A stretch of DNA of 64,000 nt from NCBI GenBank assembly GCA_021292105.1, contig CM037874.1, positions 9,836,002 to 9,900,001 on the forward strand, written 5' to 3'. The notes beneath the pieces are model-generated. The model did not search any database. It was not told where the DNA came from and saw nothing but the letters and a program-made list of their open reading frames with translations. Positions 1 to 64,000 of this stretch are shown piece after piece (position 1 is the first letter of the stretch; each line of letters begins with the position of its first letter). A program made the translations under genes and the position numbers. This DNA is from Anadara kagoshimensis. Its lineage: Eukaryota > Mollusca > Bivalvia > Arcoida > Arcidae.

Positions 1-1080
1 TTATAATTTGATTATCGTTGAGGCATATTCGGCTGTATATAGTTCAGCATTGTTCAAACCAAACAATATCAACCTCATTTCATGATATAGAACAGTACAG
101 TGTGTGACAGTGCACTTTTTATGACTTGTATTTTGGATTATTAGTGGCCTTAGAATATAAATATCACGCCTAGTACACGCATTTTTAGAAGACAAACAAT
201 CGTAGAAGACCTCAAACATAAATTGTCAGTATTAAAAAAAAACCTCGTATTTCTTTAACAAACTCTGACCTCTATGCACTAGATTGATATTTTCCTCATT
301 GATTGGTAAACTTTATTTTAAATTTTGTTCAGTCCTCAAAGCAAAAACTGTTTTGCCGCGGAGGTAATAAAATGTCAATTAAAAATCATATTATATATAC
401 AAATTTCAAATATTTCTCAAAAATGTTTTCAGATATGTCATTTTCTATAACTAAGTAACATATCAAGTGGTATATCTGGTTTATATAGGGCCTATATGAA
501 AATTAATGTTTGAGCAAATATAGTTTTGTACTGGTTGAAAACCAAACACTATGAATGACAAGGAAAAACAAACCGCTATGAATAACAAGAATTCAAGAAC
601 TTATTTGCGAAATTAAACTGGAAACATATTTATGATCTTATCTAACCACGTTTAGTAGAATCTACATTCTAAATAAAATTAAAATTGTCAAGGCCATGAA
701 TGATACGGTGAAAAAAGTTATAGATCTAGCTGAATATAAATTTATGCATTGTCTCCCTTATTCCATTGGTCGACAAATAACTTCAAACTAATCACAGTTG
801 ACCACGTACAGCCTTGGTTTTTATCTTTTATTTTCTGAAAATCTTGTAATCTATTTGCCAGGTATATTCATATTGCAGATAATCTAATATTCCCAGAAAA
901 AAGGTAAGGTAGGTCCTGTTGCTTTCGAAAGTACACTATAGGTACCCTGTCACTGATTAACTGTGTATTGTCAGCTATTTATCTATAAGCAAATGCACAT
1001 GTGTTTACAAATAATTCAGTTAATTGTTAGCTTCGTGTTTTGATTTTCTTTTTTATTTATTGTGAACTGAGACATCAATT
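1..1080. other. Upstream flank, no gene seen
   Basis: AT-rich non-coding DNA before the BCR-like gene. Open frames here are short, lack splice or codon support and match nothing I recognise. No repeat family from the rest of the window is clear in it. Confidence 0.5.
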
Positions 1081-1084
1081 TACT

Positions 1085-1300
1085 CCGCGATAGAAATGTG
1101 ACCGGAAATAGGAGTACACGATCGAACACGCCCAAAATAATGTCAACAAGCTGTGTTAAAATCGCCCACATGTTGGACAACACGATACAAATTTAACACC
1201 CGGAAGTTGGAAAAAATTAAATATTTGTCGACACACTTTAAAACGATGGAGGAGACATGACGCAGAGGCATATATGTAAGTTGCAATTTAGTCTGTAAAT
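1085..1300 (+). promoter_or_regulatory. Probable promoter and 5' UTR of the BCR-like gene
   Basis: This stretch is richer in G+C and CpG than its surroundings and lies directly before the start codon at 1301. It carries ETS-type GGAA cores in CCGGAA context at about 1094-1099 and 1199-1205 (CCCGGAAGTTGG). No TATA box is evident. A short upstream ATG (1246) closes at once (ATGGAGGAGACATGA) and could dampen translation. The transcription start is not fixed by anything I can see; the assignment is inference from position and motifs. Confidence 0.35.
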
Positions 1301-2958
1301 ATGGACATTAGAGAGAAATTCGTCGCTCAGTGGAAATCGAACTTTTCTGATGTTACTCCACCTGACCTAGATTTTTCCATTGACTCATTGAAAACAACAC
1401 TGGATTTACAAAAACAAGAGTGTTTGTTAAAGAAGCAAGAGTTGTTAAAGTTAGAATTTGTGGTTAATTTTTTGCAAAAAATTGTGGATGATAAAAGTAA
1501 TGTTGAAGAAAGTGGTAAAATGAATGTACATCATGGAGCAGAAAGTGAAAGTAGACATAAGGTCCCTGGACAGGACCAGGTGTCGGAAAATAGACCAGAG
1601 ACTGAGCCTACATACTCACTGAGTGATGGTATACGGACTATTGTAACAAATACAAAAACATCCATTACAGTTGGTTTAATGACTGGTAATAATGAAAACA
1701 GCAAGCCAAAAAATGAAAACAAATTTGCTAAGCTCCGTCCAGCTCCAAAACCACCTGTTCAGGTGGGGTCTGTTGTTCACAGTGGCCAGGAAAAATTTGA
1801 ACTAAAATTTGAGAAACAGGAAACAAAAGAAAATGCTGGCAAAACATTTGATACATTTGGTAAACCTATATCTGGACCAAGATGGTCGATTTCTTCAAGA
1901 AGTAAATCACAGTCTGAATCCGTTTCTGATAAACAAGAATCCGAGAAAAACGCCAAACCTTCTGTTCCACCAAGAATTTCTAGTCATTTAACCTTTACTA
2001 GTGAACAAACAAAAAACATCCCAACAGACAAAATGGTAAAATTCAGCGAGAAAGAGCCGGAGATATCCAGTCGCTCGTCCAGTACACCCAGCAGTCCAAG
2101 GCCAAATAAAATGAAAAAAGATGAATTGACTGACAAAACCAGTCGTTCATCCAGTACACCCAACAGTCCAAGGACAATTAAAATGAGAATGAAAGAGTTA
2201 AGTGACAAGATCACTGATGAATCATCCGATGATAACTCTGATATTGGGAAATGTATTGATGAACTGAAGGAAATGAAGAAACAGGAAGAAATGAAAAGTA
2301 CAGCTACAGGACTTGACTCTGTTAACAATCAGGTCATCAGTACAGGAAATGTCGCTCGGAATACTAACTTCACCGTGGATTTTAATACAGATACAACAAA
2401 TAAAATACAGATAGATAAAAACAATGGTGTAGAGGAAGAAGACATAATGAGGAGATCAAATGGAGTACGTATAAGTAGGAATGTGGATGATTTATTAATA
2501 GGTACCAAGTATTCCGAGTTAGACTTCAGTAGTAGTAAGAGGGATGTAAAATATAACAATGATTTGAAATCAGTGTCAGAGGATGGTTCATCAAATATGA
2601 CCTATGTCCAGTTAAGCAACTAAACGAGGTCGTAATAAATCTGCACCAAATTACGAAAATGTTTCTCTGGATTTTATATTAACTAAATGTAATCAGTCTG
2701 AATCCACGTCAGACAGTGATGAAAATTACGAAGATGTGGAAACAAGGCAGATTCCACCAATCTTGGAATCGGATATAGATTCAGTTTGTGATTCAATAAG
2801 ACAGGATAAACCTATGAAACCTCCTGTTGAATCAAACTTAGAAGGTGAAGATGACCTGTATGATAATGCAGTGCCACCTTGTGATGATAATGATGTTACA
2901 CCCACACCTGAGAGTGTGTCTAGTACCTCCTCATGGACATTTGTGCCAAGTGAAAATG
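1301..2958 (+). CDS. BCR: BCR-like exon 1 (oligomerisation and disordered region)
   Basis: Starts at ATG 1301; the opening residues ([11 protein letters not shown]) align with the BCR start, which is why I choose this ATG. The frame runs to a TAA at 2621-2623, but coding character continues in the next frame (open from 2616) to a donor after 2958 (AATG|GTAAAT), ending in phase 1 and fitting exon 2. It contains a proline-rich RPAPKPP (about residues 147-153), a tandem 24-residue duplication (2069-2212), and Y-E-N-V and Y-E-D-V motifs after the frame change. Either a 1-bp indel or an unrecognised short intron lies at 2469-2623. Confidence 0.85.
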
Positions 2959-5900
2959 GTAAATATTTTTATCTTTTTTATGTACCCCAGTATTGTCAAT
3001 GAAATGCCCCTTAAGAGTTGAGCTATCTGGTCACCTACCAATCCAGCTATCTACCATGAATGCCAATTATAGGTGATAAAGTGAGTTTCTTTCAAACTTG
3101 CCATTCAAGTCATTTTAGTTGTCCTGCATTGATTAATTCAGCTTTGCTTAACAATAAAATCAAGGAATTATGAGTGGAGTGGATTGTAATAAATACTAAT
3201 TATGGGGTCTAATGCCTCAGTTAAGATTTGTTTTCACTTATATTGAGGCAGCCAGTTATGGGTGGTGGGGGAAACCAGAGAGTGACCTGGATAAAACCAC
3301 TTTTTGCAAACAAACATGACAAACTTTCTCACACTAGGATCTGCTAAAGTAGAATTCATACGTAGGAGGTGATTGAGAGGCATTGTGAACCATAAGTACA
3401 CACTTTAGACAACTCTGCCACTTGAAAATTTGCACAACTGTTGCACTTGTTTGAGGGTTATTGGGATGTAGTTAGGTAATACAGCAAGTGCAAGATAAAT
3501 TTTGTCATCATCTACATAATCAAAAACAAACATACTTATCCATGTCTAAATCACAATCCAGAAGCAAAGTAAAAACATTGGAACTGACAAGTTAGGTTAG
3601 ACATGTGTACTTCCACCATGGAAGTGAGACCGGGTTTGTGGAAGGGTAAGCACTTCCTGTTTAGCTAGCTACATAGTAATATTTTCTTTTTGTTGAAAAA
3701 CATCACATGATGCATACAGTGATGCATATTGTTCTACAGAGGAGATATCATGGGATTATGTCATCATGAGATCCCCGTTTTATGATTTTTTGCTTAAGTA
3801 CAATAACTATAATAACAGTTTAGTTTCTTAGTAATATAATATAGAGTCTGATAAAATTATAAGAAAATAACTTTGGTTGCTATGACGATATGTGTAAAAC
3901 TATACATTTATGAATGTAATACAGTACAGACCTGTCAAAAGTTTAACACTTAGCTAACTGCAGCTTACTTTGGCTAATAAACAGCTTCTTGGCAATTGCT
4001 GTCTACCTACTGGTAACTTTTTGGTCACTCGGTAGCCAAACTTTGATTCCTTTTCGTTAGCTCAGTGTTAAACTTTTGACAGGTCTGTACTGTTTATTGT
4101 ACACAATGTAGTTGCTACAAGGCAGAATAATTTAATTTGATATATCTACATTATTGAAGACTTGGTTTTTATTAAACAACCCACATGTACGGTAGTTGAG
4201 AACTATAAAGATCTAAAAATCTTGTCAGCATTTAGTTAAATATTTGCACTTCCTTGACTGCAGTCTGCATTTAAATTTACATTGGATGATTCAGAGGTTG
4301 TTTGTCTTTATTCTTATATAACTGCTGTTGCATCATGTACATATATACTTGTACTTACCGGTACAATAATAAATACAGAGTCAAACCTGTCTATATAGGC
4401 CACCTAGAGGAACCAGTAAAAGTAGCCTTTATGGACAGGTGGTCCTTATATACAGGTTCAAATACATATATAAAGAGCAATTGGGATAGAATTTTATTTT
4501 TACTGTCCTTTAAAAGTAGTTGGTACATAATATAGCGGTGACCTTTAAGGCAGGTTTATTTGACTGCAGTTTGAGTGCATGGATGGGATATATTTTTTAT
4601 TAAAGTGCAGCAACATTTAATGCAGCATTGAATGTCACTAATTCATTGCAGTACTCATTGTTTTCTGAACCAGTCTGGCTGTTATGATCTTAAAATCCTG
4701 TAACAATTTGTTTGAAAACTCTAATTTATTATATTGTTAAACACTTATGTTGTTTACTATTTCTGGTAGTTATTGCATCATATGTCAGTGATAAGTGTAG
4801 GTCTATGGTCAGCAGTACACAATTCCTTTGATCTACTGCAACTTCATAGAAAATGGTTCATATGAGCATGATTAGAAGTCATTGGTTAAATTGAGATGAG
4901 AATGAGATAGCTCTTCAAAGGTCACAGTTACAATACTATTTGATAAATTGTTGACAATTAAAACATATTGTTCATCTGCCATGGTGAAGAAATCACCATT
5001 GTGAAATTAAAAATCTCATTATGATAATAGTACTTGTTTGTATACTACTATCACTTTGGTCATGGGAAATCTAATCAATTCTTATAGATGAGATCTCATT
5101 GTTTGTTTTACATTTGTATTTTAGATGTTTGGACTACTGCTCAAAATTGCGCAATATTTCCACCATCCTTACCTATATATATCTGATGACGTTTCATCAG
5201 CGTAAATATAAGGTGACGTCTATTTATAAGTAAAACATTTTTAATTTGACATTTAAATCTCTGAAGTCATAAATTTCTGATATTGTTTACACCTTGTTAC
5301 ATCGGGATCTCTGTGTTAAATCTGCAATAAAAAACCAATCGTAAGGTCAGTGTACATGACAGGTGTAAGTGGTGATTGGTCAATTAACTCGTGAAATAAG
5401 CATGATAAATAATAATACAGTCATAAACGACATATAAAAACGTCATCGTGTAAAAATATATATACATGTATAAGATTTATGAAAAAATATCCTAAGGCAC
5501 TAAAGTTAAGAAAGTTTTGGTGAAGCATGTTAAAGGGGATGAAGCTTAACTATTTTGAGTTAGGGGCCCAGCTCAGTTCAGAAAAAAGTTGTAATAGGAA
5601 TAAATAGCTAAAATGTGTAAACATTAAGGGGCCCATACTGATTTTTAGTAGTCATGGGCTACTAGGCCCCTGGTAATCTTAATCCCTGTGTTAAGTGTGA
5701 ATGAATTGGTATTTTATACACCAAAGATAAATTTTTTTCACTTATATTGAGACATCACCATGCAACTATTTTTATAAATTATATATTGATAAAGCTGCAA
5801 AAAATGATACCATGGTGACATTTTTATGACACATTAAAGAGAATGGTGAATGAGGGGTCATTTTTGTGGTTTCGGTTAAGAGAATTATGAATGGGAATGT

Positions 5901-6806
5901 GTTTCAAATTATGAGGAAATATTACACTGACAACATAACATTAATATATGATGTTACAGAGATGTGAGTCACATTGAGGGTCACTTTACACGTACACATG
6001 GATTGTTATATTTAGTATTTCCTGGTTTCAAACATCATCCATATACTTTAAACACTTTTGACACATATCCGTTAATTGATGGCATATTAGAAAAACCACA
6101 GGCAAGATTGGTCTGTTTTACATATATACATGTAGTTTGGTTGGCAAAATTAAGTCTTTGAAAGTTATTTACTTGACCTTTCTGCCAATATGTTTGTTTG
6201 TCAGCTTTCATTTCTGTGAACTTGGAGACACTTGTTCAGTTTTATATTGTTTCCTGTATATATATATGCAGCAGTATGCTGTGAAACCAACTTGTTACCA
6301 GAATAGAAACCCTGTCTAAGGCCTGTAGTCTCACTTAGCATACATTTGGAATTTCAAGGTAAAAAGGTAGGATTTTTATGTATGCTAAGTGAGACTGGAA
6401 CATGGTTGTGGACCACGGAGAGAACAATAGAAATTAATTACAGGTAAACTAAAGTCTGTTTCAAAATAAAATGACATTAATGCAAATCATACTAACACCA
6501 TACAACCAGTTTAACAAGAATTAAAAGTGTTCAGTTCTACTGAAAACTGTTGAAAATGTTAGCAAATATCTTTATAAAAATTTTACAATCATAATATAAT
6601 CGGAAATATTTTTTTAACATTCACATTTTCAAATTGTGAAAAAGACAGAATTTTCACTATAATTAGCAGGTATTAATTAAAAAGATCTAAATTCATTTAC
6701 CTGGTGTAGTTTATTAAAATTTTGTTTTTTCTAAAACTTGACCATATTTCCGTTCATAAAACAAATTTATTAATCTATTTTTATCTATTTATTCCTTTAC
6801 TTGATT

Positions 6807-6837
<31 letters not shown>

Positions 6838-6887
6838 TTTCAATTTTCTTTATTTACCAATTTTTATTTCTTTACTGGTTTTTATAT

Positions 6888-6946
<59 letters not shown>

Positions 6947-9900
6947 TTCATATTTTTTATTTACAAGTTTTTATTTATTTTATTTACTAGTTTTTATAAA
7001 TTAACTGATTAAATTATTTCTATTTCTTATTTATTTTTTCTATTACTGGTTTTTATTTTTTATGAATGAATGAATGAATTTCTTTATTTAAAAATATTGA
7101 AAATATGAAAAAATATATTCAGCTTCTTATAAAACAAGTGAAATTTTAAGTCTATTGAAGTACTATCAATCAAGTACGATACCCAAGTTTGAATCACACC
7201 ACCAAATCAAAACATGTTTTTCCTCATTGAATGTGTGATCGATTTATTGATTGATTTATTTTTTTAAAATTTCATCAATTCTTTTCCTGTTTTTTTCTTT
7301 TTAAATTTACCTTTGAATGAATGAATGAATGAATGAATGAATGAATGAATGTATTTATTTATTTATTTATTAATTTATTAATTTATTAATTAATTAATTT
7401 ATTTATTCATTTTATCATTAATTAACTGATTATTATTTAGATTGATATACTTTAATTGTTATTTTTGTTGTTTTTATAAAAAAACTAAAATTTGACTATG
7501 ATGAAAAATTATGCATATTTAGGAAATGGACTATAGCCAGGTGTACATGTCTCAGGTAAAATTTGGCGATTTTAAAATGTATGCTAAGTGAGACTATGGT
7601 TTTTTAAAATGTATGCTAAGTGAGACTAAACCGTCTAAGGTTATCAGCTTCAAAACACAATAGCCTCAAAGTACAGAAAACAGTACACATCATCAAGTCA
7701 TTGCCCAAATGTACACAAACATTTCAGAGCTTATAGTTACTTTATATGGAGGTAAGTGTAGATGCTTTAGAAGAGTCAGCCAAAAATATGTGAAAAAGTA
7801 CTGAGTATTTTGATGCTACAAATATTGCTTTTTTTAAGAGTTGATGGATATTTTTTATATTATATTTTCAATTATCCTTTGTATATATGGTAATCAAGTA
7901 AGTTGAAATTTTAAACCAGTCTTTGTCTAGTAATTTTAACATTTTCTATTTTGGTACAATATGTATTTAGAAGACCATTGAAAAAATAACCAGTCCTTCT
8001 CAAAAGATACCCCAAGTCTCAAACTGCTGTCGACTGTTATTTCCAACACAGATATATTGGTGACAATTTAATGTTGTAGCCTTTATATGAATTGTTACAA
8101 TAATATTTTGTCTTCATGCAAATATTTTAACAGTATACATGTCTTGTCTTAAGGCACATATTTAGATATATAATATGTATTTATCTTGTGTCATTTTAAG
8201 GCCTAAAGGGTAATTCAAGTATGTTTACTGGACAGATTTTTTAATAGATTTATACAATTGTATATAATTTATATGATCCACTGTGTAACTGTACAATCCC
8301 CCCCCCCCCCATTTTCTCATTACTTGTTATATTAAATAGGAAATATGTGTTCCTGCATACACACACACTATAACATGTATGATATGTTTACAAACATTTT
8401 CTGTGTTACTAACATCATATGTATTTGAAAACAACATTGACCTGTCTGCTTGACCTTTCATTAAGAACATTCAAACAGGAAGATCCACCCAGTACTTGGG
8501 TACTAGTGTTAAGACTCACAATTACACAAACACAATGCATGCTTCCCCTGATGTAGAGAAAATAAGCACATGTTATTACATAACATACACCAGCTCATAA
8601 AAATATTAAAAATCAAGCGGACAGGTCATTGTTGTATATTTCATCTTAAGTGACTCAGTATGATCATAAAAATTGTGATTTTGACAGTTCATTAAACATC
8701 ACAGGAAAACAATTATGACGTGTCCACTTGACCCTGCACTTAGATGTTTCAAGGTCATTCTTAATCTGTAAATTTACTGTTACTAATTTTACTTAAATCA
8801 CAAGAGTTCCACAGACCCCAATCACTTATAAGCTTGTGTGTAAATAAAATTAGTCAAATTTTATCAAAATGAATTGATATAAGGACGGAAAAATCTATAC
8901 TTAGCTATTATTGATAAAAAAGTTAAGTTTATCAATTCAAGTTACCTTGAGTACATCTGTACTGCTAAGAAACACTTGTTCAGTTTTCTAGCTGAGGCAT
9001 GGCTGAACAGCTACAGATCAAAAAGTTTGTATATAAAAAAATTTCAGACCACATTTGGCAGCATGTTGCATATTTAAACTTTCAACTTGCCCGGCTAATT
9101 TGTTTCCCTAGTTCCTATTGATAATATCCACTTATTTAAGATAAGTTATGAATCTATGCAATGCTTGTCATGTACTTACTAGAAATTGCGGTGTGAGGTT
9201 CCAACATCCCGTGGTAGATGTTTGTGTCTTAGTTTTTTCTATGTCATGTACATGTAATTTCTTGTTGCAACTGCACATGAAACAAACTTTATAAGCAACA
9301 ACTTAAGGGAGAGAAGGTAGTAAATGCTTATGTACATGCCTTGTATAGGCTTGCATTTTTTGCCACATCCCACCATTTTTATTGAATTCAAACACAGACA
9401 GGGTTATGTTTTGTATAAATTGTTTGTCTGAAACATATGACTTTCCAAGGATATAAATCCTAGGTACCTAAGAACCTAATGGCGGGGGAATTCTATTATT
9501 ATGTTATTATTGCCTATACATTTCATAGCATTTACAATGGTTATTAAAAGAGGATCCCTCAATTGATTAATATTTATAGCATTTATCCCACAAAAGATGC
9601 AGGCAGTGGTGGCCAACTGATTGAGGCACAAGCCTTCACACCCATGGTGTCTCACCACTGCTCACAATGTGAAGTCAGTCCCCTATACATCATATATATT
9701 CTGATATCAGTCACACATTTAAATAAACAATTTAATATTTTAAATGTGTGCAAGTCTGCTTGAACTTTATTATAATTTTAAACCCTTGTATTGATTTAAC
9801 AAGTTAAATTATGTAATTTAATACTCGGTGTTAAATGTTACTACACCTCAAACACTTCCTACTTCAGGCCCTTAAACATGCTAAATTAAACCATAAATAT

Positions 9901-12900
9901 GTTATCTTTTACTGTTTATCCTGGCAATATCTGCACTACACCTTTTTATCTTTTTTTCATTTGAATATATTGTCTATCTCATAGCATTGAAGTCATAATA
10001 TAAGAAATAGATGTCAAGGATTTATTTTGTTTAGATTGTAATTTCTTTACTTCCTTATACATGTTATAGCACTAGTACTATTAGGTACCGGTAATGATAA
10101 AATAAATTGAATTAAAAAAGATTGATTAAAAGAAAGATTAAAAAAAAAATTATAATAATTGCATCAAAGCCAAAATAACAGGTATTTATTAAAATTACTG
10201 TAGTTGTGTCAAATTGTAAAATATTTGAACTTATATTATTGGGGAAGAATATATATTTTTCATTCTGTTCATTATAAAATGAAATAGCTATACGCAGGAT
10301 GCATATCATCTTCCATGAAATACAAATATATTGAAGTTTGAAAGTCCTCTTAGGTCTATTACACGTAATTAAAAATTAATACAAAAATATGCAACAACAG
10401 TCAGTTGTCTAGCTCACCAGTGACAATTAAATGATAGTAGGTGTTGTACCTTATAAACTTGTCTTGTACATAATCTTACTTGTTTTATTTGATTATAAAT
10501 TCACAATTTTGAGAAAGGCATTGAGTCTGAAGCATTAAATGCTGGACTGACGTCACAAGAAACCAATATTGAGGTTGAGTGCGAGAATAGGTACAATGGC
10601 AGTTATTTATATGATATTCATACACATTGGAACCTGTCAAAATTCCAGGCTGAAGACTTTGTTCTATTTCCGTTTAGACTGGAACACAGCCAAATTTCCA
10701 ATTTTTTGAAGCATGGTCCTTTTTATAGTATTTTTTTTTCACAAATTTGCTGAAATAGGTTACTTTTTGGGAAAAATCTCTCAGATATTACATGAGTTGC
10801 CAATGGCGATTTTGGGTATCCAAGGAATGAAAACATTTAGCTATAGAATATTAATAAATAGTTTAGCATAGACAAAATTTTAGTATATTCAGGGTTCGTT
10901 TTAGACAGGTAACTTTACATTAATTAACAGTTGACCTGTTACATGGTCAGTTCAAATACAGGTGTACCTTATCCATCATGATTATACCCCCCTCCATTTT
11001 GATAGGTCATATTATATAATATATCAATATGGTGATTTAATAAAATGAAATCATCACCTGAAATAAGTCATCGTTTGAGGACTAGGTTGATAGGTATGTC
11101 AGGTTAATTAAATCAGTTCACCTTACTACTGTGTTGACAGTTTGGAAATTGAATCGTCAGTAATTTCCTGTTGCATGTCAGACGACCTTTTGAATTTGTT
11201 AGACATTAAGAGGATCTTGTGTCCTTTTTGTGGTTACTTACGTATTGACGAAGATTTCATTCAAGTTTTGTTGATTTTTGTTTTTGATGGTTTTATTCAA
11301 GAATTTCAAATCAAGGAATATAATTTGTACTTGTATAATTGTGTTAGAAGTCAGTGTGAAATATTGTAACAATTTAAAACTCACAGGAAAAATGTGATAA
11401 CCTGAGGTGTTTTAATTACTCAGAGTTTGACTTTTGATTTTTTTTAGTTCTTGCATTTTGAGGTATGAAATTCAAAAGGATTTTTATAATATTCATCAGG
11501 ACCAAATTATAATGTTGAGTGATACATAGTGTTTTAAAAAATATTTTTAAAAAACATAAGGTTTTGCTGTATTAGCCAAGAGTCCATTATCTGACTGTGC
11601 ATACAACATGGTACAACAGTTGGAGCTATATTTCTTGCTAAAAGTGTTTTTGTTGAGTATTCATTCCTAAGTGACTTTTTTTGTTGTTCTTTGTTGAGAA
11701 AACTTTTGAAATATTTTGAGAGATTGATGAGAACCACAGGGATTACTAATGTACAGATCAAGGTTTCGTACAAGGAGGTTAAAAGGAAAAACTAGAGGTA
11801 TAGATATAAATGATATGTATTTATATTTATATAATTCAATTCTCACCTATAAAAAGCAATTTGATTAGTCAGATTTCTTCTGTTACTTTTGCATGAATTG
11901 ATTGGCTCTCAGTGATGTCGTCTCATTATGGGTGACATACTGAGGCATTTCAATTCCTACCCCATTGCGTTTGTTGTTGAAAATTTTCTAAAAATTGAAT
12001 TATTTGCTGCACAAATTATTCAATTGCAAAATTTCCAATTCTTTCATAATTCCATAACAAAAGATAAATTAATTTCATTTCTTATAATTCAATTTTTAGA
12101 AATTTTTTAACAACAAATCAACAATTTTCATTTCATTCCTATAGTAATTTATATAAGTTAATGTTTTTGGCCTGAATGATACCTCCATTCTTTCCAAATA
12201 TAAAATTAGCATTTGTTTCTAAGGGTGCTGCAGGCCACTAGCTGTAAAAATTGACATTACAATGCGCAGTTTCTGAGATAAAAATTTCCGGACGAAGTGG
12301 CATGTGACTTTCATCACAAAGTGACTTAATTTAATTTAGGGCACTTCTTTACTGCTTAGGTTGTAAACAATGATGCCTATGACATGGTGATTTGCTATGG
12401 CATCACTTTTAGTGATAAATTAAAAATGATCATTTGTCTTCTAAAAATGTAATTTGGACATCTTTTGTGTTGTAAAAAATGATATAGGCAATTTAAAAAA
12501 GATAACAGATATTTTATCAGTCTCTGAATTTGGTGGACTGTTTATTGCTGTTGTGATTGTTGCATACAAGAATTCAAGTGACCAACATTCTGATTTTACA
12601 TCACTTTCAGGTGTATTTTTGTGTACTTTGTGTAATAATAAATAATATAATTTAAATTAAGTGTAAAATCAAGCAGTCTTAAATTCAGTATCTTACTTCT
12701 CCTTGCCTGACAAAGCATTTTGCTTCAGACTAAAAATGTCCAATAAACCTTTATCATCTATACTTAGATGTTGAAATGCCATCAAATCTATTCATTTAAG
12801 TAATTATTTAATGCAGGTATAAGTTCAAAATTATGTGTTATAAGGTTTAAATACAGACCATCGCTGTTATGCCCTGAATTACAGGCCATTCACGTGATTT

Positions 12901-15900
12901 AGGTCGATGCTTAAATCCAATTCTGCAATGAATGAATGCATCCAAGAAATGACGTATTGTGTTGAACTGGGCTAGATAGGTGGCTGGATAGCTCTGTACC
13001 ATTGAAGTATCCATTAGACCAGTACATATGACAAATCTCTTACAGGTAGTTCTGGTCCCAGTTTCACATTCATTTCTTAAAATTTTTTCTTAACTTAAGT
13101 TAACCATAGGGCAATCTTTTTTTGAAACCATGAAATACAAATTTTGTAAGCTTGAAGTGATCTTCAAAATGACATTTATATTCCTAAATATCTTGGCAAT
13201 TAACAAAATTATCAAGATTTCAAATTTGCAAGATTTAGGTTAAGGGAAATCTTAGTTAAAGAATGATTGTGAAACTGGAACCAGTACCGATGACCAGTGT
13301 CTTTACAGTTAGTTCAGTTTCATAATGTTGTGGATATTATTATATTTCAGTGAATTATGAGTCTGGAGGCAGGGATTCTGTATTCATTGCACCACTCGAT
13401 GTGACAGACGGAAATGATGGGCAGGGAGAAAAAGCCAGCTTTATGAGGAAAAAGAAATTCATTGAAGAGAATGGTTTCCTAAATGCTCATTGTAAAGAAA
13501 AGGTAATTATATTTACCTGGTACATATATTGTCCTTAAATATTACCAAATTATATTGATAATTGATAGTGAAAACTTACCAGTATTTACTATGGTCGAGT
13601 GAAAACTTACCAGTATTTACTATGGTTGAGTGAAAACTTACCAGTATTTACTATGGCCGAGTGAAAACTTACCAGTATTTACTATGGTTGAGTGAAAACT
13701 TACCAATATTTACTATGGTCGAGTGAAAACTTACCAGTATTTACTATGTTCGAGTGAAAACTTACCAGTATTTACTATGGTCGAGTGAAAACTTACCAGT
13801 ATTTACTATGGCCGAGTGAAAACTTACCAATATTTACTATGGTCGAGTGAAAACTTACCAGTATTTACTATGGTCGAGTGAAAACTTACCAGTATTTACT
13901 ATGGTTGAGTGAAAACTTACCAGTATTTACTATGGCCGAGTGAAAACTTACCAGTATTTACTATGGTTGAGTGAAAACTTACCAATATTTACTATGGTCG
14001 AGTGAAAACTTACCAGTATTTACTATGGTCGAGTGAAAACTTACCAGTATTTACTATGTTCGAGTGAAAACTTACCAGTATTTACTATGGTCGAGTGAAA
14101 ACTTACCAGTATTTACTATGGCCGAGTGAAAACTTACCAATATTTACTATGGTCGAGTGAAAACTTACCAGTATTTACTATGGCCGAGTGAAAACTTACC
14201 AATATTTACTATGGTCGAGTGAAAACTTGCCAGTATTTACTATGGTCGAGTGAAAACTTGCCAGTATTTACTATGGTCGAGTGAAAACTTACCAGTATTT
14301 ACTATGGTCGAGTGAAAACTTACCCGTTTTTACTATGGTCGAGTGAAAACTTACCCGTATTTACTATGGTCGTTTGTTCACAGTTTTGGGTTACTAATGA
14401 GTGAAGTTGAGTAATGTTATTTTATGTCCCAGCCTGGCTTCATTCACTTATACTGAGATGTTTTGGGATGGTGGAGAAATTGAGTACCTTGAAAAAAACC
14501 TCAGATCTTTGGCAAGTAAACTAACAAACTCTCACACTAGGATTGGGATTCAAACTTGGACAGTGAGAGACACTGATTTGTAAGCATGTGGTTTAGACCT
14601 CTTGGCCTTGAAGATTCGTGTGATTACAAATGAGTATCACATATAATTCAGAGTATTTTATAATAAAAAAAAATGTACACAAAATGTGTTTTTGGACTTT
14701 GAAAACTGTTGCAGTACATTGCACGACAAAGTACATGTAATCAAGGGTTATTATAAGGTGTTACTACACTTGTGTTTTCTTTGATAAAACTTTAAAGTAT
14801 AAACCATTTTGCATTTAAAAGACAAAAACACTGATCATCACAATTTAGTGTATTTAAAATAATATATTGAGAGTGGTTTGTCATTATGTAGAAACATTCC
14901 GAATCATGCGCTATATCCCAGAACATTTTCAACAACCATTTGAGACTACCGGTAGATCTTTGGAAGATCTGCACAAATTAAGTGTATTATGTGATATTTG
15001 ATCATTGTTTCAATTTTTACTTTTTCCATTTGTAAATGTACAGTAAAACATATGCCAGCGCTATGCTAACTTTGCCATCTTGTTTACTGCCACAGTATTT
15101 TGAAGTCATAAAATTCATGTCTTCTATGGTTTTCATTATAGGCCTTCCTCAATTTATCAACAAAGCCCTTTATAATGCCAAAATTTGTCTGAACAAATGA
15201 TCAAGGTTTTATTGTCCATGCAAATTGAAAAAAATCATTGAAAATTTATATTTTAAATTTTAGACACAAATCAAAGAAACACCTGAGGATAAAGAACGGA
15301 CTAGAAAATTACACATGAGACAAATTCTCGTTAAAGGTGTTCTGGAGAGTGAGAAAACATACCTTAAAATACTGGAACAGATAACAGAGGTAGGTTAAGA
15401 TAGTATATCATATAGGTCCAGAATTGTCTGGGACATCCCAGTAATCCTTTCTAAAAATATATTTTGCTCAGGTATGGGGTGTTTTGGAATTCTTATTCTT
15501 ATTATGAATGTTTAAACCTGTTACTATGGTTACAATTTATTTAATTATAGCAGAACTTCAATTACTGAATTAATGTTTTCTTGACTTCAAGTGATATCTG
15601 GAAGTCATTATTTTGTCCCCACACCCACTTCTAAGTTTAAATTAGAAAACCTGAACAACTGAATACCTGAAGTGAAAATCCAAATCCAATGCATATTGAG
15701 TTTCACTGTAGCTGGAAATAGGGATATACAGTTGAATCTCGTTATCTCGAACTCGGATATCTCGAACTACCGGATATCTCGAACTTTTTTAAAAAGTCCG
15801 AACAAAGTTGTTCTTTATTAAACCAAAATCACTCCGGTTATCTCGAACTCGGATATCTCGAATTATCGGATATGTCGAACAATATTTTCGTCCCCTTGAA

Positions 15901-18900
15901 TGAAAATCCTAGGAAAATTACACTCGTTAACTCGAACAAAAAATTTAGGAAAATTAAATTTGTTAACTCGAACAAAAAATTTAGGAAAATTAATTTGTTA
16001 CTCGAACAAAAAATTTTGAGAAATCAAATTTGTCAGCGCCTACAGATTTTTTGGTAGAAATAAAATAAAATAATTGACTGTCGGCCTCGTGTTGATTTTA
16101 AAATTACAATATTGCACTGACCTCCCAATTTCCTTAAGCCCTTAATTATTATCCCTTGCATAAGCAATTAAACCATCATGGGGATTAGCAGGTGTTATAA
16201 TTACTGCCAAGCTGAACATGGCTTCCGAAAACGTGTGATGTGTACAACCGGAAGCTTGGGATGATTAAAGTACACAAAGCGAAACTGGTATGGAGACCAA
16301 AGCGGACTCCACTATTTGTCGGCTAATAACAAGTAACAGATAATCTCCCGATTTTTTATATACTACATTCTCAATTATAAATGCAAATAATAAATAATGC
16401 AGTTTTTTATATCATGTTTGAATACATACGATATAGGAGAAACCGGCAATATACAGTTTGACCAGATAAAACCGAAAACGACTTCCGGTAGGCGTGTACG
16501 AGTTACTTCCCTTTTGTTGTCGTTTTTAACATCGGTTATCTCGAACTCCGGATAAGTCGAACTTTTTGCATTTCCCCGTCGAGTTCAAGATAACGAGAGT
16601 CAACTGTATTTAGATACATTATCACATGTATGGGTTTTTCCAATGAAGTTGATCGACCAATTGATTTATTGACTAAACACATTACACAAATTTTAATAAT
16701 CTTTGTTTACGGTGTAATACAGAAAAGACATATATTGTAAATAATTATCCATTGAACTGCCTAAAAATGGCATTTATACATGTTAGAGTGCTATAACGTC
16801 TACTGCCATGCAAAGCGAAACTGAATAATGTGCGCTAACACTTAATGATTATTTTGCTATGTACAGCAATTTAAGTTATAGCACTATAAACACTATTTCT
16901 GGACAGTTCAATGGTTATATTTAAATTTCACATTTTTTGAAAATCTTATTTTCGTTTTTTTAATCCTGAAATAAATTAAAAACACTGTTGTGTACGTCAT
17001 GCATTTCCAATTGCTGGAACAGCCACTCAATGACGTCAAACGTATAGACACACACAAGTAATTAGTGACATCACAATAGCAATGGTAATTATAGTCCTAT
17101 AATTACATTTGCTCTCAAACCGAGTTGAATACAAAAAACATTAAATATGTAAATATTATAAATTTGTAAGACATTTCCATTGTTAACTTTAATTAGGGAA
17201 GTATTTATTTATTGCAGATATTGTGTTTAAACTACTGTATTAGTAATGTAGTAATTAAGTAAGGGTCATAATGAATATACAAAAAGGCCTCCATTTGTAC
17301 CCTCCACTAAAAAGACTAAAATGACTGAACCAAACCATTCTGAATATTTTTGAGAAAATTATTTTTCAAACCTTTTACATAAAATTTAATGGATGGGGGT
17401 ACAAATGAATGAATTACAAGAGATACTAATCATTTGTGAGATGATATTTATTTTCTGTGAGAATAAAACCTCTAGTATGAGACAATTATTCCTGTTAAGC
17501 AAAATTCTTTGTATCCAATCTCTCAGTAACATGTCCTTGTCATATAGGGCTAAGGGTGTCTGGTTAAATAATATGAAATGCTTTTGGGGGACTTACTAGT
17601 TGAACACCTGTAATTAAATTGAAGATTATAAATTTTTAGTTTCAATGCAAAATATATTATTCATCTGGTTCATCAAACATGTTTACATTATAACTTCATA
17701 TTTATATATATTATTATGTTTTCCAGAGGGACCTGTGCTACTATAGTATTGTCTAGGGGAGTATAGTGCCTATGTCGAAGGCGAAGGTACTATACTCTCC
17801 AAGACAATACTATAGTAGCACTGGTCCTGAAGGAAAACATAATAATGTATTTAGTACATCACATGACACTTTAAAGTATAGTGCATTTTAACCATTGATA
17901 GCCTTTAAATTTACAGACAGACATTTAGATATAAGGCAATTTCAATTGTGTAGTGTACATCCTGGTCCAAATAAATTTGTCTGGGTCCTTGTCACCGAAC
18001 CTCCGCGTCATGTTTGTTTAAAAAATTGCATTCTCGTTCCCAAGGTGGCACGTGCAAAAAGTATAGTACCCGTCTTGGAAAACAATAGGACCTTGCTGTC
18101 AACGGTACTATACTAGTTGCTAAGGACAGATGGAACTTTACAAATTGAGTGTATGCACACATCCAATCAATTTCCTACAATTTATCATGTGATGTACTAA
18201 ATACTTTATGTTACATATTTTTCTCCAGTTTAAAAGAACACTACAGAACAGTATAGGTAAGAACTGTAGACTGTGTTCCCCAGAGGATATAACTACAATA
18301 TTTTACAAAGTAGAAGAAATCCACAAACATCACAAGACATTTGTAGAGAAGTTAGAAGATAAAGTGTATAGTTGGTGTGATGAACAACAGATTGGCGACA
18401 GCTTTAAAGAATTGGTGAGTTCTGAGAGGGGTTTATTACATATTTGGTTGAATAACCCTGAAGCGACCTTGGTGACTTGGTCTAAAATGTAAGCTTATGG
18501 ATCAGAGTGTCTCTAACTGCATAGGTTTTAACCCCACTCGGGACAGATCCTAAATTGTACTGGTTCATTATTGTGCATTATAGATGACTGTTGAAAAATG
18601 TAACCCCTTAAATGAACAAAAGTGTTATTCTCAGATTATTGGGTGTAGCTAGCTAGATAGGATGTACTTGCCCTTCTTGAACACCTGGTCTCACTTTCCT
18701 GGTAGAAGTTCATGTGTTTACCTTAGTTTACCAATATCCAAAGTTTTTACATTGCTTTTAGAATTATATTTGGACATGGACTGGTATGTTTGATTTGGAT
18801 TGAATAAAAAATTCAGAAATTTCATCAATTTAGATTTTGAATTGTTACATCATTTTCTGTTTGTAGATTGTGTTTTTTCCAATGTATATGGAATATGTAA

Positions 18901-21900
18901 ATAACAGTGTACAAGCCAAAAAGACAATACAGAAATGTTGTGAAGAAAACCAAACATTTAAAGACATGGCCATGAAAGTGGTGAGTATCTTGTAAGCTTG
19001 ATCCTATAACCCTCAGAAGTAGTTATGTAGTGATACTAGTGACACCCTGAAAAATTAATGGAAAGATATGTAAAACAATTTATATTGTCAATCTGTTACC
19101 GGTATTTGAGAACTACTATGGTAGTTGGTAGATGCTTACTTCGTATGTGGGGGGTTGTGGGTTCAAACCCTGGCAAAGGTATGACCAGAACTTGAAAATG
19201 GGTAGTGATGGTTCTTGTGGCAGTTGCATGGCTAAAGAACCCCCCCCCCCCCCCCATGCACATTGTCTCAAGCGCATTACAAAGGTCCAAATTTCTGTCA
19301 CTTCACTATATCTGGTTCTTTACTTTGGCATAAAACCCCATTCAATCAATCAATGTAATTTGAGGCAAAGACATCAACAATTGTACATATCAATACCATT
19401 TTGTATTTAAAGGTGTTATTTTCTTACCAGGTGAGCTTCCACACTTGGCATCCTTATAAAATGTTAATTGATCAAAGTAGACATATAATTACCGGTATTA
19501 CCTTGGTAATTGTAAATGTATAATTTTTTTTACAGGAAATATCCTCATCACAGATTAGTTCAGAGAAGGAAACTACAACATTGGAAGGTAAACACATATA
19601 TTTATTTATTTATTTATTTTAATTAATTGTACCAGTATGTACTTGTACATACAGCCAGACCTGTCTATAAAGGGCACCTGGCTGGAGATAAATTATTTTG
19701 CTGACCTCTTTAAGCTCCAGTGTGTAAACAGTAACATATACTGTAACACATAATAAAAATTGGAGTTCATGATATCATGATGATTCCTATTGTCCTATTG
19801 AGGGAGTTTGCCACATCCTACCAGGGTCTGGCAGAGAACCAACCTGTTGTTGGTCACTTCCCAGCATCAGATGATCCCCCAAATGTAATAGAAAATGGAA
19901 AGAATGCAGCAGCCAAACTTAAACTTTCCCAATATTAGCAGGAGGCACTACTTACTAAATTACACAGCCACCTATTGAGTCTGGTTTACCACACAGGAAT
20001 CAAACATTTGTGATAGGCAAGAGAACTTAACCATTACACCACCTAGACACTTAAAAATCTTGTAAGATGTTTTATTAATTACGGTAATCATAATGTTTAT
20101 GTCAAGAACCCTGCCTCTCACCTGACCTAGGTTCCAATTCCACTTGGACCAGATCCTAGCATGAGAAAGTTTTTCAGTCAGTTCACTTGCCAAGATCTGG
20201 TTTTCTCAGGGCACTTTAACAACCATCTATAAACCATGTAAACTGACCACCTGGATAAAAGTGAAAGAATCTTGACATGGATGTAAAGCATAGTTATTCC
20301 ACTCCATTCCACTTGTAAGAGCTAATTCAAGTCACATAAGATTTCCATTTTCTAAAATTTTTACTTGTACCATAAACAGTTTTCATACCTGTTTGTAATA
20401 GGTAAATAGTCTGATATAGGTATAACAGGTGTACTAGCTACCTTCAAGGTAAATCATATCTACATTTAATCAGCAACTCAACCATGATTAGTAGATTGTA
20501 TTTTTACCTAACCACCTGTCGTCATATCAACCTATACTACTGTGGAATCTGTTTAATCTATATAAAACAAAAATCTGTATAAACTGCAGATTCCCGATAC
20601 AGGTAGATCAAAACCTGCCTAAATGCCTAAATTGAACTACAGTTCAACCTGCCTTAAAGGCTGCTTATAAAGGCCAGTGAAATTGTATCTTAATTGTTCT
20701 TTATTCATATTTTAATCTGTAATTGAGCGGTTTCAATATAAGCCAGCAACCAGCAAAACCTGTCGTCTACTTTGGTGTTTCTACACTTTGTCTGGTGCCT
20801 ACTTTCATTCATCAGTATTACATTTATATAGAGTTACAACTGAATTTGCTGTCTACTCCAGAAAACTTGTTGGCTACTTTAAAATCTGTTGAAAGGGCTG
20901 AGTGTAAATAAAGCCACCTGCCCATAATGACCATATTTACTGGTTCCCTTGTATGGTCTTTTTAGACAGGTTTGACTGTATTTTGTTTGGATATATCATT
21001 ATTATTCTTTCATAAATTAACCTATTTTAATTCAAACCCTGTCTTATCTAAACAAAATAATCACACTTAGAGCTATTTGTTATGACAGACTCCACTGTAG
21101 TGCACATTTCTCCGAGTGCACTCCAAAGGTAAAATTTCTGCCACTTCCCCTATAGTTGGTGATGTCTCAGAATAAGTGAAATATTCTTGACTTGAACATA
21201 AAACCCTATTCAATTAATCAATAATTTACTGGCAAGCAAACTGACATACTTTGTTACACCTGGAAGTGCCCTAAGTGGAATTCAAACCTTAGTTGTAAGA
21301 GAAGCTGTAATTTGTAAGTGCATGTTTTAGGCCAACGCTTTGACAAAGGTATTTTAAAATAAATTTGTTACTCATAGCTAAACATTTATACAAAAAGTAG
21401 AGTAATTAAATATTAAATTTTAATTGAATTACCATATAATTAAATGTAGTGAATCATCTTTACTTTTAAATCCTTATTTTGTATTCAATGGCCTTGCATA
21501 CAGGTGAGCTAAGACTAAGACAGTTTTAAAAGGTTAACATCAAAATGCTTGGAAATAATTGTATATAAGGCAATAATAATTATGTATAGCATTCATTTCC
21601 TGATAAAATTAAAGACACTGGTTATGCAGACCTTGATGAAAAATTGAAACGACTTTAAATTGTATGATAGTTCTGTGTGTATGAAGTTTGAGTTCATGTC
21701 CATTTAATATAATATAGTTTTAATTGAAATGACTTTAAACTGCCCAATAGTTTTGTATGCATGTATGAAGTTAATGTTCATTTGTTTAACTGTGAAATTA
21801 AAATGTAATTTTAATGAATAAATTACTTCTCTGAATAATATGTAAAGTATTTTCCTTGTTTCTGTGTTAGGTAAAGAATGACGCATATCTTCATTACTTT

Positions 21901-24900
21901 GTTGTATGTGGATAGACACAATATCACTTTATTGTTAACTGAGCTCAGTAGATTTTAGCTAAGAAGTAATGGATGATAAGAGTCTATAATGAATTCTAAG
22001 GAACTTACAGTGTTTAGGTTTGGTGCTAGATTTATTCCGAGGGAGGTTTTACAATTTGTTTTAGGTAAACAAATCATTTATATTCATAAACAGTGATAAG
22101 TTACAGTAATACTGTTGTTGTTGTCTTTGTTTTCAGGTAGATGACCTACGTGTTGTTTATGTTTTAAATTGATTGTTTATGTTTTAAATTTTTACAGTAA
22201 TGTTTCATCATACACCACACATACTTAGTCAGTTTTATTTGATGGAAGGCTTTACAAGCCATCAGTCATTATATTACTCCCTATGCTACTCTTTTTCCAT
22301 TAACTAAATTGACTTATTCCTCTGAATTCCCTGGGGAACAAAGGGCCACAACAACATCCCTCCATCTGACATGGTTTTTTGGTAACTTTAGTTCAGCTCA
22401 GCTAGGTTTTTTCCAACTGTTTGTGCCTCTGTGTCAGTACTTCTGCACCAAGTTACCATAATTCTACATTAAACACATTAATGGTATTAACTGATGAAAA
22501 CATATGTTTGTGATGTCATCATCATTGCACTTTATTGTCTTTAGTCATTAGAGTTTAACATGGTTACTGCTATTTATTTTGAGGGACATTGTCTTCACTG
22601 CTTTTTAGATTTCATGATTAATCTGTTAGGCATTGGTTAGATATGCTGCAGTATGTGCAAATGCTTTATACCACTTATTCACCAAGACCTTTTCCTTCCC
22701 CACTGAGTAATAACCTATTTATAGAATTCATAATTAATCTTTTACACAGTTGGGCCTTGGTGACCAAGTGGTCTAAAGAGCATGCTTGATGATCACAGGG
22801 CCTCTTGTCACTAAGGATCCCCACTCAAGGTTGTTCCTAGTGTGAGAAAGTTTGTCAGTTCGCTTGATGAAAGTTGTGGTTTTTTTTCAAGCACTCCAGT
22901 TGCCCTCCACCATCCAAGAACTAACTGTGTAAATATAAGTGAAAGAATCTTGTCCAAGGTGTAAAACTCTATTCCACTCCACTCAGTGAATTATTGATGT
23001 AAGTCATATCATTTATATTGCAGATCTCTCTAACACTTCATACTTTCTTTTCCATTACTATTTTGGGGGCCAGCTTATTTCTTATCTCACATACATGGTT
23101 TTCACTCCTTTATTTCAGGGTTATACAATAAAGGACATATGTTTCATTTTCACACCATTGCCTGAACATTAATGGTTCATATTTATTTTGCTATATTTCA
23201 GAGATTCTATTTAAACCAGTACAAAGATTACAGAGGAATACACTGGTTTTACATGTAGGTATCAACATTTGATATAACATACAAATTTACAGTAAAAAGT
23301 CAATATCTTGAACAGCTTATTTTGTGGTACACATTTTGTTGAAAGGTCATCACCATAGCAACTCTTCAATGATGAGTCATCAATAGTGTAATTCTGTTCA
23401 TTTGTAGTTACTATAGCCTCATTTTTGTCAAAGGTGAATAGGTTTGAATCATATAATTAATGCATTGATTGGTGTCTTTTGTCATTTTCCTCATCAAATA
23501 CCTCGACCTTTGTTAAAATATTTTAAAAACAATAATTTCTGCATATAATAATAAAGTGGATACAAGCCCATCTTGTGACTAGCAGTTGGATTCAAAACTG
23601 AACACAAGGATTATGGTTTATATCTCTAAAAGATGTATAATTACATGTAGATTTCAAGTTTTAGTATAATATGCTATTTAGTTTTATTGTCAGGGTCAAG
23701 TCAGGTCAAGGCCATCTGCTAATAAAAACTCTGCACAAGTAATGGTGCTTTTAGCTAATACCAGTCATCCATAGATTCATCTAGCAACATAATCACTATT
23801 AGCGAAATTTAGTTAATGGTTCCCCCTATAGCAATATATTTTTGAAAAGTCGATCTATCAATATTTTGTTAGTAGCTGTAACACTAGTAACATTCTGATA
23901 ATAAAGTCAAAACTTTTAAATTTTATTGAGATGTCATAACTGTGATAGTATTATGTGGATAGGTCATCAGTATAACAGTCATTTGGATATCCATTCACAG
24001 TTTAGTCGTGAAATAATACTTACTGTTTATTTTTCTTGTAATTTAGGATTTATTAGAACACACACCTATTGACCATCCAGATTACAAAGTATTAAAAAGT
24101 GCATTAGATTTATCAGATCACAACTTGAGGACATTCAGTAGCCCTGACCATGCTTCAGATGTGATAAAGGTAGGTGATATATATCATAAGTGGAGTGCAG
24201 TGCTTACTCTAGAAAAGGTTGTGTGGCTATTGATCTCTTATTTTATCAAATGGCACCATTGTTAAGACTGCGGTGGGCCATATTTAACATTACATGAATG
24301 AGAAAACAATAATGTAATGGAGGTTTAAAAGGAAGATTTTGAAAATTGCTCCATCAGAAAAATCCTAGAATGAATACAGCCACTGTTAATGCTCTTTCAG
24401 TCAGTTTGGAATGGAGAAAAACAGATTGCATGCACACAACTACTGACCTTCTTCAGATTAACATTTTGACACTAGACTCTACTAAAGTGTGACTCCAACC
24501 TAGGCAATAAAAGGTGCTGTGATTCGTAAATTGAAGTCTTTGACCACTATGCCACTGAGATTCCACAAACAATAGAATTTTAAAGCAATTAATGTACAGT
24601 TAAAGCTGTCTATCCTTTGAATAGCCTAGAAATCTGTCTAAACTGTGTTATGTTATTGGAATTTGTTAAGTTAAAATTCCTCTAAGCAATTGTATAGCTC
24701 TATGGCTTGATGATAAGGGTTAATTTACCGGTAAATTTTGTAATTTTGTAATAGTTTGATAGAAATCAGAACATTTTGCTTACTTTTACATAATTGTATT
24801 TTGCACAATTATAGTTTGTAAATATTTTCTCATGACATACATTTAAAATTAATTATTTTACATTTACAAAACATGGGACATTTTACATTTTAGTCAGAAG

Positions 24901-27900
24901 ATCAGCGACATTTAGTGAAGAGTGGTTTTGTTATAGAAATGGATGGTAGATCCAGGAAGCTTAGGTTCTTGTTTTTGTTCAGTGATGTGATTGTCTGTAC
25001 AAAGCATAAACCATCCAGGTTAGTTTTACATTCAGTCATATTTCTGAACAGTAGTTCTTGTTTTACTAAAGTATGGATTTATTCACCTGAGTGAGTAAAT
25101 GAATTTCCTAATGCCTAGTCTAGATTGTGTCACTTCTATTGAGATGTCACCAGCTACAATTGAAGTAGTAGAAAAGCTTCCCCAAATATAGCATGTAGTA
25201 AAACTTCACTCAAATACTCAAACATAAAAAATCCCATCACTTTTTGTAAAGCCAGATTTTTAAATTGCACTTTAAATGCTTAACACCCCCACCTCTCACA
25301 CACACACAACAGGCCACATATGTAAGTTGGACTTTATACCAGATCATTTAGTGGGAGATCATTGCTCATATAAGATTACTTTTTCCCTTCAGAAGGAATG
25401 GATTTATAAATAGGGGAACATTTAGTCTGGCTCTTCTTGTCATGCAGTTTTGTGCACAGTCATTTAGTCAACATTGCTAGTTAGGAGACAAAATAAAACA
25501 GTTCAATATTGGTGCCATAAACATTTGATCTATTGGAAGTTGATTGCATGATATTTCCAACACAAAGTCCAAAAACTTGGTCCAAATGATTCAAAATACT
25601 TCTACAACAGATATTTAAGGCGACATTTTGTTTTCAGGAACAGATCAAAGCCTATAGAATGTAAATGGTTTGTGCCTATATCAAGTGTTGTGGTAGAATC
25701 AAGTACTCAAGGTAAAATAATTACTGAGAGAGAGAGAGAGAGAGATGTCTGCAGAGAAACCATTATGTCTGCAGTGTTAAATCTAGAACTGAGGTTCATG
25801 GGACCAGGCCTTAAGAAAATTGATTTTGTTTTGTGGACAAGAGTGAATGGGGCCCTTCTAGAATGAACACTGTGTGTGTGATAAGATGCCACCATTGCAT
25901 TTTTTTGCCTTATTCCATTTTTGTGCTTAATACAATGTAATATCATTAATAAAGTCATTAATTTAAATAATTTATTTTTTTAATTTTACTATTTAAAATT
26001 GAAAAACAAATCTTGTAAAAAATATCTTTTCAGTCATGTATGAATTAAATGGCTGTTGCAAATTTAACATGGTGGCTATTCAGTTTGTAGACTAACCACT
26101 ATTATTCACACCCTTTAAACGGGTCTCACCAGCAAATTGCATGATATCCCCTAATGTTAATGTAGAACAATTATTTGCATTGGATATGGAATCACATAAA
26201 CTAACAGTTTCCAGGAAATTTTCCAAAACCTTTTGCACAAATGTTAAAAGGTTTCGATTATGAACAGTACTCTGGCAAACTCCATTCTAATAAAAATTAA
26301 TCATGTTTTTTTTTTTATTTTTTTAATAACTACTTAGCACTTGTTTTATTATACAGATGACCAAAAGTATCATTGTAAAGATGATATAGATGCTCTTAAA
26401 AAGAAGATAGTCAATTTAAAGGCTGATTTACGACAGGAACTGAAACAACAAAAACTGGAATCCAAAGAGGTAATTACTGCTTATTATTATAGCATGTCTG
26501 AAGTATGTGTACATATATCATAGTTTACTTTGTACATGTATTCATTGAAGGATTCCAAATTTAGGTCTGTACAGAAATGCAAGACCTGTATGTTTTCATT
26601 TGACATATAATATTTGGTAAATTCTCTTACATATATTCAATATGTTGTAGTAGCATGAACCATTGTAAATTTGAGATTTTCATGATTTGAGTAGGATAGA
26701 TTTCAGCTAACTTTCAGACACCGGTTGGTTGGTTGGTTGCATATATTTAACAAAGTTTTAGGAATTCAGCATAAGGGTGTACTGATATTTGTAATCTCTC
26801 TATAAATTGTTCAAATGTTTAAAGTATAAATTATATACAAATAGTTATCTGACTTATATGCCTGAGGTCGTTTGATAAAATCTAATGTGTTGCTTCCTGT
26901 AGATTTAAATTATTTTTGATTCTCATTTCCTATAAAATACTTTTAAACAGGAGCATGCGGTAAGTTATACAGAGTTATTGCCCTTAGGTGCTTTTTTGGC
27001 ACTTTTTGCTTTCTTAAGAATAATTTTAAAGCTTAAGTGTTGAATATCTGCTTTTTTATTCAACTAGTATTCAGGATATTGTTTTAGATAATTCATATAT
27101 CTTAACAACAAAAAGACATTGGCATTTAAAAGTTAAAATTCTTGCTTCAACATTAAAGTGTTTAATTGACAGAAATGCTGGGGTTTAAGTCTTGTTGTGG
27201 ACTGGCATCCAATCTATGGGGGAGTCTCGTACTCTCAGATACTTCATATGGCTGAAACAGGATAAGCACCTGCTGTCTGAATAGCTTATAGGCTTGGGAC
27301 CTACTCTATTTTTGTACACTTTGCTTAATAAGCATACTATATATATTCAGTACTATAGATTTTTATTTTAAATTCAATATATATATAAGAACATGCTTAA
27401 ATAATTTCATAATATTTTACTGGGGTTTATTTATTTATTTATTTATTTATTTTTATTTTATTTTTTTATTTTTTTTAAAATTATTTATTTATTTATCCAC
27501 TCATCAATTATTTTGCACAACAGTTTTGCATTTAAACTTAATGTTTTAATGAATACCTATATTCTCTATAGTTTAAACATTATTTTATGCTAGTACATAT
27601 GCAAGTATGTATTACAACCCAGTTTCACAATCAATTCCTTAACTAAGATTTTCCTTAACTTTAAAATTTAACAAACCTTGCCAATTTCTTTTGGATCTAT
27701 GAATACCATATATAAACATTTTTGACAAAACTTATTACAGATGTTATAAGCTTGAAGTGATCTTTAAAATGACATCTGAAATTTCTGAATAGTTTAACAG
27801 TTAAAAAATAATAAAGATTTAAGCTAAGGAAAATCTTAATTAAAGAATGACAGTGAAACTAGAGCCTGGCCCTGATTTCACAAACATTCTTTTACTTAGA

Positions 27901-30900
27901 TTTTCCTTATCTTTTCTCGGAAAAATGTTAAATCTTTATACCGATTATTTTTTAAGATATACAGGAATTCAAGGTACCAGTATTCATTTTGAAGATCACT
28001 TCTAGATCAAAACATTTTCATTGAGTTTTGTCTAAAATACTAATAATACCAAAAAATATCACCAATATTTAATTTGCTTAATTTAAGTTAAGGGAAATCT
28101 TAGTTAAGGAATGAATGCAAAACTGTCAGTGTATATATTTAATTATATTAGTAAGTAAAATTGTAAATTATATAGTTTAAAGCTAAGCCATCAGTAAGTA
28201 CAGGTTTTTTGTTTGTCTTTGAATGACTTACTTAATTCTAATCTATCAACATCTTATACACAACTGTACTATGAAACAATTGATCTATCACCAGAATAAA
28301 ACTGTAAACTGTAAACATAAGAAACATCAGCAGTAAAAAACTTTGATGGTGTAAACTTTCTAAACTATTTCACCGTAATTTAAAAAAAAAAAATTATGGC
28401 TCTGTCTCAAGGGAAAGTGTACCAAGGTAAAATTAGAATTTTTTGCTGAGAAGATATATTTGCGGTACAAGAGTTACAATAATCACAATCGCAAATATTT
28501 TTCCTCACAAATGTTTCTTCTTATACGGTATGAAGGACAGTAAAAGTCCTGTCAGATTTGAAGATACAGTACATAAAACCCAGTTATAATGCCCCTTAAT
28601 AAATTTGGCACCTCAATTACGGACACTTTAAGTTATACAGGGTTTTTGGCAGGTTACACATCCCCATGTACCCTGTCAAAGATTTATGTACCCTGAGCTG
28701 CAGGCGAAGGGTACATAAATTTTTGACAGGGTACATAGGGCAATGTAACCTGCCAAAAACCAGTATAACATTTTTGTCCCCTTCACAGCATTATTAGTTT
28801 GTTCTATTTAACTTCGATGTCATATTTTGTGTGACGTACATTGTGGCCATGTTTGTTTATGTAACTATACGTCTGTGATGTAAAGGTTACTTCCCTTTTA
28901 CCGCTAAACGCCGCATGCATTTATGTACCTTGGCAGATTTCCAAACATAGTTATACGTACCCCGTCAAGTTAACCAATCGCTATGCAAGAAATTTCTTAG
29001 AAGGGTGACACAGTATTTTGAAGTACCAAAATCCCATTTCTTCTATGGTTTTCTTTATAAATCTCCAACTGTTTATTACCAGAACTGTTTAAAATGCCAA
29101 AAGTTGACTAAACAAATAGTGGTGATGAATCAAGGTTTTACTGTAGTACTGTTCTAATACTTATACTTTACAATCGCATACCTTTTACATGGAAACCAAA
29201 AAAATGAATTAGCATCTTTAGTCCATATGATGTTCAGTTTAGACAGATTTACTACATAACATGATTAAGTGTAAAATTTGGTCTTATGGATTTTTTCACA
29301 AATTTAGATTGTCAGATTGACATTGTTTTACTATAACTGATGATAGGACAATTTCAAAGTTTACTCATATTGTTTCAGTTCAAAACTGAGTTTCTATGCT
29401 GCTGTACAGCTATTTACTTGGGATTTAATCCCTCTACATTAGCAGTTGGACTTTATAGCACTAAGTAAAATACCAAGTGAATATTTACACATGTACCTTC
29501 ATTTAAGTAAGCATAAAGAACTATGTTTGAGAAATAGGGATTATTTTATTGTTACGAATAAAAAGGGGAAATAACAACCTACCATGAATGAAAATTCAAT
29601 GAAATAGTATTTTGTATTTTTTTAAAATTGTACATGCAACTCAAACTAAAACCCCTCTGATGAATGAATTTGATAAATCATATATATATCATATTTTCTA
29701 TGTATCTGGTAATAAAAAAGAAATTATTCTGGAATTTACAAAGTCTGTCAAATGTGAACAGGTAAAATTTATCATGTTGTATGCTAGTGGACTCAATTTT
29801 CACCTCTGTGTCCCCATCCTGCATAAAAATGCAACACAGCATGAGAGTTAACAATTGAGAGAACATATTAAATGTATAACCATTGTATCATTGTTTATAT
29901 TTATTTCCTTGAATTTTTAATGATTGGAGTATTCTAGTGTAATGTACCATAAAAATACTGATGCTTCCTTCCGAAGTTTTAATTTCCTGTTTCCTCAGTT
30001 CCTGGAAAATTATCATTTACAAAAAATTGATGTGGCTATTATAACTCACATTACTTATAACTATTTTTTTTTTTTAAAGTTTGAAAACATAATTCAGTCA
30101 GTAATTGCTATTTAAATGAGATTCGGTCTAGAGATACTATTGTCTATATCAAGTATCATTCATCATGTTCATAGTGTTATAGTGTTGTATGTGAACTTTT
30201 CTGGAGGCCAACTGCTTGACTGAGTTCAAGCTGATACTTTGTATAAGTTTTAATGTGATGGTGCAAAACAGTTTATTAGTCTACCTGAAGTAGGATTCAC
30301 ATATTTCCTGCACTCTGAAATACTTCTGCTGTCAGATTTATTCTACAACTCTTCTTAATTGTATGAAAAATCAAACTTAATGCATCAACTCGTCTTTTCC
30401 TGATTATGTATGCATCTTTAAACAATGTAATGTAATTATATGTACAGTTACACCATTTACATTTTGTGAATGTTTTAATTTTCAATTGTAACATTTATTA
30501 TGGTTTTTGTCTTGAAACACCTAGGTGTATTTCTTGTGTCATGGATGTTGTCAGTAGGTATTAGGAATTTTGTTTAGTTTTAAAGTTCTTTGTTGTCATC
30601 AATGTTGGAACAGCCAGTTAAAACAAGAAGTGTTGCTTATTTCACGGATAAATTTTACGATCAAGGGAATTTTAATATCTTAAGATATATACCAAACAAA
30701 TCAAAACCATAAGTTTACCAGATTAAAAATATAAAACATTCACATTACTGAAATAATATCGTACCAATGTATACAGTTAAATCTGTCTGTAAAGGCCACC
30801 AGAGGGAACCAGTAAAAGTGGCCTTTATTGGCAGATGGCCCTTATATAGAGGTTCCATTAACATGAATAAAGAACAATTTGGATAAAATTTTACTGACTT

Positions 30901-33900
30901 TTAAAAGCAGGTATCCTTTAAGGCAGGTTTGACTGTATACTAAATAATATTTCAAGAATATGAAATAAATCTTACACATGATTCGTGTAACCAATGATAA
31001 ATTGCAATTATGTTTAAATGATTTAAACAACTCAATGAATTAAATAATTTCTAAATAAAGACCTTTCAATTCAAAATCATGAACTATTAACCTGTTCTTT
31101 CTTTATGTCTCCATGTCATGCCAGCATGAACTAACTGTATGGAAGTACTGGTACAGTCATGAAAATGTAATGTCAATAATTTATCTTTTATTACTAAACA
31201 AAGTCTTAATGGGTCACATTAGCCAGTGTACCAAGTGATACCCCCTAAAGTTTATGTGGAACAATCACATTTGTATTTACATTGGATACCGAATAATTCA
31301 TCAGTTTAGGTTCCATAATTCATGAGTACAACTTGATTATTGATTCTGACAATACTTTGGTTGCAAAAGAGTTTTACAACTAACTTAGAAAGTTTTATGA
31401 ATGAAATAAAAGTGTATTGTCGAGAAAAGCTTACAAATTGCTGATGCAGTGTTAAACAACATTACAACTACAACTTGCAAAAGAAAGTGATTAACAAAAC
31501 AATTATGACTTGTGTAGTTAATAAAATGTGCAATGTGTAGTTAATAAAATGTGCAATAGCTGAATAGCATGTACCTGGTCATAAAATCCATAGCTACCAA
31601 GAACCTGTTATTGTATAATGCATGTAATTATAAATATCAGATAAATACATATTATGTATATATATAATAACCACATGTTGACTCAACATAAGGTAGTTGA
31701 GACTACCATACTTATAATAAAACCCCAGACTTTGTACAGGCAATGAATATAGTTATAGAATAGTACCTAATGAACTTTATAATTTATATGATTTTATTTA
31801 ATTTTTTAAATTTTATGTAATTTTTGAGAAGTTGGTCCTTTTCCAGCAAAGTTTCACATAGAAGTATAGAAAAGTTACAGAAGAAGATAGAGGATCAGGT
31901 ACCTGATGTTTACTATATAATAGTGATCTATAATTAATTTAGGCAGGAGGAGATATCAAATCTGTTCAAGAGATTTAGGACAGTCAGCATACTTAAAACT
32001 TCTTAACTTAAAGTCAAACCTATAAAGCCTGGATTGCCCTATACTGCCTATAGATACCCTGTATTTAGTGGCATTCTGTTTTATACTGGATAGCCTAATT
32101 CATTTTACTATGTTACTTGGCTGTATTGACTGACTCTCTGTCTGACATAACAAGCTACAACCTAATACAGAAGAGGTCCACCCATTTTTCAACCACTTAT
32201 AAATATGTTACCAGGAGGAGCTTGTGGAAACACCTGAGAAAAACCCACTTTCTGATGGAGTGACCCGCCTGAAAATTGAACCTGAACCTGGCCCTCTCCA
32301 GTGGTATTCTAATCTAGATGATGAGAGGCCCTGTCATTTGTAATTGCACACTTTTAAACCACTCGATCACCGAAGCCCCAGTGATTTCATGAGGACGATA
32401 GCCAGGTTTATTCACATATAATGTTTATTATTACCCCCCACCTTTCAAAGAAAGAATATTTAAAATTAACTTCTGTCTTTCTGTCCATCCACACACTTCT
32501 TTTTCCACAGTAATTCTTCCAGAAGTATGAAGCACTATTTTCCCAAACTTTTTGCAAAGCATCAACATTGATAGGAGATATGCATATCATTAACCAGAAT
32601 TAGTTTGCCCATTTTCCTGAGAGTTATGGTCCTTTGAACATAAAAAGTATCCACTGGTTGGGTATCACAGACTTATTCACAATTCACTGAATGTGCTTGT
32701 TTTTACAGGAAGGAACATTAATATTGTCATCACCACATTTACCTTTACAACTTACGTGTACAGATGACACCACACATCCACACACCATCCTTATGTCTAC
32801 TGACTTTGAACGTGAAGAATGGAAAGATGCTATAAATAAACAACAACAGCAGCATTCAATGGGTGGTAAGTGTACATAAACTATTGGGAATTTTAGCTGT
32901 TCCAATTTTGTGGTTATACGTGTATATTTGATTTAGTTACTTGTGTATATACAAAAACATAGGGCATACAGCTTTTGTAATCAATTTTTGTAATCTCCAA
33001 ACCTGGCTAATATAGAGAAAATTATATACAAAGTTGTTCTTGCACCTCAGATAAGGAAATCCTACTGAAAGACTGGTGCTAAAGTTTGTGGAACCACTTG
33101 TGATAGATAATGTACACACTATTTTACCTACTTATGGTAATAAAAAACAAACATACTAATCCATGTCCGAATCACAATTCAGAAGCAAAGTAAAAACTTT
33201 GGAACTGACAAGTCAGGTTAGACATGTGAACTTTCACCAGGGAAGTGAGGTCGGGTGCTCCAGAAGTTTATTTATTTATTTTAGTGATTTTTTGGGAAAA
33301 TATAAATTAATGATAATTTTAATTTATCGCCAAATTAAATGTGAGCATAGTGCACAAGAAGGTCCGTGAGATTTATGCCAATTATTTCAAGTTTGCATGA
33401 GTTATCTAAATTATAATTTGCGCTAAAATTTATACATTTACCAATAAAATGATACTTGGTGATAATTAAACTTTTGTTTAAATTGATAATTGATGGTAAA
33501 AGAAATAGAATAGATCACTACTTGTGATGTTAGAAATTTTAGACATTTGGGTATAGACCATATCATTTTGTGTTTGATAAAGAAAACTCAACCCTCCATC
33601 TTATATATTTCCAACAACTATACCAGCAAGCCAACTGCCATAGAGACTTCGGTTAAACTTTCTCTATCAGATATCTTGAGCATCAATAGACTCTATTATT
33701 CTAGTACTAATTACATGTACATGTCCATTTGTATTTTCTCAGTAAATAGTTAAAGATTTGATATAATATATTTTCAGATAGCGTACATTTGAATATCCAT
33801 TCAGTACAGGATATGATTAACAATAATGCCAGTAAATTGGTGAGTAATATATCTCTGAGCATAAAATTCTGTCTAGCGTCACCAGTATATATCAGACATG

Positions 33901-36900
33901 TATCATTTTCTCTTTGGTACTAAATAAAACTTCTATAAAATGTACCAACTTTTCAAAACACATAATACAGTAAACCCCAAAAATTTAGTGACAGTTTATT
34001 TTGATGAAACTGACAGTGAGATTAATTCGCTTGATTTACAGGGTTACTTCCCTATTGGGGTTTTAAAGTGCCTTAAGTCTAAAACAAACAACATACTTAA
34101 ATGACTAAAATGAGTATATGCTTAAATATAACATGTATAAAGTAATTTACAGTACATGTATATACCCTTGGCATTGAGCAATGTGTCTGGTACACAGGAA
34201 TGGAATTTCTTTGTAGTAGAATGATGTAAAGCATTAGGTTTTTTATAGTTGTATAAAAATCTGCTTATTGCTGTCTCCTCAAAGCAGACACCATGTTAGG
34301 GTATTATATAATGTTTCCTTCACCTCTTCTCTGTTGTTATATATTTTCTTCAAAACATTGTCAGTTTTATTGCACCTTAATTCAGTGAAATTATTGTTCC
34401 ATGGTAATCTGAAATGAAAATATTCTTCATACTTGACAGTGTAAAAGAACTGTTGTCATTACTCTGAGCATCTACATCAATGTCCATTGCTAAATTTATG
34501 GTTCACCCTATATTAAATGAAACATTTATGCAGGCTAGCATACATTATGTATCTTGTTGCATTTGTCACCCCGATTCTCTAGTTACATAGTCACTTTTCA
34601 GTTTCATAGTTTTCATTGTGTCTCTTCTTCTAAACCTCTATAACAAACATTATAACATACAGTAATCTATTTTTTTTTATTTTACAGATACCTCAAGTTA
34701 ACCAGATAGGAAATGTTTTAATGAATAAAGGTAAAGTTTTAATCTGTATTTTTGTCATCAAGTAGTTACTGTAACTTAGAATAATTTTGTTCTTAATACA
34801 TTTGTAATAATCTAGTTTTAAAACTGTTTTTAGAATAAAAGTAATAATTCCAGTTTGTTGGCTATTTAGATTTATCTCACAACATGTATATTTTAGCAGT
34901 GCTTATTGATTCCACATTATACAGTGACCTCCAGAGACAGTAGAGGATGTTTACTATATACCAGTATTTTCTGTGTGCTGTTTTGTGAGCACAAAATAAT
35001 CAGAGAATGTAATCATCGCAAACTTGATCCTGAAAATAGTATTATTTATACAAAATATTTAGCTATAGTCCATATCAAAAAAAGTCAATACCGGAAATCA
35101 CAAAATGGTTTTGTAAGAGAATTGCAAAAGTTAATCAAGCAAACAAAGTTTGTCTACATTAAGTAATTACTATAGGTAATTCTTAAGGTTTTAAAATTTA
35201 TCATGTATGTTTTATATTGTAGATGAAGAAATGTTAAGTGGGATGTTAAATGTTACAATTCATACACTTAATGGTCTGGATAAGGAATGTGGTAAGTATA
35301 TATTGTATACTGGCAAAGGGGAACAACTACTAAAGACATTTTTCTGTCAGCATGAGAAAAATTTGTTTTATATGTGAATCTACTTTTTGTGAGCAAATTA
35401 TTGTTTTGGTAATTTTGCTAAGGATATTGAAATTAATTAATATAAACTGTTTATTTATTAGCTCACCTGCATAAATTGCAAAAGAGTTATTATCATACAC
35501 CCTTTTGTCTGTATCAGTGTCAGTGTTACATTTTAAGTTTTTGTGCTCAACCAACCTCTATAGGATGCATCGATAAAGGTGAGCTTTCTGTTTACACATG
35601 CCACCTGGATACTGTAAATCAGGAAATTTTCATGTTTGTTTTATTTTCGAGTAAAAAGATTGCAAAAAAAAAAAATTTTGCAAATAATAATTTTGATATA
35701 ATTCATTTTCATTTTTACTGAACACCATTCAACAACACAAAAATAAAAGTGTGTGGATACTTTGAAATGACATTTTTTGCAAAAGTTAACTAACTTGCAC
35801 ATTTTCGGAATGTACAGTTGCTGTAATTTCTTCTCATAATAGTCATGTCTTATTGTGATAATTGTCTCTATACAACTGTTGTGTTTTAGATACCTACTGC
35901 CAATTAGACCTGGATTTTTACGGTCACTAATCTCTATACAACTGTTGTGTTTTAGATACCTACTGCCAATTAGACCTGGATTTTTACGGTCACTAATCTC
36001 TATACAACTGTTGTGTTTTAGATACCTACTGCCAATTAGATCTAGATTTTTACGGTCACTAATCTCTATACAACTGTTGTGTTTTAGATACCTACTGCCA
36101 ATTAGACCTGGATTTTTACGGTCACTAATCTCTATACAACTGTTGTGTTTTAGATACCTACTGCCAATTAGATCTAGATTCCTATGGACATTTCTTTATG
36201 AAGGCCAGAACACATGTATGTTGTAACACAACAGAACCTGCCTGGGATGAGGATTTTGAATTAGATTTAGACGGTTCACAATCACTCAGGATCTTACTAT
36301 ATAAAAAGAGTACATCTGGTGGATCGAGTGATGTTTTGATAGGCAGAAGTGCTCTAGAGGTACAAGCAAGAATAAATTATACTGTGTTAATTAAAACTGT
36401 TTAAGTGACACTAGGGTGGCCTAAAGCTTATGCTTACACACATTACTTCTCTTTGTCTAAGTTTGAAATCCTACTTGGAGTAGATCCAAGTGTGAGAACT
36501 GAAATTTGTCAGTTGCTTGCAGAAAGTTGGTGGTTTTCTCTTGGTACTCAAATCTCTCCCCCCCACTATCCAAGAACTGATCACCTCAGTATAAGTAAAA
36601 AAAACTTTTGACTGAAGTGTAAAACACCATTACTCCTTTCTTTGTCACCCTACTCTCTACCGCATTTTTGGTTGGTCTTTCAATAATACATGTGCACATT
36701 TACAGTCTCTATTCAACATGTACACATGCACATCTTATATGTAAAAAGTAAATGAATGATTTGACTGTTTGTTACTTTGTAGTTAAGTCAGTCTTGGTTA
36801 AAAAGCAGTTTCCAGGAACAGAAGATTTCTATGAATCAGGTAAGTGTATGAAAAACACATTTACGTATTATACATGATACATTAAAGTTGTAGATTATAA

Positions 36901-39025
36901 CTACATGTATAAACAGGGTTTGCCCTAAAAAGACCCTAAAAACAAGTCTGACCCTAAAAAGTCCTTGAATTTATCCTGAAGGCCCTAAAAAAGCCCTTGA
37001 ATTTGGCAGTTGGGTGTCTGTATTTTGATATTAAGTGGTTGCAAATAGACTGATATCAATAAATAATTAATTGATAAGTTATGTTGAAATAGGCAATTTA
37101 AACTTAAAGGTATCTGGCCCAACCGAACGCCTAACTTCAACCTCCACTTCAAGTGTCATTACTATGGACACCTAAATAATTGTTTTATTTATTTAATAGG
37201 CTTTGCACCAATAATTTTTGCTAAAATTGTCCCTTTGATTAGGCCTTAAATTTGCAAATAAGACCCTGAAAAGACCCTAAAAAGTCATTAAATTTGGAGT
37301 CCAAATGTCTGTACGAACCCTGATAAATCAAGAAAATGTTTTTACGTAGGAAAGTCGAAGACTTTTCAGAGTATTGTCGTCGTTTGGTAACTAACGGCGT
37401 ATCGATGTAAACAAAATCTTCCCTTAACCAAAACACTACTGTTACAAGAAATAGACCCATATACAAGAGCCCGATCTTAATTTTACAAATGCATTTCTGG
37501 TTATTTGTAATTGGTTTTTGAATGCCAAATTTCAGGCAAGTATTTTAAAACAACTTCAATGAAAATAAAACAAACAAACAACAATCCACACACTGATACA
37601 GCGAGTAGGAATTTCGAACCTAGTCCCGTCTGTGAAGTCAGATTTGCATATCTAATTAGGCAATGGATTTGATTGGTCAATGGGCAGAACTTTCACTTTC
37701 AGATTCATTTTATACTACACGCTAAAATGACACATTCAAACAATATTTTGGCTACTGATGTAATAAATAAAAACAATTTTTTTCGTGGTTAAATAAAATT
37801 TATTTCACGTCGTCCGTTTAGAAAATATTGAGTAGATCTAGAAGATCTTACGCATGTTAAACTACAGTAGCCCGTATGTAAACAAATATTTTACATCAGC
37901 GATCTAAATATAGAATTTTTTGTTTTCTTTCACATCGAAAATCGGGATTTCAGTTTTTAAACATGCACGTTACTTTTATCCGGGACAATCGGGGATATTG
38001 TGACAGAATTTTCACCACTTTATGAGAAGCAAAATTAACGTGTATCAGCATTATATATATATAACTAGTCTAGACAGTTCAGTCTGAATGCAAATTTTAT
38101 ATTAGCGACCACCCGTGTCTACAACAGACATTCTCTTTTAAATGCCATCTAAGGGAACAAAAAAAGTCATCAAAAATTCCACGTGTATGATAAACTTGCA
38201 CAGAAAAAAAATGCAAAGTCCGAGATTGTGTTATTCTTACCTTATATTTAATTCATAAAAATCCTGGTGGCCACTTGACAATTAATCCGTTAAACAGTTA
38301 AATAGAAGCTGATAAAAATGAAATCCTGAAAGAATAACAACTCTGTAAAGTTCAGGTAGACACTGTCAACTATAAATAGAACGATGTCTGGTTCTTTAGA
38401 CTATTTATTCAGTGGGCCTCACAGCGGGAGTAAATTACCTGGACATTTAAAATTGGTAAAATAAAATTATCTGACCACCTAATAATACTTAAATTCAAAG
38501 TAGATCTAATTTTATTGTAGCAGAGGATTATTGGAATTTTAAGTTATCCAAATAATAATCAATTAATTATTAAGAAATATTGGCCCCCTTTTGTACACCA
38601 TTCTTGTCAACAAACTTCTGAAAGAGACAGTTGCCTGGACAACTTCTGTAATTGGAGATGCAAATTGTTAGCTTAGGGGCTATATATAGGTTGTGTCAGA
38701 ATTATATCAATTCAGGCTTTTGAAGCTCACTTGGTCAATTTATATTTATTCAACAATAATTTTAACTACATTTAAATGATTTTTTTTTTAATTTTCATTT
38801 CATTTTATTTTTTCAAATTAATTGTGTATTCAATCACTTAAATTGATGACTTAAAAAGAGAGGAAAGAAGTTAATGTGTCAAATGCAAATCAAAGGAAGT
38901 AGCTGGTCATGGTGAAGGTGTTTAATGTGATGATGACACTATATTGATGATAATGTGACATGATGATCTGATGAAGATGATGATAATAGTGGTGACATTG
39001 AGTTCTGCTGCTGCTGACGACGACA

Positions 39026-39057
<32 letters not shown>

Positions 39058-39426
39058 ATGAGTTCTGTTGATGCCAATGATGATGATAATGATGATTGTG
39101 ATGAAGATGATGATAATGATGGTGATGATGACATTAAGTTCTGCTGCTGCCAATGATGATGATGATGACGATGTGACATGAGGAGCTAAATTGATGATGA
39201 TGATTATGGTGACATGAGTTCTGTTGCTGCCCATGATGATGATGATGATGTAACCATGTTAATAATGTGACATCAGGATTTCTGATAATGATTTTGATAA
39301 TGATGTTAGAGATAGTCTGACATGGGTTCTGCTGCTGCTGCTGATGATGATCATTGTGATGACAATGATGATGATGATGATGATGATGATGATGTCTTCA
39401 CGTTGATGATAATGTAACAGGTAGAG

Positions 39427-39460
<34 letters not shown>

Positions 39461-42400
39461 CAGATGAAGATGATTATGCTTATGATGGTGGTTTTGACAT
39501 TCAGTACTTCTGCTGCTGCTGATGATGATGTCACCATGATGATTATGTGACATTAAGACCTATGATGATGATGACAATGATGATGTTGTTACCACATTAA
39601 TGATGTGACATGAGGATTTCTGATAATGATTATGATGATGATGGCGCTGATAGTGGTGACATGGGTTCTACTGCTGCTACCAATGTAATATGAGGAGTGA
39701 TGATGATGAGGAGTGATGATGATGATGATGATGATTTTGATGATGAATTGCCATTGAGAGTTCTGATGTAAAAGATGCTGGTTATGATTTCTGACTGAAA
39801 TTAGACCCAAAACAAAACATAGCTCTGCTGTTGCTACTACAAAATCATTGTATATTTTCAGATAACAAGGTTTTGTATCATCATCATCAGCAGCAGCAGC
39901 ATAATCATCATCATCACCACCATCATCATCACTATTCATGTCATATCATCTTCCTCATCATCATAACCATCAGTAGTAGAATTCATGTCACCAACACTGT
40001 TATCATCATTATCATCATCAGCAGCAGCAGCATCATCATGATTCATCGTCTTCATCAGAACTTCTCATGTCACATCAACATCAAAAAATGAAATCATATT
40101 CATCATCACCATCTTCATCAGTAACTACTCATGTCACATTCCCATCACCATCATCATAATCATAATCATCATCATCATAGGCAACAGCAGAACCATAACC
40201 ATCATCATCACTACTTTCCTACGTTCAGCACTATCAGTGCTTTGATTTTATCTGTTTTTATTTTCAAACAAATTCATGACAGAAAAAAGACACAAAAGAA
40301 AACTTCCATCATTAAGAACAAATATGATTTACTTACTTTTAGTGACGATGAAATGTTTGCATATTTTGTGAGAATTAACTTTTACAGATTTACAATAAGT
40401 TTACATGTATTCCATGTGACTTTCTTACACTCGATTTATATTTTTCTTTAATGAGAACGGAAGAAGTATAAAGATTCATTGATGTTGTTTAAACTTGTTT
40501 TAACTTTCTTTGAAAGTCCCTCATCATCCCCATTGATTTCACAATAGGCACATGTTCAACTTTACAACAAATTTTATTATGTATAACAGTGGGTCACTAA
40601 TTATCAGCATCAATTAAATATAAGTTTCTTTAATCTTAAATTTTGTTCTGTAAAATATTCTTTATTCTGAAAGGGGACATTGTAACAATATTTAACTGAG
40701 TATGCAATATATTACAGATTTCCTTAACCATATCTATACGACACACACCATCCAGCAAAACACTGAAGAGGACACCATCACGGCATCAGGGTGGAATATT
40801 TGGTGTCAGGATAGGAGCCGTTATCAAGTAAGATGTCATAGTCTTTGATGCTGTCAGATGACTGCATAAAATTTAACATGATTTCATGTGTCTCTGATGG
40901 TCACATTATGTCAAACAGTATGATACTTTTAAGCTTTACTGCTTAGACTAATTTGATTTCAATTAATTTACTTTAAATTTCGTTGTGTAAAGCAGCAGCT
41001 TATGGATCACATTGCCATTCACCTCTATGTTCAAATTCCACTTTGAGAGGTTCTAGTGTGAGAAAGTTTGTCAGATTGTTTGCTGAAGGCTGAAAGGTTG
41101 GTTGTTTTCTCTGGGCACTCCCGTTTTCTCTACCATCTCAGGAATTGACTATCTCAATATTCGTGAAAGATTCTTGACTGGAATTTTAAACATTATTACC
41201 CCACTCCACTTTTACATTTCATTAAAGAAACAAACACTTCCATATGTCCTTGCCGTATGTGCCCCCGGACGTAGCAAGGACTAGGTAGGTACACTTCTAT
41301 ATATAGTCCCTTAGTCTTGTCATGTGACTGATGTGAATTTGCCACTCTTGCGTACAAGAACAACATGAATGATTTGAAACAATATCAAATAGCGTCAATA
41401 TTCAGTTTATCATATTACTTGAGCCAAAACAAAGATTTCATAAAAAAGACTTGCTGTCTCTATTGACAAAGGGTTTAAACTATGAAATTTGAAGTAGAAG
41501 AAGGCTACATCATATAATATGTCATGAAGAAAACGGTGTTCAAAAAAAGTTATCAAATACCTATTGTATTTTTTCTATTTCAGACGTGAAGGAAAAACAG
41601 TACCATTATTTGTGACTGCATGTGTAAAAGAAGTTGAGAAAAGAGGTAGGTACTTAATAAGCATGAATTATTTTTACACAATATTGAAATCTCCTAGCTC
41701 AGAATGTTTTTAAATTATAATGTTACTTTTATAATGTTTGAAAATGGGTGACAATTTAAAAACCAGAAACAGAGTCAAATAGTCTGCAAGTCGTCATATG
41801 TGGTTATTATAATCCATGTGCTGAAGGTCATACATATAAGATATGATTAGAAAATAGTGGATAAATGGTTCATTTGATGCAAAAAATTACAATTTTATAC
41901 ATTTATATCAAGATACAAATTTAATATTTTCAATGAGATTTAGGGATTCTACTTTGGATGATATTAGTGAGAATTGTGTAAATATTTTAGTCGAATTTAA
42001 TAGATAACATGAGGCAATTTAGTATTTTACAAGATATTTTGCTCTGTTAAGGACTACAAGAAGTTGGTATATATAGAGTTTCTGGTGTAACTTCAGAAAT
42101 CCAAAGACTTAAAAACATCTTTGATAAAAGTAAGTATTAAACATATCAGGTTTTATGTTAATGTCATAACCACTACAGGTGCTCAGTTATTGTAAGTTTA
42201 CTCTGGAAAGAAGTCAGGATTTTAATTCCAAATCCAAGCCTTGTGTGACCAAGTCTTAAAAATGCATACGGAATGGTTTTACTTAGCACTCAGCATTTAG
42301 AAATTATAGCCATGTGTTTTGTGAATTAGACCCTGAAAATGTTTGCCTTGTACCACAATAAATAATTCTTAATATAACTTTAATATTTTAAAACATGTTG

Positions 42401-43875
42401 TTCTAACAATTAAATGACATCAGACCATGAAAACTGTCCATTACTTTGTCATACTATAACTATACATGTAATGTTATTTACGGATGTATTTTTTAACTGT
42501 TTTCCTTTGTTTTACAATTTTTCTGTATTTTTAATTAGATATACGTCAAGGAATCAATATAATTGCTGAGAGTGATATCCATGCTGTGACAGGTGTACTT
42601 AAGTTGTACTTCAGAGAGCTCCCAGAACCTCTCTTTACAGACCTACAATATAAACATTTCATATCTACATTAGGTAAGAAAAAATCTTGGTTTCTTATTG
42701 GAAATAGTTGTTATTCTCCTACTTAAAGGTTTTTGGGTTGGAAATAATTAATTCAGGGTACAGCTTTAGCAGTTTTACTACAACAGTAACAGCATACATG
42801 TAAGACATCAAGTATGGTACATATATAAAATGGAGAGCACCTTGGTGGTCAAGTGGTCTAAAGCACAAGCTTACAGATCACAGTGCTCTCACCACCTTGG
42901 TTTGAATCACACTCCTAGAGTCCTAGTGCATATCCTAGTGTATGAAAGTTTGTCCGTTTAAGGGTAGTAGTTTTCTCTGGGCAGTGTGGTTTCCATCAAC
43001 ATTGGCTGTTGAATAAAACTTTTACTCCACTCCCCTCCATATTATGTACATGATATCTGACATGTAACCATGGTAACTGTATTATTATTTTGTATTTCAG
43101 AGTTAAATGATTCCGATTCCAAAGAGAAGTGTATGTTACAACTGTTACATGACTTACCCAATGAAAATTATTATACAGCTGTGTACATGATAGAACATTT
43201 AGTCAAGTAAGTTTTACAAATATAGTCAAACCTGTCAATTAAACCACTCTCTAATTATGATGCAGTGGCTGATTAGTCAAGTGCCATTTTACAGATCACA
43301 GCATCCAGTGCCTAGACTTCAATCCTGTTGACAAAATTTCATTTTGGTGATTTTCTCTTGATACTGTGGTTTCTTCCCTTACCTGACTGCTATGGAATAA
43401 GTAAAAGAATATTGACTAGGTCATAAAACATCACTGTTATACTCCACTTACATGACTTATGAGACATACATGTACAGTGGGCTTTATATACAAGTAAAAA
43501 TATTAAGATGTAGTAACGAAATTTTATAGTGGAACCTATGAAAACCAAACCAAAAGTAAAAGAGAAAATCTGTGTTGAGTTGAAAAATCTTGACAAGGAC
43601 GGGTGCTCTCAGAAATATTTTATTTATTTGAATTTTTTGTGATTTATATTTATAGAGCTGGAAAGTATGTATCTGAGAACAAGATGTCTTTGAGTAACTT
43701 AGCAACCGTCTTTGGCCCGACACTACTTCACCCTGCGGTGAGGGACAGTATGGCGAATCCGGCCCTAATGATGATGAGAGAAGCACAGGATGTTATTCTA
43801 CAATCTGGTGTCCTGTCTTACTTTTTAGACTTAGTGAGTAAGGGCAAGAGTATCAGACGTTCATCATCAGTGTAG
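1301..43875 (+). CDS. BCR: BCR-type RhoGEF-PH-C2-RhoGAP protein, 24 exons
   Basis: Multi-domain regulator of Rho-family GTPases. Seen in the sequence: an N-terminal helix like the BCR oligomerisation domain (residues 1-75, W-K at 11-12 and heptad Leu/Lys/Glu), a disordered Ser/Pro/Lys region (to about 600), a DH domain (about 604-821, [15 protein letters not shown] in exons 6-7), PH (822-1000, [14 protein letters not shown]), C2 (1030-1140, [12 protein letters not shown]), and RhoGAP (1165-1376, arginine finger in [36 protein letters not shown]). The last residues S-S-V fit a class I PDZ ligand, as in vertebrate BCR (known). The N-terminal oligomerisation domain marks it as BCR rather than ABR. 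Exons 1-24 join in matching phase except a frame change inside exon 1 and an unresolved join 11-12. Length about 1,375 residues against 1,271 in human BCR. Expected site of action: cytoplasm, membrane and junctions. Confidence 0.92.
2069..2212 (+). repeat. In-frame 72-bp tandem duplication in exon 1
   Basis: Two adjacent 72-bp copies (2069-2140, 2141-2212) encode 24-residue units that both begin S-R-S-S-S-T-P-x-S-P-R and end in a Lys/Asp-rich stretch (DELTDK, KELSDK). The S/T-P sites are doubled. Divergence between copies and conserved frame suggest an old duplication kept under coding constraint. Confidence 0.8.
3205..3415 (-). mobile_element. SINE fragment, family A, reversed
   Basis: Reads as the reverse complement of the window's SINE family A: the body motif GTGTGAGAAAGTTTGTCA appears inverted (gacaaactttctcacacta), with the inverted tail side (cttatattgaggc) and gggaaaccagag block to the left. 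The tRNA-like head, on the right, is degraded. Confidence 0.6.
3541..3660 (+). repeat. Dispersed repeat R1, copy 1
   Basis: About 110 bp beginning CCATGTCTAAATCACAATCC and containing GGAACTGACAAGTTAGG. Closely matched at 33151-33260 and, in the opposite orientation, at 18645-18795 and 61550-61700. Probably a fragment of a transposable element whose full form is not in the window. Confidence 0.65.
3921..4093. mobile_element. MITE family M1, copy 1 (38-bp TIR)
   Basis: 173 bp with terminal inverted repeats 3921-3958 and 4056-4093 that pair over 38 bp with one mismatch. Termini read ACAGTACAGACCTGTCAAAA. No coding capacity. A second, more diverged copy is at 62707-62868. Confidence 0.85.
4374..4568. 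mobile_element. MITE family M2, copy 1
   Basis: Ends read TCAAACCTGTCTATATAGGC and, inverted, CCTTTAAGGCAGGTTT...GACTG. Non-coding. Related copies: 20638-20980 and 30772-30938, the latter with clear TACAGT...ACTGTA ends, so a TA-inserting (Tc1/mariner-pogo type) origin is likely. Confidence 0.7.
5156..5465. mobile_element. Inverted-repeat element, unclassified
   Basis: ATATCTGATGACGTTT near the left end is matched inverted by AAAACGTCATCGTGT near 5438-5452, with AT-rich flanks. No gene inside. Likely a MITE remnant; ends are approximate. Confidence 0.4.
6325..7628. mobile_element. Inverted-repeat element filled with TTTA/GAAT microsatellite
   Basis: TAGTCTCACTTAGCATACAT opens at 6327; the inverse (ATGTATGCTAAGTGAGACTA) closes at 7606-7627. 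Each end carries the motif twice (also 6378-6397 and 7578-7598). Between them lie a long TTTA array (about 6803-6950), GAAT array (about 7316-7350) and short TTTA/TTAA runs. Open frames across the arrays are simple-sequence artefacts. Confidence 0.6.
6803..6950. repeat. (TTTA)n microsatellite
   Basis: Interrupted tetranucleotide array: about 10 units from 6803, then a longer pure run at about 6886-6947. It translates to I-Y-L-F repeats in two frames, which are not genes. Confidence 0.9.
8431..8635. mobile_element. MITE family M3, copy 1
   Basis: Left end AACATTGACCTGTCTGCTTG and right end inverted (AAGCGGACAGGTCATTGTTG). About 205 bp, non-coding. A second copy at 46075-46307 has the same termini but encloses an (AT)n run. 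Confidence 0.75.
13053..13283. mobile_element. MITE family M4, copy 1
   Basis: Ends TGGTCCCAGTTTCACATTCA and inverted GATTGTGAAACTGGAACCA; sub-terminal TTAACTTAAG blocks also inverted. Non-coding. Four further copies: 27615-27865, 27867-28128, 47547-47826, 56781-56995. This copy ends about 70 bp before exon 2. Confidence 0.75.
13351..13502 (+). CDS. BCR: BCR-like exon 2
   Basis: Acceptor TATATTTCAG before 13351; donor AAAAG|GTAATT after 13502. Enters in phase 1 (completing Val) and leaves in phase 0. Encodes the linker to the DH domain with a basic patch (F-M-R-K-K-K-F) near residues 585-590. Supported by frame and splice sites, with little family similarity of its own. Confidence 0.75.
13567..14370 (+). 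repeat. 31-bp minisatellite, about 26 copies
   Basis: Tandem 31-bp unit (GTGAAAACTTACCAGTATTT + ACTATGGTCGA) with point variants at two sites (GGTCG, GGTTG, GGCCG, GTTCG; CCAGT or CCAAT). Variants recur in order: units 1-9 and 10-19 show nearly the same series, so a block of 9-10 units was itself duplicated. The last units are more diverged. The array begins about 65 bp after the exon 2 donor. Confidence 0.95.
14433..14605 (-). mobile_element. SINE family A, reversed
   Basis: Inverted SINE: ACAAACTCTCACACTAGGAT matches the inverted body motif, and the right end (GTGGTTTAGACCTCTTGGCC) is the inverted tRNA-like head with its box A. Located right after the minisatellite. Confidence 0.65.
15040..15215. 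mobile_element. MITE family M5, copy 1
   Basis: Begins TACAGTAAAACA and ends AAGGTTTTATTGT; internal ATTTTGAAGTCATAAAATTC and TATAATGCCAAAATTTGTCT are shared with copies at 28569-29144 and 51382-51574, and partly with 57291-57352. TA-type ends suggest a Tc1/mariner-like family. Confidence 0.7.
15264..15389 (+). CDS. BCR: BCR-like exon 3 (start of DH domain)
   Basis: Acceptor TTTTAG, donor CAGAG|GTAGGT; 42 codons, phase 0 to 0. Encodes the first DH helix with V-L-E-S-E-K-T-Y-L, equivalent to the ILASEETYLSHLE region of BCR (conserved region 1, contacts Rho switch regions). Confidence 0.9.
15729..16606. mobile_element. Non-autonomous pogo/Tigger-like DNA element
   Basis: Ends CAGTTGAATCTCGTTATCTC and, inverted, ATAACGAGAGTCAACTG, each flanked by TA, the target duplication of Tc1/mariner-pogo elements. 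Sub-terminal GATATCTCGAACT motifs repeat 4-5 times on the left. No transposase. Near 15920-16020 a 37-bp unit (AACTCGAACAAAAAATTT) is repeated three times; the short open frame over it is not a gene. Confidence 0.8.
16741..16920. mobile_element. Small hairpin MITE
   Basis: ATAATTATCCATTGAACTGC at the left pairs with GGACAGTTCAATGGTTATAT at the right; internal TGCTATAAC / GTTATAGCA also pair. About 180 bp, non-coding. Confidence 0.65.
17710..17846. repeat. Cruciform element H1 (hairpin)
   Basis: Imperfect palindrome: the left arm from ATTATTATGTTTTCC to AGTATAGTGCC pairs with the right arm ending GGAAAACATAATAAT. Loop 17771-17786 holds GTCGAAGGCGAAG. Shares loop style and downstream layout with H2 (28641) and H3 (54995). 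Confidence 0.85.
17847..18204. mobile_element. Inverted-repeat segment attached to H1
   Basis: Ends pair perfectly over 20 bp (17847-17866 with 18185-18204: GTATTTAGTACATCACATGA). Abuts H1 and ends 24 bp before exon 4. Inside is another inverted pair (AGTATAGTACC near 18058; GGTACTATACT near 18103) and a CCAATC motif. Together with H1 it seems to be one 495-bp element. Confidence 0.7.
18229..18414 (+). CDS. BCR: BCR-like exon 4 (DH domain)
   Basis: Acceptor TTCTCCAG, donor AATTG|GTGAGT; 62 codons, phase 0. Encodes DH helices with [15 protein letters not shown], matching IFFKVPELYEIHKEFY of BCR, and [10 protein letters not shown], matching QRVGDLFQKL. Confidence 0.95.
18645..18795 (-). repeat. 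Dispersed repeat R1, reversed copy
   Basis: Inverse of R1 at 3541 and 33151: ACCTGGTCTCACTTTCCTGG and AAAGTTTTTACATTGCTTTT correspond to its reverse complement. Overall identity looks moderate. Confidence 0.55.
18867..18980 (+). CDS. BCR: BCR-like exon 5 (DH domain)
   Basis: Acceptor TTTGTAG, donor AAGTG|GTGAGT; 38 codons. Encodes [11 protein letters not shown] and K-C-C-E-E-N-Q-T-F, equivalent to the VDNYGVAMEMAEKCCQANAQF helix of BCR. Confidence 0.93.
19108..19360 (+). mobile_element. SINE family B copy
   Basis: tRNA-like head with box B GGGTTCAAACCCTGG (about 19159-19173), body TTTCTGTCACTTCACTATAT, tail AAAACCCCATTCAATCAATC. A C-run of about 15 interrupts it (19240-19254). Forward orientation. 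Related copies: 21095-21235 (partial) and 53265-53555. Confidence 0.75.
19536..19587 (+). CDS. BCR: BCR-like exon 6
   Basis: Acceptor TTTACAG, donor GGAAG|GTAAAC; leaves in phase 1. Short Ser/Glu-rich DH linker (E-I-S-S-S-Q-I-S-S) ahead of the most conserved DH helix. Confidence 0.85.
19970..20060 (-). mobile_element. tRNA-derived SINE head, reversed
   Basis: Inverse strand shows box A-like GGTGTAATGGTTAAG and box B-like GTTTGATTCCTGT at tRNA spacing, so this is a tRNA-derived promoter remnant, not a tRNA gene (no cloverleaf can be closed). Directly left of another SINE. Confidence 0.5.
20100..20330 (+). mobile_element. SINE family A copy
   Basis: Body motif AGCATGAGAAAGTTTTTCAG, then GGTTTTCTCAGGGCACT and tail ATTCCACTCCATTCCAC. 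Forward orientation within intron 6. Confidence 0.65.
20638..20980. mobile_element. MITE family M2, long copy
   Basis: TACAGTTCAACCTGCCTTAA at the left and inverted AGACAGGTTTGACTGTA at the right; 343 bp, longer than the copies at 4374 and 30772. Non-coding. Confidence 0.65.
21095..21235 (+). mobile_element. SINE family B, 3' part
   Basis: TTTCTGCCACTTCCCCTATA body and AAAACCCTATTCAATTAATC tail match the 3' half of the copy at 19108. Head missing. Confidence 0.6.
22749..22985 (+). mobile_element. SINE family A, near complete
   Basis: tRNA-like head GGTGACCAAGTGGTCTAAAG (box A), body TAGTGTGAGAAAGTTTGTCA, CACCATCCAAGAACTAACTG and tail TGTAAAACTCTATTCCACTC. Best-preserved copy of this family in the window. 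Confidence 0.8.
23202..23254 (+). CDS. BCR: BCR-like exon 7 (DH core helix)
   Basis: Acceptor ATATTTCAG, donor TACAT|GTAGGT. With exon 6 gives [18 protein letters not shown], equivalent to LLYKPVDRVTRSTLVLH of BCR, the signature helix of DH domains. Confidence 0.96.
24047..24169 (+). CDS. BCR: BCR-like exon 8 (end of DH domain)
   Basis: Acceptor TAATTTAG, donor TAAAG|GTAGGT; 41 codons, phase 0. [13 protein letters not shown] matches DLLKHTPASHPDH of BCR. Confidence 0.95.
24370..24570 (-). mobile_element. Diverged SINE, reversed
   Basis: Inverse of family A with strong divergence: AACATTTTGACACTAGACTC in place of the body motif and GACCACTATGCCACTGAGAT at the tRNA-like end. Boundaries approximate. 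Confidence 0.4.
24894..25018 (+). CDS. BCR: BCR-like exon 9 (start of PH domain)
   Basis: Acceptor CATTTTAG, donor TCCAG|GTTAGT; leaves in phase 2. [11 protein letters not shown] and [12 protein letters not shown] align with [31 protein letters not shown] of BCR: first PH strands, phosphoinositide-binding side. Confidence 0.95.
25638..25711 (+). CDS. BCR: BCR-like exon 10 (PH domain)
   Basis: Acceptor GTTTTCAG, donor TCAAG|GTAAAA; joins exon 9 in phase 2 and leaves in phase 1. E-C-K-W-F-V-P-I-S matches YDCKWYIPLTD of BCR. A (GA)n run at 25726-25744 sits just inside the next intron. Confidence 0.93.
26357..26469 (+). CDS. BCR: BCR-like exon 11 (PH insert helix)
   Basis: Acceptor TTATACAG, donor AAGAG|GTAATT; phase 1 to 0. 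[17 protein letters not shown] matches ELDALKIKISQIKNDIQRE of BCR: the charged helix inserted in this PH family. The following exon does not continue in this phase. Confidence 0.9.
26951..26959 (+). CDS. Possible 9-nt microexon
   Basis: Nine bases (GAGCATGCG, E-H-A) stand between TTTTAAACAG and a full-consensus donor GTAAGT. If used it keeps phase 0 after exon 11. It does not solve the phase mismatch with exon 12, so it may be chance. Confidence 0.25.
27615..27865. mobile_element. MITE family M4, copy 2
   Basis: ACCCAGTTTCACAATCAATT to GACAGTGAAACTAGAGCC. The internal TTAACTAAGATTTTCC block recurs inverted near the right end. Confidence 0.75.
27867..28128. mobile_element. MITE family M4, copy 3
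   Basis: GGCCCTGATTTCACAAACAT to GAATGCAAAACTGTCAG. Directly abuts copy 2 in the same orientation class, so the pair may be a tandem duplication or a side-by-side insertion. Confidence 0.7.
28569..29144. mobile_element. MITE family M5, enlarged copy with H2 inside
   Basis: Left part (ACCCAGTTATAATGCCCCTT) and right part (TTTTGAAGTACCAAAATCCC to AAGGTTTTACTGTA) match the M5 copies at 15040 and 51382, but 350-400 bp including hairpin H2 separate them: a nested insertion. Confidence 0.6.
28641..28761. repeat. Cruciform element H2 (hairpin)
   Basis: Arms pair over about 54 bp with few mismatches (GGTTTTTGGCAGGTTAC with GTAACCTGCCAAAAACC). Loop near 28695-28708 contains GCTGCAGGCGAAGG. Followed by GTATAACATTTTTG, matched inverted near 28943-28957 (CAAACATAGTTATAC), and a CCAATC motif, as in H1. 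Confidence 0.85.
30772..30938. mobile_element. MITE family M2, copy 3
   Basis: TACAGTTAAATCTGTCTGTA to AAGGCAGGTTTGACTGTA, 167 bp, clear terminal inversion and internal AAAGTGGCCTTTATTGGCAG as in the copy at 4374. Confidence 0.75.
31505..31557 (+). repeat. Two-copy 23-bp tandem repeat
   Basis: GTGTAGTTAATAAAATGTGC appears twice in direct succession. Intronic, no function suggested. Confidence 0.8.
31847..31898 (+). CDS. BCR: BCR-like exon 12
   Basis: Acceptor TTTTCCAG before 31847; donor TCAG|GTACCT. The frame giving [17 protein letters not shown] matches ATERLKKKLSEQ of BCR and joins exon 13 in phase 0. At its 5' end this frame needs two bases from upstream, but exon 11 supplies none; the phase-0 frame hits TAG at once. 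A missed short exon or a sequence indel is implied. Confidence 0.8.
32196..32375 (-). mobile_element. SINE family A, reversed
   Basis: Inverse strand begins GGGGCTTCGGTGATCGAGTG (tRNA-like box A) followed by TTTAAAAGTG; left part GTGGAAACACCTGAGAAAAA is the inverted body. In intron 12. Confidence 0.65.
32431..32700 (+). repeat. Dispersed repeat R2, copy 1
   Basis: Shares TCTGTCCATCCACACAC-like start, GAAGCACTATTTTCCCAAAC, GCAAAGCATCAACATTGATA and ATTCACTGAATGTGCTTGT with 46925-47175. Type of element not identified. Confidence 0.6.
32709..32865 (+). CDS. BCR: BCR-like exon 13 (end of PH domain)
   Basis: Acceptor TTTTACAG, donor GGGTG|GTAAGT; leaves in phase 1. [12 protein letters not shown] and [14 protein letters not shown] match LLLMSPSMAFRV and ISSDYERAEWRENI of BCR; the Trp is the invariant residue of the PH C-terminal helix. 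Confidence 0.96.
33151..33260 (+). repeat. Dispersed repeat R1, copy 2
   Basis: CCATGTCCGAATCACAATTC and GGAACTGACAAGTCAGGTTA match 3541-3660 closely. Confidence 0.7.
33778..33839 (+). CDS. BCR: BCR-like exon 14
   Basis: Acceptor TATTTTCAG, donor AATTG|GTGAGT; phase 1 to 0. [13 protein letters not shown] corresponds to SVELQMLTNSCVKLQ of BCR, the PH-C2 linker. Confidence 0.9.
34688..34730 (+). CDS. BCR: BCR-like exon 15
   Basis: Acceptor TTTTACAG, donor AAAG|GTAAAG; 14 codons plus one base. Linker before C2, placed by phase and splice signals. Confidence 0.75.
35223..35291 (+). CDS. BCR: BCR-like exon 16 (start of C2)
   Basis: Acceptor ATTGTAG, donor TGTG|GTAAGT; phase 1 to 1. [13 protein letters not shown] matches GFLNVIVHSATGF of BCR: first C2 strand. 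Confidence 0.92.
35866..36195 (+). repeat. 66-bp tandem repeat across the exon 17 acceptor, 5 copies
   Basis: Units begin at 35866, 35932, 35998, 36064 and 36130 (CTCTATACAACTGTTGTGTT...). Each holds a full acceptor (GTGTTTTAG) plus the first 30-40 bases of exon 17. Only the fifth runs into the intact exon. Variants alternate (GACCTGG in units 1, 2, 4; GATCTAG in 3, 5), suggesting a two-unit duplication step. In units 1-4 the copied exon start runs into an in-frame TAA. Confidence 0.95.
36154..36359 (+). CDS. BCR: BCR-like exon 17 (C2 core)
   Basis: Acceptor GTTTTAG (fifth of five copies), donor TAGAG|GTACAA; phase 1 to 0. [11 protein letters not shown] and [21 protein letters not shown] match LYCTLEVDSFG and DTAEPNWNEEFEIELEGSQTLR of BCR. 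The last acceptor must be used for an open frame. Confidence 0.96.
36409..36645 (+). mobile_element. SINE family A, forward
   Basis: AAGTGTGAGAACTGAAATTT, TGGTTTTCTCTTGGTACTC, CACTATCCAAGAACTGATCA and tail GTGTAAAACACCATTACTCC. Only 50 bp after exon 17. The open frame at 36405-36611 is a SINE artefact. Confidence 0.75.
36783..36839 (+). CDS. BCR: BCR-like exon 18
   Basis: Acceptor TTTGTAG, donor ATCAG|GTAAGT; 19 codons, phase 0. [11 protein letters not shown] sits at the end of C2 (BCR: ALQDRDWQRTVI). Confidence 0.85.
36840..40717 (+). other. BCR-like intron 18 (3.9 kb)
   Basis: 36905-37325 has repeated CCCTAAAAAGACCCT-like blocks (TE fragment, type unknown). 37330-38880 shows no gene or repeat I can name. 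38925-40215 is a trinucleotide inverted array, listed separately. Confidence 0.6.
38925..40215. repeat. Large GAT/ATC inverted microsatellite
   Basis: The left part (38925-39770) is (GAT)n/(ATG)n with recurring GTTCTGCTGCTGCTG inserts; after a 100-bp spacer the right part (39875-40215) reads (CAT)n with CAGCAGCAGCA inserts, the reverse complement style. Open frames rich in Ser/His/Ile/Asp in this stretch are artefacts. Confidence 0.85.
40718..40827 (+). CDS. BCR: BCR-like exon 19 (C2 to RhoGAP)
   Basis: Acceptor ATTACAG, donor TCAA|GTAAGA; phase 0 to 2. [16 protein letters not shown] matches FSLKRMPSRKQTGVFGV of BCR, the highly conserved linker into RhoGAP. Confidence 0.96.
40990..41215 (+). 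mobile_element. SINE family A, forward
   Basis: CTAGTGTGAGAAAGTTTGTC, GTTGTTTTCTCTGGGCACTC and tail ATTATTACCCCACTCCACT. In intron 19. Confidence 0.75.
41584..41645 (+). CDS. BCR: BCR-like exon 20 (RhoGAP)
   Basis: Acceptor CTATTTCAG, donor AGAG|GTAGGT; phase 2 to 1. [16 protein letters not shown] matches VPYIVRQCVEEIERRG of BCR. Confidence 0.95.
42052..42129 (+). CDS. BCR: BCR-like exon 21 (RhoGAP arginine finger)
   Basis: Acceptor CTGTTAAG, donor TAAAA|GTAAGT; phase 1 to 1. E-V-G-I-Y-R-V-S-G holds the catalytic arginine (codon 42075-42077), which completes the GTPase active site in RhoGAPs. Present, so GAP activity is expected. Confidence 0.97.
42539..42673 (+). CDS. BCR: BCR-like exon 22 (RhoGAP)
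   Basis: Acceptor TTAATTAG, donor TTAG|GTAAGA; phase 1 to 1. [20 protein letters not shown] matches [21 protein letters not shown] of BCR, including the conserved Lys and Arg. Confidence 0.97.
42838..43045 (+). mobile_element. SINE family A, near complete
   Basis: tRNA-like head TGGTGGTCAAGTGGTCTAAA, box B-like GGTTTGAATCACAC, body GTGTATGAAAGTTTGTCCGT, tail CTTTTACTCCACTCC. In intron 22. Confidence 0.8.
43101..43206 (+). CDS. BCR: BCR-like exon 23 (RhoGAP)
   Basis: Acceptor GTATTTCAG, donor GTCAA|GTAAGT; phase 1 to 2. [20 protein letters not shown] matches LLLSLPEANLLTFLFLLDHL of BCR. Confidence 0.95.
43253..43450 (+). mobile_element. Diverged SINE family A
   Basis: GGCTGATTAGTCAAGTGCCA head remnant, TGATTTTCTCTTGATACTGT body and tail ATCACTGTTATACTCCACTT. 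In intron 23. Confidence 0.55.
43656..43875 (+). CDS. BCR: BCR-like exon 24 (RhoGAP end, stop codon)
   Basis: Acceptor TTTATAG, stop TAG at 43873-43875; phase 2 in. [16 protein letters not shown] carries the conserved Asn of RhoGAPs. The protein ends R-S-S-S-V, a class I PDZ-ligand form. Compare ...STEV at the end of human BCR. Confidence 0.97.
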
Positions 43876-43895
43876 CAAAGTTGTTATTACTAGAT

Positions 43896-44007
43896 GTTTT
43901 TTGTTACCATGGAGATACATGTACCAAGTTATTCCATAAGTGATTTTTCAGGTTTTTTGTTACCATGGAGATACATGTACCAAGTTATTTCATAAGTGTA
44001 TTCTAGG
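43896..44007 (+). repeat. 56-bp direct duplication in the 3' UTR
   Basis: GTTACCATGGAGATACATGT and the following bases appear twice, 56 bp apart, starting 20 bp after the stop codon. Nearly identical, hence recent. Confidence 0.85.
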
Positions 44008-46074
44008 CTTTTTGTTACCTTGGATATATTTATATTCTGAGGACTGTTGTGTAGCAACAACAATTAAAATAATGACTACTTGTAGTAAAGTACAGATGAA
44101 GAATGATATATTCTGTTGACTCAAATATTTGTATTTCTGATGATGTGTGGTGTAGCTTAAAAATCAAAAAGATTGGATAAATTCATGCTAAGTTAATGGT
44201 AAATACATAATTACTATGACTTGTTATTTGAAAATATATCAAAGTTAAATGGGAAGCATTTACTGTTATACAATGGGGTTTGCCACCACTGTACAACATG
44301 GTCAACACCCCTTAACCTTTGTACTGAATTTTTTAGAAAATATGAACATTTCAAATTCCAGGAATAATGTAATTTTTACAACAAAACATCATCATATGCA
44401 ATTCCATATCCATTGGAAATAAACATTCGGCAAAAACGTTATAGGGACGTTAAGTGATACAGTGTCAAACCCCATAATGTAACTTTTACATCTGTTTATT
44501 GTCACTGCCTATGTCTTTCTTGCATTTTAGTTATTCTCTGACAAATTTCACAATCTGGAAAGCTTTTATTGCCAGTTAGAGTTTATTTAAACTTTAAATA
44601 ATGGCAGTTACTTATTTGAAGTCATTACTTACAAAATATTTTTTATATGAATGTTTTTCGTCTCGCCAGTACAAGGAAGTAAGAGTTATATTGCAAAATC
44701 ACAAATGTCCTTGGGAAGGAGGGGATTAAGTCTTCACTATTTCTGTGGGTTGATAAATAAAACAAATTTTAATGGCATCTATTACTTACAAAAGACCCCA
44801 TTGGAAGTTTTTTTTACAAAATAATTTCACTACATTTTGTCCAAACATTATTTTTTAATGACATAACTATGAAATATTAAACCTACGCATATTAATGATT
44901 CTACAATATAGATAATACATTTAAATTTAAATTTGTATAAAGGTTCCTGGTTTTACAATATTTAATCATCATGTTACGACTGATGAACAGCATATCAAAT
45001 ACAAAGAAATTTAAAGTCACATTTTTCCAATTGAAGGTTTGACATGCATGCAAGTCAAAATGTGTTTGCACTATTTTTTTTTTTGCAAAAAATTCTAATT
45101 AAATAAAAACAAAAAATACATTCCAGAATGATAGATTTTCAAAATAGTTTTAATTACTGGCACTTATTCAGCAAGTTTATATTATGTATATAAATTCTGG
45201 TTAATTGTCTGGTAATTTATTATATGATACATGTGATATAGAATGAAATGATGTCATATTAATTTAGAAAGGGTGTGTTTTATAATCCACTCTTACAACA
45301 TGGCAAGATTTCTCCAGGTGTACCGTAATGCATGCATTACACTTTTGCTTATTATTCATAAAATTCTTATAAGTGTTATAACTACACTAAGTTTGTTTAC
45401 TGTTTTAGTGAGTGTCCATTACACTTTTGTTTGCCATACTTATGAGTAACGATACTTACGGTACTATTACATGTATATGAATTATCAAATTTACTAAGCA
45501 AAGTTTGGATTAATTGTGATTCAAATTACACAGTGTTCTCAACATGTTCCACAAGAAATTGTTAAAATTCTGTACCACTAAATCATTATTATAGTGCTTC
45601 ATTATATTTATACTTGTAGTGCTATTGTTATTACTTTGCCTGATATAATGATAACCAGGCTCCTAAAATTTCTATGTTCTGTTTTTGAATTTTATTGGGG
45701 TCCAAAATAGGTTGATAAGAGTTCCAATACCGAGATTTAAAACATGTCCATGTTCTACTTGTTTGTACATTACTACTAGGTGCTAAATTCTATTGACAAA
45801 CTGAATGTTATTTCAGTGAAACTTTTTCTTGTTTCTAAAATTGTAATTAGTGCTTTCTTTCAAAATGACTGTGATAGTTGCTATTGCTATTTACAGCTTC
45901 TGTTTCTGTTATTTATATTGGTTTGTTGTTTACTGTTGGTATAAATTGCAAAATTGAGAACAGGTGCTTGTTGATATTTTGTGATCATGCATAATTTATC
46001 TTAAGTTGATATATTACAAAATTACATTCCCAGAGAGTAAAGTGACCACCATGTTACATTTCTTCGTCACTCAA

Positions 46075-46122
46075 ACAACATTGACCTGTTCATTTGACCT
46101 TTCACAAGGAATATTCATATAT

Positions 46123-46164
<42 letters not shown>

Positions 46165-46307
46165 GATCTATCAAAAACAAGGGTAGTGGTAAGATTTCCA
46201 GTTTTACCTTGCATTCCCCGTCAGCCGTGACATGGACAGTCTTATATGTGTTTCCCTATACTCTAACATACTGGTTAAATTAAAGGTCAAGCAGACAGGT
46301 CAATGTT
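46075..46307. mobile_element. MITE family M3, copy 2 with (AT)n core
   Basis: AACATTGACCTGTTCATTTG at the left and inverted AAGCAGACAGGTCAATGTTG at the right; an (AT)n run of about 55 bp lies at 46108-46162. Same ends as 8431-8635. Confidence 0.75.
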
Positions 46308-46924
46308 GTTTAGTTATACATGTATGTTTGTTAATTGATTTTTTTGTGTGTATTTACATTTCATATATAAAATTTGTTACCCATTTCCTCTTGTATGGTA
46401 TTTTTGGGTCAGCATTTTTCTGGTGGCTTTTGCTATTGTCTTGAGTAAATTTTATTAAGCTATAAAATTTCTTATTTCATTTCAAACCAAGCTCTTTCAT
46501 ATATTATCTATTATACAAGTAATGTATTCACGTTTTGTACTATCAATCATTCCATTATCGTTGGTGTATATTTCTGTATGATTTATTTATTAATTATATA
46601 TTAAATTATTTTGTTATCTTTTTGTTACAATTATAACCCTTATACTGATTCAAACAATACATATCTCTATACATTTATTTACTTTAAAACAGGAAATTTT
46701 GGTGTTCGTTAATTTTCACGAAAATCTTCATTACAAGATATTAGCATACATATCATGCTGATATTTTTGCATCATCGGAAGATGATAATTGCAAATTGAA
46801 GTAAATTATATAAAAATTAAATATCCATGAAAGTTTTATTTCTGTGCCTTTTTACTCTAAGAAAATAAATAAAAGCAAAAATGTTCCTATTTACTCCAAT
46901 TGAAGATGTTAATTATTATATATT

Positions 46925-47175
46925 CGAGTTTCTGTCTGTCCTTCCATTCATCCTTTGTTCATCCAAAATTCTTGTCTGCGCTAATTCTCAAAACTATGGA
47001 GCACTTTTTCACGAAACTTGGTGCAAAGTATCAACATAGATAGAAGATGCGCACTTCATTAACCCAAGTTGGTTTGCTTATTTTCCTTGGAGTAATGGCC
47101 CTTTCAACATAAGTGCAAATCACAAAAAAGAACTTGCTGGCATGGGATTCTAATTCACTGAATTTGCTTGTTAAC
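46925..47175 (+). repeat. Dispersed repeat R2, copy 2
   Basis: GTCTGTCCTTCCATTCATCC, TATGGAGCACTTTTTCACGA, GCAAAGTATCAACATAGATA and ATTCACTGAATTTGCTTGT match 32431-32700 in the same orientation. Confidence 0.6.
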
Positions 47176-47546
47176 ATTGCTTCTTCACTAAATGCCCTGT
47201 ATGGATGATGATAGATTATTTCCCTTCTTCGTGAACATTGAGCTAAAAGACCCCAACAAAATGTCAGACTATAAATCATGTTATATACCTACTCTTTATC
47301 ACTAGGTCAATTTCAATACATTTCTCATGATAATAATTTAAAAAAAAAATTGAATCTGATATTCATACAATCTTTTTAATAGTTATTTTGATTAGCAACA
47401 ATACAATAGTTATTTTATTGATGAATATCAGTTAAAGTGCTAGTTTTGTGAGAGATTGGTACCGGGGTATTTATTTTTACAAGTGTTAAAGGTAAAACAA
47501 AATGCACATTGTTGACATGCATTTAACCCCTGTAGGTAAAACAATA

Positions 47547-47826
47547 CCTGGTCATGGTTTCACATTCATTCCTTAAAACCATGTTAACTACTGGTAAGAT
47601 TGTCCCAACTTAAATCTGGCAGATTTGAAATCTGAATAATTCTGTTAATTTTTAAGACATTCATGAATTTTAAATGTGTCCTTTTGAAGATTACTTTATG
47701 CTTATTTCATTTCTACTCTACGTTTGTTGAGACTTTTTATTTGTATTACCATAAAATGTTGCAACAATTTGCCATATATAAGTTAAGGAAAATCTTGGTT
47801 AAGAGACCATTATGAAAAGGGGCCTG
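47547..47826. mobile_element. MITE family M4, copy 4
   Basis: CTGGTCATGGTTTCACATTC to CATTATGAAAAGGGGCC, inverted ends more diverged than the other copies. Confidence 0.6.
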
Positions 47827-48264
47827 AAAATAGAATATTTTTACAACATATGATTAAGGTGATAGTTTTTGTTACATAACATATCTACAATATTGTGCAA
47901 TGATTATCCTTACATACCGGTATCTATATGTCCATAATTATACCAGCTTATTGATTGTTAATGTTGTCTGTATCTTGTCTGCAAGTGTTAAGATTTTCTA
48001 CTTTATAAAAATAATAGTAAATTTTTGTATGCAGTAGCACAACCTAGACATCATTATGTGTGTAACATGTATAAAGTTGATTGTTATGAATGTCTGTATA
48101 CTATGTGATAGGCCATAACCTTTGTACTGAACTGTTGTTTCCATTGGTTACAGAATCACAGTGTTTTGGTTTTTTCCTGTGAAATAATATTGTTTTGTTG
48201 ATTTTCCCCACAAATTTAGATTGAAAACCTTCTCACATTTATTCTGTAGCCCAGTTTGAGAACA

Positions 48265-48350
48265 AAAGCCTACTATTTTTTTCATTTGATACTTGAATTG
48301 GTGCTTTAAAGACTTTTTGGAAATTTTTTATAACTGCTCAAATCCATGTA
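48265..48350 (+). repeat. Target-site duplication of the LINE, left copy (86 bp)
   Basis: Identical over all 86 bases to 50160-50245, starting AAAGCCTACTATTTTTTTCA and ending CAAATCCATGTA. It bounds the LINE at 48351-50159. Confidence 0.97.
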
Positions 48351-50159
48351 CTTACTTACTTACTTAGGTCTCCTCGTGCCATGCGGCACATAAGGCAGCC
48401 ACACAGTCTCTCCATCCAGTCCTATCTTTCGCTTTCTTCTCTATCTCCTTCCAGGACCACCCAAGTTGTTTCAACTCGCTTTCGGCTGTTCTTCGCCATG
48501 TTGTTTTTGGCCTGCCTCTCTTCCTTTTCCCGTCGGCTGTCCAGAAAAGGCTCTCCCTGGTAATGTCGCTCTGATCTTTCCTAAGCACATGGCCAACCCA
48601 TCTCCACTTCCTTCTCGCTATTTCTACCATGATGTCTTCTTGTCCGGTCAGCTCTTTAAGATCGCTGTTAGACACTATTCTTGGCCATCTGATCTTGTAT
48701 ATGGTCCTAAGGCATTGGTTAAGAAACACTCTCAGTTTTCTTATCAGGTCTTTCCGGAGCTTCCAGCTTTCGGATCCATATAGTAATACAGATTTTACGT
48801 TGCTATTAAAGATCCTCAGCTTTGTCCTTGTTGTCATGCAGGAGGAGGTCCATACTGGTTTCAAGATGGCAAACACATGACGAGCTTTAATTTGTTGATT
48901 CGGGATGTTATGTCCTCGTCTGTACCTCCTGTTGTTGTTACTATGCTGCCGAGGTACATGAATTTCTCTACATCTTCCAGTTGTTCTCCATTTACTTGTA
49001 CAGAGTTGTTGTTCTGTGCATTGATTCTCATTATTTTGGTCTTTTTAAGGTTGATGTTGAGGCCTAAGCTTCTAGATGTTTCAGGGAGTTTGGTTGTTTT
49101 CTCTTGGATATGCTGATAGGTGGATGAGATGAGACATAGGTCATCGGCATAGTCCAGGTCATCCAGTTTGTTATCCATTCTCCATCTGATGCCGTTCTTC
49201 TTATCTCTGGTTGATTCCCTCATGACCCAGTCTATGGCCACTAGAAAAAGCAGGGGAGATAGCATACAGCCTTGTTTTAGTCCTGATGTTACTAGGAACC
49301 ACTCTGTTTGGGAGGTGTCAACCATCACACTACACTGAAATCCTTCGTGCAGTACCCTGATGATGTCAATAATCTTTGTTGGAAGACCATACACTCTTAA
49401 AAGCTTCCAAAGGCTTTCCCGATGTACACTGTCGAAGGCCTTCTCATAGTCTACAAAGTTTAGGTATAGGGAAGATTGCCATTCTATTGACTGCTCTATG
49501 ATGTTCCGTAAAGCAAAAATTTGATCGCAGCATGATCTTCCTGGCCTGAACCCCGCTTGTTCCTTTCTCAGTTGTGCATCGATCTGTTGATTTACTCTTT
49601 CTAAAAGCACTCTGGTAAACACTTTACTTATTGTAGGTAATAGTGTGATTCCTCTCCAGTTGTTGCATTCAGATTTATCTCCCTTTTTTGGCAGTTTAAT
49701 AATAAGTCCGTTTTTCCACTCTGTTGGTACTGTGTTGTTTCTCCAAATGTCTTGAAATAAGTTGTGGATAATTGAGGATGTTGCTTCAATGTCTGCTTTG
49801 AGTAACTCAGCTGGGATGTCATCTATTCCTGCAGCTTTGTTGTCTTTCATCTTTCTGATAGCATTCTGAATTTCATGTAAAGTTATTTCCTGTACACTGA
49901 TGTTGAGTTCTTCTATATTGTTGTTATCAGTATCGATATCTGGTGGTTGAGATGGGTTCCCTCTGTTAAGAACGGCTTTAAAATGTTCTGCCCATCTTTC
50001 CATGATGTCGCTGTTCTTTGAAAGGATGTTGCCCTGCTGGTCTTTCACAACGGCAGAATTGTTGGTAAATTTTCCCGACATTAGTTTGGTGATCTTGTAG
50101 AGTTCATGTGTATTTCCCGTCCTTGCTGCTTCTTCTGCTCTGCTTGCATTATCTACTAT
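48351..50159 (-). mobile_element. 5'-truncated RTE-type non-LTR retrotransposon
   Basis: 1,809 bp between perfect 86-bp direct repeats. Its 3' end (left, minus strand) is a (TAAG)4 tail, and the open frame stops inside that tail (E-E-T-stop), so the 3' UTR is almost nil. The right end is cut within the coding region: the endonuclease part is absent. It codes reverse transcriptase and a C-terminal region typical of the RTE-like LINEs common in molluscs. Identical duplications point to recent insertion. Confidence 0.93.
48364..50157 (-). pseudogene. Reverse transcriptase of the LINE (truncated, frameshifted)
   Basis: The upstream frame carries RT motifs in order: W-K-N-G-L-I-I-K-L-P-K-K-G-D, R-G-I-T-L-L-P-T, E-Q-A-G-F-R-P-G-R-S, F-V-D-Y-E-K-A-F-D-S-V-H, G-L-K-Q-G-C-M-L-S-P-L-L-F, catalytic Y-A-D-D (49140-49151) and Y-L-G-S-I-V. 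Near 48878-48892 the frame shifts by one base; the second frame continues to 48364 with L-L-Y-G-S-E-S-W, K-W-R-W-V-G-H-V-L-R and R-G-R-P-K-T-T-W. The N-terminal endonuclease is missing. The ATG-led frame start at 50180 lies in the target duplication and is not native. Not an active element as read. Confidence 0.92.
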
Positions 50160-50245
50160 AAAGCCTACTATTTTTTTCATTTGATACTTGAATTGGTGCT
50201 TTAAAGACTTTTTGGAAATTTTTTATAACTGCTCAAATCCATGTA
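50160..50245 (+). repeat. Target-site duplication of the LINE, right copy (86 bp)
   Basis: Exact match to 48265-48350. Flanking bases differ (T before, T after versus A and C), which fixes the length at 86. Confidence 0.97.
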
Positions 50246-51381
50246 TAAAGTATTTTTTTTTTTTGCTCAATAGCCAGCTGATTCTAGAAGACAAATATAC
50301 TAGTAAGTATGTTATTAAAAAGTTGAGCTTAGAAATATATACATGTAGTATTTGTATTTACAAATTATTGAATCACTAAAGTAATCGGAACTTATTTCAA
50401 AATTGTTTATAATGAAAGTGTACAAATTATTAAAATTAATTATTTTAAACTTAATTATGTTGCATTTTTGTTAAATACACTGTATTTGTATATACAAAGT
50501 ATTGGTGATAAAAATAACCTATACATGTATAGTTGGATATTCTTGTGTGTATATATATATCATTATTTTTTTTAACAATTACATCATTTACGACATGCTG
50601 TGTATGTTTGTAAAAATAATTGTTCGAGACAGATGCTTGAATGACGTGTGTGTGGAATGGTACAAGTGTCCATGTGTTTCATTACTTTGTTCATTTTCCT
50701 TATCAGTTAAGCCCCTTGTTTATGTTGTTAACAGATCTAGATTGTGTAAAGAGACAGTTTAAAATAACACATATTATTTTCTCATTAACTGGATTTGTAT
50801 GATTTCTTACTCGGTCAACACAAGAATATACACACTTTTAATTTGAAGATCACAAATATGGCAACTTGTAGACTTGTAAATATTGATATGCTTAGGCTTT
50901 TAATATTGATGTCTTCTTATTGGAGTGATCTAAACTATTGAATTTGAAATATGGCAAAGAAAATAGCCAGGAAGTACAATTATAATGAATTATAAATAGG
51001 GTAATAGGGTAGGCCATTGTACCATGTGACCAGTACTCTATGGATTGAGTGGAAAATATGGAAAACATTTATTTACATGTACTAATTTATGCTACAATGT
51101 TTTTTATGCAAAAATATCAACTAATGTGATTACACATCCAATGGAAATAAATGTTAGGGGGTAACGTGTGGTATGATTTGGAATCCCATTCTGCAATACA
51201 CATGCATTTCTGTATTGTGTAATGATAATAAAAATTTCAAACACTACTATAATTACTAGATTACTTTAATCACATATTACTTGAGTCATATGTGCCGACA
51301 ATTCTGAAGTTCTACAAGTGACCTGTTGTATAGTATGTTATATCAAGCATTATGATCACTACAGTGTACCGATAATTTATG
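50246..51381. other. Intergenic AT-rich stretch
   Basis: No gene, RNA or named repeat recognised. May still be 3' UTR of the BCR-like gene if the distal AATAAA at 51713 is used. Confidence 0.4.
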
Positions 51382-51574
51382 TACAGTAAAACCTACTGTT
51401 TAATGCCCCCTTGATATCTTTGCCACCTCGCTTATCACCTTAATATTTTGAAGTCCCATTACCAGTTTCTTTAATATTTTCTTTATCAGCCTCTCTTGAT
51501 TAATTGCAAAACCCCTTTATAATGCCAAAATTTGACTGAACAAATGATGGCAATGAATCAAGGTTTTAGTGTTA
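51382..51574. mobile_element. MITE family M5, copy
   Basis: TACAGTAAAACCTACTGTTT to AATCAAGGTTTTAGTGTTA; internal TTATAATGCCAAAATTTGAC as in the other copies. Confidence 0.7.
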
Positions 51575-51660
51575 TATAGATTTTGATACAGTTCTGTATT
51601 GTAATGATGTTATATAGATTTTGATACAGTTCTGTATTGTAATGATGTTATATAGTACAT
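51562..51660 (+). repeat. 38-bp tandem repeat, about 2.4 copies
   Basis: GTTATATAGATTTTGATACA followed by GTTCTGTATTGTAATGAT, repeated head to tail. Confidence 0.85.
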
Positions 51661-51712
51661 TTGTATGATGTATAATTGTGCTTGACAAGATTGACAAATC
51701 TAGGATATGATG

Positions 51713-51718
51713 AATAAA
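51713..51718 (+). terminator. Possible distal poly(A) signal
   Basis: AATAAA followed by CTCTTTTTATAC within 20 bases, a fair poly(A) context on the plus strand. Would serve the BCR-like gene if its 3' UTR is about 7.8 kb. Confidence 0.25.
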
Positions 51719-51962
51719 CTCTTTTTATACAAAGTTAAATGTGTTTTTAATGTGTTTGTTTTTCTATGCTTCTATTGGTGTGCTTACAATGGCTAGTTGA
51801 CATTTAAAATCTTGCTGTTCTTAGAAATATTGATTTGAAAATGGGCTGTCGATTCATTTCAGAGATATTATTTCTAAAATCAACAGTAAATTACATGTAT
51901 ATGAAATTCTAGAGAAGAAAAATATGATGTATTTTAAATGGACACCTGAATAAGTCATTTAA

Positions 51963-53218
51963 GGTAGTTCCATACTTTACAAATCGCCTGAAAACACATA
52001 TTGAAATTTTTATATGTTGTACATGGGCATATATCATTCAACATGCCAAAATTTCAGGGCAGGTATTCAACTTGCTTAAGAAGTTCTGAAGTGTCACCTG
52101 GCAGCTATTTTTACGACATAAATGATCAAAGTATAACTACTGTTATCAACAAATAATAAGCTTTAAGAATTTTTTGTCATGCTTAGAAACCAAAAGTCTC
52201 TTGCATTGAAATCAACCATTGTGTCATGAAGATTATTTTGACCAATGGAATTTTACTTCCGGTCATGTGGTATTTTTCTACAGCGCCACCTATCAAGAGA
52301 GAACGTTAAATTTCCGGAAAACTAAAAGTAACACCCTTTCGTTAATTTGTAGATTTTTAAAAAACTAAATTGAATACAACCCCTGATTTTCACATATATT
52401 GCACATGGATATATAAGTTTGATTTTCGGAAACAAAAATAGGGGGTCGTCAAGCTACTTTTTTCATAAAATTGCATCAAAATCCTGAAACAAGAAAAAAG
52501 CCTCATTCCTTATGCAAGAAGTTACCAACAATGTCCTAGTATACTATTATGAACTCAATGATTTTCGTTTGGTATTAACAAATAAACAAAAACACTAATT
52601 GTGAGCTATTTGGTTGTGCAAAACAAAACCAATGGTCTGTCGCCCATAGAAACTCATAGCAACCATTACCCAACACAGACCAGTTAAAGTGGAAAGGGGA
52701 TTCGTATGCATTGATGATGCGTTCTTGATTCTAGGCCGCTGAATGAAACGCAAATACAAGAGCATAGTCAAACTGCTAAAATTTACCACCGAGAAAAATT
52801 ATCAAACAGTATGTTTATTGAAGAATCGTCAGTTTGTGTCCTACTATTTGTATTTAAAATCACCGAAAAAAACAAACATAAAGCGGGATTTAAAATACAG
52901 TCTTCAAAATTTAAACAATGTACTCAAATCTTTCAATTATTTAGAATAGTACTCTCAACAGTGTAGATCTACCTAATTTCCGTTATGTACAATATACATT
53001 TTCTTCTTAAAAATTGTGCACAGAATTGATATTGTGAATTCCAATCTTTTGTGAATGCAGAAAAATATTCTACTGAATGATAGCATAACAGTGTTCCCGC
53101 CATAATTCTGTAGGCGCCAAAGACCACACATTCGTGACTTCATAGATACAAAAGACGTCAAATCTGACATTTCGACCATACGCACAAAACGACGACGTCA
53201 CCATGGTATGGAACTACC
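51963..53218. mobile_element. TTAA-flanked inverted-repeat DNA element
   Basis: Ends GGTAGTTCCATAC and inverted GTATGGAACTACC, each directly flanked by TTAA (51959-51962, 53219-53222). TTAA duplication is typical of piggyBac-type elements (known). 1,256 bp, no transposase frame, so non-autonomous. Piggybac assignment is inference from the target site only. Confidence 0.7.
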
Positions 53219-53264
53219 TTAACTGCACCAACTACTATGTAAACAATTACTTCTCCATAAACAC

Positions 53265-53555
53265 CAAAGTTGGTAGAGTACCCACTTTGCATGTGAGAGG
53301 CTATAGGTTCTAACCCTGATCAAGCGTGACAAGACTTTAAAATAGGTAGTGACTGTTCTTTTGCCAAACACTCAACATTTAGAATTGAGTCATGAGGTCC
53401 TTTGGAAGAGAACTTAAAAACTGATGTATTGTGTCACGACAGGCATGAGCACACTGCTAAGGTGAAAATTTTTGCCACTTAACCTGTAGCTGACAATGTC
53501 TCAATATAAGTTAAATATACTTGACTGTGATGTAAAACTGCATTCAATCAATCAA
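53265..53555 (+). mobile_element. SINE family B, long copy
   Basis: tRNA-like head with box A TTGGTAGAGTACCCACTTTG and box B AGGTTCTAACCCTG, body TTTTGCCACTTAACCTGTAG, tail TGCATTCAATCAATCAATA. Fullest family B member here. Confidence 0.75.
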
Positions 53556-54034
53556 TAACTTCTTCATAAACAGTATTCTCAACATGGCCAGTTGCATGTT
53601 TTATCAGCAATTTTTCAACTATTTGTGATAAGACAAAATCGCTCTTATTATGGTTGAGTAATTATTTCTGATTTAACTTTATACTAGTGCAGACTTATGG
53701 CAAACTTTAGAGTGTTAGTTAGTGCCTGCAATATCACAAATAAACATTGCAGATCACTCAGGTAATTAAACTGGTACAAAACCAATCAATAGAGGCCAAT
53801 GACAAGGACAAAAACCTTTCTCATATGCAGTTGACAGCCTTGGGATCTAGAAAATTTTGTGTATAGCAACACTTATTTTAATGTTATCAGGTAACAATGC
53901 AAATTGAAGTAAATAAAAAGAAATTTAAATATAAGCAATTGCTTTATTACCGGTATTGTGTAATATAAATTATGTGAACCCTGCAAAACACAAAAGACTA
54001 TGATTTACAGTAGTCATCTCATGCACATAAAAAA

Positions 54035-54235
54035 TGACACATCGCCAGCCACGCCCACTATGTTCCGACAAAGGCCCAGCATGCTTGAATTACACACAAA
54101 AAGAATGAAAACTCTCCCTGAATTGAGTCATTTAATGATGTCACTGACACCAGTACGTCATTAGTTGCTGTGGCGTTGCTTTGTTTCCATTATGACGGCC
54201 AGTGTCGGAACATAAAAGACATGCTGGCGATACGT
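54035..54235. mobile_element. Small inverted-repeat element
   Basis: ACATCGCCAGC and ATGTTCCGACA on the left pair with TGTCGGAACAT and GCTGGCGAT on the right. About 200 bp, GC-richer than its flanks, non-coding. Confidence 0.6.
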
Positions 54236-54994
54236 CAATTAAAAGCTTATCTGCGCTATTAGCTAAAAACTACAACAACAATGCCGTCGTTGTCAATTTA
54301 TTCATGAACATCGATCACACATTACAACAATTTAAATATAATATACATACATATATATTAAAACATAAAATTTAACAAAAATAACTTGGGATGTATGTAA
54401 TGATGACATTTACATATAATTGATAATGGAATGCAGAACGCTCTCTATCTTATCACTCTCTCTTTTCCTAATAAAACAGTAAAACTACTACTTAGAAATC
54501 ATGTATTCTATACCACACAAAACTCATAGCAATTCATTGCCCTTGTAAAACATGTTTACATGAGTTATCTCCCTTACATATGGACCAAAATGCATATGGA
54601 CTACTGTACATGTATGTCACATGATAAATGTTGTGGTGGAAAAATATTTACAAAACTCATCCAACAAAGACTATTTGATAAAAATAGATAGATTAAAATA
54701 TATCCATTTACCGGGAAATGATGAGATAAACATAATGCTAATACCGGGAATGATGAGATACACATGTTGCTAATAAGAATATTCAATATTCTGAGTTAAT
54801 ATGTAATGATAAATTCGATCTTTGCAATAATGACTAACTTCAATGTGTATACAATCTCAGTGCAGCAAGTGCTTTGTATACACATGTAATATATATCCAT
54901 TTTACAACAAGTATACTACAGAAGGTGTTCTCATGATGAATTAGAATATGAATCATTGTTTTCCAATATTACGCAAAGAACTCTATTATACAAT

Positions 54995-55130
54995 TATTGA
55001 CTTTTGATTCTGTAGACATAAGGGTTTATCAACCTCAGAAATATTGTATTCACTGAGGCCGTAAGCCAAGGTGAATTTTATGTTTTTGAGGTTGATAAAT
55101 CCTTATGTCTACTGAATTTAAGGTCAGTAA
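54995..55130. repeat. Cruciform element H3 (hairpin)
   Basis: Left arm (TTATTGACTTTTGATTCTGT...) pairs with the right arm (...TTTAAGGTCAGTAA). Loop 55053-55071 contains GGCCGTAAGCCAAGG. Followed by TATATGACCAATGATTTT (about 55139-55157), matched inverted by AAAATCATTGGCCATATA (about 55433-55450), the same layout as H1 and H2. Confidence 0.85.
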
Positions 55131-55137
55131 TGGTTAT

Positions 55138-55452
55138 ATTATATGACCAATGATTTTTAACACCATATTATTATGTTTTAAATTACAAATTGAAAATGTA
55201 ATAAAATTTTTTCATTAGAAGTGTCCTTTGCTTTTTTCAATGTAACATCACATAACATCGCATGCATTTTTGTGAGGTGGACATTGCCCATTGTTACATT
55301 GCACTCGTTATGTGCCTTTTTGTGCGGTGAACATTGTCCATTGCTACGTCACATAACGAGTGCATTTTTGTGTGGTGCATGTATTGATTTATCAGGCTCG
55401 CCAAATGCCTTCTCAGCCAATCAGAAAAGGGCAAAATCATTGGCCATATAAT
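55138..55452. mobile_element. Inverted-repeat segment attached to H3
   Basis: About 315 bp bounded by an 18-bp inverted pair with one mismatch. Contains a 2-3 copy direct repeat of about 60 bp (GTGAACATTGTCCATTGCTA) and CCAATCAG. The open frames over it are repeat artefacts. Confidence 0.6.
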
Positions 55453-55885
55453 AAATACTATTATTACACATAACACAAAGTAAACAGTCATTCTTAAAAT
55501 AATGTTACATGTATACTGACAAAATACCTTTATTTTCAACTAAACTTGAAATATTCTTGAATATTTTCCAAAATATCTAAACTTATAGCATGGCCATTAA
55601 TTATATGACTAGCAAATACATGGCTCTTGACATCATCCTACCATAGACGATACACAAACATGAAATATTTGTATTCCTACACCAATGTAATACTGTTCTA
55701 TTTTATATTTAAATTTGCATGTGTGCAAAATGTCAGATTCTTCCATTTTTTCATAACAAAATGTAAAATTTACTTTTTATACATCAATGTGTGGATTACT
55801 TAAAATTAAGACGAAATAAGTTGCCTAGAGCTAAACTTGAGAAATCTACAATATGTTGATATAGACTTTGTGAGATGAGAGCTAA

Positions 55886-56165
55886 GGTATCAAGACAACT
55901 CATATCCAGGTCAACTCGTACCGATACCAAGACAAATCCTACCTTTTCCTCCCATCCATTATTAATTTCTTTAACGCAATTTTGATGTTTATGTGTGCAT
56001 GTTCTTAAATGGTGAAATTGATACTTAATAAGTTTTGAATAAAAAAAAAATAATAATAAAACTTAATTGTCTTAAATTGTTTTCCTGGGTAGGAGTTGTC
56101 TCAGGTTTGGGTACAAATTGTCTTGATTGGGTATGAGTTGTCTCAGGTTGAGTACGAGTTGTCCA
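55886..56165. repeat. Inverted GACAACTC repeats
   Basis: AAGACAACTCATATCCAGGT at the left and, inverted, GGGTAGGAGTTGTC, ATGAGTTGTC and ACGAGTTGTC at the right. A degenerate inverted-repeat element without a gene. Confidence 0.45.
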
Positions 56166-56381
56166 GCAACCAGAGCTACATATTCCACAAACAAATTGCA
56201 AAAGAATACATTTCTAATTTCTTGAACATGTTGAAAAATAAAACTTACCAGAACATTTACATTTAGGTTTATCATGTAAGCTGAACTATTATGCCATTGT
56301 AAAATTAATGAGAGCATTTAAACCTTCTCAAAAGGTGTGAGAGAAAAACTGGCTTAATTAATTTAAAAATTATTCTGATAC

Positions 56382-56387
56382 TTTATT
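56382..56387 (-). terminator. Possible poly(A) signal of SNAP29
   Basis: TTTATT on the plus strand is AATAAA on the minus strand, about 690 bp past the SNAP29 stop codon. If used, MITE M4 copy 5 lies in the 3' UTR. Confidence 0.25.
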
Positions 56388-56780
56388 ATATGATACAATT
56401 TCAAATCTTGGTATAAACTTAAAGATCAGTTCAGACAACATCACTATGGTGTCCACATGCATATACCACAGCGTTCAATCTAAAAAAAATAATTTTTTTG
56501 GGGGGGATATAAATCCACAATTTTTGCATTCACTGTATGTTAAATATAGACCACTAAGAGCTTTACAATTAGGTTATTTGGCAAAATAAGGGATCAATGG
56601 CCCCATCCCCTTCCCCCTCCCCCAGAATGAACACTGATACATCCCTTGCTGGGGTGTTTGTGAGGAACTATTATGCTGTTATCTATGACGGACACAGTTT
56701 CCATAACCAGTGAAAACAGTAATTTCTGCAAACTGCTAATTTTCTCAGACAGAATGTCTAGTATAGAGATTTACAGATAC

Positions 56781-56995
56781 TGACCCAAGTTTCACAATCA
56801 TTTTCTTTAAGTTAATTTTTCTTAACTTATATTTATCAAATTTTGGCAATTTTTTTTTGCAACAACGGATACACTTTTTTGATATGGTAATACCAAGTAA
56901 TATTCAAAATGACACCTTTCATTCTCGAGTATCTTACATAGTCATAAAACTATGAAAATTTTTAGTTTAAAAATGATTATGGAACTGGGGCCTGG
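56781..56995. mobile_element. MITE family M4, copy 5
   Basis: GACCCAAGTTTCACAATCAT to ATTATGGAACTGGGGCC. Lies about 80 bp downstream of the SNAP29 stop codon. Confidence 0.65.
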
Positions 56996-57073
56996 ACTAA
57001 TGAAATTTTGATTTGGACCAGTAAATCTCAACATAATCCGTTATGACACACTGACATGTATAACAAACACATA

Positions 57074-57240
57074 TCATTTGCGTAATATTCCTTTCATTTG
57101 TCTGTTCTGTCCCTCTAGATTGTCATTCAATATGTCCATTTTAGGATTAATTATGTCTATTTTTTCATTTTGCAGTTCAATCTCATCACCAAGTCCTATA
57201 GCTAAATCTTTTAACCTGGATATCCCATCTGATAATTCAC
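57074..57240 (-). CDS. SNAP29: SNAP29 exon 3 (Qc SNARE motif, stop)
   Basis: Acceptor (minus strand TTTACAG) ends at 57241; stop TGA at 57074-57076. Encodes G-E-L-S-D-G-I-S-R-L-K-D-L-A to M-K-G-I-L-R-K. Matches [26 protein letters not shown] of human SNAP29. Confidence 0.95.
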
Positions 57241-60200
57241 CTGTAAAGAAAATTAAAATTGATATATAGAAATATAATTTGTTAATAAGTGCTATAATGC
57301 CAAAATCTGTCTGTACAAATGGTGATGATGAATAGAGGTTTTACTTTATACTATTGATTACCATAAATCACAGGCATGTCAAAAGTGCACATCTAATCAG
57401 TATAGTCGAACAAAACACTGATATGTGTCTATAGGTTATTGATTTCTATGGTAAAACATTGCTGAATGGGTTTTGTTTTCTGTGTTTTGGACCCAGTTTG
57501 CAATATCTGTGTAAAAACCAAACTCAGTATGGTAATAATTTGCCATGCATGGAATATATTATACATTTATTGCCTTTTTCCCCCAAGGACGAAGCCAGAC
57601 ATTTTTTTCTTCAATCAGAACTTATAGGTGTAATATATTGGATCTGTGTTTGATATAGGCAAGCTAAAATGTTGGTATATTACTGGTAGGTCTGCTCACT
57701 ATAACATTACCTAAATTTTCATTCAGTCTTTCTTCCTTATCACTTCTTGTAATTGATGTTATATATTGTTGATTGCCATAATTTTGTCTTGAACCAGCCA
57801 TAAATCTTTTATCTAAATCATCATCTTCTTCGTAAAATCCTTTATAATCCTCACTCCGAAGCCTTAGAGCCGGGTGCTGACCTGCTGGAGTATCTCTCTT
57901 AGTTTCTATGGTGCTTTTTAATTTACTTTCTCGTGGTTCTGGAGCTTTTTGTTCTTCTTCTTTTTTACCTTGCCACCAGTTTTTGATACCACCAAACACA
58001 CTTTTGATATTATTTAAATGTTTCTGTGTTGTTTTCATGGACTGATTCATTTGTGTAGTCTTTCTATCAATGTTATCTAACTGTTCCCCCTGTCTTAATA
58101 GTTCCTAAAATAAAATCAACACAGAAATTGTCAGCAAGGAGTGGAGTGGAGTAATGGAGTTTTATACACAGTCAAGATTCTTTTGTTAATATCAAGATGG
58201 TCAGTTCTGGGATGGTGGAGGAAACCAGAGAAAACCACCAACCTTTGGACCACACTGCCACCAAGGTTCCTTGTCAGCAAGGGATACTCAAGTTGTTATC
58301 AAACATAGATACTGGTCAATAAATTCATACAGAATCATGAAAATGGTTTACTCTCATAGCAAAAGTAGCAAGTGTTGTTATCCTTATTCAAATGAATTGA
58401 TTTCAATCATTTAACTTTACCTAAATGATTGTCATTTTTTTAACAATTCTTGTGTCATTTATAGAAAAAAATAAAGTAAAGGTATGACTAAGTTTAGGAA
58501 AATTTTGTATGCTCTTGAACACATCTGTCTTTTTAAAATTGTGTATACTAGTAAACAATTTTTTATCTACTTGATTCATATGATAATGTTTTCAATTAGA
58601 CTAAACTAAAGACTTCATTAAAACCACTTAAAGAATAGAATACGGAAAGCATGTTAGTATGATTTGCTATAGCAGTTTTTGTTTCCACCATATCTAAGGA
58701 TGCATTTATGGTCTGTCAGAGATATTATGGCAGAATGTTTATAAACATCAAATAGTCTATATAATGTAGATAGGGAAATATAAAAGGTGGGGTTGACAAA
58801 TGATTGTACAAAGGCATGAATATTTGCATGATAATTTCATAACACAATATTAATACCCATACATTTTCGGTATAATAAACTTTCCTGTGTTTATAAACAC
58901 TCTGTCACAATATTGCTGATCATGGATTATACATTAATTGCCCAAATGTCCTATACTGAAAATAATGTCAAAGTCACGGGGGACAATCACGTGACTTATG
59001 TTGATCACGCTTTCACCTGAAAACGCTCGCTTCGAAGGTAAGTTGACCATAGTTTTATATGATAGCGCGTGAATTTGAAAATAATATGTAGCCCACGGAA
59101 GAAGTATATGTGCACTAAGTTTCCTTGCCAAATGACAACATTCAAATCCCCGTAGTTTCTGCAAACACTTCGACAATGTGTGGAGCACGTTAGATATTCG
59201 TGTTGATCACACTTACACATTTATGCTATCGCTAAATAAATTTAACCAAACGATGAAATTTGCGCCTTTTACACCCGAATTTTCTGCATCCACTAGATAT
59301 TTATTACAACAGACAATTATTTCGCGTGTCTACATGTCGGTAGATATTGGAATTTGTTAGTATTCGTCAAATTATGTAAAATGATCACGCTTTCACTAAG
59401 TTTGTGAGTTGATCACGCTTACACAATGTTAAGATATAAATTTTCGAATATCGGTTTTAGAATGTTCAGTCATTTGGACAGTGTCTGTAGTTTTAGGTTT
59501 TATGATCATTGCCCAAAGATAAAATTACTAGATTTTTAGTATAAAATATTCTGTTTTTATTGGTCAGAATGACTAGAAAAAATAAGCTGTGGCTTAACAA
59601 GCCCAAAAGAAAATGCATGTATAAGTGAGCAGTGTTCGATCACCCTTTAAATGTTGAAGACGTTTGCTAAATCATCTTTCAAGTAACCATTGACCAAAAA
59701 AAAAAAAAAATCAAAATAGCAGCTAAGACGAACTCGCCATTCATTTTGATTATGCTACTATTGGATACTGTTTGTAATGTCAATGATATGTATGTTAGCA
59801 CATATAAATGTCATTTTAAGGTGTCTTTTCCGTGTGTTTATTTTTTATATGAATACATAAATATGATTTCGTACTAAATACTTTCTGACAGATGTCACAT
59901 TTGTAATGTTTGGAAGTATGTTTAGCAATGTGAACTTTTAAAGTTTGCTGTGATTTGAAGTCCTTGTTACATTTTGACATGGTATTCTCTCCTCAGTCTT
60001 ATGGGATTTTAAATGTCTGTGGTAGTTTGTTCTAAACCTGAAATGTTTACCACACATCATACATCTGAACTTTTTTTGACCGGTGTGAATTCCGGAATGC
60101 TCATTCAGGTCGACAATTTTTTCAATTTTAGATGGCACATGTCTCACTCAAATTTTAAAAGCCCTTCTTCACGCAATTTGTGACGTTGGAAGTCACGTTC

Positions 60201-63200
60201 ATCATAATAGATACCACTGCAGACATTGCAAACTATTTCATTCTATGCTCATGCTTTTTTCTTGGTGTGTAATAAAGATGCTCTTGCTGAAAAAGGCAGA
60301 TTGCATTCTCCGCATTTATATGACCCTTCAGATTGGTGGCGTAACTCATGCTGCCTTAAAGAAGGAGCCCCTTTCAACACTTTTCCACAATATCTACAAA
60401 TACATGCTTCAGATATGGCTAGAAGAAAAAAATCATAAGTGTGTGTGTCACGGTGTGCCAGATGACTGTCGGATTTCAGACTGGTGGAAAAATAGTCGGT
60501 TCCTCAAAGTACCATGTCAAAGTGTCCTTGCATCTAGCAGTAACAAAACACAGAAATTCAATATACATTCATATCAGTCAGGCGCGTAGCTACCTATACG
60601 CCAGTACGCCATGGCGTCCACATAATTTCTTATTTTTAAAAAATACTTTTTCATAAATTTTCCGCTCGAAGCATTTCTTTACAGAGAACATGTCATGGTA
60701 ATGATATTAATTCTCTTACAATTACAAAATACAGTAACAATTCGTCCCACTATAGTATCATTTACTGTTGTAATTCAGTAAAAGTTCAAATCGATCGATC
60801 ATTTTCAGGTTTTTGTTTTGTGTAAAAAAAAAACCACGGTAGACCATAATAAAAATATCTATATCTAGCGAAGAACAGGCATTCTGGTTTCTGGTTAGTT
60901 TGTCAAGCGCCACATGGATTCCAGCAAACAAAAATGTAATGAAGATACCATCAACAAAATGTTAAAAAGATTTTTATAGCTAACATAATTTTCCAACAAA
61001 CAATCGATATACTAACGGGCACAAAATGTGCACCATTGCTTGTTTATTTGGTGCTGTGTTCGTATGAAGCAGTATCTATGTAGAGCCTTGTTAAATGTCG
61101 CCACATCATTCAACGCCACATACAGATATATAGATGAAACTCTATCTCGTAATAAACCTTTTTGGAGATTATGTGAATGTCCTAGTGAGCTTGAAATAAA
61201 AGATACGGCTGATTATGCAATGTCTACATCATATTTAGATTCATACAATGACGTTGTACATTTGGAACTGTATGGCAAACGTGATGACTTCAATTTTTCA
61301 AATTTCCTTTTCTATGTAGTAATATACCTGCTCCTGCTTATGATGTATTTGTTTCTCAAATAATATGATATGGTAGAGCGTGTTCCCACTGCGATAACAG
61401 TTTAGCTGCTCACAAATAAATTGTTGACGCGGGGATATTGCAAGTCTAAGCGTATCAAGCCTTAAACAAATTTTGACCTTCATCCAATATTGACCAGTGT
61501 AATGTCTCTGTATCCAAAATTATCCTGGATATATTTGACTTTCCATAGTTCCATGTTCTTTTTACACTTGGCGGGTGTATCCGGGACATTCCGTCTCGCT
61601 TCCCTTGCAGAAGTTCACGCGTTTAACTTAATTTGCCAATTTCAAATACATGTGTATTACTTTGCTTTGGGACTGTGATTTGGACATCACTACCAAATGC
61701 AACCGTCCGAAGTTTCCAGAAAAAAAATCTTCGGTAAACATGTTAAAATAACTGTCAAAACTTGCTTTTAGATTCAGCCAATTTTATTAAAAAATGCCAC
61801 CAGATTGCACCATTTGACATCAATATTTCACATTTTCACGGGGGATCCACCTGCCACCCCACACATGTCTTTTGTGCGAAAGTTTGTTATACTTTGAATC
61901 CACATCATTTTTACCTAGCTACGCGGCTGTCAGTGACTGACCGGCAATTATTGTTGTGCGCGAGTGCTAGTAAGCACTTATGCTGCAACGCTGCACATTG
62001 CACATCACTTTCAATCGGTGAAATTATATACTTATATAAAGCCAATCGGTAAGGGCCGTCGACACGGAGACGCTCGGAAATCGAACTCACGGTGGTGAGA
62101 GATCTTGAGTTTTAAGACAAGGGAAGACTTCAATTTGTGTCCTCCATACAAATTTTATTTTTACTGAAAAACCTAAAAATGACGGGATCAAGACATTTAG
62201 ATATTGCTATGGGGGAAAAACTTAACATAAAAATTAATAGGTATGTTTACAAAAGGAAGTCCTACCTAGTACTTAGTCAACTGTTTGGTAAAGCGGCACT
62301 ACTTCATGCGAGTGAAATATTCTCAACCCATCATTGTTTACCTTTGTAGAATGTTTAAAACAGGACCAGTCTTCGTAACGTATAGAACATCAAGTTTGAC
62401 CTGGCCGTTTGACCTTTAATTTGAATACTGTAAAACATGAAATTTTTGCGAGCAAGAAATAAATACGAAAAGTGTTAGATTGGACTAATTGACTGTGTGA
62501 TTTAGGTAAGACGGCATGTTTCATTACTGTAAACACCCGGTGCCCAGTATAACTATCATCCATCCGTATATAGCCCCTAAATTAAACAATAGATATTCAA
62601 ATTAAATGTCAAAGGATCAGGTCCAACTTGACGCACTATACATCGATATGGACAAACAACAACTATAGACAAAGTTAAAGTCACATATATTGTTCGTATA
62701 TTTACAATACAGACCTGTCGAAAATTCAACACTGAGCTAACAAAAAGGAGCCCACGTTCGGCTGTCGAGATTTAGATAGTGGCAACTGCCGATGTAAAGC
62801 TAACGGGGAGCCAAAATTAAGCAATAATTTGTTAGCTTAGTGTTTATTTTTCAACAGGTCTGTACTGTATAGTACACATCCAATCTGTGTACATAGCATA
62901 CAAATATATATAACTATAGATAAAGGCACTGTCGAATTAACTGAACATTCTAGATTGTGTAGTCTAACTTCGTGTAAGCGTGATCAACTCACAAACTTAG
63001 TGAAAGCGTGATCATTTTACATAATTTGACGAATACTGACAAATTCCAATATCTACCGACATGTAGACACGCGAAATAATTGTCTGTTGTAATAAATATC
63101 TAGTGGATGCAGAAAATTCGGGTGTAAAAGGCGCAAATTTTATCGTTTGGTTAAATTTATTTAGCGATAGCATAAATGTGTAAGTGTGATCAACACGAAT

Positions 63201-63827
63201 ATCTATTGTGCTCCACACATTGTCGAAGTGTTTGCAGAAACTACGGGGATTTGAATGTTGTCATTTGGCAAGAAAACTTGGTGCACATATACTTCTTCCG
63301 TGGGCTACATATTATTTTCAAATTCACGCGCTATCATATAAAACGATGGTCAACTTACCTTCAAAGCGAGCGTTTTCAGGTGAAAGCGTGATCAACATAA
63401 GTCACGTGATTGTCCCCCGTGAAAGTGAGCCCTCAAAATATTTATGGTTTTAAGAACACATTGAATTGAATTTTTTGTTTTTATTTAGAAAACTATGACA
63501 AAAAGGGGTTTCATTTACTGTTTTTTAATATTTTTATCATGTTAGATCTATGAGGCACATTTCAACATTACACATGTATATTATATATACCTCTCCTGTT
63601 GCCACGCCCATTCTCTCGGACTCATAGAGACTAGCCAGAGCTCTCCTGGAACTCTCCAACTGTCTGTCCTCTGAGGCACTGATCATCTCTTGTTTTTGAC
63701 TCATCCTGTCACTGGGTCCACCATATCTTTGGTTACTGTGCGATTTACTACTATAGGGGGATGAGAAACCATCATCTTCATCATCATCGTCTAAGAAAGG
63801 GTTGGAACTTTCATGATACTTTGCCAT
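57074..63827 (-). CDS. SNAP29: SNAP29 Qbc-SNARE, 3 exons
   Basis: About 265 residues (human 258). SNAP29 supplies two SNARE helices to complexes that drive autophagosome-lysosome and other endomembrane fusion (known). Seen: N-P-F followed by an acidic run near the start, as in vertebrate SNAP29 where NPF binds EH-domain proteins; a first SNARE motif (A-L-A-S-L-Y-E-S-E-R-M-G-V-A-T-G-E then Q-L-D-N-I-D); S-I/V-F-G-G-like block after it (I-K-S-V-F-G-G-I); a charged linker without cysteines, so no palmitoylation cluster as in SNAP25; and a second SNARE motif (R-L-K-D-L-A-I-G-L-G-D-E-I-E-L-Q-N-E-K-I-D). All three exons join in phase (0, 1). Start ATG 63825-63827 is the first in frame after an upstream stop. 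Convergent with the BCR-like gene. Confidence 0.95.
57711..58104 (-). CDS. SNAP29: SNAP29 exon 2 (Qb end and linker)
   Basis: Acceptor (TTTTAG, minus) before 58104, donor TTAG|GTAATG after 57711; phase 0 in, 1 out. T-Q-K-H-L-N-N-I-K-S-V-F-G-G-I matches SQKHINSIKSVFGGL of human SNAP29. A Lys/Glu/Pro linker follows. The intron between exons 2 and 3 is 470 bp and holds an M5 MITE scrap (57291-57352). Confidence 0.95.
58135..58275 (-). mobile_element. SINE family A, reversed
   Basis: GGAGTGGAGTAATGGAGTTT (inverted tail), GGATGGTGGAGGAAACCAGA and the inverted head CCACTGCCACCAAGGTTCC-like end. Same orientation as SNAP29 transcription. Confidence 0.7.
58974..59485 (+). repeat. Left inverted arm of the 4.45-kb element
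   Basis: Pairs with 62925-63422. Open frames here and in the right arm are near copies of one another and reflect the inversion, not genes. Confidence 0.9.
59816..60420 (-). pseudogene. Decayed C2H2 zinc-finger gene inside the element
   Basis: Six finger remnants on the minus strand, in order: C-R-Y-C...H-E-L-R-H (about 60400-60335), C-G-E-C...H (60320-60260), C-N-V-C...Q-R-H (60235-60180), an H-T-G-Q-K-K-F linker then C-M-M-C...H-L-K-S-H (60075-60010), C-Q-x-C...H-I-A-K-H (about 59995-59930) and C-D-I-C...H-I-K-N-K-H (59905-59835). Stops and single-base shifts separate them; one is a lost base in CAAAATGT near 59980. Either a captured host gene or a remnant of the element's own protein; I cannot tell. 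Confidence 0.75.
61085..61310 (+). pseudogene. Fragment of a YIDD-type reverse transcriptase-like protein
   Basis: Encodes F-N-A-T-Y-R-Y-I-D-E-T-L-S then P-S-E-L-E-I-K-D-T-A-D, S-Y-L-D-S and L-Y-G-K-R-D-D-F-N-F. This order resembles a reverse transcriptase-like protein found in many invertebrate genomes (YRYIDD, PxELEIKDT, SYLDL, YDKRDDFNF), recalled from general knowledge. Segments between motifs are shortened and the second Asp of the motif is Glu, so it is a dead scrap. Confidence 0.55.
61550..61700 (-). repeat. Dispersed repeat R1, reversed copy in the element
   Basis: GCTTCCCTTGCAGAAGTTCA, AATTTGCCAATTTCAAATAC and TGCTTTGGGACTGTGATTTG correspond to the inverse of R1. Confidence 0.45.
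62707..62868. mobile_element. MITE family M1, copy 2
   Basis: ATACAGACCTGTCGAAAATT to ACAGGTCTGTACTGTAT; inverted TGAGCTAAC / GTTAGCTTA blocks as in 3921-4093. Inserted just inside the right arm of the 4.45-kb element. Confidence 0.75.
62925..63422 (-). repeat. Right inverted arm of the 4.45-kb element
   Basis: Reverse complement of 58974-59485; ends 168 bp from SNAP29 exon 1. Subterminal GTGAAAGCGTGATCA motifs mirror the left arm. Confidence 0.9.
63591..63827 (-). CDS. SNAP29: SNAP29 exon 1
   Basis: 79 codons from ATG 63827 to donor GAG|GTATAT at 63590. Holds S-N-P-F-L-D-D-D-D-E-D-D-G and the start of the Qb SNARE motif. A longer frame to 63863 begins at GTG and is closed by a TAA just upstream, so the ATG at 63827 is preferred. 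Confidence 0.95.
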
Positions 63828-64000
63828 AATTTCTGTTTCTGTTTGCTGTGATGCCCTATTCACAAATTATGACAAATGGATACTGATCTTAGTCTTTACT
63901 CGCACTTAGTATAAATTACACGGTAATTTTTCACCATGAATTTGGGTAAGTCTGGATGATTAATAAAATTTTACTGTTTTCCAAGTTGTTTTTTGTCCAA
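63828..64000 (-). promoter_or_regulatory. SNAP29 5' UTR and upstream sequence, partial
   Basis: Region upstream of the SNAP29 start, cut by the window edge. No TATA box or other motif stands out. Confidence 0.3.

Follow-up and report, generated by a model that had tools for sequence, protein, structure and literature searches.

The SNAP29 Locus and Its Inserted Element

The window analysed here is a stretch of 64,000 nucleotides from the bivalve Anadara kagoshimensis, of which the right part is occupied by SNAP29. Two exons of this gene (about 57077-57340 and about 57667-58104, minus strand) encode peptides whose best PDB matches are SNAP29 chains. The exon located at about 63591-63827, which has no Pfam match, is presumably the N-terminal exon of SNAP29, named from its position and by recognition, its splice site being placed by eye. 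As the matched exons lie to the left of the element and the recognised N-terminal exon to its right, the element is carried by intron 1 (about 58105-63590), which is the first coding intron.

The 4.45-kb element with inverted arms that the first-pass annotation had placed in this intron is indeed present. It spans 4447 bp, from 58975 to 63421 (C18:9894976 to 9899422), its ends being set by reading the flanks. The arm-finding tool had reported arms of 476 nt (58974-59449 and 62947-63422) that are 96% complementary, in agreement with their claimed near-identity, and separated by a spacer of 3497 nt. The true ends are one base inside the reported ones because the outermost reported base pair belongs to the target duplication. 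This duplication reads AAAGT on both sides (58970..58974 and 63422..63426); the 3-bp AAG duplication initially proposed is thus rejected in favour of one of 5 bp. An assembly artefact is unlikely, as other loci show this structure too, each with its own duplications.

Arms, Ends and Repeated Motifs

Each arm is a terminal inverted repeat (TIR) of 475 bp, delimited by inverted-repeat detection and flank reading. The left one (58975..59449, plus strand) begins with CACGGGGGACAATC and the right one (62947..63421) is on the minus strand. The ends of the element are fixed, CACGGGGG at the start and CCCCCGTG at the finish, and the mean pairwise identity among 47 distinct arms is 97%.

As first noticed, there are four copies of the motif TGATCACGCTTWCAC in each arm, three exact and one with a single mismatch; counted from either end, they stand at positions 28, 230, 408 and 436. 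In the left arm, the motif scan places the plus-strand copies 1 to 4 at 59002..59016 (TGATCACGCTTTCAC), 59204..59218 (the copy with one mismatch), 59382..59396 and 59410..59424. In the right arm, the minus-strand copies 4 to 1 are found at 62972..62986, 63000..63014, 63178..63192 (one mismatch) and 63380..63394. When the whole window was scanned with up to three mismatches, 8 of the 10 matches fell in the arms, and 100 shuffles gave a mean of 2.13 matches and at most 7.

These motifs were proposed as binding sites of a transposase. A search for variant arms, in which the base following the first motif is changed, allowed a motif spacing of 18 to 48 and gave 8 sites (one of them in the zinc-finger copy L031, already known, and two being both arms of one C6 pair); both motifs and their 28-bp spacing are kept in all 8. 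Variant-arm loci include C4:22628842, C6:46219289, C8:21616014, C9:20289349 and C17:25054464. However, the motifs are not outstanding in the 47 distinct arms: the conservation of the four motif windows (0.976-0.997) always exceeds the arm mean (0.964), but they rank in the top 8%, 21%, 44% and 77% of the 15-bp windows. The 15-bp motif is regarded as a candidate transposase-binding site.

The Core and Its Passengers

Among the frames listed and read in the element DNA, and those selected for a Pfam scan, none was recognised as a transposase; this agrees with the initial description of the core. A short backbone stretch common to both types of core found in the family (59554..59614, plus strand, from copy comparison) contains an open frame beginning with MTRK. 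This frame of 45 residues, which has no match in Pfam or PHROGs and whose polymorphic sites are distributed 8/7/9 by codon position, may be what is left of a gene that belonged to the element itself. It has 41 matches in the genome, of which 39 have E < 0.3, and one of these 39 (C11:31739053) has no listed terminus nearby.

The decayed multi-zinc-finger gene announced for the core is a C2H2 remnant carried as a passenger (about 59816..60503, minus strand), found with Pfam in the window and in copy L031. One of its frames in the window matches PF00096 with E 4.8e-11 and another with E 8.4e-4, under the curated cut-off. The polymorphic sites of the zinc-finger frame (28/18/25 by codon position in 6 sequences) indicate no coding constraint. 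A recent capture from the host is not supported by the protein search, in which the best 150 of 1291 candidates were scored. Among the matches listed from these 150, those exceeding 45% identity all fall in loci hit by the zinc-finger DNA probe as well, including two on C1 (23.44 and 24.23 Mb), left unassigned, where stops are present and no arms were seen; the best full-length matches away from such loci reach 36%. The two loci with 36% full-length matches, C15:59513274 and C4:53512556, each have a 219-aa frame with one TAG, and could be distant relatives of the zinc-finger protein of the element.

Other parts of the core are later insertions. One of 1351 bp (60579..61929), absent from copy L031, has the ends CAGGCGCGTAGCTA and TAGCTACGCGGCTG and a TCAGT duplication. 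The other is a small repeat with inverted arms of 48 nt (about 62380..62641, from inverted-repeat detection), a part of which (about 62475-62641) is common genome-wide, a query containing it giving 2815 first-look candidates. The right subterminal backbone (62689..62946) is again common to both core types according to copy comparison.

A Dispersed Family with Two Main Types of Core

Searching the genome (1.115 Gb) with one arm, as had been advised, revealed a dispersed family, in no read copy of which was a transposase recognised. First-look candidates for the arm probe numbered 546; the best 40 were scored and show 95-100% identity. The first 24 bp of the element occur exactly 92 times, and 156 sites have at most 3 mismatches with its first 34 bp. 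Of these 156 sites, 100 were listed. The number of termini placed is 111, 76 of them forming 38 facing pairs (within 12 kb) and 35 being unpaired. The pairs span 680 to 9643 bp (median 3971 bp), and at least one of the 38 is not a single element: the longest, C8:28786414-28796056, joins termini of different copies, between which a LINE-type copy breaks off within its left arm and is followed by unrelated DNA.

Backbone markers assign 28 of the 38 pairs to a LINE-carrying type and 7 to the zinc-finger core, 3 being neither. Furthermore, 21 copies (window included), picked as good matches to the left arm of the window, were read. Three, namely that of the window, L031 and L042, have the zinc-finger core, 17 have a LINE as main core, and the core of the last one, L040, is made of other DNA and a short LINE piece. 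In L040, positions 1085-2167 of the copy consist of 7.5 tandem repeats of a 145-bp unit; similar units are found in L012, L020, L027, L029, L039 and L053.

The LINE-type copies encode RVT_1 and Exo_endo_phos domains (reverse transcriptase and endonuclease), the endonuclease of L032 being located in a further insertion, and the LINE is assumed to belong to the RTE clade by recognition. It is placed between repeated backbone (about 581-596) and its tail is of the TAAG type; such an arrangement would be expected if the LINE had inserted itself into the transposon. Its polymorphic sites (90/88/98 in 13 copies) have no codon-position bias, and the longest sense open frames of the 17 LINE copies range from 121 to 403 aa, both 403-aa frames coming from further nested insertions. 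The LINE-type copy L049 harbours an insertion of about 2.7 kb (1023-3742) with a Crypton-like tyrosine-recombinase frame (PF00589, PF12012). Elsewhere in the window, a LINE reverse transcriptase fragment (48367-50222, minus strand; PF00078, E 3e-33) resembles by eye that of the LINE-type copies.

All 21 copies examined are flanked by perfect target duplications, of 5 bp in 16 and 6 bp in 5, with a composition of 82% A+T. Among 420 mispaired control flanks, only 1 reached 5 bp, 1 reached 4 bp and 12 reached 3 bp. The comparison with empty sites, proposed at first for the duplication, gave one clear case: the site of the L033 insertion is found empty in paralogous units in L014 (88% over 203) and L036 (83% over 316), both with a single GAGTTT. 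Two further cases, L036 (77%) and L050 (84%), are weak.

Constraint on the Arms

Distinct indels number 2 in 475 bp for the left arm and 4 in 451 bp for the right arm, versus 127 in 2931 bp for the interior. The left arm looks over-conserved because the copies selected were those matching the left arm of the window best; the right arm is less affected by this bias. With sites treated as independent, the right arm differs from the interior in indels (p=1e-4) and in polymorphic sites, 67/450 (15%) versus 602/2913 (21%), p=0.004. In the same way, pairwise substitutions amount to 2.0% and 3.1% in the arms versus 4.4-4.8% inside. The passengers, on which no coding constraint is seen, drift, and the arms resist change. 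This pattern of sequence variation suggests that much of the arm may matter for movement.

Search for an Autonomous Relative

Several loci could have been autonomous copies. The long pair at C8:28786414 was rejected, as it holds the LINE-type copy and unrelated DNA mentioned above. A long pair at C34:236682, of which 3.5 kb were read and 8 frames scanned, gave no Pfam match, nor did the one frame scanned in each of L040 and L051. A candidate on C33 was also discarded: its right core was found close by, so that it looks like an ordinary zinc-finger copy.

The RAG1 model PF12940, which could miss distant Transib transposases, has a single match in the genome, which is not between ends: of 114 placed arm sites, the nearest is 27.9 Mb away. 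This only match found (C8:56669592-56669981, E 3.3e-5) lies in a stop-free open frame of 832 aa. None of 98 matches to PF02992 (CACTA-type) is between a listed pair of the 114 placed sites, the nearest one, on C2, starting 2.8 kb away from a LINE-type copy.

Relationships with Known Transposons

The initial view that no superfamily fits clearly still stands, although the CAC..GTG ends and the 5-6 bp duplications narrow the choice. CACTA/EnSpm and Chapaev elements share the CAC..GTG ends and, as here, repeated motifs near the ends. However, CACTA/EnSpm elements also make 2-bp duplications, their range being 2-3 bp whereas it is 5-6 bp here, and no such transposase was recognised inside. Polintons have long TIRs like those of this family but differ in ends and size. 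Foldback and other long-TIR non-autonomous elements (e.g., Tetris) also have long inverted repeats, whereas the arms here are TIRs of fixed length with a constant motif spacing. In the published descriptions consulted in part, EnSpm elements have CAC..GTG ends and 3-bp duplications (PMC12730594), and 6-bp duplications are those of Polinton/Maverick and IS3EU (PMC10045372), the latter having TA..TA ends (PMC10045372) unlike the CAC..GTG found here. In a literature search including part of PMC10294476, no published element was recognised as this arm family; an Rfam search of the element gave no match.

Mechanism and Alternative Explanations

The element is very probably a non-autonomous DNA transposon with long TIRs, which would be moved in trans. 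A transposase of DDE chemistry, made at another locus, would recognise sites repeated along the arms (for which the 15-bp motif is the candidate), bring the two ends together and integrate the element with a stagger of 5 or 6 bp. Internally, the family would have spread as two lineages, that of the zinc-finger fragment, to which the window belongs, and that of the LINE, which would have landed in the transposon and been carried along thereafter. We infer this mechanism from the anatomy of the elements.

Which enzyme moves the family is a narrower question. An enzyme of the CACTA/Chapaev/Transib-RAG group, most likely Transib/RAG-like and acting in trans, is a tentative answer, judged to have somewhat less than an even chance. 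Transposases of CAC..GTG elements fit the ends and the duplication length best, and the genome encodes one RAG1-family match with a long open frame. Furthermore, CAC..GTG ends and 5-bp duplications, the length of 16 of the 21 duplications here, are given for RAG-like and Transib elements in the part of PMC7204232 consulted. However, the A+T-rich duplications, the 475-bp TIR and the 6-bp duplications of 5/21 copies set the family apart, two lengths being untypical for Transib-type enzymes, and no RAG-like gene was recognised in the copies read. In addition, the RAG1-like locus is remote from the placed arm sites, PF02992 matches are lacking inside the listed pairs, and the ends agree with the protostome RAG-like consensus CACTWMCAAACKTYKBB in the initial CAC only (PMC7204232, consulted in part). 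An element of hAT type with 5- or 6-bp duplications, or of another superfamily with CA..TG ends, is unlikely: the element has the end CACGG, whose third base deviates from the hAT end consensus YARNG, and by eye none of the hAT candidates scored (150 of 724) is near a listed terminus, the closest one measured being at 49.5 kb. In favour of this reading, hAT groups (hAT5 and hAT6) with such duplications are recorded in the consulted part of PMC12730594. It is quite unlikely that the family represents an undescribed superfamily or major CAC..GTG lineage, whose enzyme would read the array of 15-bp sites with a loose 5-or-6-bp stagger, the entire 475-bp arm being under cis selection.

Two other readings concern what the family carries and what it does. 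The predominance of the LINE-carrying backbone in the facing pairs and in the copies read could suggest a new composite element moving by its own reverse transcriptase. This is extremely unlikely, as zinc-finger copies move without the LINE, and TIR ends and duplications are alike in the examined copies with and without it; the LINE reverse transcriptase, unconstrained and nested, is rejected as mobility gene. The long duplex foreseen for the arms is borne out as a prediction, with -810 kcal/mol versus -131 to -148 for five shuffled partners. Since this duplex is strong and the element lies in the first coding intron, the SNAP29 pre-mRNA might contain double-stranded RNA formed by the arms, with a part in host regulation through editing or exon circularisation. 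Such a regulatory role is possible on the predicted folding but very unlikely: in the usual circularisation arrangement, inverted arms bracket an exon, whereas here no exon is bracketed because both arms are in the same intron.

Significance of the Family

On the preferred explanation, a DNA transposon moved in trans, the window element is a single member of a modest family of DNA transposons of the cut-and-paste type, with broken passengers and no recognised transposase of its own. The element is real and its details are new, but it is of a common sort. For SNAP29 itself it probably matters little. It is probably spliced out together with intron 1. Should an unbiased sample confirm the constraint along the whole arm, the family would offer a natural test of the length of terminal DNA that a transposase needs. 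It would also show, through its LINE and its zinc-finger gene, how passengers are carried along in a mobile element and decay there.
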